Below are positions 1 through 64,000 of a DNA stretch of 64,000 bases, one piece after another (positions within the stretch are counted from its first letter, which is position 1; every line of letters starts with the position of its first letter). A program made the position numbers and the translations under genes. The notes below the pieces were generated by a model. It ran no database searches. It was not told where the DNA came from and saw only the letters and a program-made list of their open reading frames with translations. Source of the DNA: Pseudoxanthomonas wuyuanensis (GTDB taxonomy: Bacteria; Pseudomonadota; Gammaproteobacteria; Xanthomonadales; Xanthomonadaceae); the NCBI RefSeq assembly GCF_900215535.1, contig NZ_OCND01000001.1, positions 434,001 through 498,000 of the forward strand, given 5' to 3'.

Positions 1-194
1 TCAGCGCGGCGGCGATGACGATCTCCAGCGTGCTGCTGCCGTGGGGCCTTGCCTTTGCCGCCGGCGCCATGTTGATTGCGGTGGCGCACAGCGTGATTCC
101 CGAATCCGGCCGCCACGGCCACGGCATCATCGCTTCGGCCGGTCTGGCGATCGGTTTCTGCCTGATGATGATGCTGGACACCGCATTGGCCTGA
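1..194 (+). CDS. ZIP family metal transporter, C-terminal end (partial)
   Basis: The reading frame that ends at the TGA at 192-194 is open to the left edge and gives about 63 residues. It contains two hydrophobic helices: one around LPWGLAFAAGAMLIAVAHS and a last one around GLAIGFCLMMMLDTALA. The H-S-x-I-P-E-S motif followed by a His/Gly-rich turn (GRHGHG) is typical of the last two helices of ZIP (ZupT/GufA-like) divalent metal transporters, where these polar residues line the metal path. Inner-membrane zinc or other divalent metal uptake is inferred from the family. The start lies outside the window, so length and subfamily cannot be judged. Confidence 0.7.
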   Translation, partial: SAAAMTISSVLLPWGLAFAAGAMLIAVAHSVIPESGRHGHGIIASAGLAIGFCLMMMLDTALA

Positions 195-253
195 GCGCTT
201 GACCGGTCCCGCTGGCGCCGGCAGTCTGCGGACTTCGCAGCAGGAGCCGCGCG

Positions 254-1006
254 ATGAACCGACCTGTCCGCATCATCGGCAACTACCTTTCGCCTTATGT
301 GCGCAAGGTGCTGGTGTGCCTGCAATTGAAGGGCATCGATTACGAAATAGATCCGATTGCGCCGTTCGTGGGCGATGAGCGCTTTTCGCAGATCAGCCCG
401 CTGCGGCGGATACCCGTACTGATCGATGGCGATCTGGCGCTCAACGATTCCAGCGTGATCTGCCAGTACCTGGAAGACCGGCAGCCGCAACCGGCGCTGT
501 ACCCGGCCGATATCGCCGCCCGCGCCCGCGCGCGCTGGCTGGAGGAATACGCCGATTCGCTGCTGGGCGATGTGATCGTCTGGCGGATGTTCTACCAGGT
601 GGGCGTCAAGCGGCTGTTGTTCAACGAGGCCACCAACGAGGAGGTGGTGCGCAAGGCGCGCGAGGAAGAGCTGCCGGCGGCGTTGGACTACCTGGAGCCG
701 CAGATGCCGGAGAGCGGATTCCTGTTCGGCGACGTGTCCATCGCCGATGTCGCCATCGCCTGTTTCCTGCGCAATGCCGCATTCGTGCGCTATCAGATCG
801 ATGCGCAACGCTGGCCGCACACCGCGCAATGGCTGCAGCGCACGCTGCAGCTGCCTGCGTTCCAGTCCCTGGCCGTATACGAAAACCACATGCTGCGGGT
901 GCCGGTGCAGCAGCAGCGGCAGGCGCTGGCGGCCATTGGCGCGCCGTTGACCGCCGACACGCTGGGCAATGCCGCACCGCGCCGGGGCGTGATGCGGCTG
1001 GAATGA
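254..1006 (+). CDS. Glutathione S-transferase family protein
   Basis: A 250-residue cytosolic protein with the two-domain GST layout. The N-terminal thioredoxin-like half (about 1-85) opens with IIGNYLSPYVRKVLVCL, where a Ser sits at the usual catalytic Ser/Cys/Tyr position. It has the cis-Pro segment RRIPVLIDGD and the glutathione gamma-glutamyl-binding motif NDSSVICQYLED. The all-helical C-terminal half includes GDVSIADVAIACFLRN, the usual N-capping-box region. The start has a purine-rich AGGAGC upstream. The substrate is unknown; detoxification or glutathione-dependent isomerisation is inferred from the family. It stands alone between the ZIP gene and a convergent peptidase gene. Confidence 0.88.
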   Translation: MNRPVRIIGNYLSPYVRKVLVCLQLKGIDYEIDPIAPFVGDERFSQISPLRRIPVLIDGDLALNDSSVICQYLEDRQPQPALYPADIAARARARWLEEYADSLLGDVIVWRMFYQVGVKRLLFNEATNEEVVRKAREEELPAALDYLEPQMPESGFLFGDVSIADVAIACFLRNAAFVRYQIDAQRWPHTAQWLQRTLQLPAFQSLAVYENHMLRVPVQQQRQALAAIGAPLTADTLGNAAPRRGVMRLE

Positions 1007-1043
1007 ATGCGCGGGGCCGGCGCCTGGCCGGGACGCGCCTGGT

Positions 1044-2816
1044 TCAGCGCGGCGCCACGTCCGTACGCATGACCGGATACAGGTTGTAGCGTTCGTCCCA
1101 GGATCGATGCCGCTGGTAGAAGAACTGCAACCGGGCCGCCGGGTCGCCGGCGAAGGCCTGGTCATCGCGCAACCGCTGTTCGAATGCGGCCTTGACCGCC
1201 GGATCCTCCAGCATCTGGCGCGCGACCTGTTCGGCGACGTAGTCTTCCATGTACTCCTTGGCCTCGAACGCGTTGTTGAACCCGCCCCAGGCCAGCAGCG
1301 AATCCGGCGCCGCCGGCTCCAGCAGCGCCATCGCCAGCCGCGCCTTGGGCTGCGCTATCGGCACGAACAGAGAACCGTTGCCGATATCGCGGCGCTCGCG
1401 CGACCACGCGCCTTCGACGCTCAGGCGCTGGCGGCCTTCCACCGACTGTTTGGCGAAGTCGGTCTTGCTGGCGCGGTAGGTCTCCACCGCGGTACCGGTC
1501 TGTGCAGCGGTTCGGCGGAACTGGATGCCGTGCAGTTTGAGTTTCTCGCCCACCCACGCCGCATGCGCGGCCGGCACGATATAACCGGCGCCCGGAGCGG
1601 TCACGCTGATGGCCGGCTGGATGTCGTCGCGCAACGGTACCTGCCAGATTTGCGGGGTGGTTTCGTCGTAGCGGGTCATCAGCGCGCCGGACACTTCCGA
1701 CGGCGTGCGCGTATAGGCATAGCCGCGGAAATCGATGGTGCGTGCGCGGGGGCTGGCCGCCCAGGTCAGCGGGGCAGGCTGGCCGGCCAGCGCCGCCGCC
1801 GTCGCATCGGCGCTGTGCGCGGCCTGCAGCCAGTGGCCGCCGTTCTGCGCGGTGCGCTCGAGCACCGAGATAATGGTGTTGCGGGTAATCCGCACCCGCA
1901 CCGGGTACTCCTTCCACGAATGCGTTTCCACCAGCATGCCGATGCGGTTGCGCAGCAGGAAATAGCCGTGCGAGAACCGCGGCGGCGGTACGCCATCCTC
2001 AAAGCCCGAGGCCGGATCGTCATAGGTCACGAATGAGGGATAGAACGGCAGCGGCAGCGAACCCTGCCGCGCCAGATCGGCGATGGTGCCGTCGCGCAGC
2101 GCGGTCCCGGCCGCGCGCAGTCCCGCGTCGCCGGCATGCACCGGTTCGACCTGGATCGAGATGTCGTGTTCGAACTGCGCGCCGTTGGTGGCATGCAGAT
2201 CCACCGTCACCAACGGATCCCATTCCTCGATCAGCCGCAGCATCGCCTGCATCTCCGGCGTGTCGGCCTTGGCGTAGTCGCGGTTGAGGTTGTAGTTCTG
2301 TGCGGTGGTGCGCCAGCCCATTTCCTCGGGGCCGCGCTGGTTGGGCCGGTTCCAGGCGCCGAAGCGTTCGTGGCCGTCCACGCTGAACACCGGCACGAAC
2401 ACCCACACCAGCTTGTCCAGCGCACCGGCGGCGGCCTTGCCTTCCAGCACTTCGCGCAGGGCCAGGAAACCCGCGTCCTTGCCGTCGATTTCGCCGGCAT
2501 GGATGCCGCCCTGGATCAGCACCACCGGCAGACCGCGGCGGCGCGCCTGATCGGCGGTCAGCGCGCCGCTGGTCGAGGCCACCAGCGCCTTCATCGGACG
2601 GCCTTCGGGCGATGTGCCGAAGCTCAGGCAGCGTACCGCCTTGGGATACGCCTTGACGAAGGCGTCGCAAAGCGCACCGACTTCGTCATAGCGGCCGGTC
2701 TTCAGAAAACCGGAACGTTCGGAAACCGTGGTCAGCGCGGTATCGGCGGCGGCAACGGACAGGCTCAGGGCCAGGGGCAGGGCGGCGAACAGCAACCGGA
2801 ACGGGAGTCTGGGCAT
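1044..2816 (-). CDS. Secreted M14-family zinc carboxypeptidase-like metallopeptidase
   Basis: The ATG at 2816 is chosen because it begins a signal peptide (MPRLPFRLLFAALPLALSLS, cleavage near VAAA). The reading frame stays open upstream without a better start. The mature protein of about 570 residues carries the M14 zinc site: H106-x-x-E109 in GGIHAGEIDGKD and a second histidine near residue 208 in VTVDLHATNG. The conserved Asn-Arg substrate-binding region (NYNLNRDY) is also present. The family removes or trims C-terminal residues of peptides, here predicted in the periplasm or outside. It is divergent from the peptide transporter at 2983, which suggests linked peptide digestion and uptake. 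The exact specificity is not readable. Confidence 0.85.
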   Translation of the reverse strand: MPRLPFRLLFAALPLALSLSVAAADTALTTVSERSGFLKTGRYDEVGALCDAFVKAYPKAVRCLSFGTSPEGRPMKALVASTSGALTADQARRRGLPVVLIQGGIHAGEIDGKDAGFLALREVLEGKAAAGALDKLVWVFVPVFSVDGHERFGAWNRPNQRGPEEMGWRTTAQNYNLNRDYAKADTPEMQAMLRLIEEWDPLVTVDLHATNGAQFEHDISIQVEPVHAGDAGLRAAGTALRDGTIADLARQGSLPLPFYPSFVTYDDPASGFEDGVPPPRFSHGYFLLRNRIGMLVETHSWKEYPVRVRITRNTIISVLERTAQNGGHWLQAAHSADATAAALAGQPAPLTWAASPRARTIDFRGYAYTRTPSEVSGALMTRYDETTPQIWQVPLRDDIQPAISVTAPGAGYIVPAAHAAWVGEKLKLHGIQFRRTAAQTGTAVETYRASKTDFAKQSVEGRQRLSVEGAWSRERRDIGNGSLFVPIAQPKARLAMALLEPAAPDSLLAWGGFNNAFEAKEYMEDYVAEQVARQMLEDPAVKAAFEQRLRDDQAFAGDPAARLQFFYQRHRSWDERYNLYPVMRTDVAPR

Positions 2817-2982
2817 GGCGGTCGGGTCGGGAAAAACCGCGATGATGCCTGCGAATGCTCCCCGCGCCCAGTGCAGCAGGTCCTGTTGACGGAATCGGCA
2901 CAACGCGCGTTGACAGGCCCTGGCGGTTCGACCCCTTGGGCCGGATACGGTACCCTTCCGGAAGTTTGTACCGGAAGTCTGG

Positions 2983-4563
2983 ATGAGCACGACGATTGAC
3001 GCCAGCCGGGGCCGCATGCCCAGGCAAATCCCCTACATCATCGGCAATGAGGCGTGCGAACGGTTCAGCTTCTACGGGATGCGCAACATCCTGGTGCCGT
3101 TCCTGGTCAGCAGCATCCTGCTGGCCTACCTGCCGGAGGCCGACCGCGAAGGCGCGGCGAAGGATGTCTTCCATACCTTCGTCATCGGCGTTTACTTCTT
3201 CCCGCTGTTGGGCGGCTGGCTGTCGGACCGCTTTTTCGGCAAGTACAACACGGTGCTGTGGCTGTCGCTGGTGTATTGCGCCGGCCACGCCTGCCTGGCG
3301 TTGTTCGAGGACAACCGCACGGGCTTCTACACCGGCCTGTTCCTGATTGCGCTGGGATCCGGCGGCATCAAGCCGCTGGTGTCGGCGTTCGTAGGCGATC
3401 AGTTCGATCAGAGCAACAAGGACAAGGCCAAGGTCGTCTACGACGCGTTCTACTGGACGATCAACTTCGGCTCGTTCTTCGCATCGCTGCTGATGCCGAT
3501 CTTCGTGCGCAACTACGGCCCGTCGGTGGCGTTCGGCATCCCCGGCCTGCTGATGTTCATCGCCACCGCGATTTTCTGGGCCGGCCGCCACAAATACGTG
3601 CATGTGCCGCCGTCGCCGCCGGCTCCGGATTCGTTCCTCAACGTGGTGCGCAGCGCGCTGTTCGGTCCGGCGCCCGGCAAGGGTCTTGGCACCGCCCTGG
3701 CCGTCGCGGGCATCGTGCTGTCGGTCGCGTCGCTGGCGCTGATTCCGCCGCTGGGCTTCGTCAAGGCGGTGCTGATCGGATTGGGCCTGCTGATTGCGCT
3801 GGTCGGCATCGGCGCTTCGGTGCAGCTCGACCGCGCCCGCGCCGCCCACCCGGACACGGCCATCGAGGGCGTGCGCGTGGTGCTGCGCATCCTGATCGTA
3901 TTCGCGCTGGTGACCCCGTTCTGGTCGCTGTTCGACCAGAAGGCCTCGACCTGGGTGTTGCAGGGCCAGACCATGCGCATCCCGCATGAGGCGTGGTGGT
4001 GGCCGAGTTGGCTGGTGGTGACCGCGGCGCAGATGCAGGCGCTGAATCCGATCATGGTGATGGCGCTGATCCCGTTCAACAATCTGGTGCTGTACCCGCT
4101 GCTGCGGCGGATGGGTTTCGAGCCGACCGCGCTGCGGCGGATGGGCTTTGGCATCGCTTTCTCCGGCGTGGCCTGGATAATGGCCGGTGTCATCCAGTTG
4201 TGGATCGACGGCGGCGAGCCGGTGTCGCTGGCCTGGCAGATCCTGCCGTACCTGCTGCTGACTTTCGGCGAGGTGCTGGTTTCGGCGACCGGGCTGGAAT
4301 TCGCCTACAGCCAGGCGCCGCGTTCGATGAAGGGCACCATCATGAGCTTCTGGTTGCTGTCGGTTTCCTACGGCAACCTGTGGGTGCTGATGACCAATGC
4401 CGCAGTCCGCAACGACGCGGTGATCGGGCAGATCGCCAGCACCGGGTTGAGCGAGAACGCCTTCCTGATGTTCTTCTTCGCCGGGTTCGCGTTCGTGGCG
4501 GCGCTGTTCTTTGCCCTGTATGCGCGGCGTTATCCGATGCAGGATTACTACCGGACCGCCTGA
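2983..4563 (+). CDS. POT/PTR2 family proton-dependent oligopeptide transporter
   Basis: A 526-residue inner-membrane protein with 12 or more hydrophobic segments. The first helix has the E-x-x-E-R fingerprint (GNEACERFSFYGMRN, residues 21-35), the proton-coupling motif of POT transporters that import di- and tripeptides. GGWLSDRFFGKYNT matches the conserved loop between helices 2 and 3. The start at 2983 has GGAAG six bases upstream. Its 5' end overlaps only the unused upstream part of the M14 peptidase frame on the other strand. The next gene, a rhomboid protease, begins 9 bases after the stop, so both are probably co-transcribed. Confidence 0.9.
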   Translation: MSTTIDASRGRMPRQIPYIIGNEACERFSFYGMRNILVPFLVSSILLAYLPEADREGAAKDVFHTFVIGVYFFPLLGGWLSDRFFGKYNTVLWLSLVYCAGHACLALFEDNRTGFYTGLFLIALGSGGIKPLVSAFVGDQFDQSNKDKAKVVYDAFYWTINFGSFFASLLMPIFVRNYGPSVAFGIPGLLMFIATAIFWAGRHKYVHVPPSPPAPDSFLNVVRSALFGPAPGKGLGTALAVAGIVLSVASLALIPPLGFVKAVLIGLGLLIALVGIGASVQLDRARAAHPDTAIEGVRVVLRILIVFALVTPFWSLFDQKASTWVLQGQTMRIPHEAWWWPSWLVVTAAQMQALNPIMVMALIPFNNLVLYPLLRRMGFEPTALRRMGFGIAFSGVAWIMAGVIQLWIDGGEPVSLAWQILPYLLLTFGEVLVSATGLEFAYSQAPRSMKGTIMSFWLLSVSYGNLWVLMTNAAVRNDAVIGQIASTGLSENAFLMFFFAGFAFVAALFFALYARRYPMQDYYRTA

Positions 4564-4572
4564 GGAACCTGG

Positions 4573-5187
4573 ATGCAAGCCCCCATTACCCTGGTCCTGA
4601 TCGCGGTCACCTGCGCGGTGTCGCTGCTCGCCTTCAAGAATGCCGCACTGGCCGGCCGCCTGATCCTGTGGCCGCCGGCGATAGACCGCCACAAGCAGTA
4701 CGACCGGCTGGTGACCTACGGTTTCCTCCACGCCGATTTTTTCCACCTGCTGTTCAACATGGTCACGCTGTTCTTCTTCGGCCGCATCATGGAAGACGTG
4801 ATGGTGCAGATTACCGGCAGCCGGATCACCTACGTCGCGTTCTACCTCGCAGCGCTGGTGGTGTCGGTGCTGCCGACCTATCTGAAACACCAGAAGGACC
4901 CCAACTACTCGTGCCTGGGCGCATCCGGCGCGGTGTCGGCGGTGCTGTTCGCGTTCGTGCTGATCAATCCCTGGGCGCGGATCCTGGTGTTCGTCATCCC
5001 GATGCCGGCAATCGTGTTTGCGGTGTTGTACATCGGCTACAGCATCTGGATGGATCGCCGCGGCGGCGACAACGTCAACCATGGCGCGCATCTGGCTGGA
5101 GCGGCGTTCGGCATCCTGTTCATGGTGGCGATGGAGCCGCGGGTCATCGGGCATTTTATTGAGCAGTTGTCGCGTCCTGGCTTCTGA
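4573..5187 (+). CDS. Rhomboid family intramembrane serine protease
   Basis: A 204-residue polytopic membrane protein with the rhomboid signature: H-x4-H-x3-N in GFLHADFFHLLFN (H53, H58, N62), the catalytic serine in LGASGAVSA (S118) and the catalytic histidine in VNHGAHLAGAAFG (H173). These proteases cut transmembrane segments within the inner membrane. The natural substrate is not known. It follows the POT transporter with a 9-base gap, and GAGGAACC upstream of its ATG serves as ribosome-binding site. Confidence 0.9.
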   Translation: MQAPITLVLIAVTCAVSLLAFKNAALAGRLILWPPAIDRHKQYDRLVTYGFLHADFFHLLFNMVTLFFFGRIMEDVMVQITGSRITYVAFYLAALVVSVLPTYLKHQKDPNYSCLGASGAVSAVLFAFVLINPWARILVFVIPMPAIVFAVLYIGYSIWMDRRGGDNVNHGAHLAGAAFGILFMVAMEPRVIGHFIEQLSRPGF

Positions 5188-5265
5188 CCGGGCTGCGCAA
5201 ACGCTCACCTGATTTGAAGGTGGGCCATGTTATCCCGGTGCCGTTGCACAACCGCGGAGGAACAC

Positions 5266-5925
5266 ATGGCAACCATCCGGGCACGCAAGTCAGCGGCAGG
5301 CAGCGCCGGCGTACGCAAGCCGGCCAGCAAGGCAGCGAAAAGTTCGGCCAGGAAGGCCGCAAAGAAGGCCACAAAGAAGGCGACAAAAAAATCGGCCAAG
5401 AAGGCGACGAAGAAGGCCGCCACCAAACTGACGGTCAAGAAGGCCGCCACCAAGCGGACGGTCAAGAAGGCCGCCGCAAAAACCGCCACACCGGCGAGCA
5501 AGAAGGCGACCGGGAAAGCGGCCAAGCGGACGGTCAGCAAAGCCGCCAGTAAGACGGCCGCGGCCAAGACCGTGCGCAAGGCGGGCGCAGGCGGGACCGC
5601 GAAGGCAGCCACCCGCACCCCCGCGAAAAAAGCCGCCGGCAAACGTGCCGCGCCCAAACGGGTGACTCCGCGGCAGGCGCTGGCCAGGACCCGCAAGCTG
5701 CTTGAACAGAAACAGCAGGCACGGCGCGAAGTGCAGCCATGGCAGTTGCTGGACGGCGCGCCGCAGGCGCATGCCTCCGGACCGGCGTTGCAGTCCCCCG
5801 AGGCAGCCGGGAAAGCGCTGGAACTGCATGCCGGCGAGAGCCGGATGAAGGCGATCCAGGGCAGCGTGGGAACCCGCGACCGCCGCAACCAGGGCAAACG
5901 CGATCACCGCAACGATGGCGATTGA
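5266..5925 (+). CDS. Histone H1-like Lys/Ala-rich nucleoid protein
   Basis: The ATG at 5266 is preferred over one at 5227 because GGAGG lies 6 bases upstream and the basic sequence starts there. The 219-residue product has about 130 residues of AKKATKK- and KKAATKR-type repeats, resembling eukaryotic H1 tails and bacterial AlgP/Hc-type proteins. A less biased C-terminal part follows (RQALARTRKLLEQKQQARREVQPWQLL) that may form a helix. DNA binding and compaction through charge are inferred from composition. The low-complexity repeats are prone to length change between strains. A GC-rich hairpin follows at 5940. Confidence 0.72.
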   Translation: MATIRARKSAAGSAGVRKPASKAAKSSARKAAKKATKKATKKSAKKATKKAATKLTVKKAATKRTVKKAAAKTATPASKKATGKAAKRTVSKAASKTAAAKTVRKAGAGGTAKAATRTPAKKAAGKRAAPKRVTPRQALARTRKLLEQKQQARREVQPWQLLDGAPQAHASGPALQSPEAAGKALELHAGESRMKAIQGSVGTRDRRNQGKRDHRNDGD

Positions 5926-5939
5926 GCCGGGATCCGCAA

Positions 5940-5959
5940 GGCGGGCGGTATCGCCCGCC
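5940..5959 (+). terminator. GC hairpin after the histone-like gene
   Basis: An inverted repeat, GGCGGGCG with loop GTAT and CGCCCGCC, begins 15 bases after the stop codon. It is followed by CTGG rather than a clear T-run, so it may stop transcription weakly or protect the 3' end. Confidence 0.4.
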
Positions 5960-6166
5960 CTGGCGCCGGCAGAGCGGCGTGATGCGGCTTGGCAGGCGCC
6001 GGTGGCCCCGTCTTCCGGCGCAGACCGGGAGCCGGCGGCCTGACCAGCCGTCCGGCTGTTGCAAAGCCCAGGCCGCAGCCAGGCCGCAGGGCTCCCGTTT
6101 GCGATGGAATGATGGCTTGTCCAGCGCTTGCCCTGGACATCGCGGGCATCGCTGCCGCGGTGGCGG

Positions 6167-7345
6167 TCAGCGCGCCCTGCAACCGAACAGCGACAGGTCG
6201 ATCGAATTCGCCATCCTCACATAGCCCTGGTCGTTGGGGTGCAGATGGTCGCGGGTGATTTCTGCCGGCAGCGACTCCGGATTGGCCGGGTCGCGTATCG
6301 CCGCGTCGAAGTCGATCAGCGCGGAAAACGTATCGGTGCTGCGGATGAAATCATTCAGTGTCCGCCGGGTGGCGGCCGCCACCGGCTCGTAGCGCTCGGA
6401 CTGTCCGAACGGAGTGAGCGTTGCGCCGATGGCCCGAATGCCGTGCTGTTGCAGCCGGGCGGCGATCTGGCGGTAGCCGAGCATCATGTCGGCGGCATTG
6501 CGGCCAGGCTTGAAATCCGGCGCGCCGCCGTGGCGGATGTCGTTGATGCCTTCGAACACCACCACATGGTCCACGCCGGGCAGCGCCAGCACGTCGCGGT
6601 CCAGCCGCGCCAGCGCGCTGTGGCTGCGGCCGGCATCCATCACCTTGTTGCCGCTGATGCCGGCGTTGAGCACGACGGCATGGTCGGGGCAGGCCTGCTG
6701 CAGCCGCAGCGCCAGCAACGCTGGCCAGTCGCCGTTGGCGCCGCGGGTGGCGGTGGCGCCCTCGGTAATCGAATCGCCCAGCGCCACCACCACGACCGGC
6801 TTGCGCTCGCGCAGCGCCAGCACCGCGGATACCGTGTTCTGGCGATAGCTGAGCGGGACGTCGTCGCCAACTTGCGTATCGCCCTCCGCCACCCGCAGCG
6901 GCGTGCGCCGCACCGCGGGACGGGCGGGCTGCGGGTAATACAGGTTCAGCGATACCTCGGCGAACGCCGGTGCGCTGAGCGCTACCGGATCGCTCAGCAG
7001 CGCTGCGCCGGCCGGAACGACCACCTCGGCACGGCCGTCGAACAGCACCGGCAGCGCCGCTGCGGACTCGCCAGCGATGCGGGCCGACGCGCCACCCAGC
7101 ACCAGCGGCGCATCGCCCAGTTCGTTGCTGATGCGAAAGCGCAGCGCCTGCGCCGAGGTGCCCAGCCGCATGTCCTGGCGTACGGTCTGGTTGTCGAACT
7201 GCAGCGGCGCCTCCGGCGGGCCATCGCGCCGGTCAGGCGCCGGCGAGGCGATCCAGGCCGGCACCCACACCTGTGGCCTGGCCGCTTGCGCGGTGGCGGC
7301 CAGCGCCAGGGCAAATCCGAATATGCAGAGGCGTTGCCAGAACAT
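6167..7345 (-). CDS. Secreted SGNH/GDSL-family esterase of the alginate locus
   Basis: The start at 7345 begins a signal peptide (MFWQRLCIFGFALALAATAQA); GGGG lies 8 bases upstream. The frame is open further up, but that overlaps the SDR gene. The 392-residue protein has the SGNH blocks: VVALGDSITEG (nucleophile Ser), a Gly in NAGISGN, Asn in EGINDI, and the C-terminal DHLHPND with the Asp/His pair. These enzymes hydrolyse ester groups, often acetyl groups on sugars. It is the last gene of the minus-strand alginate operon, 16 bases after the SDR gene. Removal of O-acetyl groups from bacterial alginate is therefore a reasonable guess, but not shown. Confidence 0.83.
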   Translation of the reverse strand: MFWQRLCIFGFALALAATAQAARPQVWVPAWIASPAPDRRDGPPEAPLQFDNQTVRQDMRLGTSAQALRFRISNELGDAPLVLGGASARIAGESAAALPVLFDGRAEVVVPAGAALLSDPVALSAPAFAEVSLNLYYPQPARPAVRRTPLRVAEGDTQVGDDVPLSYRQNTVSAVLALRERKPVVVVALGDSITEGATATRGANGDWPALLALRLQQACPDHAVVLNAGISGNKVMDAGRSHSALARLDRDVLALPGVDHVVVFEGINDIRHGGAPDFKPGRNAADMMLGYRQIAARLQQHGIRAIGATLTPFGQSERYEPVAAATRRTLNDFIRSTDTFSALIDFDAAIRDPANPESLPAEITRDHLHPNDQGYVRMANSIDLSLFGCRAR

Positions 7346-7361
7346 CGCTGTTCCCCTTGGC

Positions 7362-8114
7362 TCAGGAAAAGAAAACGCCGCCATTGACGTCGACGCTGGC
7401 GCCATTGATGAAGCTGGCCGCATCGGAGGCCAGGTACACCGCCACATCGGCGGCTTCCTCGGCGCGGCCTTCGCGGCGCAGCGGAGTGGCATTGGCGACC
7501 GCCTGGCGAATCTCGGGCTTGGTGAAATCGTCATGGAAGCGGGTGGCGATCATGCCGCAGCACAGCGCATTGACCCGGATCCCGCGCGGCCCCAGTTCCT
7601 TGGCCATCGCCCGCGAGAACGTCATCACCGCGCCCTTGGCGGTGGCATAGAGGGACGCACCGCCGCCGCCGCCATCGCGCCCGGCCAGCGAGGAAAAATT
7701 CACGATGGCCGCGCCTTCGGCCATGTGCGGCGCCACCGCCTGGGTGGTCAGGAACACCGACTTCAGGTTCAGATCCATCACCTGGTGAAAGAAGGTCTCG
7801 TCGATGTCGGCCAGCGGCTTGCGCGCCACCATGCCGCCGGCCACGTTGACCAGGATGTCGATGCGGTCGCCGAACGCTTCCCGCGTGGCCGCCACCAGGC
7901 CGGCGACCGCCTGCGCGTCGGTCACATTGGCGCGGTGCAGGATGGCCTGGCCGCCGGCGTCTTCCACCAGCGTCAGCGTCTGGCGCGCGCTGGCTTCGTC
8001 GTTGGCGTAGTTGATGCAGACCTTGGCGCCGGCGGCGGCCAGTTTCAGCGAAACCGCACGGCCGATGTCGCGGCCGCCGCCGGTGACGATCGCCACCTTG
8101 TCTTTGAATTGCAT
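7362..8114 (-). CDS. SDR-family oxidoreductase, probable DEHU (uronate) reductase
   Basis: A 250-residue classical short-chain dehydrogenase with the nucleotide-binding motif TGGGRDIG (residues 11-18), NVAG near 90, catalytic Ser at 141/142, and Tyr156/Lys160 in YATAK. Alginate lyases release unsaturated uronate that rearranges to 4-deoxy-L-erythro-5-hexoseulose uronate (DEHU). SDR enzymes such as Sphingomonas A1-R reduce DEHU to 2-keto-3-deoxygluconate. Position between the lyase/transporter genes and the esterase supports that role, but the motifs alone only show an NAD(P)H reductase. It is cytosolic. Confidence 0.82.
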   Translation of the reverse strand: MQFKDKVAIVTGGGRDIGRAVSLKLAAAGAKVCINYANDEASARQTLTLVEDAGGQAILHRANVTDAQAVAGLVAATREAFGDRIDILVNVAGGMVARKPLADIDETFFHQVMDLNLKSVFLTTQAVAPHMAEGAAIVNFSSLAGRDGGGGGASLYATAKGAVMTFSRAMAKELGPRGIRVNALCCGMIATRFHDDFTKPEIRQAVANATPLRREGRAEEAADVAVYLASDAASFINGASVDVNGGVFFS

Positions 8115-8146
8115 GGGTGAAGTCCTTTGTTTTGCGGGTGGGGAAG

Positions 8147-9424
8147 TCAGTTGCGGTCGGCCGGGTCGAGCTTTTCGATTGGGCCGGTGACCAGCCAGAC
8201 GGCGATCAGCGACAGCGGCACCAGCGCCGCGACCAGGATGAACATCGGGGCATACGACTGGGTCGTCATCACCGGCACCAGCCAGGTGGTGATCAGCGTG
8301 CCGGCGACCGCGGCCATGCCGCCGATGCCGGCCAGCGAGCCGACCGATTTGCCGTGGAAGACGTCGCCGGGCAGGGTCTGGATGTTGCCGATGGCGATCT
8401 GGAAACCGAACAGCACCGCGGCGATGGTCAGCACCGCGACTACCGGGTCGGCGGCGAATACCGCCCCCAGCAGCGCCGGCGCCATGATTGCGCCGCCCAG
8501 GGTGATGGTCCATTTGCGCGCACGGCCGACGCTCCAGCCGGCCGCAATCAATCGTCCCGACAGCCAGCCGCCGGACAGGCTGCCGAGCATCGCGCCGACG
8601 AAGGGCACCCAGGCGAAAATGCCGATCTGCTTGATGTCGAAGTGGAAGGTCTCGGCCAGGTAGATCGGCAGCCACGACACGAACAGCCACCAGATCGGAT
8701 CCAGGAAGAAGCGCGCCAGCACGATGCCCCAGCTTTGCCGGTGCGACATGATCTGCCGCAGCGTCGGCAGGTAGGCCGGCTTGGCAACCGTATCGGCTTC
8801 GGCCGGAGCATCCAGGATCAGCGCGCGCTCGGCTTCGCTGACCCACGGGTGCCGGTCCGGTCCGGCCCGGTAGATGATCAGCCACGGCAGCAACCAGATG
8901 AAACCCAGCGCGCCGACCAGCAGGAACGTGCCTTTCCAGCCCAGCGCCAGGAACAGCAGTGCGATCAGCGGCGCCGAGACGATGGCGCCGATGGACGCGC
9001 CGGCGTTGAAGATGCCCTGTGCCAGCGCCCGTTCCCGCGCCGGAAACCATTCCGCATTGGCCTTGACCGCGCCCGGCCACGCACCGGCCTCGCTGATGCC
9101 CAGCATCGCGCGGAAGATGCCGAACGACAGCACCGAGTTGGCGACCGCGTGCAGCGCGATGGACAGCGACCAGATCGAGATCGACAACGCGAAGCCGAGG
9201 CGGGTGCCGATGATGTCGAACAGGCGCCCGAACACGAACTGGCCGGCGGCGTAGAACAGCATGAAGATCGTCACCAGCAGCGCGTAATCCTCCTTGGTCG
9301 CGCCGATCTGGCCGGAGATTTCCGGCCACATCACCGCCAGCGCATTGCGGTCGATGTAGTTGATGACGGTTGCGATGGCGATCAGCGCAACGATGACCCA
9401 GCGGAAAGCCGAACGCTGCCTCAT
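8147..9424 (-). CDS. MFS transporter, hexuronate (ExuT-like) family
   Basis: A 425-residue inner-membrane protein with about 12 hydrophobic segments. It begins with the ExuT/anion-cation-symporter-type first helix (VIVALIAIATVINYIDRNALAV) and has the loop GRLFDIIGTRLG. Its ATG overlaps the TGA of the PL17 lyase as ATGA (9421-9424), so it is translationally coupled. Import of mono-uronates or small oligo-uronates produced by the two lyases is inferred from family and context. The gap to the SDR gene is 32 bases. Confidence 0.87.
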   Translation of the reverse strand: MRQRSAFRWVIVALIAIATVINYIDRNALAVMWPEISGQIGATKEDYALLVTIFMLFYAAGQFVFGRLFDIIGTRLGFALSISIWSLSIALHAVANSVLSFGIFRAMLGISEAGAWPGAVKANAEWFPARERALAQGIFNAGASIGAIVSAPLIALLFLALGWKGTFLLVGALGFIWLLPWLIIYRAGPDRHPWVSEAERALILDAPAEADTVAKPAYLPTLRQIMSHRQSWGIVLARFFLDPIWWLFVSWLPIYLAETFHFDIKQIGIFAWVPFVGAMLGSLSGGWLSGRLIAAGWSVGRARKWTITLGGAIMAPALLGAVFAADPVVAVLTIAAVLFGFQIAIGNIQTLPGDVFHGKSVGSLAGIGGMAAVAGTLITTWLVPVMTTQSYAPMFILVAALVPLSLIAVWLVTGPIEKLDPADRN

Positions 9425-11691
9425 GGTGTGCGGTTCTCCGTGCCTGAGCTGGCCTGCTCGCCGGCGGGCATGTCGAAGCGGGCATAGCCGCCGGTCCACT
9501 GCCGGGTCTTGCCGCCGATCGCGATGCGGTGGCGGCGCTCGGGCGCCGGATCGTCGGCGATGGCCAAGGCCACCGATGCGCCGGAGGCCAGGGTCAGCAC
9601 GATGGCTTCGGCATCGTCGCCGCGCACGCGGTGCAGCGCGCGGATGCGGCTGCTGGCGCCGCGCACGTACTCGGCGGTGCCGTTGTATTCGCCATGCGGT
9701 TCCAGTACGGCGAAGAAGCTGACCTCGGGCTGGCCGTCGACGCGCTGGATCAGCGCCTGTTCGCGGCGCAGGTTGAAGTCGGGATCGTTGGCGCCGCTTT
9801 CGGCCAGGATCGCCCGCGACGGCGCGCTGCTGCCGAAGCGGTAGCTGTAGAAGCGGCCATCCAGCAGCCAACTGAGCGTACGCGGTTCGCTGGACGGTTC
9901 GCTGGAGGCGTCCACCCACAGGTGCTGGTAGCCGTTGGCCTTGCCCAGCACCGGACGCGTGGCCAGCGCCCTTTGCGCGTCGAAACCCACATTGATGATG
10001 TGGCCGTTGAAATGCAGCGGCAGGTCGTAGCGCGCCGGCTTGCTGCCCTGCACGCGCAGCAGATCGATGGCCACCGGCAGGCCCAGTTCCGGATGCTCCA
10101 GCAAAGCCAGCGTGCGGGTGAATACAACGCCGTCGTAGGCGCCCTGCATGCGCGCCGAGGCGATCTGCAGGTCACCGGTTACGGCAAACAGCAACGGCGC
10201 CGGCGCATGCCGCTGGCCCAGTTTCCAGTCGCCGCCGAAATGGCTCTGCTCGTTGACCGCCAGCGTGTTGTGGGCGACGGTCTGCTTGGCCCAGCTGCTG
10301 TTTTCCGGCAGATAGATGCCGCCGGCCTTGGCCTCGACGTTGAGGAAGCGTGCGGCGCCGTAATCGGTCACCACGCGCTGGCCGTTGTCGTAGAACAGCC
10401 AGTTCAGCTTGTCGAAGTGGCCATGCCCCATGCCTTGCGAGGTGTTCTTCATCACCAGCGTCTGGCCGTCTTCGCCGCCCGCGCGCAGGATCGCCAGGCC
10501 GCCGCGGTCGCCGTCGGGACCGTCGCGCAGCATCGCCGGGCGGAACGCGAACGGCTTGGCGCGGCCGGCCGCCAGCGCTTCGGCCACCTGCAGTCCTTCC
10601 GGCGAGAGCAGGGTGCGGCGTTGCCGTTCGGCGATCGACAGCAGCGCCGCATCGCCGCTCTGCGCATAGGCGACGGCGATGCCGGCGACCAGTTCTTCGG
10701 TATCCAGCCCCTTGTCCAGGATGGCATCGTTGATAGGGAAGAAGTAGCCGCCGTAGCTGCTCTGCACCAGCGTATCGACCGCTTTCAGCAGCACGCCGTC
10801 CTTGTGCGCGAAGATGCGCCGCTGCGGCTCGTTGCGTTCGATGGCGTTGGCGAAGATCACGAACGGCGCCAGCGCATAGCGCTGGTAATAGGGGCCTTCC
10901 TCGTAATAGCCGTCGGGCGAGAACAGATCGTCGATCTGTTTCAGGAACCCGGCCTTGCCGTCCTTCGACAGTCCCAGCAAGGCCTTGTCCACCATGTCCT
11001 GGTCGCGCAGCACATAGCCGGTCATGCCGACCGCGGCTACCGCCCAGGTGGCGTGGTTGTGGATGCGGTTGAAGCTGTCCGGCGTCTGTTCGGACAGGAA
11101 CCGCGCCATGCGCCGGAATACCTGCTCGTCGATGCGGCGGCGCTCGGCCGCGCTCAGCGTGTCGCGGATCGCGTCATAGCCCTGGCTGGCGTGGACCAGC
11201 CAGACCGAGTCGTTCAGCGATTGCCAGAACAGCCGGCCGGGTACCTGTCCGCGGCCGGCAGGGTGTTTGCCGAGCGTCGGATACAGTTCGGCGTAGGCCA
11301 GCAGCATATCGCGCGCGTAGTCGGCATAGGCGCGCTCGCCGGTCAGCCGGTACAGCGCGCCGGCGCCGTGGATGGCCTGGTAGTTGCGCTTGTGCTGTTC
11401 GTGGCTGTAGCCGCCGCCGGGATCCTTCGGTGGCGGCACCACGACGCCGGCGGCCATCGCCTTGCGCAGCGCCTCGGCAGCGCGGGCCTGTTCGTGGGCG
11501 AACAGCGGATAGCGGCTACCGTTCTGCGCCATCTGCCGCCACTGCGCTGCGGAGACCAGTACCGGTGCCGCTTCCGCGGCGACTTGATCCGCTGGCGCGG
11601 AAGTCGCCGCCGCTGCGGGTAAGGCAAAGGGCAGGGCGGCAATCCCCAGACCGGCGGATACCAGCATGGCCAGGCAGGCGGGACGAATCAT
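9421..11691 (-). CDS. PL17-type oligoalginate lyase (alginate lyase plus heparinase II/III-like domain)
   Basis: A 756-residue protein with a signal peptide (to about AAAATS, residue 31), an alpha/alpha barrel and a C-terminal beta-sandwich. Residues equivalent to those of the PL17 enzyme Alg17C can be matched: Asn212-His213 in RIHNHATW, a Tyr near 268 in EEGPYYQRY, and His about 423-425 in MGHGHFDKLNW. PL17 enzymes act exolytically on alginate oligomers to release unsaturated monouronate. It overlaps the PL6 gene upstream by 4 bases (11688-11691) and the MFS gene downstream by 4 bases. This supports a single operon for alginate breakdown and uptake. Location is predicted periplasmic. Confidence 0.88.
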   Translation of the reverse strand: MIRPACLAMLVSAGLGIAALPFALPAAAATSAPADQVAAEAAPVLVSAAQWRQMAQNGSRYPLFAHEQARAAEALRKAMAAGVVVPPPKDPGGGYSHEQHKRNYQAIHGAGALYRLTGERAYADYARDMLLAYAELYPTLGKHPAGRGQVPGRLFWQSLNDSVWLVHASQGYDAIRDTLSAAERRRIDEQVFRRMARFLSEQTPDSFNRIHNHATWAVAAVGMTGYVLRDQDMVDKALLGLSKDGKAGFLKQIDDLFSPDGYYEEGPYYQRYALAPFVIFANAIERNEPQRRIFAHKDGVLLKAVDTLVQSSYGGYFFPINDAILDKGLDTEELVAGIAVAYAQSGDAALLSIAERQRRTLLSPEGLQVAEALAAGRAKPFAFRPAMLRDGPDGDRGGLAILRAGGEDGQTLVMKNTSQGMGHGHFDKLNWLFYDNGQRVVTDYGAARFLNVEAKAGGIYLPENSSWAKQTVAHNTLAVNEQSHFGGDWKLGQRHAPAPLLFAVTGDLQIASARMQGAYDGVVFTRTLALLEHPELGLPVAIDLLRVQGSKPARYDLPLHFNGHIINVGFDAQRALATRPVLGKANGYQHLWVDASSEPSSEPRTLSWLLDGRFYSYRFGSSAPSRAILAESGANDPDFNLRREQALIQRVDGQPEVSFFAVLEPHGEYNGTAEYVRGASSRIRALHRVRGDDAEAIVLTLASGASVALAIADDPAPERRHRIAIGGKTRQWTGGYARFDMPAGEQASSGTENRTP

Positions 11692-13892
11692 TGGGCGATC
11701 TCCAACGGAATATCGGACTGGATGGCGGGCGTGGCGACGAACTGGTTGCGAGCCACCGCGAACACCGGCTCGCCGACCGTATGCGCGAAACGGACGGGAG
11801 CGCTGTCGGTGAACCGGTTGCCGGTCAGCTGCGCGCGCTGCACGCCGTGCAGGCGCACCGAAGCATCGGCGCGGTTGCCGGCCTGTTCGAAGGTCGAAGC
11901 ATCGATGCGGATCTCCGGCCCGAACGTGCTCTCGTCGCTGCCGCCGCGATACAGATCGACCACCGGGCCGCCGATGCGACGGAACCTGCTGTTTTCGATT
12001 TCGACGCGCTCGGCGTTGTAGGTGCCGCGATCGTCGGTTTCCGCATGCGCCGCGATGACGGCGCCGGAGACATCATCGATGACGACATCGCGCAGCGCGA
12101 TCAGATCCGCCAGCGTGCCCTTGCCGGCGGAGATGACATCGAAATGGCGGTTGACGGTCAGGTCGGATACCCGGCTGCGCTCGATCAGCAGGGCGTAGTT
12201 GGCCGCACTGGAACCTGGCCGGATTCGGATCACGGCGTTGCCGGCTTCGTCGGGGGCGGCCTTGCCGGACACGCTGAGGCGCCAGAGCCGCAGCGATCCG
12301 CCGCGCTCGATCTGGAACAGCGTCGGCCGCGAGAACGAAATTGTCGCGTCGCCGGTTTCCGGTCCGCGGACGGTCAGAGGACGATCCACCGCCAGCACCT
12401 GGTTGACGCTGTAGTGGCCGGGCGCCAGTTGCAGCCGGTCGCCCGCGCCGGCCGCGGCCAGGGCGGTGGTGAGCGTGTCCTCGCCTGGCGTCACTTTGCG
12501 CACGGCGCCGCTGTCCAGCGCTGCGTCCTTCGCATTTTTCGGATACCAGTCGACGCCGACCGCACTGCGAGGCACCGGCTGCAGATCGACGGGCGCACCT
12601 GTGCCTGCAGCGCCCGGCACGGTCAGCAGGCCGTTGGCGCCGCGTACCGTTTCCAACCTGCGGCCTTCCACGCCGCCGGGAAAGCCGGCTGATGCGGCAG
12701 GGCTTTGCAGATTGCCGCTGAACGCGATGCCGGACAGATCGCCCAGCACGCGCAGCGGATCCCTGCCGGCGCCGACGATCAGATTGCCGCTGAAGCGGCT
12801 GTTGATCGGCGGCGCGGATCGTTCGTCGTCCATGCCGGCGCCAAGAAACAGGCTGCGCGCATCGATAAAGGTGTTGTTCTCGATGACCGCATTGTCGACC
12901 TGGGCGTATCGGTGCAGCGGCGAGTCCGGCACCCCGTACATCACGCTCAGGGCCGACGCGAAGCCTTCCCCGGCCAGGCCTTCCAGATAGTTGCCGCGCA
13001 CGGTCTGGTTGCGATTGATGACGCGGATACCGCCGGTGTGAGGCTTGTTGCCGCCGATGAAGACGTTGGACTCGACCAGGTTGCCGTCGCCATGGCGCAG
13101 CACCAGCGCGCCGCGCGAATGGAAGAAGACATTGCCGCGGTAGACATTGCCGCCGGATTTGTTGGAGACGATCTCCACCTCGCCGTCGCAGCCTTCGAAC
13201 CAGTTGTTCTCGACCAGCGTGCGCGATTGGGACTGCGAGTCGTGGCTGGTGCCGACGCGGATGGTTTCGCCGCCGTTGGAACCCAGGTTGGGGCGCGGCC
13301 CGAACCAGTTGTGGTCGATGCGATGGCGGTTGTCCAGGCCCTGCTCGGCGTCGCGCACCACCACCAGCGTGGCGCCGGCATTGGACTTGCCTGCGATGTG
13401 ATTGCGGTCGAAACGGTTGTCATGCCCGTAAAGCGACACCCAGTGGTCGGACTGGTCGCGTTCGGGCTTGTTGAACGCGTCGATCACCACGCCGGTCACC
13501 CGGCTGTTGTTGGCGCGTTCCCGCCGCGATTTGCGGAACGAGACCACTTCGGCGGTAGGCGACCAGCCATCGCGGAAGAGCAGGTTGGAAACGACCAGGA
13601 ACTGGCCGGCCAGCCGCAGGTTGGACTGGCCGGTCAGAACCACCCGGCCCGGCGTCTGTGCGGTGAGAGTGATCGGGAGCCGGGCGGTGCCGTTGCCGCT
13701 CAGCAGGATCTGGAAATCGCGCCACTGGCCGTCGGCCAGCACGATAGTGTCGCCTGGCCGCAGCGCCTTGGCGGCTGCCGCGTATTGGGCCTGGGTATGG
13801 ACCAGAACCGGTGCGCGGCCGGAGGTGGCTGGCGCAGCAGATGTCGTCAGAAGCAGCAGCATGGTCAGCACGCCGCAAGCTGGTAACCGCAT
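11688..13892 (-). CDS. PL6-family (chondroitinase B-type) alginate lyase
   Basis: A 734-residue protein with an N-terminal signal sequence (MRLPACGVLTMLLLLTTSAA) and a right-handed parallel beta-helix pattern of Asn-rich turns (VENNWFEG, YRGNVFF, VESNVFIGG). The PL6 catalytic Lys and Arg fit K245 in IVSNKSGG and R266 in LVLRHGDG, with the same 21-residue spacing I recall for AlyGC; acidic residues before K245 would hold calcium. The second half (about 470-734) is a further beta-helix-like domain, as in long PL6 enzymes. It likely depolymerises poly-mannuronate or mixed alginate. The strong Shine-Dalgarno GGGAGG precedes the ATG. It is the first gene of the minus-strand operon. Confidence 0.88.
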   Translation of the reverse strand: MRLPACGVLTMLLLLTTSAAPATSGRAPVLVHTQAQYAAAAKALRPGDTIVLADGQWRDFQILLSGNGTARLPITLTAQTPGRVVLTGQSNLRLAGQFLVVSNLLFRDGWSPTAEVVSFRKSRRERANNSRVTGVVIDAFNKPERDQSDHWVSLYGHDNRFDRNHIAGKSNAGATLVVVRDAEQGLDNRHRIDHNWFGPRPNLGSNGGETIRVGTSHDSQSQSRTLVENNWFEGCDGEVEIVSNKSGGNVYRGNVFFHSRGALVLRHGDGNLVESNVFIGGNKPHTGGIRVINRNQTVRGNYLEGLAGEGFASALSVMYGVPDSPLHRYAQVDNAVIENNTFIDARSLFLGAGMDDERSAPPINSRFSGNLIVGAGRDPLRVLGDLSGIAFSGNLQSPAASAGFPGGVEGRRLETVRGANGLLTVPGAAGTGAPVDLQPVPRSAVGVDWYPKNAKDAALDSGAVRKVTPGEDTLTTALAAAGAGDRLQLAPGHYSVNQVLAVDRPLTVRGPETGDATISFSRPTLFQIERGGSLRLWRLSVSGKAAPDEAGNAVIRIRPGSSAANYALLIERSRVSDLTVNRHFDVISAGKGTLADLIALRDVVIDDVSGAVIAAHAETDDRGTYNAERVEIENSRFRRIGGPVVDLYRGGSDESTFGPEIRIDASTFEQAGNRADASVRLHGVQRAQLTGNRFTDSAPVRFAHTVGEPVFAVARNQFVATPAIQSDIPLEIAQ

Positions 13893-13978
13893 GATTTACC
13901 TCCCGGAGCGACCAGGCGCTGGCGTCGCTAGTGGCCGGATGGTAACAGAGGCCAGGCATCCGTCAACCTGATTCGCAT

Positions 13979-14014
13979 ACCAATATTTTGATATTTGGTC
14001 TGAATATTTGGTCC
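13979..14014. promoter_or_regulatory. Second operator cluster near the PL6 promoter
   Basis: ACCAA at 13979 and TTGGT at 13995 form an imperfect inverted repeat. A direct copy of TATTTGGTC follows at 14005. The same half-site is used in the repeat at 14085, so this is probably the site that controls the minus-strand lyase operon. Confidence 0.45.
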
Positions 14015-14084
14015 GTATTTTATGCTGCATTTGCACATAAATTGGCCGATAAATGGCCTTTCCAAAAGACCTGAGCGGATATTT

Positions 14085-14108
14085 AGACCAATTTGTTGAC
14101 ATTGGTCT
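14085..14108. promoter_or_regulatory. Candidate FadR/GntR operator (perfect inverted repeat)
   Basis: AGACCAAT, an 8-base spacer, then ATTGGTCT: a perfect 8-base inverted repeat located 64 bases before the receptor start codon. Its arms match other TTGGTC half-sites at 13995 and 14008. Size and symmetry fit a dimeric regulator such as the FCD-domain protein encoded downstream of the receptor. The overlap with TTGACA suggests repression until a uronate ligand binds. Confidence 0.55.
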
Positions 14109-14171
14109 GCAGTTGTTGAAGCCTGCCGCTCCGGGCCCTGCACAATGGGCCTTCACCGGGAGGAGGAAAAC

Positions 14172-17120
14172 ATGCGGCACTATCACGGAGCCAGGTCCGT
14201 CAGGCGTCCAGCAGCGCTGCGCAGCGCTCTGGCCTGCGCCATTTGGGCGTCCCTGGGCGCATCCACAGCAATGGCGCAGCAGGCAACTGCGCAGGCCGAG
14301 GCGTCAGGCGCGCAGCAAACGGCACCGCCGGCAACTGCGCCGGACAGCGAAACCACCACCCTGGACGAAGTACGGGTAGTCGGCATCCGCGGTTCGATCC
14401 AGTCCTCGATCAACAAGAAGCGCAACGACACGGTAGTGTCGGACGTGTTGTCGGCCGAAGACATCGGCGACTTGCCGGCGCCGTCGCTGGCCGACGCCAT
14501 CGAGACCCTGACCGGCGCCGCCTCCACCCGCGACAAGACCGGCGCATCGGAGATCTCGATTCGCGGCCTGGGTGCGTTCCTCAGCACCACCAACTTCAAC
14601 GGCCGCGAGATCACCAACGGCAGCGGCGACCGTTCGGTCAACTTCAACATGTTCCCGGCCGAACTGGTCAACACCGTAGCGATCTACAAAACCCAGCGCG
14701 CGGACCTGATCGAAGGCGGCGTGGCCGGCACCATCGGCCTGGAGACGCTCAAGCCGCTCGACTACGGCAAGCGGGCCATCCAGTTGGACGGCCGCGGCAG
14801 CTGGGCCGAGTACGACAGCAAGTACCGCGACAAGGACGGCATCGGCTGGCGTGGCACCGGCAGCTACATCGATCAGTTCGAATTCGCCAATGGCGGCAAG
14901 CTGGGCGTGTCGCTGGGCATCCAGGCGCTGGACGGCAGCGATCCGGAGGAAAGCATGACCAGCGGCTCGACCTGGTATGCCTGCGACGGCAATGAGGTGG
15001 TGGCCGCCAATGCCAACTGCACCGAGGTCGATGGCCACCAGGTTGCCGCCGGCGCGCCGTATTACCTGGCGCCAAGCAGCCGCATCTACCGGCTCAAGCA
15101 GGAGCGCAACGACCGCCAGTCCGAGTTCGCGGCGGTGCAGTGGAAGCCCAACGATGTGGTCGAAGTGAACCTCGATTACCAACACACCGACCGCAACTGG
15201 CACGAGAACCGCTCGGACCTGAGCCTGTCCAATACCCGGCGCGGCATCACCAACCGGGTGGTAGACGAGAATGGCGTCCTGCAGAGCTTCTCCGGCAGCA
15301 CCTCGATCGATTCGACCTCCACCAAATACGACCGCAACGAGGAATACACCGGCGGCGGCCTGAATCTGATACTGCGCCCGTCCGTGGCCTGGGAACTCTC
15401 CACCGACCTGTCCTATTCGCACACCCTGCGCCAGGACACCCAGCGCATGACCCGCCTGCGCGCCAACCGCACCGACATCAACGGCGACACCGTGCCCGGC
15501 ATCAGCAGCGGTACTACGGGCTATGTGAACTACGACTGGTCCAAGGACGGCGACATCCCGGGCATCGCCCTGGATCCGGCTTTCGACGTGAACGACTGGG
15601 ACGCCTACAGCGGTGCAGCCCGTGTGACCTCGCGCGAGACCGACAACGAGCACACCATCCGCGCAGGCCGCTTCGACATGAGCTACTTCCCCGAAGCCGG
15701 CTTCCTGACCCAGATCCAGGCCGGCCTGCGTGCCGCACAGTCGGACTACACCTACTTCGACAACACCGTCACCACCGACTACGACCAGCGCAACGCCGCC
15801 GACAAGGCTGCGATCGTCGCCGCCAACCAGGCCTGTCGCTCTCCGTTCCCGCAGGATGACTTCCTGAAGGATGGTGGCAGCGGCAACACCATTTCCAGCT
15901 GGGCCTACTTCGACCCCAGCTGCCTGTACGAGGCATTCCGCGGAACCAGCGCCACCGGGATCGATCCCAACGCCGTGGACCCGGGCAACGTGGATGTGGT
16001 CGAAAAGACCAGGTCCCTGTACCTGATGGGAGACTTCCGCGGCGAACTGTTCGGCCTGCCGGTGACCGGCAATGCCGGCGTGCGCTGGGTCAAGACCAAC
16101 GTGCGCTCGGCCGGCGTGCGCACCGACCTGGAAATCATCACCAATGGCGATGGCACGATTCGCCTGGAACCCACCGGCAACTACCAGACCTTGGTGTTCA
16201 AGGCTGGCAACGACAAACTGCTGCCCAGCATCAACGCGGCCTTCGAACTGAAGCCGGAGCTGTTGCTGCGCGTCGGCGCCTACCGCGCAATGTCGCGTCC
16301 GGACATAGCCGCACTGGGCGCCGGCCGCACCATCACCGTCAACAACACCGAGAACTACACCGACCTGGCCGATGCGCTGGGTGGCATCAGCGCTGCCGGC
16401 AATCCCGCCGCCGATCCCCTGATGTCATGGAATGGCGATCTGTCGCTTGAGTGGTACCCGAATGCGGACACCATCCTGGCCGGTGCGGTGTACTGGAAGC
16501 AGTTCAACGGCGGCACCGAAACCGCGTTGATCGACGAGAACTTCGTGATCGATGGCCAGAGCGTGACCGTACCGGTACGTCAGCAGGTGACAACGGACGA
16601 AAACAGCACTCTCACCGGCTTCGAACTCAGCGCGGCCCATCGCTTTTCCTATCTGCCCAAGCCGTTCGACGGGCTTGGCTTCAAGATCAGCTACAACTAC
16701 GCCGATACCGACTACCAGACCCAGGATCCGCGCCTGGGCGAGCAGGTGGACGCGGTCACAGGCACGGTCATCCCCGCCATCGTCGCTCCCGCCGGCCTGA
16801 GCGGCTTCTCCCGCCATGTGATGTCCGGTTCGATCTACTGGGACGTGGGCCGCTTCAACGTGCAGGCCATCGCCAAGTACCGGTCGCGGTACTACCAGGA
16901 TTTCACCGGCAACGCCGCCCAGCAGAACCGCTACTACGGCGACAATACCAGCGTCGATTTCCGCGCCCGCTACAGCTTCAACAAACACCTGTCGCTATCG
17001 CTGGAGTTGATGAACCTGACCAACGAACCACGCGTGGCCTACCAGCCCATCTACGGCAACTTCCGCGAATATGTGACCTACGGGCGACGCGCGTATTTCG
17101 GTGTACGATACCGATTCTGA
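14172..17120 (+). CDS. TonB-dependent outer-membrane receptor, probable alginate oligosaccharide importer
   Basis: The ATG at 14172 has GGAGGAGG upstream and begins a long signal peptide ending near AMAQQ; an upstream ATG at 14145 lacks this fit. The product has about 982 residues. After a Gln/Ala-rich linker comes a plug domain (LDEVRVVGIRGSIQSSI, then LADAIETLTG and ISIRGLG). A large beta-barrel follows, ending in VRYRF with the terminal Phe needed for barrel assembly. This is the carbohydrate-type TonB receptor common in Xanthomonadaceae. Divergence from the PL6/PL17 operon and the adjacent FadR regulator point to alginate oligomers as cargo. Confidence 0.88.
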   Translation: MRHYHGARSVRRPAALRSALACAIWASLGASTAMAQQATAQAEASGAQQTAPPATAPDSETTTLDEVRVVGIRGSIQSSINKKRNDTVVSDVLSAEDIGDLPAPSLADAIETLTGAASTRDKTGASEISIRGLGAFLSTTNFNGREITNGSGDRSVNFNMFPAELVNTVAIYKTQRADLIEGGVAGTIGLETLKPLDYGKRAIQLDGRGSWAEYDSKYRDKDGIGWRGTGSYIDQFEFANGGKLGVSLGIQALDGSDPEESMTSGSTWYACDGNEVVAANANCTEVDGHQVAAGAPYYLAPSSRIYRLKQERNDRQSEFAAVQWKPNDVVEVNLDYQHTDRNWHENRSDLSLSNTRRGITNRVVDENGVLQSFSGSTSIDSTSTKYDRNEEYTGGGLNLILRPSVAWELSTDLSYSHTLRQDTQRMTRLRANRTDINGDTVPGISSGTTGYVNYDWSKDGDIPGIALDPAFDVNDWDAYSGAARVTSRETDNEHTIRAGRFDMSYFPEAGFLTQIQAGLRAAQSDYTYFDNTVTTDYDQRNAADKAAIVAANQACRSPFPQDDFLKDGGSGNTISSWAYFDPSCLYEAFRGTSATGIDPNAVDPGNVDVVEKTRSLYLMGDFRGELFGLPVTGNAGVRWVKTNVRSAGVRTDLEIITNGDGTIRLEPTGNYQTLVFKAGNDKLLPSINAAFELKPELLLRVGAYRAMSRPDIAALGAGRTITVNNTENYTDLADALGGISAAGNPAADPLMSWNGDLSLEWYPNADTILAGAVYWKQFNGGTETALIDENFVIDGQSVTVPVRQQVTTDENSTLTGFELSAAHRFSYLPKPFDGLGFKISYNYADTDYQTQDPRLGEQVDAVTGTVIPAIVAPAGLSGFSRHVMSGSIYWDVGRFNVQAIAKYRSRYYQDFTGNAAQQNRYYGDNTSVDFRARYSFNKHLSLSLELMNLTNEPRVAYQPIYGNFREYVTYGRRAYFGVRYRF

Positions 17121-17127
17121 ACGCAGC

Positions 17128-17153
17128 GGCGCGGCTCGACGGCCGCGCCGTTT
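17128..17153 (+). terminator. Terminator after the TonB receptor
   Basis: GGCGCGGC, a 6-base loop, and GCCGCGCC followed by GTTTAT, 8 bases after the receptor stop codon. The short T-run gives moderate support for intrinsic termination, so fadR-like transcription may be partly separate. Confidence 0.55.
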
Positions 17154-17222
17154 ATCCATGCAGGAACGGACCCGGGCAACCGCCCGGACCTACCAGGAAA
17201 CCAAGACAGACGCTGACGCAAG

Positions 17223-17966
17223 ATGTCCGAAAACCGCCTCTACCAGTCCATTGCCGCCAAAATCCTGGCCCTGATCGAATCGGGAGAGTTTCCGGCCGGT
17301 TCGCGCCTGCCGGGCGAACGCGACCTGGCTGAGCGTTTCGGGGTCAGCCGGGTCACCATCCGCGAGGCGGAAATCGCATTGGAAGCGCAGGGCTGGATCG
17401 CCATCAAGACCGGCTCGGGCGTCTATGTGAAGCCGCGCCCCATCGATGCGCATGGTGCGCTTCCCGACGTCAGCGCCTTCGACCTGACCGCGGCGCGCAC
17501 CGTGATCGAAGCCGAGGCGGCGGCGCTTGCCGCTGGCCGCATCAGCGATGCCGAAGTGGAGGAGCTGGAAGAACTGGTCGCCGCGATGTCCAACCCGCAG
17601 GCGTCGGAAGAAGAAGCCGGCGAATACGATCGCAAGTTCCATCTGGCCATCGCCCGCATCTGCGGCAACCCGGTGGTCGAATACTGCATCCATCTGCTGT
17701 GGCGCATGCGCAACGAACTTCCGCGCGTACGTCAGGCGTATTCGCGGGTCTGCCATGACGACGGCAGCGCCAGAAGCGACGAGCATGCCGCCATCCTGAT
17801 GGCATTGAAGAGTCGGGACCCGGCGGCGGCGCGTACTGCCATGCGCAGCCATTTCCAGCGCCTGTTCGAATCCATGCTGGAGGCGACCGAGAGCGAAGCG
17901 CTGGCGGAAATCCGCCGCCATACCGAGCAGAACCGCGAGCGCTTCCTGGCCACGACCCGAATATAG
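17223..17966 (+). CDS. FadR/GntR-family transcriptional regulator (FCD domain)
   Basis: The 247-residue protein starts with a winged helix-turn-helix (residues 8-75, with LPGERDLAERFGVSRVTIREA), the GntR signature. A C-terminal all-helical FCD domain follows, with the metal-ligand pattern D-x3-H (EYDRKFHLAIA) and later His residues in DEHAAIL and MRSHFQR. FCD regulators often sense organic acids or sugar acids. Placed after the alginate receptor, it probably represses the divergent alginate genes through the TTGGTC repeats and responds to a uronate intermediate; this is inferred. Confidence 0.85.
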   Translation: MSENRLYQSIAAKILALIESGEFPAGSRLPGERDLAERFGVSRVTIREAEIALEAQGWIAIKTGSGVYVKPRPIDAHGALPDVSAFDLTAARTVIEAEAAALAAGRISDAEVEELEELVAAMSNPQASEEEAGEYDRKFHLAIARICGNPVVEYCIHLLWRMRNELPRVRQAYSRVCHDDGSARSDEHAAILMALKSRDPAAARTAMRSHFQRLFESMLEATESEALAEIRRHTEQNRERFLATTRI

Positions 17967-18077
17967 ACGCTGGTCGGGCAAGGGCGGCCCGGAGGGCAGT
18001 CCTGCCATCTGCCGTGGCGCCACCGGTGATGGAGCGCGCCGCAACGGCTGCCGCAAACTGCGGCAATTCCGCTTCCG

Positions 18078-18299
18078 TTAGTCGAGCATCGCGTTGGTCT
18101 GGGTGATCCGCGGGCCGTTGTCGCTATCGCCGTAGGACGAAAGCAGGCGCTCGTAGACGGCGTTGTTGAGCCGCTCGAATTCCCATTCATCGGTGTGTCC
18201 GGTGACGGTCAGCTGGTACAGCCCTTCCAGCAGGGTGAAATCGCTGGCGGAGGCGGTTTCCTGCTCGGCGGGTGCAGGCGAGGCATCGGCTAGGTTCAT
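18078..18299 (-). CDS. Small hypothetical protein, 73 residues
   Basis: I do not recognise a family. The ATG at 18299 is chosen because GGAGA lies 7 bases upstream; the frame is open further but would include a promoter-like spacer. The N-terminal 20 residues are Ala/Ser/Pro-rich. The rest (LLEGLYQLTVTGHTDEWEFERLNNAVYERLL) looks like a compact helical, acidic soluble domain. It is convergent with the FadR gene and divergent from the acetyltransferase gene. Confidence 0.55.
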   Translation of the reverse strand: MNLADASPAPAEQETASASDFTLLEGLYQLTVTGHTDEWEFERLNNAVYERLLSSYGDSDNGPRITQTNAMLD

Positions 18300-18499
18300 G
18301 GCGGGTCTCCGGCAGCATGAGGGTCTTGCCGGAATACCAAGCAGTATCCGTGCCAACTTCCCCGGGCCGCATTCGTCAAGGCGGCGTGAAGGCCCCGCAG
18401 GCGGGACTGGCTTCAGAATGTGACGCATCGCGTCCGCTTGTGCCGCGCCTATTCAGTGTGCCGGGTCACAATGGGCACCCCTTTCATGGCAGGAATCCC

Positions 18500-18781
18500 A
18501 TGTCGCTTCCCATCCAGCATCAACCCGACGCGCACCGTTTCGTTGTCCTTGTCGAAGGCCATCAGGCCGAACTGGTCTATGCGCTGCAGCAAGCACGACT
18601 GGTCATCGAACATACCGGCGTGCCATCGGCCATCGGCGGCCGCGGTATCGCCGGGGAACTGGTCAAGGCGGCGCTGGACTACGCGCGATCGGCCGGGTTG
18701 AAGGTGGTGCCGGCCTGTTCGTACGCGGCGGCCTATATGCAGCGGCACCCGCAGTACCAGGACCTGCTGGCGATGGCTTGA
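18500..18781 (+). CDS. Small GNAT-like N-acetyltransferase domain protein
   Basis: A 93-residue single-domain protein with the pattern of the short YjdJ-like GNAT family: E-x-T-G-V-P, then GGRGIAGELVKAALDYAR (acetyl-CoA pyrophosphate loop), then KVVPACSYAAAYMQRHPQYQDL. The acceptor is unknown for the family. The start is chosen from the beginning of homology (MSLPIQH) with a GGAA upstream. It lies in divergent arrangement with the small gene before it. Confidence 0.78.
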   Translation: MSLPIQHQPDAHRFVVLVEGHQAELVYALQQARLVIEHTGVPSAIGGRGIAGELVKAALDYARSAGLKVVPACSYAAAYMQRHPQYQDLLAMA

Positions 18782-18854
18782 CGCTCAAGGGCGGCTGGAG
18801 TGCGCCCGCGGAGCGGAATACACTGACGCATCACATGGCGGAAGGAGTCCGAAC

Positions 18855-19691
18855 GTGAAACCCTGTCTGAAACCCGCCTGCCTGGCGATCGCCCTGCTGG
18901 CCGCGCTGGTGGCCTGCAAGCGGGACGAACCTGGCGCGGCGACCCCGCCGCCAGCCGGTGCCGATTCGGCCGCCGCACCCGCCGAAGGCGACCCTGCCGC
19001 CGCGCTGGAGCTGAAGGATGTCATCGAATCCAATGATCGCTACATCATCGGCATCAGCTATCCGCCGGCGGTCAACAAGTACCCGGGCCTGGCCAGGGCG
19101 GTTGCCGAATACTCGGAAGCCGCGCGGGCCGAACTGATGCAAGCCGTGGATGGCCTGGGCAATGACAAACCCAGCGCCCCGTACGAGCTGTCGCTGAGCT
19201 ACCAGTTGCTGCTGGAGACGCCGCGGCTGGTCGTAGTGTCCGCCGACGGCAGCAGCTACACCGGCGGCGCGCATGGCCAGCCGCTGGTCGGGCGTTTTGT
19301 CTGGCTGCCGCAACAGGACAAGCTGCTGACGGTCGATGAGCTGCTGCCCACGGCGGACGGTTTGGTTGCAGTCAGCAACTACGCGCGCGAGCAACTGCAC
19401 ACCGCGGTGTCGCTGCGGGTGGAAGCCGACGACCTGCCGCCCATCGAGCGCGCGCAGCTGGTCAAGAGCGCCGACCGGATGATCGACGAAGGTACCCGTC
19501 CCGATGCCGGCAATTTCGGCCAGTTCCAGCCGCAACTGGGCGTGGACGGAAAGATCCGGGCGCTCCGCTTCGTGTTCCCGCCTTATCAGGTGGGGCCGTA
19601 TTCGGACGGTACCCAGACCGTGGATGTGCCGGCGTCGGTGCTGCTGCCGCATGTAGCGCCCGAATACGCGGATCTGTTCGCCAGAGGGTGA
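18855..19691 (+). CDS. Lipoprotein with DUF4163/DUF3298 (RsiV-like) domains
   Basis: A 278-residue protein with a signal peptide and lipobox LVAC (Cys21), then an Ala/Pro-rich linker. An extracytoplasmic domain with the pattern YELSLSYQLLLETPRLVVVSADGSSYTGGAHG is characteristic of DUF4163. A C-terminal DUF3298-like half (VFPPYQVGPYSDG) follows. RsiV uses this fold to bind lysozyme, but most homologues have no known role. It ends 7 bases before cfa, so the two are probably one transcript. Confidence 0.75.
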   Translation: MKPCLKPACLAIALLAALVACKRDEPGAATPPPAGADSAAAPAEGDPAAALELKDVIESNDRYIIGISYPPAVNKYPGLARAVAEYSEAARAELMQAVDGLGNDKPSAPYELSLSYQLLLETPRLVVVSADGSSYTGGAHGQPLVGRFVWLPQQDKLLTVDELLPTADGLVAVSNYAREQLHTAVSLRVEADDLPPIERAQLVKSADRMIDEGTRPDAGNFGQFQPQLGVDGKIRALRFVFPPYQVGPYSDGTQTVDVPASVLLPHVAPEYADLFARG

Positions 19692-19698
19692 GGTAGGC

Positions 19699-20817
19699 AT
19701 GCCGAATGCGCGCTTCGAAGATCGGGTCAGGGACCTGCTGGCTGAGGCCGATGTGCGTATCGATGGCCAGCGCCCATGGGACCTGCGGGTAAACGACCCG
19801 CATCTGTACGCGCGGCTGCTGGGGCAGGGTTCGCTGGGACTCGGCGAAAGCTACATGGACGGCTGGTGGAGCGCCGATTCGCTGGATGGGCTGCTGTTCC
19901 GGCTGCTCGACGCACGGCTGGACCAGCGGGTCCATGGCGCCGGCGAAATCTGGGACGCGTTGCGCGCCCGCGTTTTCAATCTGCAGTCGCGCCGCCGCAG
20001 CGGCGAGGTAGGGGAGCGCCACTACGATCTGGGCAACGACCTGTATCGCGCCATGCTGGGCGGGCGCCTGGTCTACAGCTGCGGCTACTGGCGCGATGCG
20101 CAGACCCTGGATGAAGCCCAGGAAGCCAAACTGGACCTGGTCTGCCGCAAGCTCAGGCTGCAGCCGGGCATGCGTGTGCTGGACATCGGTTGCGGCTGGG
20201 GCGAGGCGCTGAAATACGCCGCCGAGCGTTACGGCGTCAGCGGCGTAGGCGTCACCATCTCGCGCGAACAGGCCGATTTCGCCACCGAGCTGTGCAAGGG
20301 CCTGCCTATCGAGATACGCCTGCAGGACTACCGCGACCTGGACGAACGCTTCGATGCCGCGTTTTCACTGGGCATGTTCGAACATGTCGGGGTCAAGAAC
20401 TACCGCACCTATTTCGAGGTGGCGCACCGTTGCGTGCCCGAGGACGGGCTTTTCCTGTTGCACAGCATTGGCACCAACCAGTCGGTGCATCGCACCGATC
20501 CCTGGATAGCGCGCTACATCTTTCCCAACTCGATGCTGCCGTCGGCGGCGCAGATTGCGCAAGCCGTGGAGGGGTTGTTCGTCATCGAAGACTGGCACAG
20601 CTTCGGTGCCGACTACGACCGCACGCTGCAGGGCTGGTGGAACAACATCGAGCGCGCCTGGCCATCGCTGGATGGCCGCTATGACGAGCGCTTCCGCCGC
20701 ATGTGGCGTTTTTACCTGGCCGCATCAATGGCTACCTTCCGCAGCCGGCGTTCGCAGTTGTGGCAGCTGGTGCTGTCCCCGCGCGGCGTGCGCGGCGGAT
20801 ACGTGGCCCCCAGGTAG
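19699..20817 (+). CDS. cfa: Cyclopropane-fatty-acyl-phospholipid synthase
   Basis: The 372-residue protein transfers a methylene group from S-adenosylmethionine across the double bond of unsaturated phospholipid acyl chains, at the cytosolic membrane face. The AdoMet-binding motif VLDIGCGWG is near residue 158. GVGVTISREQADFA and the conserved FEHVGVKNYRTYF, YIFPNSMLPS and WHSFGADYDRTL blocks are all present, as in full-length CFA synthases. The N-terminal domain is slightly short compared with E. coli. It follows the DUF4163 lipoprotein by 7 bases. Confidence 0.92.
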   Translation: MPNARFEDRVRDLLAEADVRIDGQRPWDLRVNDPHLYARLLGQGSLGLGESYMDGWWSADSLDGLLFRLLDARLDQRVHGAGEIWDALRARVFNLQSRRRSGEVGERHYDLGNDLYRAMLGGRLVYSCGYWRDAQTLDEAQEAKLDLVCRKLRLQPGMRVLDIGCGWGEALKYAAERYGVSGVGVTISREQADFATELCKGLPIEIRLQDYRDLDERFDAAFSLGMFEHVGVKNYRTYFEVAHRCVPEDGLFLLHSIGTNQSVHRTDPWIARYIFPNSMLPSAAQIAQAVEGLFVIEDWHSFGADYDRTLQGWWNNIERAWPSLDGRYDERFRRMWRFYLAASMATFRSRRSQLWQLVLSPRGVRGGYVAPR

Positions 20818-20861
20818 GGTCTTCCGGTCGTCCACGGCGGCCATCGGGAAGGGTTTATCCC

Positions 20862-22016
20862 TCAGCCGGCCATCGAGTCGATGAAAACCTGCGCCAGCGC
20901 TGCCGGAGGCATGCGCAGGAGGGTGGGATTGACCTGCAGCGCCAAAATCCCGTCGCCGGCTGGCGACGGAAGAATGACGCCACGGCGCAGGGCCCGTTCC
21001 GACAGGACCGCCGGGGCGACCCCGGACACCGACAGAAAAAACCTGCTGGTGCCCTGCGGCACCTTGCGTGCCTTGAACCGGCCATCGGCCTGCAACAATT
21101 CGATAAGCCTGTCCGCAGCCCGCCACGCACTGGCGTATTCCTCTTCGTAGCCGTCCACGTAGCGGTCGACAAACGCGATTTGCGGCCACGCATGCGGGAG
21201 CGATCCGCCGAACATGCGGCGCATATGGAACAGACCGTCGATGAAACCGGCATCACCGGCCAGGATGGCGCCGGACGCGCCATTGAAGTGCTTCCACAGC
21301 GATACGCAGACGGTATCGAACAGCGCGGCATAGTCGCGGAGGCTTCTGCCCGAGTGAAAGGGCAGGTTGAACATCCGCGCGCCGTCCAGATGCAGCCGGA
21401 TGCCGCGCTCGCGCGCATACCCGCAGACGCGTTCGAGTTCGGCCGGGTCGACCATCTGATGGTTCATCCGCCGCACCGGGCTCTCGATGGAGAGCGCGCC
21501 TATCCGCGTCTCGACCCGGCCGCCGGCCGAACGCTCGACCCAGCTTCTTACCTCGGCGAGCTCTATCGTGCTGCGGCCGCTGGCCAACGGAACCAGGTTC
21601 AAGCCGCTCAGCGTCTGGGCGCAATCGCCGCTGTCGTTGTAGAGATGGCTTTCCGCCTGTACAAGCACACGGCGGCCATCGCCTGCCAGTTTCCTGACGG
21701 CCAGGTGGTTTGCCAGCGTGCCGGTGGGTACGAACATCGCAGCTTCCTTGCCCAGCAGCCGCGCGAACTTCCGTTCCAGCGCCGTAACCGTCCCGCCCAG
21801 CGAGTAATAGTCCGCCTCGAAGCCATCGGCCACCGCCGCTTCATGCAGCAACATGGCGTATTCGCGGCGGTCCAACCCGAGGCCATCGGAGACAAAATTG
21901 ACGCGCTTGAACAGACCGTCCGCGGTGCCGGCGGTTGAACCGCCGCCAACGCTCTGGCCCAACACCGGTGTTGCCGCCGCCAATCCACCTGCGGCCAAGA
22001 ACTGACGGCGATCCAT
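20862..22016 (-). CDS. Tat-exported PLP enzyme of the threonine aldolase / beta-eliminating lyase family
   Basis: The ATG at 22016 begins a twin-arginine signal (MDRRQFLAAGGLAAATPVLGQ), with AGGA upstream. The 384-residue protein then follows the low-specificity L-threonine aldolase fold: GTVTALERKFARLLGKEAAMFVPTGT, ESHLYNDSGD, LHLDGARMFN (cofactor Asp) and CVSLWKHFNGASGA (probable PLP Lys). Classical aldolases are cytosolic, so export of a folded PLP enzyme to the periplasm is unusual. The substrate is unknown. It lies at the distal edge of the integron array. Confidence 0.8.
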   Translation of the reverse strand: MDRRQFLAAGGLAAATPVLGQSVGGGSTAGTADGLFKRVNFVSDGLGLDRREYAMLLHEAAVADGFEADYYSLGGTVTALERKFARLLGKEAAMFVPTGTLANHLAVRKLAGDGRRVLVQAESHLYNDSGDCAQTLSGLNLVPLASGRSTIELAEVRSWVERSAGGRVETRIGALSIESPVRRMNHQMVDPAELERVCGYARERGIRLHLDGARMFNLPFHSGRSLRDYAALFDTVCVSLWKHFNGASGAILAGDAGFIDGLFHMRRMFGGSLPHAWPQIAFVDRYVDGYEEEYASAWRAADRLIELLQADGRFKARKVPQGTSRFFLSVSGVAPAVLSERALRRGVILPSPAGDGILALQVNPTLLRMPPAALAQVFIDSMAG

Positions 22017-22095
22017 TCGGGCATCCTGCGTAGCGCTTTCGGGAAGACCTATCGTAGCGGACAACGCATGCGCTGCCATCAACCAGGCGTTTTGC

Positions 22096-22257
22096 TCAGT
22101 CCTCGAAGGATCCACATATGCCGCTGTCGTAGTAGTGGTTGCCGCCCTCATCCCGGTATTCGCTGACCAGCGCGAGCCCGGCATCGGCAAGCACGCCCTT
22201 GTAGGCTGCCGCCTCGTAGCCACTGCCTGGGGCGTGAACGTTCGTTGTCATCGACAT
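22096..22257 (-). pseudogene. C-terminal fragment of a SAM-dependent methyltransferase
   Basis: A 53-residue open frame reads MSMTTNVHAPGSGYEAAAYK, then GVLADAGLALVSEYRDEGGNHYYDS. The L-x-D/A-A-G-L-x-L-V-x-E-Y-x-D-E-G-x-N-H-Y-Y pattern matches the last 35 residues of class I methyltransferases. The AdoMet-binding half is absent. It may be the remnant of the terminal integron cassette, since a decayed attC-like site lies just upstream at 22259. It could be translated (ATG with AGGA before it), but no enzyme activity is expected. Confidence 0.5.
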
Positions 22258-22258
22258 C

Positions 22259-22315
22259 CTGTCAGATGCTCCAGGTCAACTCGCAAGGCGGGTTCGGATG
22301 GAGGGTCCGTCAGGC
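22259..22315 (-). repeat. Decayed attC site
   Basis: GTCAGGC at 22309-22315 stands where intact sites have GTTAGGC and overlaps the stop codon of the NTF2-like gene. GCAAGGCGGGTTCGG resembles the central CGAAGCGGGTTCGG of intact sites. The opposite core is poorly kept. The position between two cassette-like genes supports the call. Confidence 0.4.
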
Positions 22316-22717
22316 AGCGCTTTGCTGGCTCGTGTGCGCGGGCGTAAGGTGGGTCAGCATGCAGCGCCACTGTCCATCCACTCGCCGGTAGATATCGGTG
22401 ATGTACTCATCGGCGGCCATTGGCGCGCCGTTGAACGTGCCGGTGTTCTGGCCGCGGCCGGTTATCCAGGCCACATCTCCGGCTACGCAGGCATGCGTCG
22501 CGACTTTCGTCATCGTGGCGTGGGTAAGAAGACCGGAGGCAATCACGCCGAGGATGCGAGAGCGGGGCACGGGGCCGGCCTCCGGAGTCACCAGTATCCA
22601 ATCGTCGGTGATGCAGCGCGAAATCTGCTCTACATCGTTGGAGATCATCGCCTTGTTGAAGGCATCCTCGAGTTCCATCAGGAAATCCGGGATATCAGCA
22701 TGGCTCGTTGTGTTCAC
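22310..22717 (-). CDS. NTF2-like / SnoaL-like protein (DUF4440 type), integron cassette
   Basis: A 135-residue soluble protein with the NTF2-like cone pattern: helical start DFLMELEDAFNKAMISNDVEQISRC, then DDWILVTPEAG, the strand set ATHACVAGDVAWITGRGQNTG and the closing YRRVDGQWRCMLTHLTP. Members bind or convert small hydrophobic molecules or act as scaffolds; no substrate can be read. It is in the same orientation as the other cassettes and its stop overlaps a decayed attC core, so it is probably an old, fixed cassette. Confidence 0.72.
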   Translation of the reverse strand: MNTTSHADIPDFLMELEDAFNKAMISNDVEQISRCITDDWILVTPEAGPVPRSRILGVIASGLLTHATMTKVATHACVAGDVAWITGRGQNTGTFNGAPMAADEYITDIYRRVDGQWRCMLTHLTPAHTSQQSAA

Positions 22718-22962
22718 GTCCGACTCTCCTGGTGCGTAGTGGCGTCTGATACCTGATTCATCCGGTCCGCGATTAGCCGCTTTTCCGCGTCGGCGACCCC
22801 AGCTGCGACCGCCAGTGTCGGGGCATCGGCGCTGAAGCCGCCCTCACAATGTACAGGCCATGGGCGGGCGCAGGGAGAACCCTTCGGCGGCCGCTATCCG
22901 GGCCGCGCCGCGAAGCAGCGATGGACCGAATGCATGGGCAAGTGCTGCCGGGTTCGCCATGG

Positions 22963-23343
22963 CTAGTCCCACTGAGTGGCGTTCTTCGGGAAACCAGGGC
23001 GCTGCACCCGGACGACACAGAACCGCTGGCCTGTGGGCGCCTGCATCACGACCCAGCGCTCCAACCGCTCGACGACCGTGGCGCCAAGCGCTTCAAGGCG
23101 GGCAACCTCCGCAGGAATATTGTCGGTTTCGATATCGAGATGCACGCGGCTCTCATGGCTGACGCGTTGAATCTGAACGATGGGCTCGTCCGGTGGCGTG
23201 TCCAGCATGCGATAGTCGCCGCGTGTACCCGGATGTTCGGGATCGACCGGGCGTCCGAGGGCAGCCGCCCAGAACCGGGCAGCCTCGTCGATATCCGATA
23301 CCAGGCAGTCGACCAGCAGTGCGCAAAGCCGGGAATGATGCAT
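22963..23343 (-). CDS. VOC-superfamily (glyoxalase-like) protein, integron cassette
   Basis: The start at 23343 is chosen for GAGAGG 6 bases upstream; the open frame continues upstream only through the spacer. The 126-residue product has paired beta-alpha-beta-beta-beta modules: LLVDCLVSDIDEAARFWAAAL at the N-terminus and VHLDIETDNIPAEVARLEALGA in the second half, ending in FCVVRVQRPGF. VOC proteins include glyoxalases, dioxygenases and drug-binding resistance proteins. The function is unassigned. It is the cassette just downstream of the aac(3)-like gene in array order. Confidence 0.75.
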   Translation of the reverse strand: MHHSRLCALLVDCLVSDIDEAARFWAAALGRPVDPEHPGTRGDYRMLDTPPDEPIVQIQRVSHESRVHLDIETDNIPAEVARLEALGATVVERLERWVVMQAPTGQRFCVVRVQRPGFPKNATQWD

Positions 23344-23368
23344 TTTTCCTCTCCAATGTACGATGCAG

Positions 23369-23450
23369 ACTGATGCCCGGAAGCCGAGCCGGGGTTGTTG
23401 GCGGAGGCTCGCCACCTGAGCCAGGCAGAGGTTGGCAAAGAGCCTAGGCA
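23369..23450 (-). repeat. Degenerate attC between the VOC and aac(3)-like genes
   Basis: CTGATGCCCGGAAGCCGAGCC resembles the intact left half (CCTAACGCCTGAATTAAGCC). TAGGC at 23445-23449 overlaps the stop codon of the acetyltransferase where GTTAGGC would be. Both cores carry substitutions, so recombination is probably weak or lost. Confidence 0.38.
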
Positions 23451-23932
23451 GCGCTTTCGCCAGGTGCAATATCGAAGTGCAGAACGTCTTCGCGGACTCC
23501 CAGCTTTGTATACAGGGCAATCGCTGGATCGTCGCCATAATCCGCCTGGACGAAGATTACATAGATACCTCTGGCTGCGGCCAGCCTCTTGAGTCGTTCG
23601 ATGAGCCCTGTGGCGATGCCGCGCCGACGGTAGGCTTCCTCGACAGCGAGGTCATAGATGTAGAACTCGGAGCGGGCCTGCTCGAACTTGGGGAGCACAT
23701 AGCCAGCCAGCCCGCCGATCACGCTGGTACCGGCCAGGGCAACGATGGCAACGAAGGTGTCGCCTTCAAGCAGATTCTGCAGATAGCGGTCATCCGGCTG
23801 CTTGCCGCTGTATGTTTGCTCATCGTCGAACCCGCGTCCGAACATGGCGAGCATCGCACGAGCCAGCGCCACGTCCTGCGCGCCAAGGACCCGGACTTCG
23901 AAAGACTCGGCAGACGATAAAGCACTAGCCAC
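23444..23932 (-). CDS. AAC(3)-I family aminoglycoside 3-N-acetyltransferase homologue, integron cassette
   Basis: The GTG at 23932 is chosen because AGGAGG lies 5 bases upstream, directly after an attC site. The 162-residue GNAT protein closely follows AAC(3)-Ia as I remember it: [19 protein letters not shown] (FGREFGD..TYS..QPD), [34 protein letters not shown] (acetyl-CoA loop, residues 102-115), and [18 protein letters not shown] then [12 protein letters not shown](3)-I enzymes acetylate gentamicin, sisomicin and fortimicin. Long runs of identity make the family secure. Whether this protein confers resistance at native expression is unknown. It is a cassette in a chromosomal, apparently non-clinical integron. 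Confidence 0.88.
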
Positions 23933-23949
23933 TCGACCTCCTGCTGCTG

Positions 23950-24002
23950 TCCGACGGCGAATTGCGACGACCCGCGAAGCGGCGCCGGCCTGAATGTTAG
24001 AT
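23950..24002 (-). repeat. Partly degenerate attC upstream of the aac(3)-like gene
   Basis: TCCGACG at 23950 stands for TCTAACG. The centre GACCCGCGAAGCGG matches standard attC hairpins, and GTTAGAT at 23996-24002 is a well-kept core that overlaps the stop codon of the next gene. Total length is 53 bases. Confidence 0.6.
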
Positions 24003-24380
24003 GCTCGGCTGCATCTGCGCCAGCATGAGTACGTAGCCATCCGGGTCCTCCAACCTGCACTCGCCGCCAGGCATGTAGAACGGATGCTTGATCTCGCCAG
24101 GCGAATACCCAAGCTCTTCCAAAGCGGCGCGTGTCCGCTTGATGCTGTCGAAATACAGATAGAACAGAATGGCCTGTTGGGATGCGTCGATAGGTCCGGA
24201 AGCCAAGTCAACCATCAAGTTGGCCTTCTCACTCTCCAACCAGGCCCAGACTGGCGCCGATTGGCCCTCTGGAACGACGGTGCGCGCAACCTTGAAGCCG
24301 AGGCCTGCATAGAACCTGATGCTGCGTTCGACGCTGGCGACGTGCACGAAGGCTACAAGCGGTTGAGTCCGAGCGGCCAT
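23997..24380 (-). CDS. VOC-superfamily bleomycin-resistance/glyoxalase-like protein, integron cassette
   Basis: A start at 24380 ([20 protein letters not shown]) is preferred; the longer frame reads through the attC. The 127 residues hold two VOC modules: [18 protein letters not shown] with [17 protein letters not shown], and [21 protein letters not shown] with the C-terminal [13 protein letters not shown]. This pattern is typical of bleomycin-resistance-like and dioxygenase-like VOC proteins. Binding of a small toxic molecule is a family-based possibility, not shown. Its stop codon lies in the attC core at 23996. Confidence 0.8.
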
Positions 24381-24396
24381 ATTGCCTCCAAGGCCA

Positions 24397-24452
24397 TCTG
24401 ACGCCTGGGTTGAGCCGGGCCGAAGCGGGTCCGGCTTGACTGAGTACAAACA
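24397..24452 (-). repeat. Degenerate attC
   Basis: TCTGACG at 24397 (intact form TCTAACG), then CCTGGGTTGAGCCGGGCCGA and CGGGTCCGGCTTGACTGAGT. The left half and hairpin are clear, but the right core GTTAG has been lost. Confidence 0.55.
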
Positions 24453-24506
24453 CCCACCCTTGCTCCCGAAGCCTTGAGCTGGTGCCGATGATGCGCATGC
24501 GAATGG

Positions 24507-24788
24507 CTAGAGCGAGCCCGCGGCGATGACTGCCAAGCAGGCAAAGCCCAGCGAGAACGACACGATCCGCTGCCAAGTCCTAGCGGCACGGTTGGTGACG
24601 AGCGAGTAAGCCGACGCCAAGACAAGCCCTAACAGGGCCAGTAGAGCAAAAGCGAGAGTCCATGAGCCAATTTGCCACGCGAGCAAATTGCCCGGGAAAG
24701 CCAAGAGGGCTATCGTCGCAACTGCCGCGAGGGCTAAAGCGCCGAAGATGAGCGAGCTTTTGACCACAAATGTCCGATTGGCTGTCAT
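24507..24788 (-). CDS. Small integral membrane protein, integron cassette
   Basis: A 93-residue protein with three predicted membrane helices: SSLIFGALALAAVATIALLA, GSWTLAFALLALLGLVLASA and IVSFSLGFACLAVIAAGSL. The short loop TNRAARTWQR suggests a cytosolic side after helix 2. I recognise no family. The start codon lies 4 bases beyond an attC left core, which probably supplies part of the translation start region. Confidence 0.65.
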   Translation of the reverse strand: MTANRTFVVKSSLIFGALALAAVATIALLAFPGNLLAWQIGSWTLAFALLALLGLVLASAYSLVTNRAARTWQRIVSFSLGFACLAVIAAGSL

Positions 24789-24792
24789 TGCT

Positions 24793-24851
24793 GCCTAATG
24801 CTTGAGTTAAGCCGCCTGCGAAGCGGGTCCGGCTTGAACGAACTGATAGAC
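24793..24851 (-). repeat. attC site, slightly degenerate
   Basis: GCCTAAT, then GCTTGAGTTAAGCCG, central GCGAAGCGGGTC, and CGGCTTGAACGAACTGATAGAC. Only one base of each core differs from consensus (CCTAAC and GTTAGAC). Length 59 bases. Confidence 0.75.
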
Positions 24852-25163
24852 CTACGTGTGGCCATGATTGAACCCGCCCTCTACGTCTGAGGTTGGGTCG
24901 CCGAGCTCGTTGTCAAAAGATTGTCGGATATCAGCGAGAGTGTCCCCTGGGTCCAGCCCGTATTCCTCCTGAAGTGCGTTGGCGATGTGTCGCGCGGCGT
25001 CCGCCAGAAGAATGCCCCAACTCAGGGGCTCATCACGTCCGCTGTCGTGCCAAAGGCCAATCTTCATGGCGCAGTGGAGCCCATTCTCCGCCGCCCATGC
25101 ACTGAATAGCTGTATCGCCTTTTCGTCTCGCTGTGCAGCCGGTGGGACTATTAATGGTTTCAT
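24852..25163 (-). CDS. DUF5076-like protein, integron cassette
   Basis: A 103-residue soluble protein: QLFSAWAAENGLHCAMKIGL, then WGILLADAARHIANALQEEYG and a C-terminal DTLADIRQSFDNELGDPTSD. The W-G-I-L-L-A-D-x-A-R-H-I-A block and its position resemble DUF5076, a small family of unknown role. It begins 7 bases after a long attC and stops at the edge of the next one. Confidence 0.7.
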   Translation of the reverse strand: MKPLIVPPAAQRDEKAIQLFSAWAAENGLHCAMKIGLWHDSGRDEPLSWGILLADAARHIANALQEEYGLDPGDTLADIRQSFDNELGDPTSDVEGGFNHGHT

Positions 25164-25169
25164 CAGTGG

Positions 25170-25304
25170 GTCTAACGTGGCTGTAGAAAAAGTCCGACGC
25201 CGATTCTACCGCCTCCCGGGGCACCGACAAAAACGCTATGGCTTCCAGATACCCGCGCAGAGAATCCAACAAGCATCAGAAGCGTTGCACTTGGAGTGTT
25301 AATT
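25170..25304 (-). repeat. Long attC site (135 bases)
   Basis: GTCTAAC at 25170-25176 is a perfect consensus core. GTTAATT at 25298-25304, overlapping the lipoprotein stop codon, is the likely partner. The 135-base span is much longer than the 53-90-base sites around it and lacks their common hairpin sequence, so this cassette has a different origin. Confidence 0.5.
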
Positions 25305-25735
25305 CACCGCACACTGTCGCACCGTACATGCTGCGGCGTAAAGGAATCAACCCTTGCGAAAGCCGGCTTGCCCTCAAACTCGATTGGCTCAGGGATTACT
25401 GTTACTTGGTACTCAGCAAGAGTATCGAATGGACAGTTGGAACATTCCCGAGCTGCGAGAACCCGCATGCGAGTCCCCGGTTCGAGTGGGAGGAGAAACG
25501 TCCTTTCCGGCCCGCTAAACCCAGGGTTCCAGATAGATACGTAGTCAGTCTTCTTCTCCCGCTCGATCCTGTTCGTAACCCCATGGGCCCGCAGGGTTAC
25601 AAGCAGCTCGCATGTGTCTCCTATAAGGTCCCGGTACTCAGGCTCGTTAGAAGCGTCCCGATGTGACTGTGTCATTTCGCAGCCGAAGAGCGAGATGGCA
25701 AGAACAAGAATCGCGAGCGGCTGAGATAGTTTCAT
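25304..25735 (-). CDS. Small lipoprotein of unknown function, integron cassette
   Basis: The ATG at 25735 begins a lipoprotein signal (MKLSQPLAILVLAISLFGCE, lipobox LFGC, Cys19); the longer frame would translate the attC. About 143 residues in total. The mature part contains DTCELLVTLRAHGV, SIWNPGFSGPERTFLLPLEP and RVLAARECSNCPF, with several cysteines. I do not recognise a family. The start lies 6 bases from the attC core, and AGGGCG inside the attC probably serves as Shine-Dalgarno sequence. Confidence 0.68.
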   Translation of the reverse strand: MKLSQPLAILVLAISLFGCEMTQSHRDASNEPEYRDLIGDTCELLVTLRAHGVTNRIEREKKTDYVSIWNPGFSGPERTFLLPLEPGTRMRVLAARECSNCPFDTLAEYQVTVIPEPIEFEGKPAFARVDSFTPQHVRCDSVR

Positions 25736-25740
25736 GTGCG

Positions 25741-25830
25741 CCCTAACGCCTGAGTTAAGCCGGCCCGCCCTGGCCAACTGTCAAATCAAAGCCATAACGA
25801 TGCGGGCTCGGCTTGAACGAATTGTTAGGC
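25741..25830 (-). repeat. attC site (90-base type)
   Basis: CCCTAAC at 25741 and GTTAGGC at 25824 with inner repeats CCTGAGTTAAGCCGG and CGGCTTGAACGAAT. The hairpin centre is extended by about 30 bases. It differs at only about seven positions from the attC at 26524. Confidence 0.9.
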
Positions 25831-26109
25831 AGTGGGTGGCCGGAATGGCTTGGATGATGCCACCGTGCTCCCCGCACTGCCGCCTGGGGCGAGTGTGCCA
25901 CAGGTTGCGGGACGGAGCTTGCCCCGCAGCGCCGGCAGCGGAATGCGGCCGAAGACAAAGGCAGCGAGCGCAGCGGGGTAATCACGTCAGGTGGCGAAGC
26001 CGCGGCCGAACCGATGACAGCGAACGTGAGAACTACGCCCCGGAGCCGCCCACAGGTAGGTCGCTAAACTAGCCGAAGTGGGAAGCCGCAATGCACTTGC
26101 TCCACCACA
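25831..26109 (-). other. Integron cassette without a convincing gene
   Basis: This 279-base unit lies between two intact attC sites, so it is a genuine cassette. The only minus-strand open frame of size (from a GTG at 25985, 76 residues) is Arg/Pro/Ser-rich and its last 25 residues are attC-encoded. The plus-strand frame at 25734-26072 is likewise without family resemblance. It may be an ORF-less cassette carrying a promoter or RNA, or a decayed gene. Confidence 0.6.
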
Positions 26110-26169
26110 GCCTAACGCCTGAATTAAGCCGAGCCGCGAAGCGGCTTCGGCTTGAATGAATTGTTAGGG
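26110..26169 (-). repeat. attC site (60-base type)
   Basis: GCCTAAC at 26110, inner CCTGAATTAAGCCG, loop region AGCCGCGAAGCGGCT, CGGCTTGAATGAATT and GTTAGGG at 26163. All four attC boxes are present and strongly palindromic. Confidence 0.93.
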
Positions 26170-26519
26170 CCCAACCCGCGGCACAGAACGTGGGTCAAGG
26201 ACGCGACGATGCCCCCGCAAAGGGTAGCAAAGATACCTAGAAAAACGTCGAGTGGCATCGTGGCAACGCCAGGGCCAATACCAAGAAGAATTACGTAGAT
26301 CCACCGCGGTTTACCGCAGCGAAGCAGTGCAAAATAGAGGGGTGCACCAACAGCTGCTGTAGGAATAGCTCCAAAGAACAATGTAGATTGAAAGAAGAAC
26401 CTTGCTCCGCCAGTTGGGCCGGTATCAACGGCACCAATCAAGGCCATTCCAGCAGCGACAAGAAGCAGAGACACAGTAGCGGCGATTTGAACAATGAGGA
26501 ACAACCGGAATGTTCGCAT
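26124..26519 (-). CDS. Small membrane protein with an attC-encoded tail, integron cassette
   Basis: The 131-residue product has four predicted helices: LFLIVQIAATVSLLLVAAGM, TLFFGAIPTAAVGAPLYFAL, WIYVILLGIGPGVATMPLDV and VFLGIFATLCGGIVASLTHV. No family recognised. The last 15 residues, GPNNSFKPKPLRGSA, are read from the attC itself, a tail seen repeatedly on cassette proteins. The ATG at 26519 lies 5 bases from the attC at 26524, so the ribosome-binding region is partly supplied by the upstream site. Confidence 0.7.
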   Translation of the reverse strand: MRTFRLFLIVQIAATVSLLLVAAGMALIGAVDTGPTGGARFFFQSTLFFGAIPTAAVGAPLYFALLRCGKPRWIYVILLGIGPGVATMPLDVFLGIFATLCGGIVASLTHVLCRGLGPNNSFKPKPLRGSA

Positions 26520-26523
26520 TGGG

Positions 26524-26613
26524 GCCTAACGCCTGAGTTAAGCCGGCCCGCCCTGGCCAGCTTTCAGATCAAAGCCGTAACGATGCGGGCTCGGCTTGAA
26601 CGAATGGTTAGGT
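26524..26613 (-). repeat. attC site (90-base type)
   Basis: GCCTAAC at 26524 and GTTAGGT at 26607. Almost the same sequence as the attC at 25741, including the same extended centre (ATCAAAGCCGTAACGATGCG). Confidence 0.92.
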
Positions 26614-26913
26614 TGCAACCGAAAGAACCACTGAGACGGCCGATAGTATGGCAGCGAGTGCGCTCAACAGTAGCGGAAGAACGGAATGGGCGCGTCCGGC
26701 GATCTGAGCTTGTGCTCGAACCAGTGAAAATCCAAAGGTTGGGATCCAGGCCGCAGCCGATAGCAAGCCAACCATCAGAATACCGCCCAAATACTCCTCC
26801 CTGTACGGATTCAGCGGAGCTCTGAAGTAATCAATCAGGTACGACACTTGGAGGTACGAGGCATACGCACATGCCGAGGCACCGAGATATAGAAGTGTTG
26901 TACCAACTCTCAT
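26608..26913 (-). CDS. Small membrane protein, integron cassette
   Basis: The 101-residue protein has about three hydrophobic segments: GTTLLYLGASACAYASYLQV, YLGGILMVGLLSAAAWIPTF and LLLSALAAILSAVSVVLSVA. A charged loop (RAPLNPYREE) separates the first two. Its ATG lies 5 bases from the attC core, so AGGTT at the attC edge may act as Shine-Dalgarno sequence. The stop codon TAA is part of the next attC core. No family recognised. Confidence 0.68.
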   Translation of the reverse strand: MRVGTTLLYLGASACAYASYLQVSYLIDYFRAPLNPYREEYLGGILMVGLLSAAAWIPTFGFSLVRAQAQIAGRAHSVLPLLLSALAAILSAVSVVLSVAT

Positions 26914-26917
26914 TGCA

Positions 26918-26977
26918 ACCTAACGCCTGAATTAAGCCGACTTGCGAAGCAAGTTCGGCTTGAATGAATTGTTAGGC
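26918..26977 (-). repeat. attC site of the first cassette (60-base type)
   Basis: ACCTAAC at 26918 and GTTAGGC at 26971 flank inner boxes CCTGAATTAAGCCG and CGGCTTGAATGAATT, with loop stem ACTTGCGAAGCAAGT. It is the best preserved site together with 26110, and the closest to attI. Confidence 0.94.
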
Positions 26978-26992
26978 CCCCCCGGCCCTAGC

Positions 26993-27334
26993 CTATACGG
27001 ACATTGCGACTGAAAAGAAGCCAGAACTCACCCAGACAATAAGGAGCAGAATCACAGCAGGCACGTGCAGATCTTCGTGCAAGGCGCCGATAATCGCCGT
27101 CCCCGCCAACACAGCGGTACAAACCCAGTACATCGTAGATGTGCTTCCCCAGACTAGCAATGTGGTCGGCCCGAGCATAGCGACCTGAAGTATTGATCTT
27201 GCAGGTATCCAGTCTGGTTTGTAGGCGGCGATAAAACTAAGCGCCGCATACGTGGCGATGATGGCGAGAATGACAACAACAGCCACCCATCGAGCTATGC
27301 TCGTAGCGCTACTTCTTTCTGCATCTACCACCAT
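26993..27334 (-). CDS. First-cassette small membrane protein
   Basis: The start at 27334 (113 residues, MVVDAERSSATS) is preferred because GGAG lies about 6 bases upstream and because the cassette begins at about 27349. A longer frame from 27418 would run across attI. Four helices: WVAVVVILAIIATYAALSFI, ILQVAMLGPTTLLVWG, MYWVCTAVLAGTAIIGAL and PAVILLLIVWVSSGFFSV. No family recognised. As the attI-proximal gene it should be the best expressed cassette if a Pc promoter is active. Confidence 0.7.
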   Translation of the reverse strand: MVVDAERSSATSIARWVAVVVILAIIATYAALSFIAAYKPDWIPARSILQVAMLGPTTLLVWGSTSTMYWVCTAVLAGTAIIGALHEDLHVPAVILLLIVWVSSGFFSVAMSV

Positions 27335-27348
27335 AGCAATACTCCGGG

Positions 27349-27453
27349 GCCTAACAACTATTCGACCCCTCAAATGGGGCGTTGCGCGGAGTATGGGGTA
27401 GTTTTCGGACAAATCCAATCAGAAGATTCCTACCTGTAAACAAGGGGTTAGGC
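27349..27453 (-). repeat. attI recombination site of the integron
   Basis: The core GTTAGGC (minus strand; GCCTAAC at 27349-27355) marks the junction with the first cassette, 160 bases before intI. A mirrored core, GTTAGGC on the plus strand, stands at 27447-27453. The small stem CCCC-TCAAAT-GGGG is at 27367. The interior does not match the attC hairpins of the array, so attI is the better call. Confidence 0.7.
27390..27418 (-). promoter_or_regulatory. Candidate cassette promoter Pc
   Basis: On the minus strand TTGGAT (27418-27413), a 17-base spacer and CATACT (27395-27390) point into the array from within the attI region, about 40 bases before the first cassette boundary. Match to sigma-70 consensus is moderate, and spacing and position fit a Pc promoter. 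Confidence 0.35.
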
Positions 27454-27514
27454 GATAGGCGCGTGGTCGGAGAAAAGGCAAGCTCCATGCGTTATCGGGC
27501 TGAAGTGGGGGCGT

Positions 27515-28516
27515 ATGAAATACGCAGGTGCCAAGGAGGGCGTAACGAACGGGGGAGGGCGCTCGCCCAGGCTGCTGGATCAGGTGCGGGCAGCGGTGCG
27601 GATCCGTCATTACAGCCGGCGTACGGAGCAGGCTTATGTAGCCTGGATAAAGCGCTTTGTGCTGGTCAACGGCAAGCGCCATCCGCGCGAGATGGGCGGG
27701 CGCGAAGTGGAAGCCTTCCTCACCGACCTTGCTATCCGCCACAACGTGGCCGCAGGCACGCAGAACCAGGCCTTGGCGGCATTGCTGTTCCTGTATCGCG
27801 ACGTACTTGGCGTTGAGCTGCCCTGGATGTCGGACATGGTGCGGGCCAAGCGGCCGCGGCGAATTCCTGCGGTGCTCGCGCGCGAAGAGGTGGTGCGGCT
27901 GCTGGCCGTGCTGGACGGGCAGGCCTGGTTGATGGCGGCCTTGCTGTACGGCACTGGCATGCGTCTGATGGAATGCGTACGGCTGCGGGTGAAGGACGTG
28001 GATTTCGCCCGTAACGAAATCACGGTGCGGGGAGGCAAGGGCGGCAAGGATCGGCGCGTGCCGTTGCCGCGACGGCTGTGCGAATCGCTGCAAGCTGCTG
28101 TGGAGCGGGTACGGGTATTGCATGCGCGCGATCTGGCCAACGGCGCGGGCGAGGTGTGGCTGCCGCATGCATTGGCGCGCAAGTACCCTGGCGCCGCCCG
28201 TGAGCCCGGCTGGCAGTACTTGTTTCCAGCACAGAACCTGTCGCGCGATCCGCGCAGCGGGCGGCAGCGGCGCCACCATGTGGACGAAAGCGTGCTGCAA
28301 CGTGCCATCAAGCGTGCGCGGGAGCAGGCGGGTATCGAGAAAGCGGCGAGCTGCCATACCCTGCGCCATTCCTTCGCCACCCATTTGCTGGAATCGGGAT
28401 CGGACATCCGCACCGTGCAGGAGCTGTTGGGTCACAAGGATATTTCCACCACCCAGATCTATACGCATGTGCTGAACCGCGGCGCTGGCGGCGTGCTGAG
28501 TCCGCTGGATCGTTGA
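27515..28516 (+). CDS. intI: Integron integrase (tyrosine recombinase IntI), apparently intact
   Basis: A 333-residue tyrosine recombinase with an N-terminal SAM-like domain ([20 protein letters not shown]) and a complete catalytic set: R150 in [17 protein letters not shown]281 and R284 in [12 protein letters not shown]307 in [10 protein letters not shown]316 in QIYTHVL. The IntI-specific insertion ([19 protein letters not shown], residues 216-234) separates it from XerC/D. Numbering runs four ahead of IntI1 as I recall it. No frameshift or stop is seen, although intI genes of Xanthomonas are often broken. IntI excises cassettes at attC and inserts them at attI. The stop codon lies one base before the comEC start. 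Confidence 0.95.
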
Positions 28517-28517
28517 C

Positions 28518-30845
28518 ATGGGAAATGCCGTAGTTCGGTCGGCACCGTCTCGTCTGGGCATTGCCACGGCGGCGGCAACGCTGGCAGGAGTTGGCGCGTG
28601 CCTGTGCCTGCCGGCATTGGCGCCCTGGCCGGTCATTGTTGTCTGTCTGTTGCTGGGCGTGGGGATCTGGGCGCGTGGGCGCAGGGCTTATCTGTTGGGG
28701 CCGGTCCTGTTCGGATTCGGCTGGGCCAGCCTTCACGCGTCCTGGGGACTGTCGGCGCAACTGCCTGTGGCGATGGAACAGGCCGAACTGTCGGTGGAAG
28801 GACGCATTGTCGGTCTTCCGGAAATGGAGGTGCGGCGTACCCGTTTCCGTTTTCGCGTCGACGACAGCCCGACGCAGCCGCAAGCGCTGCGCGGCCGGCT
28901 GCTGCAGTTGTCGTGGTACGACGATTTTGGCGCCACCGAGCCAGGGCCGCGCAAGCACCTGCAGGCCGGCGCGCGCTGGCGAATGACGGTAAAACTGCGT
29001 GCACCGCGTGGGCTGATCAATCCCGGCGGCTTCGACAGCGAGCGCCATGCGTTGGCGCAACGCATCAGCGCCACCGGCTATCTGCGCCAGCCGCAGACGG
29101 CCCGGCGACTGGCCGGGCCGGTCGGTATCGATGCCTGGCGCGAGGCGATGTCCGCACGCATCCAGGCGTCGGCGCCGGCATCTTCTTCGCGCTACGTGCG
29201 GGCACTGGCGTTGGGCGATACCAGAGCGCTGGATGACCGCGACTGGGAAATTCTGCGCGCCAGCGGCTTGACCCATCTGATTGCCATTTCCGGGTTCCAT
29301 GTCGGGCTGGTGTCGGGATTCTTCGCCTTGCTGGGCGCCGGCATCTGGCGATTGTTCCCTCACTGGTCGCGCCGCATGCCGCGGCCGCAGGTGGCAGGGT
29401 TGGCGGCTTTGCTGGGCGCTTGCGGCTATGCCGCGGTGGCCGGGTTCGCGTTGCCTACCGTGCGCACGGTCTTGATGATTGCCGTGGTGGTGGCGGCACG
29501 CCTGTGGCGCAGGCCGGTGCGGGTGGCAGACGCCTTGGCGCTGGCGATGACGGCGGTACTGCTGTTCGACCCGCTGTCGGTGCTGGTGGCCGGTTTCTGG
29601 TTGAGCTTTGCCGGGGTCGCCTGGCTGGTCTGGTGCCTGCCGCAGCAGACTTCGGTTTGGAAGGGGTTCCTGTCGGCGCAGGGCGTGGCCACGCTGGGGT
29701 TGCTGCCGCTGACGGTCATCCTGTTCGATCAGGCGTCGCTGGCGGGACCGTTCGCGAATCTGCTGGCGATTCCGTGGTGGAGTCTGGTGGTGGTGCCGTT
29801 GTCGTTGATTGGCACTGCGCTGGAAGCGCTGCGGCCGGGCTGGGGCGACTGGGCCTGGCAGGCGGCGGCCTGGTGTTTCGACCTGGCCTGGCCGGTCTTT
29901 GTCTGGCTGGCCGAAAGCCGCTTCGCCTTGTGGTGGTTGCCGGAATCGCGCTGGTTTGCGCTGCCGCTGGCGATGCTGGGGGCGTTCTGGCTGCTGCTGC
30001 CGCGTGGAGTGCCCGGCAAGGCGCTGGCGGCGCTGCTTTGGCTGCCGTTGCTGTGGCCGGATAGGGAGTTGCCGGCGCAGGGAGAGGCGGAACTGGTGAT
30101 GGTGGATGTGGGGCAGGGTCTTGCGGTGCTGGTGCGCACGGCCAGTCATGCGTTGCTGTACGACGCCGGCCCGGCCGTGCGCGACGGTTTCGATGCCGGG
30201 GAACGCGCGGTGGTCCCTGCGCTGCGCGCCCTAGGCGTGCCGCGGTTGGATCGGGTGGTAGTCAGCCACGGCGACCAGGACCATGCCGGCGGTGTGGAGG
30301 CGGTACTGAGCGTCGTGCCCGCTGGCGAGGTTCTGGCGCCGGCCGGGTCGCCGACGCCGGCGGATGCGGCCTGCCAATCCGGGCAGTCCTGGCAATGGGA
30401 TGGCGTGCGCTTTCGTTTCCTGCATCCGACCGCGCACTTCCCGTACCTGCGCAACGAGGCCAGTTGCGTGCTGCGGGTCGAAACCCGGCATGGCACGGTC
30501 CTGCTGACCGGCGACATCGGCGAGGTGGTGGAGCGCGAACTGGTGCGGCGGGACCCGGCGGCGGTGCGCGCGCAGGTGGTCCTGGCGCCGCACCACGGCA
30601 GTGCCGGCTCCTCCGATCCGGCGTTCGTCGCCGCCAGCGGCGCCCGGCTGGTGCTGTTCTCCAGTGGTTATGGCAACCGGTTCGGGCATCCCAGGAGCGA
30701 GGTGATCGAGCGTTGGCGGGATGCCGGTGCCGAGGTGCTGGTGACCGAATCCAGCGGCGCGGTGCGGGTCTGGCTGGGTGCGGACGGCCTGCAACTGCGT
30801 GAACGTCGTCACGACCGGCGCCGGTTATGGCGGGCAACGCGGTGA
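28518..30845 (+). CDS. comEC: ComEC/Rec2 DNA-uptake channel
   Basis: A 775-residue inner-membrane protein with the three ComEC parts. These are an N-terminal OB-like DUF4131 domain (about 60-190), the competence membrane domain (about 220-500, with HLIAISGFHVGLVSGFFAL and PTVRTVLMIAVVVAARL), and a C-terminal metallo-beta-lactamase domain (VDVGQGLAVLVRT, then SHGDQDHAGG as the HxDxDH motif). It imports single-stranded DNA during natural transformation. The ATG follows intI after one base, so it may depend on transcription and translation through intI. exbB starts about 230 bases downstream. Confidence 0.93.
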   Translation: MGNAVVRSAPSRLGIATAAATLAGVGACLCLPALAPWPVIVVCLLLGVGIWARGRRAYLLGPVLFGFGWASLHASWGLSAQLPVAMEQAELSVEGRIVGLPEMEVRRTRFRFRVDDSPTQPQALRGRLLQLSWYDDFGATEPGPRKHLQAGARWRMTVKLRAPRGLINPGGFDSERHALAQRISATGYLRQPQTARRLAGPVGIDAWREAMSARIQASAPASSSRYVRALALGDTRALDDRDWEILRASGLTHLIAISGFHVGLVSGFFALLGAGIWRLFPHWSRRMPRPQVAGLAALLGACGYAAVAGFALPTVRTVLMIAVVVAARLWRRPVRVADALALAMTAVLLFDPLSVLVAGFWLSFAGVAWLVWCLPQQTSVWKGFLSAQGVATLGLLPLTVILFDQASLAGPFANLLAIPWWSLVVVPLSLIGTALEALRPGWGDWAWQAAAWCFDLAWPVFVWLAESRFALWWLPESRWFALPLAMLGAFWLLLPRGVPGKALAALLWLPLLWPDRELPAQGEAELVMVDVGQGLAVLVRTASHALLYDAGPAVRDGFDAGERAVVPALRALGVPRLDRVVVSHGDQDHAGGVEAVLSVVPAGEVLAPAGSPTPADAACQSGQSWQWDGVRFRFLHPTAHFPYLRNEASCVLRVETRHGTVLLTGDIGEVVERELVRRDPAAVRAQVVLAPHHGSAGSSDPAFVAASGARLVLFSSGYGNRFGHPRSEVIERWRDAGAEVLVTESSGAVRVWLGADGLQLRERRHDRRRLWRATR

Positions 30846-31074
30846 GGCGGCAGCGTTCTTGAGGGCGGTGCGCAGAACGACCGTTGCCGGGGCAACGTCC
30901 GGCGTTGTTGACCGGGTGGCCTGGCCGGCGCTGCCCTGTTCATTGTGTTCCGTTTCTCCTGCGACCGGCACGCCGCCGCTGGCGCTGCGTCTTTGCCGCC
31001 GATAACACCCTTCGGGCGCCTGGGCTATCCTATCGGCCATTGAGCGAACGGCCGCAGGGGCTGGAGGACTGAAC

Positions 31075-31734
31075 GTGCTGGAATTGGTCAAGGCCGGTGG
31101 TTGGCCGATGATCCCGTTGTTGCTGCTGGCGGTGCTGGCGGCGGCCATCGTGGTTGAACGTTTCTGGACCTTGCGCCGCAAGGAAGTCCTGCCGCCCGGA
31201 TTGGGCCAGGAAGTGCGTACCTGGGCCACGCGCGGGCAGTTGGAGCCGGCCCATATCGAATCGCTGCGCCGCACCTCGCCGCTGGGCGAACTGCTGGCGG
31301 CTGCGCTGGATGTGCGCAACCGGCCGCGCGATCAGATCCGCGAACGCATCGAAGACAGCGGCCGGCATGTGGTGCACCGGATGGAGAAATTCCTCAACAC
31401 GCTGGGCAGCATTGCCTCGGCCGGTCCGCTGCTGGGCCTGCTGGGCACTGTGGTCGGCATGATCCAGATGTTCCTGGGCATCCTGGACAGCGGCGTGGGC
31501 GATGTGAACCAGTTGGCCGGCGGTATCGGCAAGGCGCTGGTCTGCGCGGCGGCGGGCATGATCGTCGCCATTCCGGCATTGATGTTCCACCGCTATTTCC
31601 GCGGCCGCATCGCCGATTACGTCATCGAGATGGAAAAGGAAGCCACCGCGCTGGTCGATGCGCTGGAAGCGCGCCACCCGCGTCCGGCCGTGCGTCCGGT
31701 GGCCGCGCCGGCCGCCGCCACGGCCGGTGCCTGA
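31075..31734 (+). CDS. exbB: MotA/TolQ/ExbB proton channel family protein
   Basis: A 219-residue inner-membrane protein with three helices (GWPMIPLLLLAVLAAAIVVE, GPLLGLLGTVVGMIQMFLGI, ALVCAAAGMIVAIPALMFHR) and the conserved G-P-L-L-G-L-L-G-T-V-x-G-M motif. With ExbD it uses the proton gradient to energise outer-membrane processes. The gene has GGAGG 9 bases before an ATG/GTG start region; GTG at 31075 is the reading used. It is 9 bases upstream of exbD and part of the lipid A gene run. Confidence 0.88.
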   Translation: MLELVKAGGWPMIPLLLLAVLAAAIVVERFWTLRRKEVLPPGLGQEVRTWATRGQLEPAHIESLRRTSPLGELLAAALDVRNRPRDQIRERIEDSGRHVVHRMEKFLNTLGSIASAGPLLGLLGTVVGMIQMFLGILDSGVGDVNQLAGGIGKALVCAAAGMIVAIPALMFHRYFRGRIADYVIEMEKEATALVDALEARHPRPAVRPVAAPAAATAGA

Positions 31735-31743
31735 GTCTTTCCG

Positions 31744-32166
31744 ATGCGGATACGCGACGACCGTGCCCATGAGGAACCGGAGATCAATCTGGTTCCGCTG
31801 ATCGATGTGATTCTGGTGCTGATCATCTTCTTCGTGATTACCACCACTTTCGACTCCCGCTCCATGCTGCAGCTGCAACTGCCCAGCGCCACCGGCGAAC
31901 CGGTGGCCGCGCAGACCAAGGCGCTGAGCCTGCTGGTCAATGCCGATGGCCGCTACTTCGTCGATGAGCGCGAGGTGCTGCGCACCGACATCGACGCCCT
32001 GAAGCAGACCCTGTCGCAGGTGGCGGGCGAAGACCGCGAACGCCCGGTGCTGCTGCGCGCCGATGCGCGTACGCCGCACCAGGCGGTGGTGACCGCGCTG
32101 GATGCGCTGGGCCAGTTGGGTTTCCGCAAGGTCTCCATCGCCACTGCGCCCGAGGCCCGTCCTTGA
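31744..32166 (+). CDS. exbD: ExbD/TolR family protein
   Basis: A 140-residue protein with a short cytosolic start, one membrane helix (LVPLIDVILVLIIFFVITTT) carrying the essential Asp21, and a periplasmic domain ending in ALDALGQLGFRKVSIAT, typical of ExbD/TolR. It pairs with the ExbB protein encoded just upstream. Its stop codon overlaps the msbA start (TTGA, 32163-32166). Confidence 0.88.
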   Translation: MRIRDDRAHEEPEINLVPLIDVILVLIIFFVITTTFDSRSMLQLQLPSATGEPVAAQTKALSLLVNADGRYFVDEREVLRTDIDALKQTLSQVAGEDRERPVLLRADARTPHQAVVTALDALGQLGFRKVSIATAPEARP

Positions 32167-33911
32167 GTGCGGCGCAGCAGCCGGTCTGGCCGGTCTACCG
32201 CCGCCTGCTGGGCTATACACGGCGCTATTGGCCATATCTGCTGATCGCCATCGTCGGCATGCTGATCGAGGCCGGTGCCGGCGTCGCGTTCGCCCGGTTG
32301 ATGGAACCGCTGACCAACAACTTCGTCAGTCCGCAGCCGGACATGGCCTGGAAGCTGCCGTTGACCATCGTTGGGCTGTTCGTGCTGCGCAGCACGGCCA
32401 CCTTCGCTACCGACTACGGCATGGCCCGTACCGGCCGCAGCGTGGTGCGCGATCTGCGCGAACAGGTGCTGGCCAAGTACCTGCGGCTGCCGTCCACCCA
32501 TTTCGATACCGAATCGACCCCGGTGATGGTCAGCCGGCTCAACTACGACACCGAGCAGGTCACCGAGGCCAGCGCCAATGCGCTGAAGACGCTGGTGACC
32601 GATGGCCTGACCATCTCCGGCCTGCTGGGCCTGATGCTGTATACCAGCGCCAAGGTCACCCTGGCGATGCTGCTGATTACGCCCCTGATCGGTGTGATCG
32701 TCTGGTACGTGGGCAAGCGCTACCGGCGCATCAGCGGCGGCATCCAGGACAGCATGGGGCAGATGGCGCAGGCCGCCGAGCAATCCCTGGCCGCCCAGCA
32801 GGAGGTCAAGGTGCACGGCGCGCAGGCGCTGGAGACCTCGCGTTACGCGGGGCTGGCCAACCGGATTCTGGGTTTGAACATGAAGGTCGAGGCGACCCGC
32901 GCCGGGGCCTCGGCAATGGTTCAGTTGCTGGCCGCGATCGCGCTGGCGGTGATCGTGGCGGTCGCAGCCCGCGAGGCGCTGGCAGGGCGCTTGGACGCGG
33001 GCCAGTTCATCATGCTGATGACGTCAATGATGGCGATTATCCCGTCGCTGCGCCGGGTCACCAGCGTGCAGACCTCGATATCGCGCGGCATGGCCGCCTC
33101 CGAGCGGCTGTTCTCGATTCTTGATGCGCCCGAGGAACGCGATGCCGGCCAGGTCAGCGTCGAGCGCACCCGCGGCGAGCTGGTGTTCGAGCACGTCAGC
33201 CTGCGCTACCGCGATCACGACAAGCTGGCGCTGGACGATGTCAGCTTCACCGCGCGGCCGGGCACGGTAACGGCCATCGTCGGGCGTTCGGGCAGCGGCA
33301 AGACCAGCCTGGTGCGGCTGGTGCCGCGCTTCTACGAGGCCGACGGCGGCCGTATCACCCTGGACGGGGTGCCGCTGCAGGACTACCGGCTGGCCGATTT
33401 GCGCCGCCAGATCGCGCTGGTCGGGCAGAAGGTGATGCTGTTCGACGAAAGCATCGCCCAGAACATCGCCTATGGCGCGCAGGCCGATGCCGCGCGCATC
33501 CGCTCGGCCGCAGAAGCGGCCAACGCCTGGGAATTCATCGAGCGCCTGCCGCTGCAGCTGGACACCCGCGTCGGCGAAAACGGCGCGCTGCTGTCCGGCG
33601 GCCAGCGCCAGCGCCTGGCCATCGCCCGCGCGATCCTGCGCGATGCCCCCATCCTGATCCTGGACGAGGCCACCGCCGCGCTGGACAACGAATCCGAGAG
33701 GCTGGTGCAGAACGCCCTGCAGAAGCTGATGCCCGACCGTACCACGCTGGTCATCGCGCACCGGCTGTCGACCATCGAACATGCCGACCAGGTGCTGGTG
33801 CTGGATCACGGCCGTCTGGTCGAACAGGGCACCCACGCCGAACTGCTGGCGCGCGGCGGCCTGTACGCGCATCTGCACCAGATGCAGTTCCGCGAAGGCG
33901 AGGCCGGGTGA
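32163..33911 (+). CDS. msbA: Lipid A export ATP-binding/permease protein MsbA
   Basis: A 582-residue half-transporter with six helices in the first 320 residues and a C-terminal ATPase: Walker [11 protein letters not shown], signature [16 protein letters not shown], Walker [13 protein letters not shown] and the switch His in [10 protein letters not shown]. It flips core-lipid A across the inner membrane. The start is a TTG that overlaps the exbD stop by 4 bases; no better ATG exists nearby. The stop overlaps the lpxK start. The msbA-lpxK pairing is conserved in gammaproteobacteria. Confidence 0.92.
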
Positions 33912-34912
33912 GCAAGAACGCCAGCAAGACCCCGGGCTACTGGTTCGGGGAGCAGGCCGTGCCGTTGCCGGCGCGCGCGCTTTCCCGGCTGTACGGCGCG
34001 CTGGTGGCGCTACGGTTGCGCTTGTACCGCAAGGGCTGGTTGCGCAGCCAGCGTCTGCCGGCGCCGGTCGTCGTGGTCGGCAATGTCAGCGTCGGCGGTA
34101 CCGGCAAGACGCCGCTGACCATCGCGCTGGTGCAGCGCCTGCGCCAGGCCGGCTTCAAGCCGGGCGTGGCCAGCCGCGGCTATGGCCGTCGCGATCCCAA
34201 GCAGGCGCGCTGGGTGGACGCGGCTACGGCGCCGGCCGATGGCGGCGACGAACCGGTATTGATCGCGCGCCAGACCGGATTGCGCGTGCGTGTCGACCGC
34301 GACCGCAACGCGGCCGCGCGCGAACTGATCGCCGCCGGTTGCGATGTCATCGTCTGCGACGACGGTCTGCAGCATTACCGGTTGCAGCGCGATATCGAAA
34401 TCGAGGTCATCGACGGCCAGCGCCGTTATGGCAATGGCCGGCTGCTGCCTGCCGGGCCGCTGCGCGAACCGCCCGAACGCGGCCGCGACTGCGATTTCCG
34501 GGTGGTCAACGGCGGCGAGGCCGGCTTTGGCGAATGGCCGATGCGGCTGCACAGCGAGGGCGCGCTGCCGCTGCGCGGCGGCCGTCCGCGGCCGTTGTCG
34601 TCCTTCGCCGGGCAGCGCGTGCATGCCATCGCCGGCATCGGCAACCCGCAGCGCTTTTTCGACATGCTGCGCGGCTACGGCATCGGCGTGGTGCCGCACG
34701 CCTTTGGCGATCACCACGTCTACGCGGAAGCGGATTTTTCCTTCGGCAGCGAACTGCCGGTGCTGATGACCGAGAAGGACGCGGTCAAGTGCGCCGCGTT
34801 CGCCGACGACTGGTTCTACAGCGTGCCGGTCAGCGCGCAGCTGCCGGAGGCGTTCTGGGTCGCCTTGCTGGATCGATTGAGCGTGCTGGCCAGGCCCGCC
34901 GCGGCGGATTGA
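33908..34912 (+). CDS. lpxK: Tetraacyldisaccharide 4'-kinase
   Basis: The 334-residue membrane-associated kinase phosphorylates the 4' position of the lipid A precursor. The P-loop [14 protein letters not shown], then [10 protein letters not shown], the block [20 protein letters not shown] and [10 protein letters not shown] are all LpxK signatures. The GTG start overlaps the msbA stop (GTGA). In relatives it is followed by a Trm112-like gene and kdsB; here an AraC regulator gene follows after 43 bases. Confidence 0.92.
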
Positions 34913-34955
34913 CGGCGCCCGCTCCGCTTGCGGCCGCGCCGGTGGCCGGTCCAGT

Positions 34956-35795
34956 ATGACGGCCGTACCCAGCAACGGCGGATGTATGGCACGCGGCCGC
35001 TTCACATCGCTTCGCAGCAGCATGCCCGGCATGTTCGCAGTGATCGCCGAATCCGGGCAGTCGTTCGCGCGGCATACCCATGAGCAGTTCGGCATCGGCG
35101 TCATCGAGCGTGGCGCCCAGCATTCGCTGAGCGGGCGCGGGCGGGTCGAGGCCGGCCCGGGCGATGTCATCACCGTCAATCCGCGCGAAGTCCACGACGG
35201 CACTCCCATCAGCGATGGCGGCCGCTGCTGGCGGATGCTGTATATCGAGCAACAGCTGATGGCGGGTATTGCCGAAGACCTTGATGCAAGCGGCCGTGGC
35301 GCCTACGAGTTCTCGAACCCGGTCATCCGCGATGGCCATCTGGCGGATCGGTTCCGCAGGCTGTTCGCGGCCGTTACCGGCATGGCCGCGACCGATGCCC
35401 TTCAGCGCGAGGAACTGCTGCTGGGCGTGTTGGCGGCGGCAACGCAGGCAGGCGGGGTCGCGCGGGAACCGCCATCGTTCCCGCCGGCGTTGCTGAAGGC
35501 TCGGGCGCGCATCGACGACGACCCGGCGGCACCGGTCAGCTTGGCCGAGCTTGCCGGCGAAAGCGGACTGAGCCGTTTCCAGCTGTTGCGGGCGTTCACC
35601 CGTGCCACCGGAATGACGCCGCATGCGTATCTGGTCCAGCGCCGGATCGATCTGGCGCGCCAGCTGATTGCCGCCGGTAGCCCGTTGACCGATGCCGCGC
35701 TTGCCAGCGGGTTTGCCGACCAGAGCCATATGACGCGAGTGTTCACCCGCAAATACGGCCTGTCGCCGCGCAGCTTCGCCAACGCCATCGCCTGA
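34956..35795 (+). CDS. AraC-family transcriptional regulator
   Basis: A 279-residue protein with an N-terminal cupin-type sensing domain (HTHEQFGIGVIERGAQHSL, then GDVITVNPREVHDG) and a C-terminal double helix-turn-helix (LAELAGESGLSRFQLLRAFT, and ALASGFADQSHMTRVFTRKY). The second HTH ends with the usual G-x-S-P-x-x-F. Its target is unknown; such proteins often control a neighbouring efflux or detoxification gene. It sits inside the lipid A/KDO gene run in the same direction. Confidence 0.85.
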   Translation: MTAVPSNGGCMARGRFTSLRSSMPGMFAVIAESGQSFARHTHEQFGIGVIERGAQHSLSGRGRVEAGPGDVITVNPREVHDGTPISDGGRCWRMLYIEQQLMAGIAEDLDASGRGAYEFSNPVIRDGHLADRFRRLFAAVTGMAATDALQREELLLGVLAAATQAGGVAREPPSFPPALLKARARIDDDPAAPVSLAELAGESGLSRFQLLRAFTRATGMTPHAYLVQRRIDLARQLIAAGSPLTDAALASGFADQSHMTRVFTRKYGLSPRSFANAIA

Positions 35796-35877
35796 GCCGC
35801 TGCCGCAATTTCGTTCAAGACCACCCGTGCCGCTGCCTCCAGTCTGGACGTCCGCCAACGTCGATGGAGGTACCCCG

Positions 35878-36315
35878 ATGAAGAACCTGTTGAAGAGCCA
35901 GTTGGGACCGGCACTCCTTTGCCTGGCCGGAGTCTGCGCCGCCCCGCAGGCCGCCGCCGGCAGCGCCGAGGAAGTGGTCCGCGCCTATGCCGACGCTGCC
36001 AGCCGCAACGATCTGGAGGCGTTTCTGGCGCTGTATGACCCGGATATCCGCAAGTTCCGTTTCCCCGGGGAACTGAGTTCGCAGGGACTGGAACACAACC
36101 GCCGCGCGTACGCGCAATCGTTTCCGCGTCATCCGCAGTTGCGCGTCGACATCGTCCAGCTGATCGCGCTGGGAAACAAGGTGATGGTGCATGATCGCGT
36201 CAGCGGCCTGCCGGACGGCGCGGTGGTTGACGAGCTCACCGTCTACGAAGTCGACGACGGCCGCATCGTCAACATCATGTATGTGGAGCGGCTGGCGCAG
36301 GAGATGCCGCGATGA
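35878..36315 (+). CDS. Exported NTF2/SnoaL-like protein
   Basis: The ATG at 35878 has GGAGG 8 bases upstream and begins a signal peptide (MKNLLKSQLGPALLCLAGVC, cleavage near AAAG). The mature part of about 120 residues is NTF2-like: SAEEVVRAYADAASRNDLEA, FLALYDPDIRKFRFP and VDELTVYEVDDGRIVNIMYV. It is predicted periplasmic, with unknown ligand. It overlaps the methyltransferase gene by 4 bases (ATGA), so the two are coupled. Confidence 0.78.
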   Translation: MKNLLKSQLGPALLCLAGVCAAPQAAAGSAEEVVRAYADAASRNDLEAFLALYDPDIRKFRFPGELSSQGLEHNRRAYAQSFPRHPQLRVDIVQLIALGNKVMVHDRVSGLPDGAVVDELTVYEVDDGRIVNIMYVERLAQEMPR

Positions 36316-37292
36316 GCGGGGCCGCCGGGCGCTACGTGCACGGCTACCGGAGCGCGGAAGCCCGCCGCCTGCGCGACCAGGCCGCGGCGCTGGAGGAACT
36401 CATCCATGCCGGTACCGTCTACACCGCCGGCAGCGCGGTGCTGGAGGTGGGCTGCGGGGTTGGCGCGCAGACGGTGGCGCTTGCCGGCCGCCATCCGGCG
36501 GCGCGCATCACCGCGGTCGACATTTCCGCCGTTTCGCTGGCGCAGGCCCGCGCGCGGGTGGCAGCGGCAGGGTTGGGCAATGTCGAGTTCCTGCAGGCCG
36601 ACATCCATGCGCTGCCGTTCGCCGCCGCCAGCTTCGACCACATCTTCGTCTGCTTCGTGCTGGAGCATCTGCCGGATCCGGCCTTCGCGCTGTCGCTGCT
36701 GAAACCGCTGCTGCGGCCGCGCGGCACCATCACCGTGGTCGAGGGGGATCATGGCTCGGCGTATTTCCATCCGGACAGCGAAGCCGGGCGCGCGGTCATC
36801 GCCTGCCAGGTCGAACTGCAGCGCCGCCGTGGCGGCGACGCCTTGCTCGGCCGCCGGCTGTATCCGCTGCTGCGCCAGGCCGGTTTGGCCGGCGTCAGCG
36901 TCGAGCCGCGGCTGGTCTACGTGGACGGGAGCCGCCCGGGCCTGGCGGAGGCCTTCACCCGCAATACATTCGCCGCGATGGTGGCAGGCATCGGTGAAGC
37001 GGCCATTGCGGAAGGGCTGATCGAACCGGAGCGGTTCGCCGCCGGCATCGAGGCGCTCTGCCGCGCCTGCGAGCCCGATGCGGTGTTCTGCTATACCTTC
37101 TTCAAGGCGGTGGCCGCTTGCGCCGATGCGGATCATGACGGCGCCAGGCTGGCGGTAGGCGCTGGCATCGACGCGCCGCAGGCGCCGGGCTCGCGGCTTC
37201 GCGCATCGACAGACCCGGCTATCCGGCATGCATGCCCGAGGATGCACCGTATCCGACGGATAACCGCAGGAGCGCCGGCCCGATGCCGGTAG
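36312..37292 (+). CDS. Class I SAM-dependent methyltransferase
   Basis: A 326-residue cytosolic enzyme with AdoMet motif [13 protein letters not shown] (near residue 45), acidic motif [14 protein letters not shown] and post-[21 protein letters not shown], then VLEHLPDP. It is close to the type 11/25 methyltransferases; the substrate is not readable. The last 50 residues are Ala/Arg-rich and may be poorly conserved. It is translationally coupled to the NTF2-like gene. The three genes from 34956 to 37292 look like one module placed between lpxK and kdsB. Confidence 0.82.
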
Positions 37293-37323
37293 AATCGCCT
37301 GTCTCCGAAAGAGGATGCGGGCG

Positions 37324-38142
37324 ATGGACGAACAACGGGCAGGCGAGGCGGGCCAACGAAGCGACAACGCGCCGATGCTCGACAGCGCGGATTTCATCGT
37401 CGCCATTCCGGCCCGCTACGCCGCCTCGCGGTTGCCCGGCAAACCGTTGCGGCTGCTGGGCGGCACGCCGCTGGTCATCCATGTGGCGCAACGGGCCATT
37501 GCCGCCGGCGCGCGGGAGGTATGGGTGGCCACCGACGACGAACGCATCCGCGATGCCCTGCAGGGCACGCCGGTGCAGGTGGCGATGACTTCGGCGGCGC
37601 ACGCTTCTGGCAGCGACCGCCTGGCCGAATGCGCGCGCATCGCCGGCTGGTCCGACGAGGCCATCGTGGTCAACCTGCAGGGCGATGAACCGTTCGCGCC
37701 GCCGGCGGGCATTCGCGCGGTAGCCGACGCGCTGGCCGCCAGCGGCGCTGAGATGGCGACCCTGGCCACCCCGGTCGAGGATGCCGAGGCGCTGTTCGAC
37801 CCCAATACGGTCAAGCTGGTGCGGGCAGCCAGCGGCGATGCGCTGTACTTCAGCCGCGCGCCGATTCCCTGGCACCGCGAGGGCTTTGCGCAGAACCGGC
37901 AGGCGCTGCCGCCGGGGCAGTGGCTGCGCCATATCGGCATCTACGCCTACCGCACCGGCTTCCTGCAACGCTTCGCGGCGCTGCCGCCGGGCCGGCTGGA
38001 ACAGGCCGAATCGCTGGAACAGTTGCGGGCGCTGGAAGCGGGGTTCCGCATTGCCGTGGCGCTGACGCCAGAACCGTTCCCGCCTGGTGTCGATACGCCC
38101 GAGGACCTGGCCCGGGCCGAAGCGCGGCTGGGCGGCGCATGA
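37324..38142 (+). CDS. kdsB: 3-deoxy-manno-octulosonate cytidylyltransferase
   Basis: It activates KDO as CMP-KDO for lipopolysaccharide inner core synthesis. The protein shows [15 protein letters not shown] (nucleotide-binding), [31 protein letters not shown] and [11 protein letters not shown] plus HIGIYAYR, all KdsB blocks. Three in-frame ATGs (37315, 37324, 37375) are possible. 37324 has AGAGG upstream, while 37375 would give the usual length of about 255 residues. The stop overlaps the phosphatase start by 4 bases. Confidence 0.9.
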
Positions 38143-38603
38143 AGCTGCTGGTCGTCTGCCTGGGCAACATCTGCCGCTCGCCGATGGCCGAGGGCGCTTT
38201 GCGCGCGCAGATTGCCCGCTCGCCGCTGGCGGGGCGGGTGGAAGTGGACTCGGCCGGCACCGGCGACTGGCATGCCGGCCAGCCGCCGGACCGCCGCGCC
38301 ATCGCCTGCGCGCGCCGCTACGGGGTGGATATTTCCGGCCTGCGCGCACGCCAGCTGGTCGCCGCCGATTTCGAGCGTTTCGATTGGCTGCTGTGCGCCG
38401 ACCTGCAGAATCTGCGCGATGTGCGGCAGCTGGCGCCGCCGCAGGCGCGGCACAAGGCGGTGCTGCTGCTGGAATGGGCCGGCATTGCCGCCGGCAGCCC
38501 GGTGCCGGACCCGTACACCGGCGGCAGCGAGGATTTCGAGCGCACATGGCGACTGGTCGATTCGGCCGCGTCAGCGGTCGTGGCGCGGCTGTTGGCCGGG
38601 TGA
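38139..38603 (+). CDS. Low-molecular-weight protein tyrosine phosphatase
   Basis: A 154-residue protein with the C-x5-R active-site loop at its N-terminus ([15 protein letters not shown]) and the catalytic Asp in PVPDPYTGG, the two hallmarks of LMW-PTPs. The ATG at 38139 overlaps the kdsB stop (ATGA). Relatives regulate polysaccharide export kinases or dephosphorylate small substrates; here the target is unknown. Confidence 0.9.
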
Positions 38604-38615
38604 GTCTGCGGCATA

Positions 38616-40049
38616 ATGCTGCGGACAATGAATATGGATATCGCGCCTGAACTTCCGCAGGGCCTGCAATGGCTCAACGCTCCCGGCGGTTCGCTGCACG
38701 AACAGCGCGGACGGATCGTCGCGCTGGCGTTCGTCAATGCCGCCTCGGCCTGGTGCGGGCAGCGGCTGAACGAAATCGCCCAGTTGCAGGCGCGCTATCT
38801 GGGGCGCCTGCAGGCGCTGGCGGTGCATGTGCCCCGGTTCGACAGCGAACGCGACCCGCAGCAGGCGCTCAAGCGGCTGCGCCGGCACGGCGTCAGCATG
38901 CCTATCGGCCACGACGCCGACTGGGTCGCCTGGCAGCGCTTCGGCATCGAGGCCTGGCCGACCGTGCTGCTGATCGATGGCGAGGGCCATATCCGCCACC
39001 GGCTGGTCGGGCTGGAACCGCTGGCGGAGCTGGAGCGAATGGTCGCAACGTTGTGCGACGGACTGCAGTCGCCGCCGGATGACGATCTCGACACCCCGCG
39101 GGAACTCCATCCCGAGCCGCGAACGGCGCTGCGGTTTCCGACCGGACTGGCGGTGACCGGCGAGCGCCTGTTCGTTGCCGACAGCGGCCACCACCGCGTG
39201 CTCGAGTGCACCCATTCCGGCCGCATCCTGCGCCAGTTCGGCATGAAGGCCGCCGGTTTCGCCGATGGCGAACTGACCCTGGCCGGCTTCTGCCGGCCGC
39301 ACGGCCTGGTGCTGGAGCGGGAGGCGCTGTATGTGGCCGACACCGGCAACCATGCGCTGCGCCATGTCAATCTGTTCACCGGCACGGTCAATACCTTGTG
39401 CGGCAACGGCCGCCCCGGCGACGCGGTCGAAGGCGTGGTGCGGTCGCCGCGCAACGTCGCCCTCAATCACCCGCACGCGCTGGCGCTGGTCAACAACCGG
39501 GTGTACCTGGCCCAGGCCGGCGACAACCGGATCTGGAGTTACGACCTGGGTAACCACGAACTGCGCCAGCGCGCCGGGTCCGGCCAGTTGGACGTGCGCG
39601 ACGGCAGCGGGGCGATGGCCGCCTTTGCACAGCCGGTTGCGCTGGCGGCGGTGCACCAGGCGCTGTACGTCTGCGACGCGGTCGGTTCGGCCGTGCGTTC
39701 GATGCAGTTGCGCAGCGGGGTTGTGCAGACGCTGCTGGGCCAGGGCCTGTGGGAATTCGGCAACGAGGACGGCCCGCGCGACACCGCGCGGCTGCAGAAC
39801 CCGCAGGCCATCGCGCTCAGCCCGGATGCGCCGCAGATGTGGATTGCCGACAGCGGCAACGGCAGCCTGCGCATGCTGCGCCTGGGCGGCGGTGAGCTGA
39901 CCACGGTGGCGCTGCCGCGGCCGTTGCAGGGGCCGGCGGGGCTGGCGGTGGCGGCCGGTGCGGTCTGGATTGCCGAAACCGACGCCCACCAGGTGTTGCG
40001 CTACGACATCGCCAGCGGCGAACTGAGCACAGTCGCCATCGAAGAATGA
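38616..40049 (+). CDS. Thioredoxin-like plus NHL beta-propeller protein (NHLRC2-like)
   Basis: About 477 residues; starts at 38616, 38628 or 38634 are possible. The N-terminal 150 residues have a thioredoxin-like fold (IVALAFVNAASAWCGQRL, then WPTVLLIDGEGHIRHRLVG), but the usual C-x-x-C is reduced to a single Cys (WCGQ), so redox activity is doubtful. The rest holds NHL repeats: GERLFVADSGHHRVLECTHS, ALYVADTGNHALRHVNL, RVYLAQAGDNRIWSYDL and MWIADSGNGSLRMLRL. The layout matches NHLRC2-type proteins of unknown biochemical role. Its stop overlaps the uvrC start. Confidence 0.83.
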   Translation: MLRTMNMDIAPELPQGLQWLNAPGGSLHEQRGRIVALAFVNAASAWCGQRLNEIAQLQARYLGRLQALAVHVPRFDSERDPQQALKRLRRHGVSMPIGHDADWVAWQRFGIEAWPTVLLIDGEGHIRHRLVGLEPLAELERMVATLCDGLQSPPDDDLDTPRELHPEPRTALRFPTGLAVTGERLFVADSGHHRVLECTHSGRILRQFGMKAAGFADGELTLAGFCRPHGLVLEREALYVADTGNHALRHVNLFTGTVNTLCGNGRPGDAVEGVVRSPRNVALNHPHALALVNNRVYLAQAGDNRIWSYDLGNHELRQRAGSGQLDVRDGSGAMAAFAQPVALAAVHQALYVCDAVGSAVRSMQLRSGVVQTLLGQGLWEFGNEDGPRDTARLQNPQAIALSPDAPQMWIADSGNGSLRMLRLGGGELTTVALPRPLQGPAGLAVAAGAVWIAETDAHQVLRYDIASGELSTVAIEE

Positions 40050-41908
40050 GCGGCAGCGGAACACCGGACTTCGATGGCAAGGCATACGCCGCGCGGCTCA
40101 GCACCGCGCCGGGCGTCTACCGCATGTACGCGGCCGACGACAGCCTGCTGTACGTAGGCAAGGCCGGCGCGCTGCGCAAGCGTGTAGGCAGCTATTTCAG
40201 CAACACGCCCAAGGCGCCGCGCACGCTGGCGATGCTGGCGCAGGTGGCGCGGATGGACGTCACCGTCACCCGCACCGAGGCCGAAGCGCTGCTGCTGGAA
40301 AACCAGCTGATCAAGTCGCTGGCGCCGCGCTACAACGTGCTGCTGCGCGACGACAAGAGCTACCCCTACGTATTGCTGACCGACCAGGACTGGCCGCGCA
40401 TCGCCTTCCATCGCGGTCCGCGCGCGGTGCCGGGGCGCTATTTCGGCCCGTATCCGGGCGTCACTGCGGTCCGCGAAACGCTCAACCTGATGCAGAAGCT
40501 GTTCAAGATCCGCAACTGCGAGGACAGCGTGTTCCGCAACCGTTCGCGGCCCTGTCTGCAGTACCAGATCGGCCGTTGCAGCGCGCCCTGCGTGGATCTG
40601 GTGGCGGCGGAGGAGTATGCCGAATCGGTGCGCCGCGCCGGCCTGTTCCTGGATGGCCGCAGCGACGAGCTGACCGGCGAACTGAGCGCGGCGATGGAGG
40701 CGGCCAGCGCCACGCTGGATTTCGAGCAGGCCGCGCGATTGCGCGATCTGATAGCCGCCATCCGCACGCTGCAGGCGCGCCAGTACGTCGACGGCCGCGC
40801 TGCGGATCTGGATGTGCTGGCCTGCGTGATGCAGGGCAGTACCGCCTGCGTGCTGCTGCTGGCGTTCCGCGACGGCCGCAACCTGGGCACGCGCACGTTC
40901 TTCCCCAAGACCAACGGCGAGGACAGCGCCGAGGAGGTGCTGGGCGCGTTCGTTTCGCAGTACTACGCCGAGCAGACCCCGCCGGCGGAGATCGTGCTGG
41001 ACCGGCAGATACCCGATGCGGCGATGATCGAAAATGCGCTTGGCGTTTCGGCCAATCGCAAGGTGCAGCTGAAATGGAACGTGCGCAGCGAACGCGCCGG
41101 CTATCTGGAACTGGCTCGCCGCAACGCCGAAATCGCGCTGGCCACCGAAATCTCCAGCCGCGGCGCGCAGACCGCGCGCAGCGAAGCGCTGCAGCAGCTG
41201 CTGGGCCTGCCGGAGCCGGCCCGGCGCATCGAGTGTTTCGACATCAGCCATACCATGGGCGAGGCGACAGTGGCCTCGTGCGTGGTGTTCGACGCCAGCG
41301 GCCCGGTGCGGTCGCAATACCGCCGCTTCAACATCACCGGCATCGAGCCGGGCGACGACTACGCGGCCATGCGCCAGGCCATCGAGCGGCGCTTCCGCCG
41401 CGCGTTGGAAGACCATTCCGCCGAAAAGCCGGGCGTGCTGCCGGACGTGCTGTTGATCGATGGCGGCGCCGGGCAACTGGCGCAGGCCAGGGCGGCGCTG
41501 GCGGATCTGGGCGTGGACGGGGTGGTGCTGGTCGGCGTGGCCAAGGGCGAGGAGCGCCGCGCCGGCCACGAAACGCTGATCCTGGACGATGGCCGCGAAG
41601 TGCGGCCGGGCGCGGCATCGCCGGCGTTGCAGCTGATCCAGCAGGTCCGCGACGAAGCGCACCGTTTTGCCATCACCGGCCACCGCGGCAAGCGGCAGAA
41701 GGCGCGCATGACCAGCAAGCTGGAGGATATCGCCGGCATCGGTCCGCGCCGGCGCGCCAGCCTGCTGAAGCATTTCGGCGGACTGGCCGGGCTGAAAGCC
41801 GCCGGCGCCGACGAAATCGCCCGTGTCGATGGCATTAACGCCGCACTCGCCGAGCGGATCTACGCTAACCTGCACGGGTTGCCCACGCCGACCACGGGAC
41901 ACGAGTAA
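40046..41908 (+). CDS. uvrC: Excinuclease ABC subunit C
   Basis: The 620-residue nuclease makes both incisions around bulky DNA lesions in the UvrABC pathway. The N-terminal GIY-YIG domain (PGVYRMYAADDSLLYVGKAG), a central UVR segment, the RNase H-like nuclease half (RIECFDISHTMGEATVASCV, LLIDGGAGQLAQA) and the C-terminal helix-hairpin-helix pair (IAGIGPRRRASLLKHFGG) are all present. The ATG overlaps the NHL gene stop by 4 bases. uvrC-pgsA order is widely conserved. Confidence 0.95.
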   Translation: MSGSGTPDFDGKAYAARLSTAPGVYRMYAADDSLLYVGKAGALRKRVGSYFSNTPKAPRTLAMLAQVARMDVTVTRTEAEALLLENQLIKSLAPRYNVLLRDDKSYPYVLLTDQDWPRIAFHRGPRAVPGRYFGPYPGVTAVRETLNLMQKLFKIRNCEDSVFRNRSRPCLQYQIGRCSAPCVDLVAAEEYAESVRRAGLFLDGRSDELTGELSAAMEAASATLDFEQAARLRDLIAAIRTLQARQYVDGRAADLDVLACVMQGSTACVLLLAFRDGRNLGTRTFFPKTNGEDSAEEVLGAFVSQYYAEQTPPAEIVLDRQIPDAAMIENALGVSANRKVQLKWNVRSERAGYLELARRNAEIALATEISSRGAQTARSEALQQLLGLPEPARRIECFDISHTMGEATVASCVVFDASGPVRSQYRRFNITGIEPGDDYAAMRQAIERRFRRALEDHSAEKPGVLPDVLLIDGGAGQLAQARAALADLGVDGVVLVGVAKGEERRAGHETLILDDGREVRPGAASPALQLIQQVRDEAHRFAITGHRGKRQKARMTSKLEDIAGIGPRRRASLLKHFGGLAGLKAAGADEIARVDGINAALAERIYANLHGLPTPTTGHE

Positions 41909-41915
41909 GCCTGTA

Positions 41916-42553
41916 ATGAAGTTGACCATCCCCACCTGGCTGACACTGTTGCGGATCATGCTGATCCCGGTGCTGGTCGTGGTGTTCTACCTGCCGTACA
42001 AATGGACCAATTTCGGCGCCGCCTTCATTTTCATCCTGGCCGCGGTGACCGATTGGCTGGATGGCTGGATTGCGCGCCGCTATCACCAGTACTCGGCGTT
42101 CGGCGCGTTCCTGGACCCGGTGGCCGACAAGCTGATGGTGGCCGTGTCGCTGTTCCTGATCGTGCAGGACAATCCGACCATGTGGATGGCGATCTGGGCC
42201 GCGGTCATCGTTGGCCGGGAAATCGCCGTGTCGGCCTTGCGCGAATGGATGGCCGAACTGGGCCAGCGCGCCACGGTCAAGGTTGCCGCGCTGGGCAAAA
42301 TCAAGACCATCGTGCAGATGGTGGCGCTGGGCTGCCTGTTGTACGCGTCCACCCCGGGCAACATCCAGCGGGCGGATATCTGGCTGGGCGAGTGGGTTTT
42401 CGTGATCGGCGACTGGCTGCTGGCCATTGCCGCGTTGCTGACCCTGTGGTCCGGAATCCAGTACCTGCACGCGGCCTGGCCGATTCTGCGCGCGGATGAA
42501 AAAAAGGCTGTTGACAGTTCGCGAGATGCAGGTAAAATTTCGCACCTCACCAC

Positions 42554-42563
<10 letters not shown>
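41916..42563 (+). CDS. pgsA: CDP-diacylglycerol-glycerol-3-phosphate 3-phosphatidyltransferase
   Basis: The 215-residue inner-membrane enzyme makes phosphatidylglycerophosphate. The CDP-alcohol phosphotransferase motif D-G-x2-A-R-x8-G-x3-D-x3-D is complete in DWLDGWIARRYHQ and FGAFLDPVADK. The ATG at 41916 follows the uvrC stop by 7 bases. Its last codons (Thr-Arg-Glu-stop) run into the tRNA-Gly gene, so the stop codon TAG at 42561 is part of the tRNA. Confidence 0.93.
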
Positions 42564-42629
<66 letters not shown>

Positions 42630-42667
42630 AGACGTGGATCCCTTAGGGAAGTTTCAGAGGGATGGAA

Positions 42668-42695
42668 CAAAACCCCGCTTGCGGGGTTTTGTTTT
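42668..42695 (+). terminator. Terminator after tRNA-Gly
   Basis: CAAAACCCCGC, a two-base loop, and GCGGGGTTTTG followed by TTTTG: a strong stem with a T-rich tail. Confidence 0.85.
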
Positions 42696-42700
42696 GTAAG

Positions 42701-42840
42701 AACCTGTTCGAAGTCTTGCTGCGCTTGCCATCTGGCGCGCGTGCGGTGCTCGAAATGCTCATGTACTGTATGTACACTGCGCTTTTCTGCGCTCCGCCAC
42801 GCGCCACCTGGCTGCGCTCGCGACAGACTTTGAACAGGTT
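42701..42840. repeat. 140-bp imperfect palindromic element (MITE/REP-like)
   Basis: Terminal arms AACCTGTTCGAAGTCT and AGACTTTGAACAGGTT are inverted copies with one mismatch. Inside, further arms continue with interruptions (CATCTGGCGCGCGTGCGG against its partner CGCCACGCGCCACCTGG). The whole 140 bases could fold back on the central GTACTGTATGTAC. Placed between two tRNA genes after a terminator, it looks like a non-autonomous mobile hairpin, not a gene. Confidence 0.65.
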
Positions 42841-42890
42841 CGGCGCTTGAAAAGGCGCCTTGATTGCGCCAGTCTGGCGCAGTCGTCACC

Positions 42891-42964
42891 GGCCTGGTGG
42901 CAGAGTGGTCATGCAGCGGACTGCAAATCCGCGTACGCCGGTTCAATTCCGACCCAGGCCTCCA
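42891..42964 (+). tRNA. tRNA-Cys (GCA)
   Basis: A 74-base cloverleaf: acceptor GGCCTGG pairing with CCAGGCC, anticodon loop ACTGCAAAT with GCA, T-loop GTTCAATTCC and encoded TCCA end. Confidence 0.96.
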
Positions 42965-42985
42965 TATTTGCCGACGATTCGGCGT

Positions 42986-43011
42986 AAACCGGCCCTTGCG
43001 GCCGGTTTTTG
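42986..43011 (+). terminator. Terminator after tRNA-Cys
   Basis: AAACCGGCC, loop CTTGC, GGCCGGTTTTT: a stable stem and T-run 20 bases after the tRNA. Confidence 0.8.
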
Positions 43012-43107
43012 TTTATGCCGGCCGGAGCGGTCCTCAGCGCCTGGCCGCCGCCGGCAACGGCAGGCGCCGCTTTCCAATCGGAGGCGGCTGAGGCAGGCTA
43101 TCCCCAT

Positions 43108-43194
43108 GCCCGGATGGCGAAATTGGTAGACGCATCGGACTTAAAATCCGCCGGCCGCAAGGCCATGCCGGTTCGATTCCGGCTCCGGGCACCA
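43108..43194 (+). tRNA. tRNA-Leu (TAA)
   Basis: An 87-base class II tRNA: acceptor GCCCGGA pairing with TCCGGGC, anticodon loop ACTTAAAAT with TAA, a long variable arm (GCCGGCCGCAAGGCCAT), T-loop GTTCGATTCC and encoded ACCA end. Confidence 0.95.
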
Positions 43195-43261
43195 TCTAAG
43201 GCCTGTTGCACGCTCGGATGGGACGCGCCGCACGCTGAAACAGGCCTTGCCGCCAACGCGC

Positions 43262-43411
43262 TCAATCGCGCTTGCGGTTGCGCTCGTCCTCGCGTATCCG
43301 GCGGCGCAGGAATACCGCCACCCAGATACCGATGCCGAACATGACAAAGCTGCCGCCTATGGCCAGCCAGCCGACCGGTTCCAACAGTATTTCGCGCAGT
43401 ATCGGGTGCAT
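43262..43411 (-). CDS. Small single-pass membrane protein, 49 residues
   Basis: Starts MHPILREILLEPVGWLAIGG, with one helix (WLAIGGSFVMFGIGIWVAVF) and a strongly basic, cytosolic tail (RRRIREDERNRKRD). AAGGA lies 8 bases before the ATG. The P-V-G-W-L start, single helix and R-R-R-I end resemble DUF3149-type small proteins, a loose match. It is convergent with tRNA-Leu. Confidence 0.62.
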   Translation of the reverse strand: MHPILREILLEPVGWLAIGGSFVMFGIGIWVAVFLRRRIREDERNRKRD

Positions 43412-43491
43412 GCGTGTTCATCCTTCGGTAGGTGGGCACAGCGTAGTGGCTGGGCAGAACCGGGCATTGACTTCAATCAATCGCCATCCCT

Positions 43492-43520
43492 CTTGGGGGC
43501 ACCCCGGGGGGGGGAGGGGG
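43492..43520. other. G-tract region with quadruplex-forming potential
   Basis: A run of five Gs, CACCCC, nine Gs, one A and five more Gs lie upstream of the glutamate-synthase-like gene. The plus strand could form a quadruplex or compete with a CCCC-GGGG hairpin. Long G runs are also prone to slippage. Confidence 0.4.
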
Positions 43521-43631
43521 ATGCGACTCGGCCGGTTCGAACCGGGACTTGCCGCAAACCAATAGAATCGGGTGCCGGATACGCTTGGCCGAGCGCCGGG
43601 CCGCCCCGACTTTCCTGGCCATGGAGTTCCG

Positions 43632-45254
43632 ATGGGACGCTATCTTGCATACGCCGCCAGCCTGCTGCTGACCTTGTTGACGCTGGCGCTGGCCCTGCGC
43701 TGGCCGCAGTGGGGTTGGGCGACGCTGGTCTTTGGCCTGCTGGCGCTGCTGGGCAGCTGGGACCTGCTGCAGACCCGCAGCACGCTGCGGCGCAACTATC
43801 CGATCCTGGCGCATTTCCGCTACGGGCTGGAATCGGTGGGCCCGGAAATCCGCCAGTACTTCATCGAAGGCGATACCGCCGAGGTGCCGTTCTCGCGCCA
43901 GCAGCGTTCGCTGGTGTACCAGCGCGCCAAGGGCGTGATGGATGTGGTGCCGTTCGGCAGCCAGCAGGACGTCTACAGCGTCGACTACGAGTGGATCAAC
44001 CATTCGATGGCGCCGGCCTCGATCGATTCGCATGACTTCCGCATCGTGATCGGCGCGGCCTGCGCGCAACCGTATTCGGCCAGCGTGTTCAACATCTCGG
44101 CGATGAGTTTCGGATCGCTGTCGGCCAACGCGGTGCGGGCGCTCAACGAAGGGGCGCGGCGCGGCAACTTCTACCACGATACCGGCGAAGGTTCGATATC
44201 GCCCTACCACCGCGAGAAGGGCGGCGACCTGGTCTGGGAAATCGGTTCGGGCTACTTCGGCTGCCGCGACGAGCATGGCCGGTTCAGCGAGGCGCGCTTT
44301 GTCGAGAATGCGCAGACGTCGCAGGTCAAGATGATCGAACTGAAGCTGTCGCAAGGCGCCAAGCCGGGCCATGGCGGGGTGTTGCCGGCGGTCAAGGTCA
44401 GCCGGGAAATCGCCGCCACGCGCGGCGTTCCGATGGGCCATGACTGCGTGTCGCCGGCCAGCCATTCGGCGTTTTCCACGCCGGTGGGCCTGCTGCAGTT
44501 CGTCGCCCGCCTGCGCGAGTTGTCCGGCGGCAAGCCGACCGGCTTCAAGCTGGCCATCGGCCATCCATGGGAGTGGTTCGGCATCGCCAAGGCCATGCAC
44601 GAAACCGGATTGCTGCCGGATTTCATTGTCGTGGACGGCGCCGAAGGCGGTACCGGCGCGGCGCCGGCCGAGTTCATCGACCATGTCGGCGTGCCGATGC
44701 ACGAGGCGCTGCTGCTGGTGCACAACACGCTCATCGGGCTGGGCCTGCGCGACCGCATCCGCATCGGTGCGGCCGGCCGCATCACCAGCGCCTTCGACAT
44801 CGCCAGGACCATGGCGATGGGGGCGGACTGGTGCAATGCCGCGCGCGGTTTCATGTTCGCGCTGGGCTGCATCCAGTCGATGAGCTGCCACACCGACCGG
44901 TGCCCGACCGGCGTGGCCACCCAGGATCCGCGGCGCTGGCGCAGCCTGGACGTGGCGGACAAATCCGTGCGCGTGCAGCAGTTCCATGACAACACGCTGA
45001 AAGCGCTGCGCGACATGCTGTGCGCCGCCGGCCTGGAGCATCCGCAGCAACTGGGGCCGGAGCACATCCTGCGCCGGGTCTCGCCGACCGAGGTGCGTTC
45101 GCTGGCATCGATTTACCGGTTCGTCGAATTTGGCGAGTTGCTGGACCGTATTCCTGCGCATGCGGTGTTCCGCGACTTCTGGGCCGATGCGCGCAGCGAC
45201 AGTTTCGCCGCGCCGCGCAAGGTCAGCGCGCTGTGCGATTCGAAGGACCGGTAA
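43632..45254 (+). CDS. FMN-binding glutamate-synthase-family protein with N-terminal membrane anchor
   Basis: The ATG at 43632 gives 540 residues. Two N-terminal helices (YLAYAASLLLTLLTLALALR and WGWATLVFGLLALLGSWDLL) precede a glutamate synthase large-subunit-type FMN barrel: FNISAMSFGSLSANAVRALN, GKPTGFKLAIGHPWEW, FIVVDGAEGGTGAAP and ALGCIQSMSCHTDRCPTGVA with the Cys cluster. The glutaminase domain and the small subunit are absent, so it is not a normal GltB. These stand-alone membrane-linked members have no settled function. Confidence 0.85.
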   Translation: MGRYLAYAASLLLTLLTLALALRWPQWGWATLVFGLLALLGSWDLLQTRSTLRRNYPILAHFRYGLESVGPEIRQYFIEGDTAEVPFSRQQRSLVYQRAKGVMDVVPFGSQQDVYSVDYEWINHSMAPASIDSHDFRIVIGAACAQPYSASVFNISAMSFGSLSANAVRALNEGARRGNFYHDTGEGSISPYHREKGGDLVWEIGSGYFGCRDEHGRFSEARFVENAQTSQVKMIELKLSQGAKPGHGGVLPAVKVSREIAATRGVPMGHDCVSPASHSAFSTPVGLLQFVARLRELSGGKPTGFKLAIGHPWEWFGIAKAMHETGLLPDFIVVDGAEGGTGAAPAEFIDHVGVPMHEALLLVHNTLIGLGLRDRIRIGAAGRITSAFDIARTMAMGADWCNAARGFMFALGCIQSMSCHTDRCPTGVATQDPRRWRSLDVADKSVRVQQFHDNTLKALRDMLCAAGLEHPQQLGPEHILRRVSPTEVRSLASIYRFVEFGELLDRIPAHAVFRDFWADARSDSFAAPRKVSALCDSKDR

Positions 45255-45305
45255 CGGGCGGAGACTGCGGCAGGGTGGCGCCGGGCGCCGCCCGCCCGAG
45301 CGCCG

Positions 45306-45662
45306 CTACCGGTCCAGCAGTTCCAGCACCCGCTCCGGTGGCCGGCCGATCGTCGCGCGGCCGGCGTGGACAAAGATGGGGCGTTCGATCAGGCGCGGGT
45401 GCGCGGCCATGGCGGCAATCAGGGCCTCGTCGGCCAGGGAGGCGTCGGCCAGCCCCAGCGCGGCGTACTCGGCTTCGCCGGTACGCAGCAGGGCACGGGC
45501 GGGCAGGCCCAGCAGGGCCAGCAGTTCCCGCAGCGCGGCCGCGGAAGGCGGCTGCTGCAGATAGGGCACAAGCTGCGGCTGGATGCCATGGGCGGCCAGC
45601 AGATCCAGCGCCGCGCGCGACTTGGAACAGCGGGGGTTGTGGTACAGCAGGGTCCGGTTCAT
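45306..45662 (-). CDS. ArsC/Spx-family glutaredoxin-dependent arsenate reductase-like protein
   Basis: The 118-residue protein begins LLYHNPRCSKSRAALDLL, with the catalytic Cys12 in the H-N-P-x-C-S-K-S-R motif. It ends with HPRLIERPIFVHAGRATIGRPPE, the conserved L-I-E/Q-R-P-I block including its Arg residues. Both features mark the ArsC family. No ars operon genes are nearby, so a YfgD-like general role is equally possible. Confidence 0.85.
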   Translation of the reverse strand: MNRTLLYHNPRCSKSRAALDLLAAHGIQPQLVPYLQQPPSAAALRELLALLGLPARALLRTGEAEYAALGLADASLADEALIAAMAAHPRLIERPIFVHAGRATIGRPPERVLELLDR

Positions 45663-45725
45663 CCGGCCAGTCTAATCCGATTGACCAAAGCCGCCGGCCC
45701 CATTACCATTTGCGCCCCGAACATC

Positions 45726-45800
45726 GGGCGGTTAGCTCAGCGGTAGAGCACTGCTTTCACACGGCAGGGGTCACAAGTTCAAACCTTGTACCGCCCACCA
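45726..45800 (+). tRNA. tRNA-Val (CAC)
   Basis: A 75-base cloverleaf: acceptor GGGCGGT pairing with ACCGCCC, D-arm AGCTCAGCGGTAGAGC, anticodon stem CTGCT with loop TTCACAC (CAC), T-arm CAAGTTCAAACCTTG and encoded ACCA. Confidence 0.95.
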
Positions 45801-45824
45801 TATTGGCCTCTCGGCCAGGAAACG

Positions 45825-45850
45825 AAGCCACCCCTGCGGTGGCTTTTTTT
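45825..45850 (+). terminator. Terminator after tRNA-Val
   Basis: AAGCCACC, loop CCTGC, GGTGGCTTTTTTT: a short strong stem followed by seven Ts. Confidence 0.88.
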
Positions 45851-45938
45851 CGCCCGCCATCTTCACATCCTGCCGCTTGCCTGCGGCAAAGCGCCGTCGC
45901 TACTCTCGGCCGTCGACAAGACAAGATGGGAGAAGGAA

Positions 45939-46202
45939 ATGAACGAACTGCTTAGCGGTGGCATGGGCATCCTCGGCATCGTCATCTTCGTTTTTCTGCT
46001 GGCGCTGGCGATCCTGTGGTTTCTGTTGCCGTTCGCGATTTTCGGCACCAAGGACAAATTGAATGCACTGATTGCCGAAAGCCGCCAAATCAATGCCGAA
46101 CTGGCGCGGGTAACGGCCGAACTGCAGGCCACGCGCGCGTTGATCGCGACGCCGCGGGCGGTAGCGGCGGCGCCGCTGCCCGGCGAGCGGCCGATTCTCT
46201 GA
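45939..46202 (+). CDS. Small membrane protein with coiled-coil, 87 residues
   Basis: The ATG at 45939 has GGGAGAAGG upstream. One long hydrophobic stretch (GILGIVIFVFLLALAILWFL) is followed by an amphipathic helix (KLNALIAESRQINAELARVT, then AELQATRALIA) that could form a coiled coil. The tail is Ala/Pro-rich. No family is recognised beyond short membrane-anchored proteins. It ends just before a terminator shared with the convergent peptidase gene. Confidence 0.65.
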   Translation: MNELLSGGMGILGIVIFVFLLALAILWFLLPFAIFGTKDKLNALIAESRQINAELARVTAELQATRALIATPRAVAAAPLPGERPIL

Positions 46203-46242
46203 GCCGCCGTTTTCGGTCTGCCGCGCCGCCATTTCCGCCGCA

Positions 46243-46272
46243 CAAAAAAACACGCCACCCGAAGGTGGCGTG
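46243..46272 (-). terminator. Terminator of the Dcp-type peptidase gene
   Basis: On the minus strand CACGCCACC, loop TTCG, GGTGGCGTG followed by TTTTTTT. Perfect 9-base stem; it may also act for the small plus-strand gene. Confidence 0.85.
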
Positions 46273-46294
46273 ATGGCTGCAATAGCGGCCGTGG

Positions 46295-48472
46295 TTACTT
46301 GCCGGCGTTGCCGGTGGCCGGGGCGGTCAGGCCGCGTTTTTCCAGCAGCGGTTCGATCTTGGGGTCATGGCCGGCGAAATCGCGGAAGATCTTCATCGCG
46401 TCCTGGCTGCCGCCCTGCGACAGCAGGGTCTTGCGGAAATGGTCGCCATTGGCGCGGGTCAGGCCGCCATTGTTCTTGAACCATTCCACGCTGTTGGCGT
46501 CCAGCACTTCCGACCAGATGTAGGCGTAGTAGCCGGCCGAGTAGCCGCCCATGATGTGGCTGAAGTAGGGCGTCTTGTAGCGCGGCGGCACCGGCGGGTA
46601 GTTGATGCCGTCGGCGGTCAGCGCGTCGGCCTCGAACTTCATCACGCCGGCGGCAGCGGGCACCTGATCGGCGGTGATCTGGTGCCAGCGCTGGTCCAGC
46701 ATGGCCGCGCCCAGGTACTCGGTGGTCTTGAAGCCTTCGTTGAACTTGGAGGCGGCGATCACCTTGTCCAGCAGCGCCTGCGGCAGCGGTTCGCCGGTCT
46801 GGTAGTGCTTGGCGTAGTTCTGCAGGATCGACGGCCAGTCGGCCCACATCTCGTTGACCTGCGACGGGTACTCGACGAAATCGCGCGGCACGCTGGTGCC
46901 GCTGAAGTACGGATACTTCACGTTGGAGAACATGCCATGCAGGGCGTGGCCGAATTCATGGAACGTGGTGGTCACCTCGTCCCAGGTCAGCAGGGTCGGT
47001 TCGCCGGCCGGCGGCTTGGGGATGTTGAGATGGTTGGCCACCACCGGCTGAAGGCCGCTCAACGCCGACTGCGATACGTAGGAGTTCATCCACGCGCCGC
47101 CGCGCTTGGATTTGCGCGCGTACATGTCGGCGATGAAGATGGCCAGTTGGCTGCCGTCTTCGTTGAACACGTCATAGACGGTCACGTCAGGATGGTAGAC
47201 CGGCAGGTCGGTGCGCTTCTTGAAGCTCAGCCCGTACAACTGGTTGGCGGCGTAGAAGACGCCGTTTTCCAGCACGTTGTTGAGTTCGAAGTAGGGCTTG
47301 AGCTGCGATTCGTCGAAGTCGTACTTCTCCGCGCGCACTTTTTCGGTGTAGAACGCCCAGTCCCACGGCTCCAGCTTGAAGCTGGGCTCGCCCTTGGCGG
47401 CCTGCTCCTTGTCGATCATCGCCTGCAGATCGGCGGCTTCGCGCTGGGCGTTGGCCACGGCGGCCGGGGCCAGCTGGCCGAGCATCGCGTTGACCGCTTC
47501 CGGCGTGCGCGCGGTCTGGTCTTCCAGGCCGTAGGCGGCGTGGTTGGGGTAGCCCAGCAGCTTGGCGCGGTTGGCGCGCAGCTTCATCACCTTGCTGACG
47601 ATTTCGCGGTTGTCGTATTTGCCGCCCTTGCTGCCGCGGCTGACCGAGGCCTCGTGCAGGCGCTGGCGCAGCGCGCGGTTGGTCAGCTGCGACTCCGGCG
47701 GCTGGCCGGTGGTGTTGAGCAGGGTCAGCACGTACTTGCCTTCCAGGCCGCGCGACTTGGCCTCGTTGGCGGCAGTGGCGATCTGGGCTTCGGTCAGACC
47801 GTCCAGTTCCTCGGCGCTGTCGACGATCACGGCCGATTCATTGACCTCGTCCAGCACGTTCTGGCTGAACTGGGTGCCCAGGCTGGCCAGTTCGGCATTC
47901 ATCTGCTTGAGCGTGGCCTTGTCGGTTTCGGACAGGTTGGCGCCGGCGCGGACGAACTGGGTGTGGTAGCGCTCGATCAGGCGTACGCCTTCGGCGTCCA
48001 GACCCAGCGAGTCGCGCTGCTCGTACAGCGCCTTGATGCGCGCGAACAGCCTGGGATTGAGGTTGATGGCATCGCCGTGGGCGGCGAACCTGGCCGAGTA
48101 GTCAGCGCGCAGCTTGTTGCGGGCATCGTTGGTGTCGGCCCCGACCAGGGCGAAGAACACGGTGGTGGCGCGGTCCAGCACCTGGCCGCTTTTTTCCAGC
48201 GCGATGATGGTGTTGTCGAAGGTTGCCGCCTCGGGATTGTTGGCGATGGCCTCCACTTCCTTCAGCTGCTCGGCCATGCCGGCGTCGAAGGCGGGGCCGA
48301 AATCGCTGTCGGCGATCTTGTCGAACTGCGGGTAGTGCAGCGGCAGCGGGCTTTCGGCAAAGAAGGGATTGGCCGCCTGGGCGGTCTGTGAGGCCGGGGT
48401 GGCGGCCTGGCTGTAGGCGGGCATGGCGAGTCCAAGGGTCGCGGCAAGCGCGATGGCGAGGCGGGTGGTCAT
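46295..48472 (-). CDS. dcp: M3-family peptidyl-dipeptidase (Dcp-like)
   Basis: The ATG at 48472 is preferred over a TTG nine bases up because GGAAGGAAG then has correct spacing. It begins a signal peptide (MTTRLAIALAATLGLAMPAY). The 725-residue protein has the zinc motif F-H-E-F-G-H near residue 506, then the third ligand in FVEYPSQVNEMWA, and other M3 blocks (MYARKSKRGGAWMNSY, GYSAGYYAYIWSEVLDANSV). It removes dipeptides from the C-termini of peptides, predicted in the periplasm. Confidence 0.92.
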   Translation of the reverse strand: MTTRLAIALAATLGLAMPAYSQAATPASQTAQAANPFFAESPLPLHYPQFDKIADSDFGPAFDAGMAEQLKEVEAIANNPEAATFDNTIIALEKSGQVLDRATTVFFALVGADTNDARNKLRADYSARFAAHGDAINLNPRLFARIKALYEQRDSLGLDAEGVRLIERYHTQFVRAGANLSETDKATLKQMNAELASLGTQFSQNVLDEVNESAVIVDSAEELDGLTEAQIATAANEAKSRGLEGKYVLTLLNTTGQPPESQLTNRALRQRLHEASVSRGSKGGKYDNREIVSKVMKLRANRAKLLGYPNHAAYGLEDQTARTPEAVNAMLGQLAPAAVANAQREAADLQAMIDKEQAAKGEPSFKLEPWDWAFYTEKVRAEKYDFDESQLKPYFELNNVLENGVFYAANQLYGLSFKKRTDLPVYHPDVTVYDVFNEDGSQLAIFIADMYARKSKRGGAWMNSYVSQSALSGLQPVVANHLNIPKPPAGEPTLLTWDEVTTTFHEFGHALHGMFSNVKYPYFSGTSVPRDFVEYPSQVNEMWADWPSILQNYAKHYQTGEPLPQALLDKVIAASKFNEGFKTTEYLGAAMLDQRWHQITADQVPAAAGVMKFEADALTADGINYPPVPPRYKTPYFSHIMGGYSAGYYAYIWSEVLDANSVEWFKNNGGLTRANGDHFRKTLLSQGGSQDAMKIFRDFAGHDPKIEPLLEKRGLTAPATGNAGK

Positions 48473-48610
48473 GAAACGCAACTTCCTTCCAGATATGGTC
48501 CATCAAGGGTAACCCAAGGGTCCGCTGCCAACCCATGACGAAAGGCATAGGCGGCAGCGCCCCGGGGCGGCCATGCTGCGGATTGGACTGCCGCCTGGAG
48601 GAAGAGAACC

Positions 48611-50656
48611 GTGAAGCCGAGCCTCGCCGTTTGTCTGCTGCTGTTTTCCTCTCCGCTGATGGCGGCCGAAACCATACGCTATGTGGCACTGGTCGATGGC
48701 GGCACCCAGGCCGGCAGCCAGGTGGTCGTCCATGGCGATGATGGCGTCACCCGGGTCGATTTCATCTTCAAGGACAACGGCCGCGGGCCGGAACTGAAGG
48801 AAGAGTACGAACTGGCCGAGGATGGCACTTTCAAGCGCTACCAGGTCAAGGGCAGCTCCACCTTCGGTGCGCCGGTGGATGAAACCTTCACCCGCGATGG
48901 CGATACCGGTCGCTGGAAATCCACTTCCGATCAGGGCGAGCACCGCTTTTCCGGCACCGCGCTGTACACGCCGCTGGGCGGCACGCCGCAGAGCTCGTCG
49001 GTGGCGATAGCGGCGTTGGCGCGGCGTGCCGACGGCAGGCTGCCGCTGGTTCCCAGCGGCGCGCTGAGCGCGCGCAAGGTCGCCAGCACCGAGGTCGCCA
49101 ATGGCGCGGACAAGCGCCAGGCGGAGCTGCTGGCGCTGACCGGCATCGGCCTGACGCCGACGTTCGTATGGGTGACCGCTGGAGCGCAGCCGCGGCTGTT
49201 TGCCTACATCTTCCCCGGTTTTCTGCAGCTGATCGAAGACGGCTGGCAGGGCAATGCCGACGCCTTGGAGAAGATCCAGAAAGACGCCGAAGGCGAGGCG
49301 CTGGCGGACATGCAGAAGCGGCTGGCCCGTCCGTTGGCCGGCACCACGCTGATTCGCAATGCGCGCATCTTCGACAGCGAGAACGCCGTGCTCGGCGATG
49401 CCGCCGACGTGGCGGTACGCGACGGCCGCATCGTATCGGTCGGGCCTGCCGGAAGCGCCAGCGTGGACGCGCAACAGGTGGTGGATGCCGCAGGCCGCGT
49501 ACTGCTGCCGGGCCTGTACGACATGCACGCCCATGCCGGGCGCTGGGACGGCGGCCTGCAACTGGCAGCCGGTGTGACCAGCATGCGCGACATGGGCAAC
49601 GACAATGCGACCCTGCAGCAGTTGATGGCCGAGCAGAAGGCCGGCACCCTGCTTTCGCCGCAGGTGATAGCCGCCGGATTCATCGAAGGCGAAAGCAAGA
49701 TGTCCGCGCGCCACGGCTTTGTGATCAAGGACCTGGCCGAAGCGAAGAAGGCAGTGGACTGGTACGCCGACAACGGCTACCCGCAGGTCAAGATCTACAA
49801 CTCGTTCCCGAAGGAACTGCTGCGCGAAACCGCCGCGTATGCGCACCAGCGCGGACTGCGCGTCAGCGGCCACGTACCGGCTTTCATGCGCGCGCAGGAG
49901 GTGGTGGAGCAGGGCTACGACGAGCTGCAGCACATCAATCAGCTGCTGCTGAATTTCTTCGTTACCCCCGAAACCGACACCCGCACGCTGGAGCGGTTCT
50001 ATCTGGTGGCCGAGAAGACCGACGGCCTGGATTTCGACTCCAGGCCGGTGCAGGACTTCATTGCGTTGCTGGCGGAAAAGAAGATCGTCGTGGACCCGAC
50101 CCTGGCCACGTTCGAATTCCTGCATCAGCGCGAAGGCCAGCTGTCGCCCATCGTTGCCGATGTGGCCGAACACCTGCCGCCGGACGTGCAGCGCAGCCGC
50201 CGCGCCGCCGAGATGAACATCCCCGACGACGCCACCGGTGCGCGCTACAAGCGTTCGTTCGACAAGCTGGTCGATTTTGTCGGCCGCATGTACCGCGCGG
50301 GCGTACCGCTGGTGGCCGGCACCGACGAACTGCCCGGTTTCACCTTGCAGCGCGAACTGGAACTGTACGTGCAGGCCGGGCTGACGCCGGCCCAGGCGCT
50401 GCAGGTGGCGACCTGGAACGGCGCCAAGTACAGCGGCACGTTGGCCGACAGCGGTTCCATCGCGCCCGGCAAGCAGGCGGATCTGATCCTGGTCGACGGC
50501 GACCCGACCCGCGATATCGCCGACATCCGCAAGGTGGCGCTGGTGATCCAGCGCGACAAGGCCTATTACCCCGGCGAGATCCATCAGGCGCTGGGCATCG
50601 AACCTTTTGCGCCGGCGGTGCAGGTGCAGACGACGGCGACCGCGGCCACGCGCTGA
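48611..50656 (+). CDS. Exported metal-dependent amidohydrolase
   Basis: A 681-residue protein with signal peptide (MKPSLAVCLLLFSSPLMAAE), an N-terminal beta-rich domain of about 200 residues and a TIM-barrel amidohydrolase. Metal ligands can be placed: HxH in LYDMHAHAG, probable carboxylated Lys in YPQVKIYNSF, His in LRVSGHVPA and DELQHINQ, Asp in VAGTDELPGF. The domain ends in PGKQADLILVDGDPT. The imidazolonepropionase-like subfamily is likely; the substrate (a peptide, lactam or cyclic amide) is not readable. A GGAGGAAG precedes the start. Confidence 0.87.
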   Translation: MKPSLAVCLLLFSSPLMAAETIRYVALVDGGTQAGSQVVVHGDDGVTRVDFIFKDNGRGPELKEEYELAEDGTFKRYQVKGSSTFGAPVDETFTRDGDTGRWKSTSDQGEHRFSGTALYTPLGGTPQSSSVAIAALARRADGRLPLVPSGALSARKVASTEVANGADKRQAELLALTGIGLTPTFVWVTAGAQPRLFAYIFPGFLQLIEDGWQGNADALEKIQKDAEGEALADMQKRLARPLAGTTLIRNARIFDSENAVLGDAADVAVRDGRIVSVGPAGSASVDAQQVVDAAGRVLLPGLYDMHAHAGRWDGGLQLAAGVTSMRDMGNDNATLQQLMAEQKAGTLLSPQVIAAGFIEGESKMSARHGFVIKDLAEAKKAVDWYADNGYPQVKIYNSFPKELLRETAAYAHQRGLRVSGHVPAFMRAQEVVEQGYDELQHINQLLLNFFVTPETDTRTLERFYLVAEKTDGLDFDSRPVQDFIALLAEKKIVVDPTLATFEFLHQREGQLSPIVADVAEHLPPDVQRSRRAAEMNIPDDATGARYKRSFDKLVDFVGRMYRAGVPLVAGTDELPGFTLQRELELYVQAGLTPAQALQVATWNGAKYSGTLADSGSIAPGKQADLILVDGDPTRDIADIRKVALVIQRDKAYYPGEIHQALGIEPFAPAVQVQTTATAATR

Positions 50657-50696
50657 AGCGAAAACCGGGATTGTGGGCTAGGGCATGTGGAATGTG

Positions 50697-50775
50697 GGAG
50701 CCGTGCCGGCATGCCGGCACGGGTCAGTCGCGATGAAGCTTTACCGATAGGCCGTCGCGACTGATGTCGCTCCTA
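50697..50775. repeat. Dispersed REP-like repeats with perfect palindrome
   Basis: A 22-base perfect palindrome with arms GTGCCGGC at 50701-50722 is followed by two copies of the GTCGCGA-type sequence: GTCGCGATGAAGC, and GTCGCGACTGATGTCGCTCCTACAAG reading from 50752. The latter unit is a common form of intergenic repeat in Xanthomonadaceae. It lies between convergent genes and probably serves as terminator for both. Confidence 0.6.
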
Positions 50776-50791
50776 CAAGCGATGAGCAGTG

Positions 50792-51391
50792 CTAAGCCAG
50801 CACCTCGTAGCGGCGCACGATCCAGGACAGCTCATACAGCAGCGCGGCCACCGCGAAGCTGCCGTGGTAGGCGGGCCGGCGGGTGGCGATGGCGCCGATG
50901 CAGGCGACCACGTACGCCGCATTGCGGAACCAGTATTCGCCGCCCAACTGGTGCAGATATCCGGCCCCTTTGATGGCGGTGTCGCCGAGATCCACGACGA
51001 ACATCACCGCCAGCAGGCCGAAGAACCAGTGCCGGCGCGTGTAGAAATAATCGCGGTAGTCCTGATAGTCGTCCACGCTTTCGGGAAATATCAGCGCGCA
51101 CAGCAGGTACAGCAGCAATGCGTACAGGGTGACGAAGAAATACAGATTGAAATCCCAATGCGCCTGATGCGCCAGGCGGAACTCCCACCACCAGAAATGC
51201 AGCAGGTAAATGAACATGAAAAGCGCCCATGCCAGATGCACCCAGTAGACCCTGCGCGCCTTGGGCCGTTCGACGATCTTGGCCAGATTGCGCAACAGAT
51301 GGGTCAATCCCAGGCCGACGATCATCCCCAGCAGGATGCGGACGTGGACGTAGAGGGTGGCCATCGATGAGGGATCGGGGGCGTGCTGCAT
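50792..51391 (-). CDS. Polytopic membrane protein of unknown function, 199 residues
   Basis: A start at 51391 (GGAG upstream) or 51364 fits; the long upstream frame has no coding character. About six hydrophobic segments are visible: HVRILLGMIVGLGLTHLL, WVHLAWALFMFIYLLHFWWW, LYFFVTLYALLLYLLCALIF, FGLLAVMFVVDLGDTAI, YVVACIGAIATR and FAVAALLYELSWIV. Charged loops include VDDYQDYRDYFYTRRH. No family recognised. Confidence 0.68.
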   Translation of the reverse strand: MQHAPDPSSMATLYVHVRILLGMIVGLGLTHLLRNLAKIVERPKARRVYWVHLAWALFMFIYLLHFWWWEFRLAHQAHWDFNLYFFVTLYALLLYLLCALIFPESVDDYQDYRDYFYTRRHWFFGLLAVMFVVDLGDTAIKGAGYLHQLGGEYWFRNAAYVVACIGAIATRRPAYHGSFAVAALLYELSWIVRRYEVLA

Positions 51392-51536
51392 CGTCGGCTC
51401 CGAGCTGGACAAGGCGTCGGCAAGGCTAGAGCATTTTCGTATCGGCTGCTCGGAACCGGTAACCGGTAACCGACAGCGGCGGGCGGAAAGCGGGAGCATT
51501 TGATATCGGATGTCTGTTCGAATCGACAATCCGGCC

Positions 51537-51562
51537 TCATCCCGGGCGCAGGGCCGGGATGA
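51537..51562. repeat. Short dispersed hairpin repeat
   Basis: TCATCCCGG, an 8-base loop, CCGGGATGA: a perfect 9-base stem upstream of the glutathione peroxidase gene. The form (CATCCCGG ... CCGGGATG) is typical of intergenic repeats in this family. Confidence 0.5.
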
Positions 51563-51683
51563 CGATTCTGTCGCGACTGGGGCGCAAGGGTTCTGCCGGC
51601 CCATGGGGCGGCTCCCCGGCGGCACGCAGCTTGCCCAATACGGGCAGGCGGTGTCTGATAGCGCAAATCCCAGGGAGACGGCC

Positions 51684-52169
51684 ATGACCACTGCATACGA
51701 TTTTTCCGCCACGGACATCGACGGTTCGGAGCGTCCGCTGTCCGACTATCGGGGCAAGGCGTTGCTCATCGTCAACGTCGCATCCAAGTGCGGCTTCACT
51801 CCGCAATACGCCGGTCTGGAGCAGCTGTGGCGCGATTACCAGGACCGCGGCCTGGTGGTGCTGGGGTTTCCCTGCGACCAGTTCGGGCATCAGGAGCCGG
51901 GCGACGAAGCCGAGATCCGCAGTTTCTGCTCGCTGAATTATGACGTCAGCTTTCCGATGTTCGCCAAGATCGAGGTCAATGGCGACGGCACCCATCCGCT
52001 GTGGCAGTGGTTGAAGCAGCAGAAGAGCGGGCTGTTGGGTATTTCCGCCATCAAATGGAATTTCAGCAAGTTCCTGATTGGTCGCGACGGCAAGGTGATC
52101 AAGCGTTACGCCCCAACCGACAAGCCCGAATCGCTGGCCGGCGATATCGAAAAGGTGCTGGGATCATGA
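51684..52169 (+). CDS. Glutathione peroxidase family protein
   Basis: The ATG at 51684 has GGGAG upstream. The 161-residue thiol peroxidase has the peroxidatic Cys36 in NVASKCGFTPQ, the Gln-containing block VLGFPCDQFGHQEPG and the Trp/Asn block IKWNFSKFL, which form the catalytic tetrad. It is Cys-based, not selenocysteine. It reduces hydroperoxides in the cytosol or periplasm with thioredoxin or glutathione; no signal peptide is seen. Confidence 0.92.
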   Translation: MTTAYDFSATDIDGSERPLSDYRGKALLIVNVASKCGFTPQYAGLEQLWRDYQDRGLVVLGFPCDQFGHQEPGDEAEIRSFCSLNYDVSFPMFAKIEVNGDGTHPLWQWLKQQKSGLLGISAIKWNFSKFLIGRDGKVIKRYAPTDKPESLAGDIEKVLGS

Positions 52170-52189
52170 AGAACCTGCGAACACCAATG

Positions 52190-52232
52190 CCCGGGTAGGA
52201 GCGGCCTTTTCGCGGGATCTTTCGCTGTTCGG
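52190..52232. repeat. Partial dispersed repeat (GTAGGAGCGGCC type)
   Basis: GGGTAGGAGCGGCCTTTTCGCG follows the peroxidase stop. It matches the GTAGGAGCG start of the repeat unit at 50752 read on the other strand. Confidence 0.45.
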
Positions 52233-52296
52233 GTGCTGTTGAGAGGCCCGCGCCGGGGACGGCGTTCCCACGCCGACTATGGCGAATCGAAGACGC

Positions 52297-53076
52297 CTAC
52301 TTCTCGACGAATGCGCGCTCGAAGACGTAGTGGCCGGGCGTGCCGATGCGCGGTGCGGCGACAAAGCCGCGGCCATCCAGCAGCACCCGGAAATCGGCCA
52401 GCATCTGCGGGCTGCCGCAGATCATCGCGCGGTCGCGTTCGGCATCCAGCGGTTCGATGCCCAGCGTGCGCATCATTTCGCCGCTGGCCATCAGATCGGT
52501 CAACCGGCCGTGGTTGCGGAAGGCGTGCCGGGTCACCGCCGGGTAATAGAGCAGCTTCTGGCGAATGACCTCGCCCAGGAACTCGTGCTGCGGCAGTTCC
52601 TTCTCGAAATAATCGCGATAGGCCAGATCGGCTTCGTTGCGCACACCATGGGTCAGGATGACGCGTTCGAAGCGCTCGTAGGTTTCCGGGTCCTTGATGA
52701 TCGACAGCCACGGCGCCAGGCCGGTGCCGGTACCCAGCAGGTACAGGTTGCGGCCGGGATGCAGATCGCTGATCAGCAGCGTGCCGGTGGGCTTGCGACC
52801 AATCAGGATGCTGTCGCCGGGCTGGATGTGCTGCAGGCGCGAGGTCAGCGGGCCGTCGGGCACCTTGATGCTGAAGAACTCCAGTTGCTCTTCCCAGTTG
52901 GCGCTGGCGATCGAATACGCGCGCATCAGCGGCTTGGTTTCGGTCTGCAATCCGATCATCACGAACTGCCCGTTGTCGAAACGGAAGCCGTCGTCGCGGG
53001 TGGTGGTGAAGCTGAAGTAGTCGTCGGTCCAGTGGCGGACGTCCAGCACCGTCTCGGTGCCAAAAGCGGATGACAT
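52297..53076 (-). CDS. fpr: Ferredoxin-NADP reductase
   Basis: The ATG at 53076 gives 259 residues, the usual Fpr length. FAD-binding RAYSIASANWEE and the loop GPLTSRLQHIQPGD, NADP-binding LLGTGTGLAPWLSI, and the C-terminal MICGSPQMLADF and GHYVFERAFVEK are characteristic. It transfers electrons between NADPH and ferredoxin or flavodoxin and supports oxidative stress defence and Fe-S metabolism. The C-terminus ends in Val-Glu-Lys, as in bacterial type Fpr. Confidence 0.93.
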   Translation of the reverse strand: MSSAFGTETVLDVRHWTDDYFSFTTTRDDGFRFDNGQFVMIGLQTETKPLMRAYSIASANWEEQLEFFSIKVPDGPLTSRLQHIQPGDSILIGRKPTGTLLISDLHPGRNLYLLGTGTGLAPWLSIIKDPETYERFERVILTHGVRNEADLAYRDYFEKELPQHEFLGEVIRQKLLYYPAVTRHAFRNHGRLTDLMASGEMMRTLGIEPLDAERDRAMICGSPQMLADFRVLLDGRGFVAAPRIGTPGHYVFERAFVEK

Positions 53077-53302
53077 GGGGAGGAGCGCATCGGGTCGAGT
53101 CAGTCGCGTATTGTAGCCCACTGCCGCAGGCCGGCCTTGATCCTGCTCAATGCGTCCGACCGCGCCGCGACGACGGTTCGATCGCATGATGACCAACGCG
53201 CCGCAGCGCGTCCGGATGCGAACAAGATGGCTGCGCGCGGCCAACCGGCAGGTGCTCGCGATTCACCCGTGCCGGCACGGCTCCTGCGAGAGCTGCACAA
53301 AA

Positions 53303-53330
53303 GAAAAAGAGCGCCGGAGCGCTCTTTTTC
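53303..53330 (-). terminator. Terminator of the rluB operon
   Basis: On the minus strand GAAAAAGAGCGC, loop TCCG, GCGCTCTTTTTC: a long A/T-flanked stem, typical of a bidirectional terminator, about 10 bases after the rluB stop. Confidence 0.88.
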
Positions 53331-53340
53331 TGTGCCGGTA

Positions 53341-54939
53341 TCAACCGTGCTGGCCGCCGCCGCGCGGACCGCGGTTGCCGCCGCCGGGGCGGCCGCCCGG
53401 CCCGCGGGGGCCACGCGGACCGGTGTGCTGCGGCCGGTTGCCGCCGCCCGGGCGGCCCTGCGGCCGCGGACCGCGCGGTTGGCCGTACGGGCTGAAACCG
53501 GGGTTGGCGTGGTCGGAGGGAAAGCTGGGGGCATTGCCGGGATGGCCGTAGGGCTTTGCGCTGCGCTGTTGTCCCTGCGCGCCGCGCGGGCCGCGTTCGG
53601 CGTTGAAGCCGCTGCGGTCATTGCCGAAGCGATCGCCGCCGAAACCGCCGCCGCCCTGGCCGCGTTCGCCATAGGGCGAGCCGGTGCGTTTGGCGCCTGC
53701 CCCGGGGCGGCCGCCCGGCTTGCCGCCATAGGGCTTTTTGGGGCCTTGCGGGCCGGCATTGCGGTGGCCGCTGGGGCCGGTGTCCACGCCTTCGGGCACA
53801 TACCAGCTGCGGAACGCGGCCGGATTGCCATCGGGCAGCGGCTTGGGGCCCTTGGCGGGGCGCGACTTGAACGGTTTCTGCGACTGCTTGGCCGCCGCTT
53901 CGCCGCTGACGGTCAGGCCGCCATGGGGCTTCTTGCCGCGGCCACGGCCACGGTCTTCGCGCACATGATCGAAACGGCGCAGTTCGCGCCCTTCGTCGGC
54001 GACGTTGTGGCCGTTGACGTAAGCCTGGCTGCGGCCGTCGCGGGAAACATGCACGGTCGCCTTGGCGGCCTTGCGCTGGCCGATGACCGGCTGCAGCGTC
54101 AGCGCGGCCGGCGCGCCGTCTTCCAGGCCCAGTTCCTTGCGCAGCGCTTCGACCTGCGCATCCGACAGTTCCTGCGACTGGCCGCGCAGCAGCGGCTGCG
54201 GCAGCGCGACCTTGCCGTAGCGGGTGCGCTTGAGCCGGCTGACCTGGCAGCCCTGCGATTCCCACAGGCGGCGCACTTCGCGGTTACGGCCTTCCTTGAC
54301 CACCACGCGGAACCAGTCATGCGAATCGGTGCCGCCGATGCGCTCGACCTCGTCGAACTTGGCCGGGCCGTCTTCCAGCGCCACGCCGCGGCGCAGCCGG
54401 TCGACCAGATTGTCCGGTACGGTTTCCTGGCCTTCCGGCGCGCGCACGCGCACCACGTATTCGCGTTCGACCTCGTAGGACGGATGCATCATCGCATTGG
54501 CCAGCTCGCCGTCGGTGGTCAGCAGCAGCAGGCCGGTGGTGTTGATGTCCAGGCGGCCGATGGCGATCCAGCGCGCGCCCTTCAAGGCCGGCAGCGCTTC
54601 GAAAATGGTCGGGCGGCCTTCGGGATCTTCGCGCGTGGTCACTTCGCCTTCGGGTTTGTTGTAGATCAGCACGCGCGACGGTTCGGTCAGCGCGCTGGCG
54701 ACAAAGGTCTTGCCATCGAGCTCGATGCGGTCGCCGCCCTTGACCGACATGCCGGTCTGCGCGACTTCGCCGTTGACCTTGACCAGGCCATCGGCGATGC
54801 GCTGTTCCAGCGCGCGCCGCGAGCCCAGGCCGGCCTGCGCCAGCACCTTGTGCAGGCGCTCTTCCAGCCTGGCGGTGGTTTCGCCGCCATCGGCGCCATC
54901 GCGCTTGAGCGAGAGTTTGTTACGGGGGGTAGTGCTCAT
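53341..54939 (-). CDS. rluB: 23S rRNA pseudouridine-2605 synthase RluB with long Gly/Pro/Arg-rich tail
   Basis: The protein has 532 residues; E. coli RluB has about 290. The N-terminal S4 RNA-binding domain (RLHKVLAQAGLGSRRALEQR) is followed by the pseudouridine synthase core with catalytic Asp131 in IGRLDINTTGLLLL, then NREVRRLWESQGCQVSRLKR. The tail, roughly residues 330-532, is low-complexity and basic with many GG, RGP and PGG units, like RGG-type RNA-binding regions. It overlaps scpB by 4 bases. Confidence 0.92.
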   Translation of the reverse strand: MSTTPRNKLSLKRDGADGGETTARLEERLHKVLAQAGLGSRRALEQRIADGLVKVNGEVAQTGMSVKGGDRIELDGKTFVASALTEPSRVLIYNKPEGEVTTREDPEGRPTIFEALPALKGARWIAIGRLDINTTGLLLLTTDGELANAMMHPSYEVEREYVVRVRAPEGQETVPDNLVDRLRRGVALEDGPAKFDEVERIGGTDSHDWFRVVVKEGRNREVRRLWESQGCQVSRLKRTRYGKVALPQPLLRGQSQELSDAQVEALRKELGLEDGAPAALTLQPVIGQRKAAKATVHVSRDGRSQAYVNGHNVADEGRELRRFDHVREDRGRGRGKKPHGGLTVSGEAAAKQSQKPFKSRPAKGPKPLPDGNPAAFRSWYVPEGVDTGPSGHRNAGPQGPKKPYGGKPGGRPGAGAKRTGSPYGERGQGGGGFGGDRFGNDRSGFNAERGPRGAQGQQRSAKPYGHPGNAPSFPSDHANPGFSPYGQPRGPRPQGRPGGGNRPQHTGPRGPRGPGGRPGGGNRGPRGGGQHG

Positions 54940-55841
54940 TGATTCTGCTCCGACGGTGCCCGGCTTTCCTCATCGGAATCGGCGGCGTCGTCATCTTGGG
55001 TGGGGTTGTCTTGGTGGGGGGCGCCGGCCGGTTCGCCGGTATCGTTTGGCTGGCCGTCATCGCCGGCAACGTCTTCGGCGCCGGCGGTGGAGGTGCTGTG
55101 CCGGAGGTCGTCTTCCTGCTGTCCGTCGGCGAGGCTGTCGTCGGCGACCTGCGGGTTGGCGCTGTCGTCGCCGGCATCGCCGCTTTCGTCTGCGGAGGCT
55201 CCAGCGTCCGCCCGGTCTTCCGTACCGGCGCCGGCGTCTTCGGCGGGGCCATCGCCGGAGGCGATGCTGATCGGCAGCGGCGCGTCATCCAGTTGCAGCT
55301 GCGGTTCCAGTTCGCCGATGTCCTTGAGTTCGGACAGCGGCGGCAGTTCGTCCAGCCGCTTGAGGCCGAAATAGTCCAGGAAGCCCTTGGTGGTGCCGAA
55401 TAGCGCCGGTTTGCCGGGCACGTCGCGGTGGCCGACCACGCGGATCCATTCGCGCTCTTCCAGCGCCTGGATGATGTTGCTGCTGACCGCCACGCCGCGA
55501 ACCTGTTCGATCTCGCCGCGGGTGATGGGCTGGCGATAGGCGATCAGCGCCAGCGTTTCCAGCGTGGCGCGGGTGTACTTGGTCTTGCGTTCGGTCCAAA
55601 GGCGGGCGACCCAGGCGTGCACGTCGGCCTTGACCTGGTAGCGGAAGCCGGACGCCACCTCGACCAGCTCCACGCCGCGGTCGGCGCAGGCTTCGCGCAG
55701 CTGTTCCAGCGCCTGTTCGACGCTGCCGGGCGGAGCGGGCTGTTCTTCGGGGAACAACCCATGCAGTTGCGCCAGTGTCAGCGGCTGGGTGGCCGCCAGC
55801 AGGGCGGCTTCGACAATGCGATTGATCAACGCTTGATCCAT
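54936..55841 (-). CDS. scpB: Segregation and condensation protein B
   Basis: The 301-residue protein joins ScpA and SMC to shape the chromosome. The two winged-helix domains are visible in IVEAALLAATQPLTLAQLHG and TLALIAYRQPITRGEIEQVR, with the conserved PALFGTTKGFLDYFGL and LPPLSELKDI. After about residue 195 comes an acidic, disordered tail (many Asp, Glu, Ala, Gly), longer than usual. ATGA overlap with rluB indicates coupling. Confidence 0.93.
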   Translation of the reverse strand: MDQALINRIVEAALLAATQPLTLAQLHGLFPEEQPAPPGSVEQALEQLREACADRGVELVEVASGFRYQVKADVHAWVARLWTERKTKYTRATLETLALIAYRQPITRGEIEQVRGVAVSSNIIQALEEREWIRVVGHRDVPGKPALFGTTKGFLDYFGLKRLDELPPLSELKDIGELEPQLQLDDAPLPISIASGDGPAEDAGAGTEDRADAGASADESGDAGDDSANPQVADDSLADGQQEDDLRHSTSTAGAEDVAGDDGQPNDTGEPAGAPHQDNPTQDDDAADSDEESRAPSEQNQ

Positions 55842-55879
55842 GCGGAAGTGGCTTGCGGATGCGGTTGCGGTAGGAAGGG

Positions 55880-56785
55880 TCAGACTTCGTCGTTGGCGGC
55901 GTCGCCATCGTCGAACTCGCTGGAGAACTGCAGCGGCTCGTTGGTGTTGTTCAGCGCCAGCGACTTGACGTAGATGGGCGCCAGGGGAGCTTCCTGGACG
56001 ATGTCCAGCAACTGCTCCTTGGCCAGTTCCAGCATGGCCAAAAAGGTCACCAGCACGCCCAGCTTGCCTTCCTCGGCGGTGAACATCGACTCGAAGCGGT
56101 GGAACCGGCCGTCTTCCAGCCGGGTCAGCACATCGCCCATGCGCTGGCGCACGCTGAGCGCTTCGCGCTTGATGGCGTGGCCGGTGTACAGCTCGGCCCG
56201 CTTTAGCACGTCGTACAGCGCCAGCAGCATCTCGCGCAGTTCCACCGGCGGCGGCAGTTTTACCGAGGCGCGGTCCGGCACATGCGCCTGCACCGGCGTG
56301 GTGTCGCGGTCCTGGCGGGGCAGGGCATCCAGGTCTTCGGCGGCCTGCTTGAAGCGTTCGTATTCCTGCAGGCGGCGGACCAGTTCGGCGCGCGGGTCGC
56401 CTTCCTCGCCTTCCTCGGTCACCGGCCGCGGCAGCAGCATCCGCGACTTGATCTCGGCCAGGATGGCGGCCATGACCAGGTATTCGGCCGCCAGCTCGAA
56501 CCGCAGCTCCTGCATCACATTGATGTAGTTCACGTACTGGCGGGTGATTTCCGCCACCGGAATGTCCAGGATGTCCAGGTTCTGCCGGCGGATCAGGTAC
56601 AGCAGCAGATCCAGCGGGCCTTCGAAGGCATCCAGGATGACTTCCAGCGCATCCGGGGGAATATACAGATCCTGCGGGATCTGCAGCACCGGCTGCCCAT
56701 GCACCACCGCCAGCGGCATTTCCTGCTGCTGGGGGGACTGGCGCTGGGTTTGTGGATTCGCGTCTTGCGCGAGGTCGGAGCTCAT
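55880..56785 (-). CDS. scpA: Segregation and condensation protein A
   Basis: The 301-residue kleisin starts at the ATG at 56785; a TTG three bases earlier is in frame. The kleisin N-terminal block FEGPLDLLLYLIRRQNLDIL, then EYLVMAAILAEIKSRMLLPR and the C-terminal VTFLAMLELAKEQLLDIVQE are characteristic. It bridges SMC heads with ScpB. scpB follows after a 38-base gap. Confidence 0.94.
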   Translation of the reverse strand: MSSDLAQDANPQTQRQSPQQQEMPLAVVHGQPVLQIPQDLYIPPDALEVILDAFEGPLDLLLYLIRRQNLDILDIPVAEITRQYVNYINVMQELRFELAAEYLVMAAILAEIKSRMLLPRPVTEEGEEGDPRAELVRRLQEYERFKQAAEDLDALPRQDRDTTPVQAHVPDRASVKLPPPVELREMLLALYDVLKRAELYTGHAIKREALSVRQRMGDVLTRLEDGRFHRFESMFTAEEGKLGVLVTFLAMLELAKEQLLDIVQEAPLAPIYVKSLALNNTNEPLQFSSEFDDGDAANDEV

Positions 56786-57152
56786 CAAAAGAAAGCCGTA
56801 GTGCTACTCAAGCCGTAGGTGGCAGGCGTCACGCGGTGGGGGCGTCGCGTTTCCGGCACTGCACGAAATCTGCGCCGCCATTGCGAACGCATTCCCTGTA
56901 CATCAACAAGCAAGCACGCCGCAGAAGTCGTTGCGGCGGCAGACAGCGGGAGGTGGTCGGGCCCGGGCGGTGTGGGGCAGCGAATCGGTCGTCGTGAAGG
57001 GCGGCGGGCGGGCCGGTTCGGGACGGGCCGCTGCTTCCGGCCGTGCAACGGGACAAAGAGTAAGCGCTGACGCGCGCGCTGTCCAGCACCCGGCGGGCGG
57101 GAGGGGCACGTACAATTCAGGCCCCGCCGCCATCAGCAATGGAGAACGCCGG
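56786..57152. other. Intergenic region without a recognised gene
   Basis: This 367-base spacer lies between divergent scpA and yciI genes. Short open frames have no coding features. TACAAT at 57111-57116 could be a -10 element for yciI-bolA, without a convincing -35. I see no terminator, RNA fold or repeat that can be supported. Confidence 0.5.
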
Positions 57153-57452
57153 ATGTGGTACGCCATCGAAGGCTATGACGCCCCCGACGCCCTGCCCAGG
57201 CGGCTGGCGGCAAGGCCGCAGCATCTGGCGCGATTGACCGCGTTGCGCGACCAGGGACGGCTGTTGCTGGCCGGCCCATGTCCGGCCATCGATGCCGAAG
57301 ACCCGGGACCGGCCGGTTACAGCGGCAGCATCGTGATTGCCGAATTCGATTCGCTGGAGGCCGCCCGGGCCTGGGCCGAGGCCGATCCATATGCCGTCGC
57401 CGGCGCGTACGCGCGGGTGGAGGTGCGGCCTTTCCGGCGGGTATTGCCGTGA
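57153..57452 (+). CDS. yciI: YciI-family protein
   Basis: A 99-residue ferredoxin-like fold protein: [20 protein letters not shown], then [40 protein letters not shown] and [20 protein letters not shown]. The R-x-x-H-L/the [14 protein letters not shown] patterns are the YciI signature with the His-Asp pair. The family may be a small hydrolase or scaffold. GGAGAACG precedes the ATG. The stop overlaps the bolA start. Confidence 0.9.
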
Positions 57453-57718
57453 GCCGGGTCGAACGCATCCGTGCCGCGCTCCAGGACGCCTTCGCCCCGT
57501 CCCGGCTGGAGGTCGTGGACGACAGCCACCGCCATGCCGGCCACGCCGGAGCCCGTGACGGGCGCGGACATTTCAACGTCGAAATCGTCAGCCAGGCCTT
57601 CGCCGGCCTGTCGACGCTGGCCCGGCACCGGCGGGTCTATGCCGCACTTGGGGACATGATGACCACCGACATCCATGCCCTGTCGATACAGGCCATGACG
57701 CCGGACGAGGCCAGGTAG
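57449..57718 (+). CDS. bolA: BolA-family protein
   Basis: An 89-residue protein with the BolA pattern: [40 protein letters not shown] and [20 protein letters not shown]. BolA proteins bind Fe-S clusters with monothiol glutaredoxins and affect stress morphology. The GTG start overlaps the yciI stop by 4 bases (GTGA), a pair often seen together in gammaproteobacteria. Confidence 0.92.
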
Positions 57719-57843
57719 GACCGCCGCTGTCCTGCTGGTCCGGGATGCTGCGTCGCAGCAGCCATTTCGACCCCGGAAGGCTTTCAAGTCATTAATTATT
57801 AAGGATTTTCTGGCGCAATGCCGGTTGGCTTTACAGAGCGTTA

Positions 57844-57857
57844 TGAAAACGTTTACA
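57844..57857. promoter_or_regulatory. LacI-type operator upstream of the lacI-like gene
   Basis: TGAAAACGTTTACA is a 14-base near-palindrome with central CG, close to the TGTAAACGTTTACA form bound by LacI-family sugar repressors. It lies 42 bases before the regulator start, fitting autoregulation. Confidence 0.7.
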
Positions 57858-57898
57858 GTCCGCGCCACCAGAGCAGTCACAGCCGCGGAGGGCGGTAG

Positions 57899-58936
57899 AT
57901 GGCGCGAACCGCAGTCACCATCAAGGATGTTGCCCGTGAGGCCCGGGTTTCCGTGGCCACGGTGTCGCGCGCGCTGAACGGCCACGACAATGTCGCCGAG
58001 GCGGTCCGCCAGCATGTGATTGCCACCGCCGACCGTCTGCGCTACCAGCCGCATGCGGCCGCCCGCAGCCTCAGCAGCCGGCGCACCCAGACCATCGGCG
58101 TGGTGCTGCCGGACCTGTATGGGGAGTTCTTTTCCGAACTGATCCGCGGCATCGACCAGGTCGCCCGCGCGCACCGCCAGCACCTGCTGGTCTCCAGCTA
58201 CCACGGCCTGCCGGAAGAGCAGGGCGAGGCGCTACGCGCGATGCGCGGGCGGGTGGACGGCCTGCTGGTGCTGTCGCCGTACTCCGAACGTCCGGGGTTT
58301 CTGACCGACAACCTGCCGTCGTCGCTGCCGGCCGTGCTGATCAACACCAATCTGCCGGGCACCGATTACCCGGTGCTGAGCATCGACAACTATGGCGGTG
58401 CGGTGGCGATGATGGAACATCTGATTGCGGCCGGGCACCGGCGCATCGCCTTCATTTGCGGCCCGGAAAACAATTTCGATGCGCGCGAACGCCTACGCGG
58501 CTATCGCGACGCATTGAAGAAGGGATTGCCGGATGCCGCGCCCTGGGAGTTGCCGGGCGATTTCGACGAAGCTTCCGGCTACGAAGCGGCAAGGCGCATC
58601 CTGCAGGCCGAGGAGCGTCCGGATGCGGTTTTCGCCGCCAACGACATGATGGCGCTCGGCTGTCTTTACGCCTTCAACCAGGCCGGCCTGCGGGTGCCGG
58701 CCGATATCGCCCTGGCCGGTTTCGACGACATTCCGCTGGCGCGTTTCGTTCACCCCACCTTGACCACGATGAAGGTCAATATTGCCGGATTGGGTGGCGG
58801 AGCCATGCAATGCCTCCTGCACTCGATCGATGCCAGGGACTCCACGCCGGCGGCGTCGCAGACCCTGGTCCCCGAGCTGATGGTCCGCGATTCCAGCGTA
58901 CCGCCGCCGCGGAAACCGGAACCCACGAAAAAGTAG
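57899..58936 (+). CDS. LacI-family transcriptional regulator
   Basis: The 345-residue repressor begins with a LacI helix-turn-helix (TIKDVAREARVSVATVSRAL, residues 7-26) and hinge helix (RYQPHAAARSLSSRRTQTIG). A periplasmic-binding-protein-like sensor domain follows (DGLLVLSPYSERPGFLT, IAFICGPENNFDARERLRGY, ALAGFDDIPLARFVHPTLTT). It probably responds to the sugar handled by the downstream receptor and glycosidase and binds the TGTAAACG-type operators on either side. Confidence 0.9.
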   Translation: MARTAVTIKDVAREARVSVATVSRALNGHDNVAEAVRQHVIATADRLRYQPHAAARSLSSRRTQTIGVVLPDLYGEFFSELIRGIDQVARAHRQHLLVSSYHGLPEEQGEALRAMRGRVDGLLVLSPYSERPGFLTDNLPSSLPAVLINTNLPGTDYPVLSIDNYGGAVAMMEHLIAAGHRRIAFICGPENNFDARERLRGYRDALKKGLPDAAPWELPGDFDEASGYEAARRILQAEERPDAVFAANDMMALGCLYAFNQAGLRVPADIALAGFDDIPLARFVHPTLTTMKVNIAGLGGGAMQCLLHSIDARDSTPAASQTLVPELMVRDSSVPPPRKPEPTKK

Positions 58937-58971
58937 ATGCGCCGATGAGGCGCCGTGTTTTTGTCCTTGGA

Positions 58972-58985
58972 TGTAAACGATTACA
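58972..58985. promoter_or_regulatory. LacI-type operator upstream of the TonB receptor
   Basis: TGTAAACGATTACA differs from a perfect palindrome at one position and matches the site at 57844. It lies 43 bases before the receptor ATG. Confidence 0.72.
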
Positions 58986-59027
58986 TAACTGGCCACACCG
59001 ACTTGTATCCCTTGGGAGGGAAATGTC

Positions 59028-61991
59028 ATGAAGCAATCGCGTAACCGGATTCACCGGCCGAACCGCAAGCTGCTGACTTGCGCACTGGCCAGTTGCCTGG
59101 CGCTGGCCGCACCGTCGGTGCTGGCCCAGTCCACCGCCGCGACCATCCGCGGCCAGGTGATGGCCGATTCCGCACCCGCCACCGATGCGCGGGTGACGGC
59201 CACCAACATCAATACCGGTTTGACCAGGAGCGTGCAGGCCAACGCCAATGGCGGCTATTCGCTGGGCGGCCTGCCGCCGGGCAGCTACCGGATTGACGTC
59301 ACCGCGGCCGGCCAGACCACCAGCAGGACGGTGACCGTCGCGGTCGGCCAGACCGCGACGCTGAACCTTGGCGTGGGCGGAGTGGCGGAAACGGCGGCGC
59401 CGGGCGCGACGACGGATCTTGAGACGGTGAGGGTGACGGCGGATCAACTTGTCGAGACCAGAACTTCTGAAGTTGCCACCTATATTTCGCAGAAGCAGAT
59501 TGAAGCCCTGCCCCAGGGCACTCGGAACTTCCTAGCCTTTGCCGATACGGTGCCTGGCATGCAGTTCACACAGGGCTCGGATGGTTCTACACGCCTGCGT
59601 TCTGGTGCGCAAAGCGCGAACGGCATCAATGTCTTCATCGATGGCGTGGGACAGAAGAACTACGTCCTGCCTGGCGGCATCAGCGGCCAGGACTCCACGC
59701 GCGGCAATCCTTTTCCGCAGTCGGCCATTGGCGAGTACAAGGTCATTACGTCGAACTACAAGGCAGAGTACGACCAGCTCAGCAGCGCGGCCATTACCGC
59801 CGTGACTCGTTCAGGCAGCAATGAATTCGGTGGCAGCTTCTTCTGGGACAGGACGTCGACCGATTGGCGGCAGCCGTTAGAAAGCGGCGAGAATCCGGAG
59901 TTCAAGGAGGAACAGTATGGCGCTTCTTTCGAGGGGCCCATCATCCGTGATCGGCTGCAGTTCTTCCTGGCCTACGAGGCCAAGGAGTACGTTCAACCGC
60001 GTGCTGTTGTTCCGGGGCAGGGTTATGCCAGCCGAGTGAGCGAGTTGCCTGATTTCCTGCAACCATTGGTCGGCACCTTCAGCGCTCCATTCAAACAGGA
60101 CATGTATTTCGGCAAGCTGACCTGGACGCCGGGGGACTCCCATCTGGTCGAGTTGAGCGCGAAAGTGCGCGAGGAAACGGAGTTCAGCAACTTTGATGGC
60201 ACGCGCACAGCCATGTACGGAAGCAACAAGGACAACGAAGATACCCGCATCGACCTGCGCTACCAATTCAGCGGCGGCCGGTTCCTGAACGATCTGCATG
60301 TCACCTACGAAGACGCCTCCTGGCAGCCTCGCGCAGCGAACATCGGGCCGGGATATGTGCTGACCACAGCCGATCAGAATCAAGTGATCTTGGAGGCCGG
60401 AGGCGGGCCGGACTACCAAGACAAGGGTCAGAAGGGCCTGGGCTTTCAGAACGACCTGACCTGGAACGCATTCGAATGGGCAGGCAGCCACATCATAAAA
60501 ATGGGGTTCAAGTTCAAAGATGTGGAAATCACATCGCTGGAGCAAAATCCCTATAACGCTCAATACCGCTACGATATCAATCAGGATGTTGAAATCCCCT
60601 ATCAGGTGAGGTTTGGAGCGCCGTTGGCAGGAATAGGGACCGGCAGCGTCACGACCCAAGGCAAGCAATGGGGTCTGTACATACAGGATGATTGGGAAGT
60701 CAACGACAAGTTGACCCTCAATCTCGGTCTGCGCTGGGATTATGAAACCAATCCCAGCTATACCGACTACGTGACGCCGGATGACTTCGCCACGGCGCTG
60801 AGGAACTGGGAGAACATCAATGCGCCGGGGTCCGGGATCAATATCGAGGACTACATCTCCAATGGTTCCAATCGCAGCGATTTCAAGGATGCCTGGCAGC
60901 CGCGTGTCGGTTTTTCCTATGATCTGAACGCAGATCAGCGCCACGTCATATTCGGCGGTGCAGGACGCGCTTACGACCGGAATCTCTTCAGCCAATTGGC
61001 GCTTGAGACGGTGAAACATTCGTTCCCGGCTTACAACTATTCGTTCAATACTAGCGGCCATGAATGCGACACCTCGCAGCCGACTTGCCTGGAGTGGGAT
61101 TCCAGCTACTACGACCCCGCAGTGCTGGCTGCACTGGTGGCCGACAACCCCAATCTGGGCGGGGAGCGCTACGTGATGCACAACGACATCAAGACGCCTT
61201 ACTCCGACCAGTTCAGCTTGGGTATGAGGAACGCGTTGGGAGACTGGGTCAGTGAAGTCACGCTGTCCAGAATCGAAAGCCATGATGGTCTTGTGTTCTT
61301 CCTTGGCAATCGCCGCCCTGGAGGGGACTTCTTTGCGCCAGGCACCACTTGGGGGCCGCCATGGGACGATGCTGCCTTCGGCGTGCCTGGCTTTGGACGC
61401 TTGATCATCGGAACCAATGGTCTGGAGACCAAGGCCAACTCCGTGTCCCTGAAGATGGACAAGCCTTACACCGCGACCTCCGGATGGGGCGTCACGCTTG
61501 CCTACACTTTCACCGATGCCGAACAGAACGCCAACACGACTTCCGGTGGGGCATTCGACTACCCGGACCTTTCCGGGTTTGGCTGGCTGGCGTCCACTGG
61601 CGTTCCTGAGCACAGGTTCGTGGCCACGGGCATCTACGATGCCTTCTGGGGAATTACGTTATCCGGCAAGCTGGTGCTTGCTTCACCGAGTCCGCGCCAA
61701 GGCACCAACTGCCTGCTGGGCTGGAACGACTGTTTCATCGACTACTACACGCCTGATGGGACGATTGGCTTCAAGCAACTGGATCTGGCAGCGACCAAAA
61801 CGTGGGATACCGGTACGGATCTCAGCTTCTATGTCCGGGCCGACGTACTGAACGTTTTCGATTGGGTCAACTATGACGGCAGGGACGATTGGTTTGGCGC
61901 TCCGGGCGAGCCGAACGCCAATCTCGGCAAACCTACCAGCCAGTTTGCAACGACCCGTACTTTCAAACTTTCATTCGGATTCAACTGGTAA
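59028..61991 (+). CDS. TonB-dependent receptor with carboxypeptidase-regulatory-like N-domain
   Basis: A 987-residue outer-membrane protein: signal peptide to about VLAQS, a CarboxypepD_reg-like beta-sandwich (ATIRGQVMADSAPATDARVT, residues 38-120), plug (YISQKQIEALPQGTRNFLAF), then a barrel ending in LSFGFNW. Of the Oar/carbohydrate type. Placed between a LacI regulator and a glycoamylase-family lipoprotein, it probably imports an oligosaccharide. Codon use changes near 59410: the N-terminal quarter is GC-rich, the barrel much less so. Confidence 0.9.
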   Translation: MKQSRNRIHRPNRKLLTCALASCLALAAPSVLAQSTAATIRGQVMADSAPATDARVTATNINTGLTRSVQANANGGYSLGGLPPGSYRIDVTAAGQTTSRTVTVAVGQTATLNLGVGGVAETAAPGATTDLETVRVTADQLVETRTSEVATYISQKQIEALPQGTRNFLAFADTVPGMQFTQGSDGSTRLRSGAQSANGINVFIDGVGQKNYVLPGGISGQDSTRGNPFPQSAIGEYKVITSNYKAEYDQLSSAAITAVTRSGSNEFGGSFFWDRTSTDWRQPLESGENPEFKEEQYGASFEGPIIRDRLQFFLAYEAKEYVQPRAVVPGQGYASRVSELPDFLQPLVGTFSAPFKQDMYFGKLTWTPGDSHLVELSAKVREETEFSNFDGTRTAMYGSNKDNEDTRIDLRYQFSGGRFLNDLHVTYEDASWQPRAANIGPGYVLTTADQNQVILEAGGGPDYQDKGQKGLGFQNDLTWNAFEWAGSHIIKMGFKFKDVEITSLEQNPYNAQYRYDINQDVEIPYQVRFGAPLAGIGTGSVTTQGKQWGLYIQDDWEVNDKLTLNLGLRWDYETNPSYTDYVTPDDFATALRNWENINAPGSGINIEDYISNGSNRSDFKDAWQPRVGFSYDLNADQRHVIFGGAGRAYDRNLFSQLALETVKHSFPAYNYSFNTSGHECDTSQPTCLEWDSSYYDPAVLAALVADNPNLGGERYVMHNDIKTPYSDQFSLGMRNALGDWVSEVTLSRIESHDGLVFFLGNRRPGGDFFAPGTTWGPPWDDAAFGVPGFGRLIIGTNGLETKANSVSLKMDKPYTATSGWGVTLAYTFTDAEQNANTTSGGAFDYPDLSGFGWLASTGVPEHRFVATGIYDAFWGITLSGKLVLASPSPRQGTNCLLGWNDCFIDYYTPDGTIGFKQLDLAATKTWDTGTDLSFYVRADVLNVFDWVNYDGRDDWFGAPGEPNANLGKPTSQFATTRTFKLSFGFNW

Positions 61992-62001
61992 CGGCGATAG
62001 T

Positions 62002-62029
62002 GCCGGCTGCCGCGGAGCGGCCGGCTTTT
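62002..62029 (+). terminator. Terminator-like hairpin after the receptor
   Basis: GCCGGC, TGCCGCGGAGCG, GCCGGC and TTTTC form a GC stem with a short T-run 10 bases after the stop codon. It may reduce transcription into the next gene. Confidence 0.55.
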
Positions 62030-62071
62030 CCAAGCAGCGGATGACAACGTTTCCTCCAAAGGTTCCCGATT

Positions 62072-63694
62072 TTGAAGAACTCATCTCATACGACCGTATT
62101 CGCATGGCTCGCAATCGGAATGCTGTCGGTCGCATTGACGGCCTGCAAGAAGCAGGAAGAGCCGGCCAGGGCGCCGGTTGCCAAGCAGGCGCCTGCGCCG
62201 GCAGCGGAGCCCGGGCAGGCCGATGAGCAGCCCAAGCCGCCGGTCAAGCAGGAACTGCCGCCGTTGTTCCGCGATATCGAGCGGCGGACTTTCCAGTTCT
62301 TCTGGGACACCAGCAACGAGGTCAACGGGCTGACGCCGGATCGCTATCCGTCGCGGCCGTTCGCCAGCATCGCGTCGGTGGGCTATGCGTTGACCGCTTA
62401 TCCGATAGGCATCGAGAACGGCTGGGTTAGCCGCACCCAGGCGGTGGACCGCACGCTCACCACCTTGAAATTCTTCCGCCAGCTGCCGCAGGGGCCGCAG
62501 CGCGAAGGCAAGGGGGGCTACCACGGCTTCTACTATCATTTTCTCGACATGCGCGATGGTCACCGCTACGACAGCTGGGTGGAGCTTTCCAGCATCGATA
62601 CCGCGCTGCTGATGATGGGCGTGCTGTTCGCGCAGTCCTATTACGACCGCGACGACCCGCGCGAGAAGGAGATCCGCGAGCTGGCCGAACAACTGTACCG
62701 GCGCGTGGAATGGCCCTGGCTGCAGGTCAACAAGCCGTTGATATCGATGGGCTGGTTTCCGGAAAGCGGGTTCATCCCGCACGACTGGATGGGCTACAAC
62801 GAGGCAATGCTGCTGTACATCCTGGCGATGGGATCGCCGACCTATCCTGTCAGTCCGGACGCGTGGCAGGTATGGACGCGCACCTACAACGATTTCTGGG
62901 GCGTCTACCAGGGACAGGAATACCTCACCTTCGGCCCGCATTTCGGCCATCAGTACAGCCATGTGTGGATCGATTTCAGGGGCATCCAGGACGACTACAT
63001 GCGCGAACGCGGCATCGACTATTTCGAGAACAGCCGCCGCGCCACCTACGCGCAACGCAACTACGCCATCGAGAATCCGATGAAATGGAAGGACTATGGC
63101 GAAAACATATGGGGGCTGACCGCAAGCGATGGTCCGCAACAGACGCTGCAGGACTACGAAGGCGAACAGCGGACGTTCCGCCATTATTCCGCGCGCGGAG
63201 CCGGCTTCCGCGAAAACTTCGACGATGGCACCATCGCGCCGACCGCGGCGATCGCTTCGTTGCCGTTCGCGCCGGAGATCGTCATTCCGGCGACCGAGGA
63301 AATGCACAACCGCTTTGGCGAGTACCTGTATTCCAGCTATGGCTTCCTGGATTCGTTCAACCGCAGTTTCGACTACGACATTCCGTTGAAGACCGGGCGG
63401 CTGGTGCCGGATAACGGCTGGGTGTCCAGCGACTACATCGGCATCGATCAGGGGCCGATTCTGGCGATGATCACCAACTACCGCAACGAGTTCGTCTGGA
63501 ACGTGATGAAGGAAAATCCGCATATCCGGCGCGGCCTGGAACGGGCGGGCTTCAAGGGCGGCTGGCTGACGCCGCCGGGCGAGCCCGTGGAGCTGTCTCC
63601 GGCGGACCCGGACGCGGCGGCGGCGCGCGCGCTGGGTACGGCCGAATCGCGCGGCACCAGCAGTCCGCCACCCAGACCGCAGCCGCAGAACTGA
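62072..63694 (+). CDS. Glycoamylase-family lipoprotein (PF10091/GH144-like)
   Basis: A 540-residue lipoprotein: TTG start with AAAGG upstream, signal WLAIGMLSVALTAC and lipobox LTAC (Cys25), a Pro/Ala/Gln linker, then an alpha/alpha barrel with the blocks LFRDIERRTFQFFWDTSNEV, SIASVGYALTAYPIGIENGW, SSIDTALLMMGVLFAQSYY, IPHDWMGYNEAMLLYILAMG and ENIWGLTASDGPQQTLQDYE. This is the glycoamylase family (GH144 and relatives), some of which cut beta-1,2-glucan. The substrate here is inferred. It is followed after 7 bases by a sugar-binding protein gene. Confidence 0.85.
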   Translation: MKNSSHTTVFAWLAIGMLSVALTACKKQEEPARAPVAKQAPAPAAEPGQADEQPKPPVKQELPPLFRDIERRTFQFFWDTSNEVNGLTPDRYPSRPFASIASVGYALTAYPIGIENGWVSRTQAVDRTLTTLKFFRQLPQGPQREGKGGYHGFYYHFLDMRDGHRYDSWVELSSIDTALLMMGVLFAQSYYDRDDPREKEIRELAEQLYRRVEWPWLQVNKPLISMGWFPESGFIPHDWMGYNEAMLLYILAMGSPTYPVSPDAWQVWTRTYNDFWGVYQGQEYLTFGPHFGHQYSHVWIDFRGIQDDYMRERGIDYFENSRRATYAQRNYAIENPMKWKDYGENIWGLTASDGPQQTLQDYEGEQRTFRHYSARGAGFRENFDDGTIAPTAAIASLPFAPEIVIPATEEMHNRFGEYLYSSYGFLDSFNRSFDYDIPLKTGRLVPDNGWVSSDYIGIDQGPILAMITNYRNEFVWNVMKENPHIRRGLERAGFKGGWLTPPGEPVELSPADPDAAAARALGTAESRGTSSPPPRPQPQN

Positions 63695-63701
63695 CAAGCG
63701 C

Positions 63702-64000
63702 ATGTTGCCGAATTTCCTTCGCGGAACGCTTTCGCTTGCCGGCCGCGGCAGTAGCCGGTACGGCGGCTGGAAGCTGCTGCTCCTGTTGCTGGCGGCATCC
63801 CTGGCGGCGTCCTGCGGCAGGCAACCGCAGCAGCGGGAAACGGTGACCTTCTGGGTGATGGGCTACGAAGGCGAAATCGTCGCCCGGCTGATTCCCGAGT
63901 TCGAACGGCAGCATCCGCATATCAAGGTGAATCTGCAGAAGCTGCCGGTGCTGTCGGCGCACGAGAAGTTGCTGACCGCATTCGCCGGCGATTCGCTGCC
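63702..64000 (+). CDS. ABC transporter extracellular sugar-binding lipoprotein (partial)
   Basis: The first 99 residues are present: a long signal (WKLLLLLLAASLAASC, lipobox LAASC), then ETVTFWVMGYEGEIVARLIP, EFERQHPHIKVNLQKLPV and SAHEKLLTAFAGDSLP. This is the opening of family 1 solute-binding proteins of ABC sugar importers. The gene runs off the right edge; permease genes are expected beyond. It probably forms an operon with the glycoamylase-family gene. Confidence 0.85.
   Translation, partial: MLPNFLRGTLSLAGRGSSRYGGWKLLLLLLAASLAASCGRQPQQRETVTFWVMGYEGEIVARLIPEFERQHPHIKVNLQKLPVLSAHEKLLTAFAGDSL

Follow-up and report, generated by a model that had tools for sequence, protein, structure and literature searches.

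An aac(3)-I-type gene at the intI-distal end of a chromosomal integron in Pseudoxanthomonas wuyuanensis: probably a former cassette with decayed attC sites

Is the aac(3)-I-type gene found near an integron of Pseudoxanthomonas wuyuanensis a cassette, and could it belong to the stock from which the AAC(3)-I genes of clinical integrons came? An earlier note, made from the sequence alone, had described it as a chromosomal integron cassette, located directly after an attC site and possibly part of the clinical reservoir. The gene was analysed within a stretch of 64,000 nucleotides, referred to as the window, taken from a contig of 1.18 Mb (bases 434001-498000), in a genome of 4.67 Mb.

The gene occupies positions 23444..23932, the exact limits of the ORF as the earlier note had counted it from the GTG; it lies on the minus strand, which had not been specified. 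The TAG stop codon is at 23444-23446, and the frame encodes 162 amino acids with no break. The AGGAGG reported before the start was confirmed, 4 nt upstream of the GTG, and both protein blocks quoted as diagnostic are present and align with solved and plasmid-borne AAC(3)-I enzymes. Judged by its sequence, the product is a GNAT acetyltransferase of the AAC(3)-I family. Against the NCBI equivalog model AAC_3_I (NF033083, cut-off 200) it reaches 225.4 bits, over model positions 1-144 of 145, and it contains a GNAT domain (PF00583, 60.6 bits vs a cut-off of 20.7). Its best relatives in PDB are aminoglycoside (3-)acetyltransferases (4yfj, with 191.6 bits, followed by 6bvc, 5hmn, 9mgs and 1bo4). 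The family membership claimed before is therefore borne out by both the NCBI model and the solved relatives. Placement outside the AAC(3)-I family had been named as the outcome that would speak against it; the protein is placed inside by NF033083, the 108-protein tree described below having no outgroup.

As inferred from the family, the enzyme most likely uses acetyl-CoA to acetylate 2-deoxystreptamine aminoglycosides, for instance gentamicin, sisomicin or fortimicin, at their 3-amino group, and likely acts as a resistance enzyme. GNAT enzymes switch substrate easily, and the AAC(3)-I family is common in chromosomes, with at least 533 encoding stretches; both points would suit a GNAT enzyme of other function, unrelated to aminoglycoside resistance, which would be compatible with either account of the gene's descent discussed below. 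This is considered unlikely, since the window protein exceeds the equivalog cut-off and, when compared with seven plasmid AAC(3)-I proteins, differs at only 5 internal positions which are invariant in the plasmid set, each exchange being among small or hydrophobic residues.

As to the genomic setting, the window holds a true chromosomal integron, as the earlier note had stated: both an integrase gene and four canonical attC sites were found. The integron integrase gene, intI, is on the plus strand at 27515..28516 (TIGR02249, 506.2 bits vs a cut-off of 265; PF00589 and PF13495), directly followed by comEC (from 28518; PF03772). A search of the window with Rfam, at gathering thresholds, returned four tRNAs and no attC. 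Sites were identified by using two attC models. R1 was built on 16 training sites, four from the window and none from the 80 named loci compared below; for R2, training used 43 sites in 12 loci other than the window, and 10 of these loci are among the 80 later scanned. Both models may overlook attC of unlike types. A half-site pairing scan was rejected as sole attC test, being too noisy: the best of 252 control windows scored 34. The four canonical attC are located, on the minus strand, at 26918..26977, nearest to intI (R2 69.3 bits, fold z -5.48), 26524..26613 (68.2 bits), 26110..26169 (67.4 bits) and 25741..25830 (66.6 bits). These sites, as well as a decayed one at 24793 (47.9 bits), each score best on the minus strand, in the same orientation as the minus-strand genes. 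The stretch between the array and intI, 27349..27453, is the presumed position of attI, assigned by location; R2 matches there are weak (13.6 and 9.1 bits).

An integron integrase above the cut-off is encoded by 26 of the 38 genomes of the genus, this one counted, and intI lies beside comEC in 10 of the 14 congener intI loci fetched. Because of this frequency and of the recurrent comEC neighbour, the integron looks like a resident platform. It resembles the sedentary chromosomal integrons of Xanthomonadaceae in the presence of intI, in attC of the GCCTAACAATTCGTTCAAGCCG type and in cassettes running opposite to intI, but only four of its sites are good and its far end is decayed over a long stretch, whereas L145 and L146, two loci of congeners, each contain more than 30 high-scoring attC among the matches listed.

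The loss of attC quality can be followed step by step toward the AAC gene: with rising distance from intI, R2 scores are 69.3, 68.2, 67.4, 66.6, 47.9, 14.2 and 4.6 bits. The fifth site (24793..24851, minus strand; R2 47.9 bits, R1 50.4 bits) reads GTCTATC where RYYYAAC is expected, and ATTAGGC instead of GTTRRRY; even with its cores mutated, it is the nearest clearly scoring attC, about 0.86 kb upstream of the AAC gene. The sixth (24396..24451, minus strand) is strongly decayed, with 14.2 bits and an E-value of 0.05 by R2, and 13.9 bits and 0.18 by R1. The single-stranded folding of the two, compared with that of shuffled sequences, is weak in both cases (z -1.07 and -1.46, respectively). Immediately before the AAC gene, a presumed attC remnant (23949..24002, minus strand) features ATCTAAC at one end and GTCGGAC for the expected GTTRRRY. 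Its R2 score of 4.6 bits (E 6.4) is at noise level, as R2 also assigns 7.6 bits to positions 22844-22939, behind the downstream neighbour of the AAC gene, and the stretch (23946-24002) folds no better than shuffles (z +0.57). Given this noise-level score, the absent fold and an R' core reading GTC rather than GTT, the earlier wording "directly after an attC" fits at most a remnant.

The attC of the AAC gene itself would be expected on the opposite side, within 23344..23455 of the minus strand. GCCTAGG is found there at the stop codon, and no site was detected: R2 has no match in 23344-23443, and folding is at chance level (z +0.69). With filters off, R1 reports 7.1 bits (E 1.2) at 23411-23557, largely within the AAC gene. 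The array of the window offers a clear example of cassettes seemingly fixed as their attC sites decayed. AAC(3)-I genes located past the last detected attC, at distances of 0.05-2.3 kb, were also observed in L054, L062, L066, L068 and L070, as in the window; such a position may indicate old cassettes which became fixed.

A scan of one genome per species gave at least 533 loci with relatives of the gene, and the 80 closest to the window protein were retained. Among these, the nearest is found in Piscinibacter defluvii SH-1 (contig056, NZ_RCHJ01000056.1; L044), with a protein identity of 80%, the second-nearest reaching 73%. The Piscinibacter gene resembles that of the window in its equal length, in its GTG start and in a DNA identity of 78.5% over the ORF, and its protein has all 5 of the departures from the seven plasmid proteins. 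It differs in belonging to the order Burkholderiales and in being flanked by attC on both sides, whereas the window copy has no recognisable attC on either. The two Piscinibacter sites, at 5220-5345 and 5844-5971, directly flank the gene, whose stop codon is inside the downstream one; their fold z-scores are -3.24 and -7.34. The contig is a cassette array of 10 attC, most of them about 126 nt long and one cut by the contig end.

Outside the ORFs the likeness of the two loci is limited. A leader of 25 nt is similar, as 19 of 2000 shuffles were equally good, a modest result for a segment which includes the ribosome-binding site; similarity is not significant further upstream (1524 of 2000 shuffles as good) or after the stop codon (141 of 2000). 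At the stop codon, GCCTAGG in the window takes the place of the GCCTAAC which opens the attC in Piscinibacter. The differences between the two genes are distributed as 22, 13 and 70 over codon positions 1, 2 and 3, corresponding to a dN of 0.11, a dS of 0.98 and a dN/dS of 0.11 (Nei-Gojobori script), values which span both lineages, with dS near 1, and are no proof of selection in this genome. As no attC can be demonstrated beside the window gene, the case for its descent from a cassette is based on the sister and on the position. The term "cassette" used in the earlier note thus stands as a statement of ancestry, by virtue of the Piscinibacter sister cassette, and fails for the present-day gene, which has no attC before or after it.

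A tree was built from 108 proteins: the window protein, 7 plasmid proteins, those of the 80 named loci, and those of 20 of the 25 loci from the family Xanthomonadaceae (5 duplicates were dropped). AAC(3)-Id and other variants were left out, and the bootstrap had yet to converge. The proteins of the window and of Piscinibacter are sisters (99/97), within a group of 24 rows separated from the other 84 at 96/91. Its largest part is formed by 11 rows which we take to be Burkholderiales; the remainder presumably comprises other betaproteobacteria, two Rhodanobacteraceae, three cyanobacteria, two family loci and others. The only other Xanthomonadaceae on the window's side of the tree are L020 and L031, the latter on a very long branch. 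All seven plasmid proteins are on the opposite side. Since the 80 loci were picked by closeness to the window protein, the sisters given here for the clinical proteins are no more than their closest relatives in that sample: a protein of a congener, L032, for Ia, Ib, If and the Rms149 enzyme (99/93), and one of Luteimonas suaedae for AAC(3)-Ic (98/82). L032 is 65% identical to AAC(3)-Ia over about 122 residues, all that can be compared because part of its gene reads N, and 68% identical over 112 residues in the family-genome search. The AAC proteins of three congeners group with that of a Pseudoxanthomonas MAG (100/99). Five AAC proteins from the family match Luteimonas or Lysobacter records exactly over their last 150 residues, which points to the family of these two genera.

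In this tree of relatives, a check of the kind proposed in the earlier note, the window protein stands as sister of the Piscinibacter one, and not with the clinical Ia, Ib, If and Ic. Forcing it together with Ia, Ib, If and the Rms149 enzyme costs 47 log-likelihood units, a borderline rejection (p-AU 0.0497). The clinical AAC(3)-Ia, -Ib, -Ic and -If and the Rms149 enzyme share with it the family, a similar length and the conserved blocks, at 57-63% identity, and differ in their place in the tree. The clinical genes occur as integron cassettes; in those of aac(3)-Ia and -Ib, the attC has arms which match the canonical attC of the window. Their own attC directly follows the gene in 5 of the 7 plasmid genes (L038 and L040-L043), while none is detectable after the window gene; the AAC(3)-Ic plasmid gene is fused to a second gene, which has an attC, and Ih, in Paracoccus, has no attC.

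With these identities, a separate position in the tree and the borderline p-AU, the suggestion that this gene is part of the reservoir of clinical ones is unsupported. The gene looks like a cousin of the hospital aminoglycoside-resistance genes rather than their source. As a source of aac(3)-Ia it was rejected: across the 297 family genomes, identity to AAC(3)-Ia reaches 68% at most, and none of the 26 with a match is close enough for a recent clinical source. Such matches (E up to 1e-25) occur in 26 of the 297 family genomes vs 6 of the 369 genomes of the class sample, the genome under study being counted in both (Fisher p 2.8e-5; 1.4e-5 without it). Matches above the NCBI AAC(3)-I cut-off occur in 6 of the 398 genomes of the phylum sample, again including this one. 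The presence of the family in a taxon, it must be stressed, does not show the source.

The notion of a reservoir may be right for the AAC(3)-I family at large, and in its general form it is already in print (Ghaly et al. 2021, PMC8352920). There, the aacC5 and aacC6 cassettes, AAC(3)-type cassettes of clinical integrons, are assigned to Xanthomonadales by their attC and, at 98% identity, three other resistance ORFs, none of them AAC(3), are given for chromosomal integrons. The words aminoglycoside and acetyltransferase are absent from the main text of a study of Xanthomonas integrons (PMC12444791). No report of an AAC(3)-I cassette in a chromosomal integron was found in the open-access literature, which is weak evidence of absence. 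The gene described here sits in a chromosomal integron of Xanthomonadaceae, yet a cassette of Burkholderiales, rather than any clinical gene, is the nearest relative found, which suggests a cassette pool wider than one order.

The reading we favour, at a probability of about 0.72, is that of a former cassette of the comEC-side chromosomal integron, moved to its far end and fixed there by attC decay, the protein being kept by selection. The gene would have entered the integron as a cassette, a state directly seen in the Burkholderiales sister and presumed for the window copy. It would have reached the intI-distal end as newer cassettes entered, as its position and the gradient of attC quality suggest. 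The surrounding attC would then have decayed past recognition, in line with what is seen in both sequence and fold, so fixing the gene in place, and the unbroken frame and the dN/dS of 0.11 relative to the sister point to selection on the protein. A supporting parallel is found in a congener (G063), where an AAC(3)-I gene 64% identical to that of the window (L157 9656-11882) lies beside same-strand attC matches of mixed quality, 14.6 to 44.3 bits, on a different contig from the intI of that genome. A cassette still mobile, which IntI could excise by means of the surrounding sites, seems very improbable given GTC for GTT and the lack of a stable fold before the gene, and given that no attC follows it. 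This holds even though intI is intact, four canonical attC belong to the same array, ATCTAAC is a normal half-site, and attC activity is governed by structure more than by sequence.

It also has to be considered that the gene was never a cassette here, and that a small chromosomal cluster of AAC(3)-I and VOC genes happens to border the integron. The AAC gene is preceded, on the minus strand, by a glyoxalase/bleomycin-resistance (VOC) gene (23997..24383; PF00903, 39.2 bits) and followed by a glyoxalase-like (VOC) gene (22963..23343, minus strand; PF18029, 84 bits), copies of which, 83-87% identical, occur in 4 of the 37 congeners searched. In one of these four, G158 (L158 8842-10141), the VOC gene, 83% identical, comes after an AAC(3)-I gene, and no attC match above 7.3 bits is found nearby. 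Being present in four congeners, and free of attC in this one, the downstream VOC gene indicates that part of the stretch may be ordinary chromosome. Most family homologues, moreover, have no detected attC: with at most about 1.5 kb of flank examined, R2 finds one in 2 of the 25 family loci (L008 and L019), and a weak match directly after the gene is reported by R1 alone in L082, the same gene as L016 (21.4 bits, E 0.038). The AAC genes of G158 and of the window are nevertheless of different lineages (52-54% identity), so the AAC-VOC pair was not simply inherited together. In the tree, the window protein sides with a Burkholderiales cassette, apart from most family genes, and the decayed attC at 24793, and probably that at 24396, bring the array to about 0.5-0.9 kb from the AAC gene. 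On balance, a purely chromosomal origin is judged improbable, and a former cassette remains the preferred reading.

How widely AAC(3)-I genes are associated with attC was evaluated in the 80 named loci. R1 matches (E up to 1) occur in 14 of them, all 45 on the strand of the AAC gene. R2 matches occur in 17, with 62 of 65 on that strand and the other three being mirror sites in L044, counts which are not independent of training because 10 of the 17 positive loci provided training sites. R2-positive loci are 10 of the 21 in the window's part of the tree vs 7 of the 59 elsewhere (Fisher p 0.0014, or 0.0042 with near copies collapsed), the group having been chosen after the tree was seen. When the attC label is mapped on the tree, at least 13 changes are required for the 17 positive rows, so that the association is widely spread. 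An attC directly after the AAC gene is found in the Piscinibacter locus and in a Salinisphaerales MAG (L105). In a Synechococcales MAG (L113), an R2 match lies about 0.6 kb upstream of the AAC gene, and the pairing scan gives sites on both sides of it, with scores also reached by control windows. One phage record contains a weak match, at 32% identity, and no match to the window gene was obtained in a nucleotide search of E. coli genomes.

We give even odds to the idea that AAC(3)-I cassettes move from one chromosomal integron to another across orders (Burkholderiales, Xanthomonadales, other Gammaproteobacteria and perhaps cyanobacteria), and do so independently of hospital plasmids. On this view, the window gene is a captured copy made permanent by the decay of attC at the far end. 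If true, the integron would have made a lasting chromosomal gene out of a resistance-type cassette that used to travel.

Some further features of these genomes may be recorded. The sole plasmid record in the 95-99% identity band was rejected as a near copy, being a 32-residue piece in a Nostoc plasmid. In the cyanobacterial loci L063, L071 and L073 (Aphanothece and Synechococcus), the AAC(3)-I gene is about 3-7 kb from a gene resembling an integron integrase, with attC matches between or near them. The genome of P. wuyuanensis itself encodes a second, more distant integron integrase (G000:C18:1686-2624; L002, L162), 51.6% identical to the first, with canonical attC nearby, toward the contig start (L162 623-682 and 1094-1183). 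Within the window, VOC-fold genes are found on both sides of the AAC gene (23997-24383 and 22963-23343), and a bleomycin-resistance cassette common to seven Xanthomonas species is described in the Xanthomonas study cited above (PMC12444791). The other minus-strand neighbours are a DUF5076 gene (24852..25163; PF16826, 101 bits), a small gene whose DUF2721 match is under the curated cut-off (24507..24788; PF11026, 18.2 bits vs 28.3) and a DUF4440/SnoaL-like gene (22310..22717; PF14534, 58.1 bits). Finally, an ORF of 53 aa at 22096-22257, with no Pfam match, overlaps the start region of a lyase ORF and is possibly the remnant of a larger gene.
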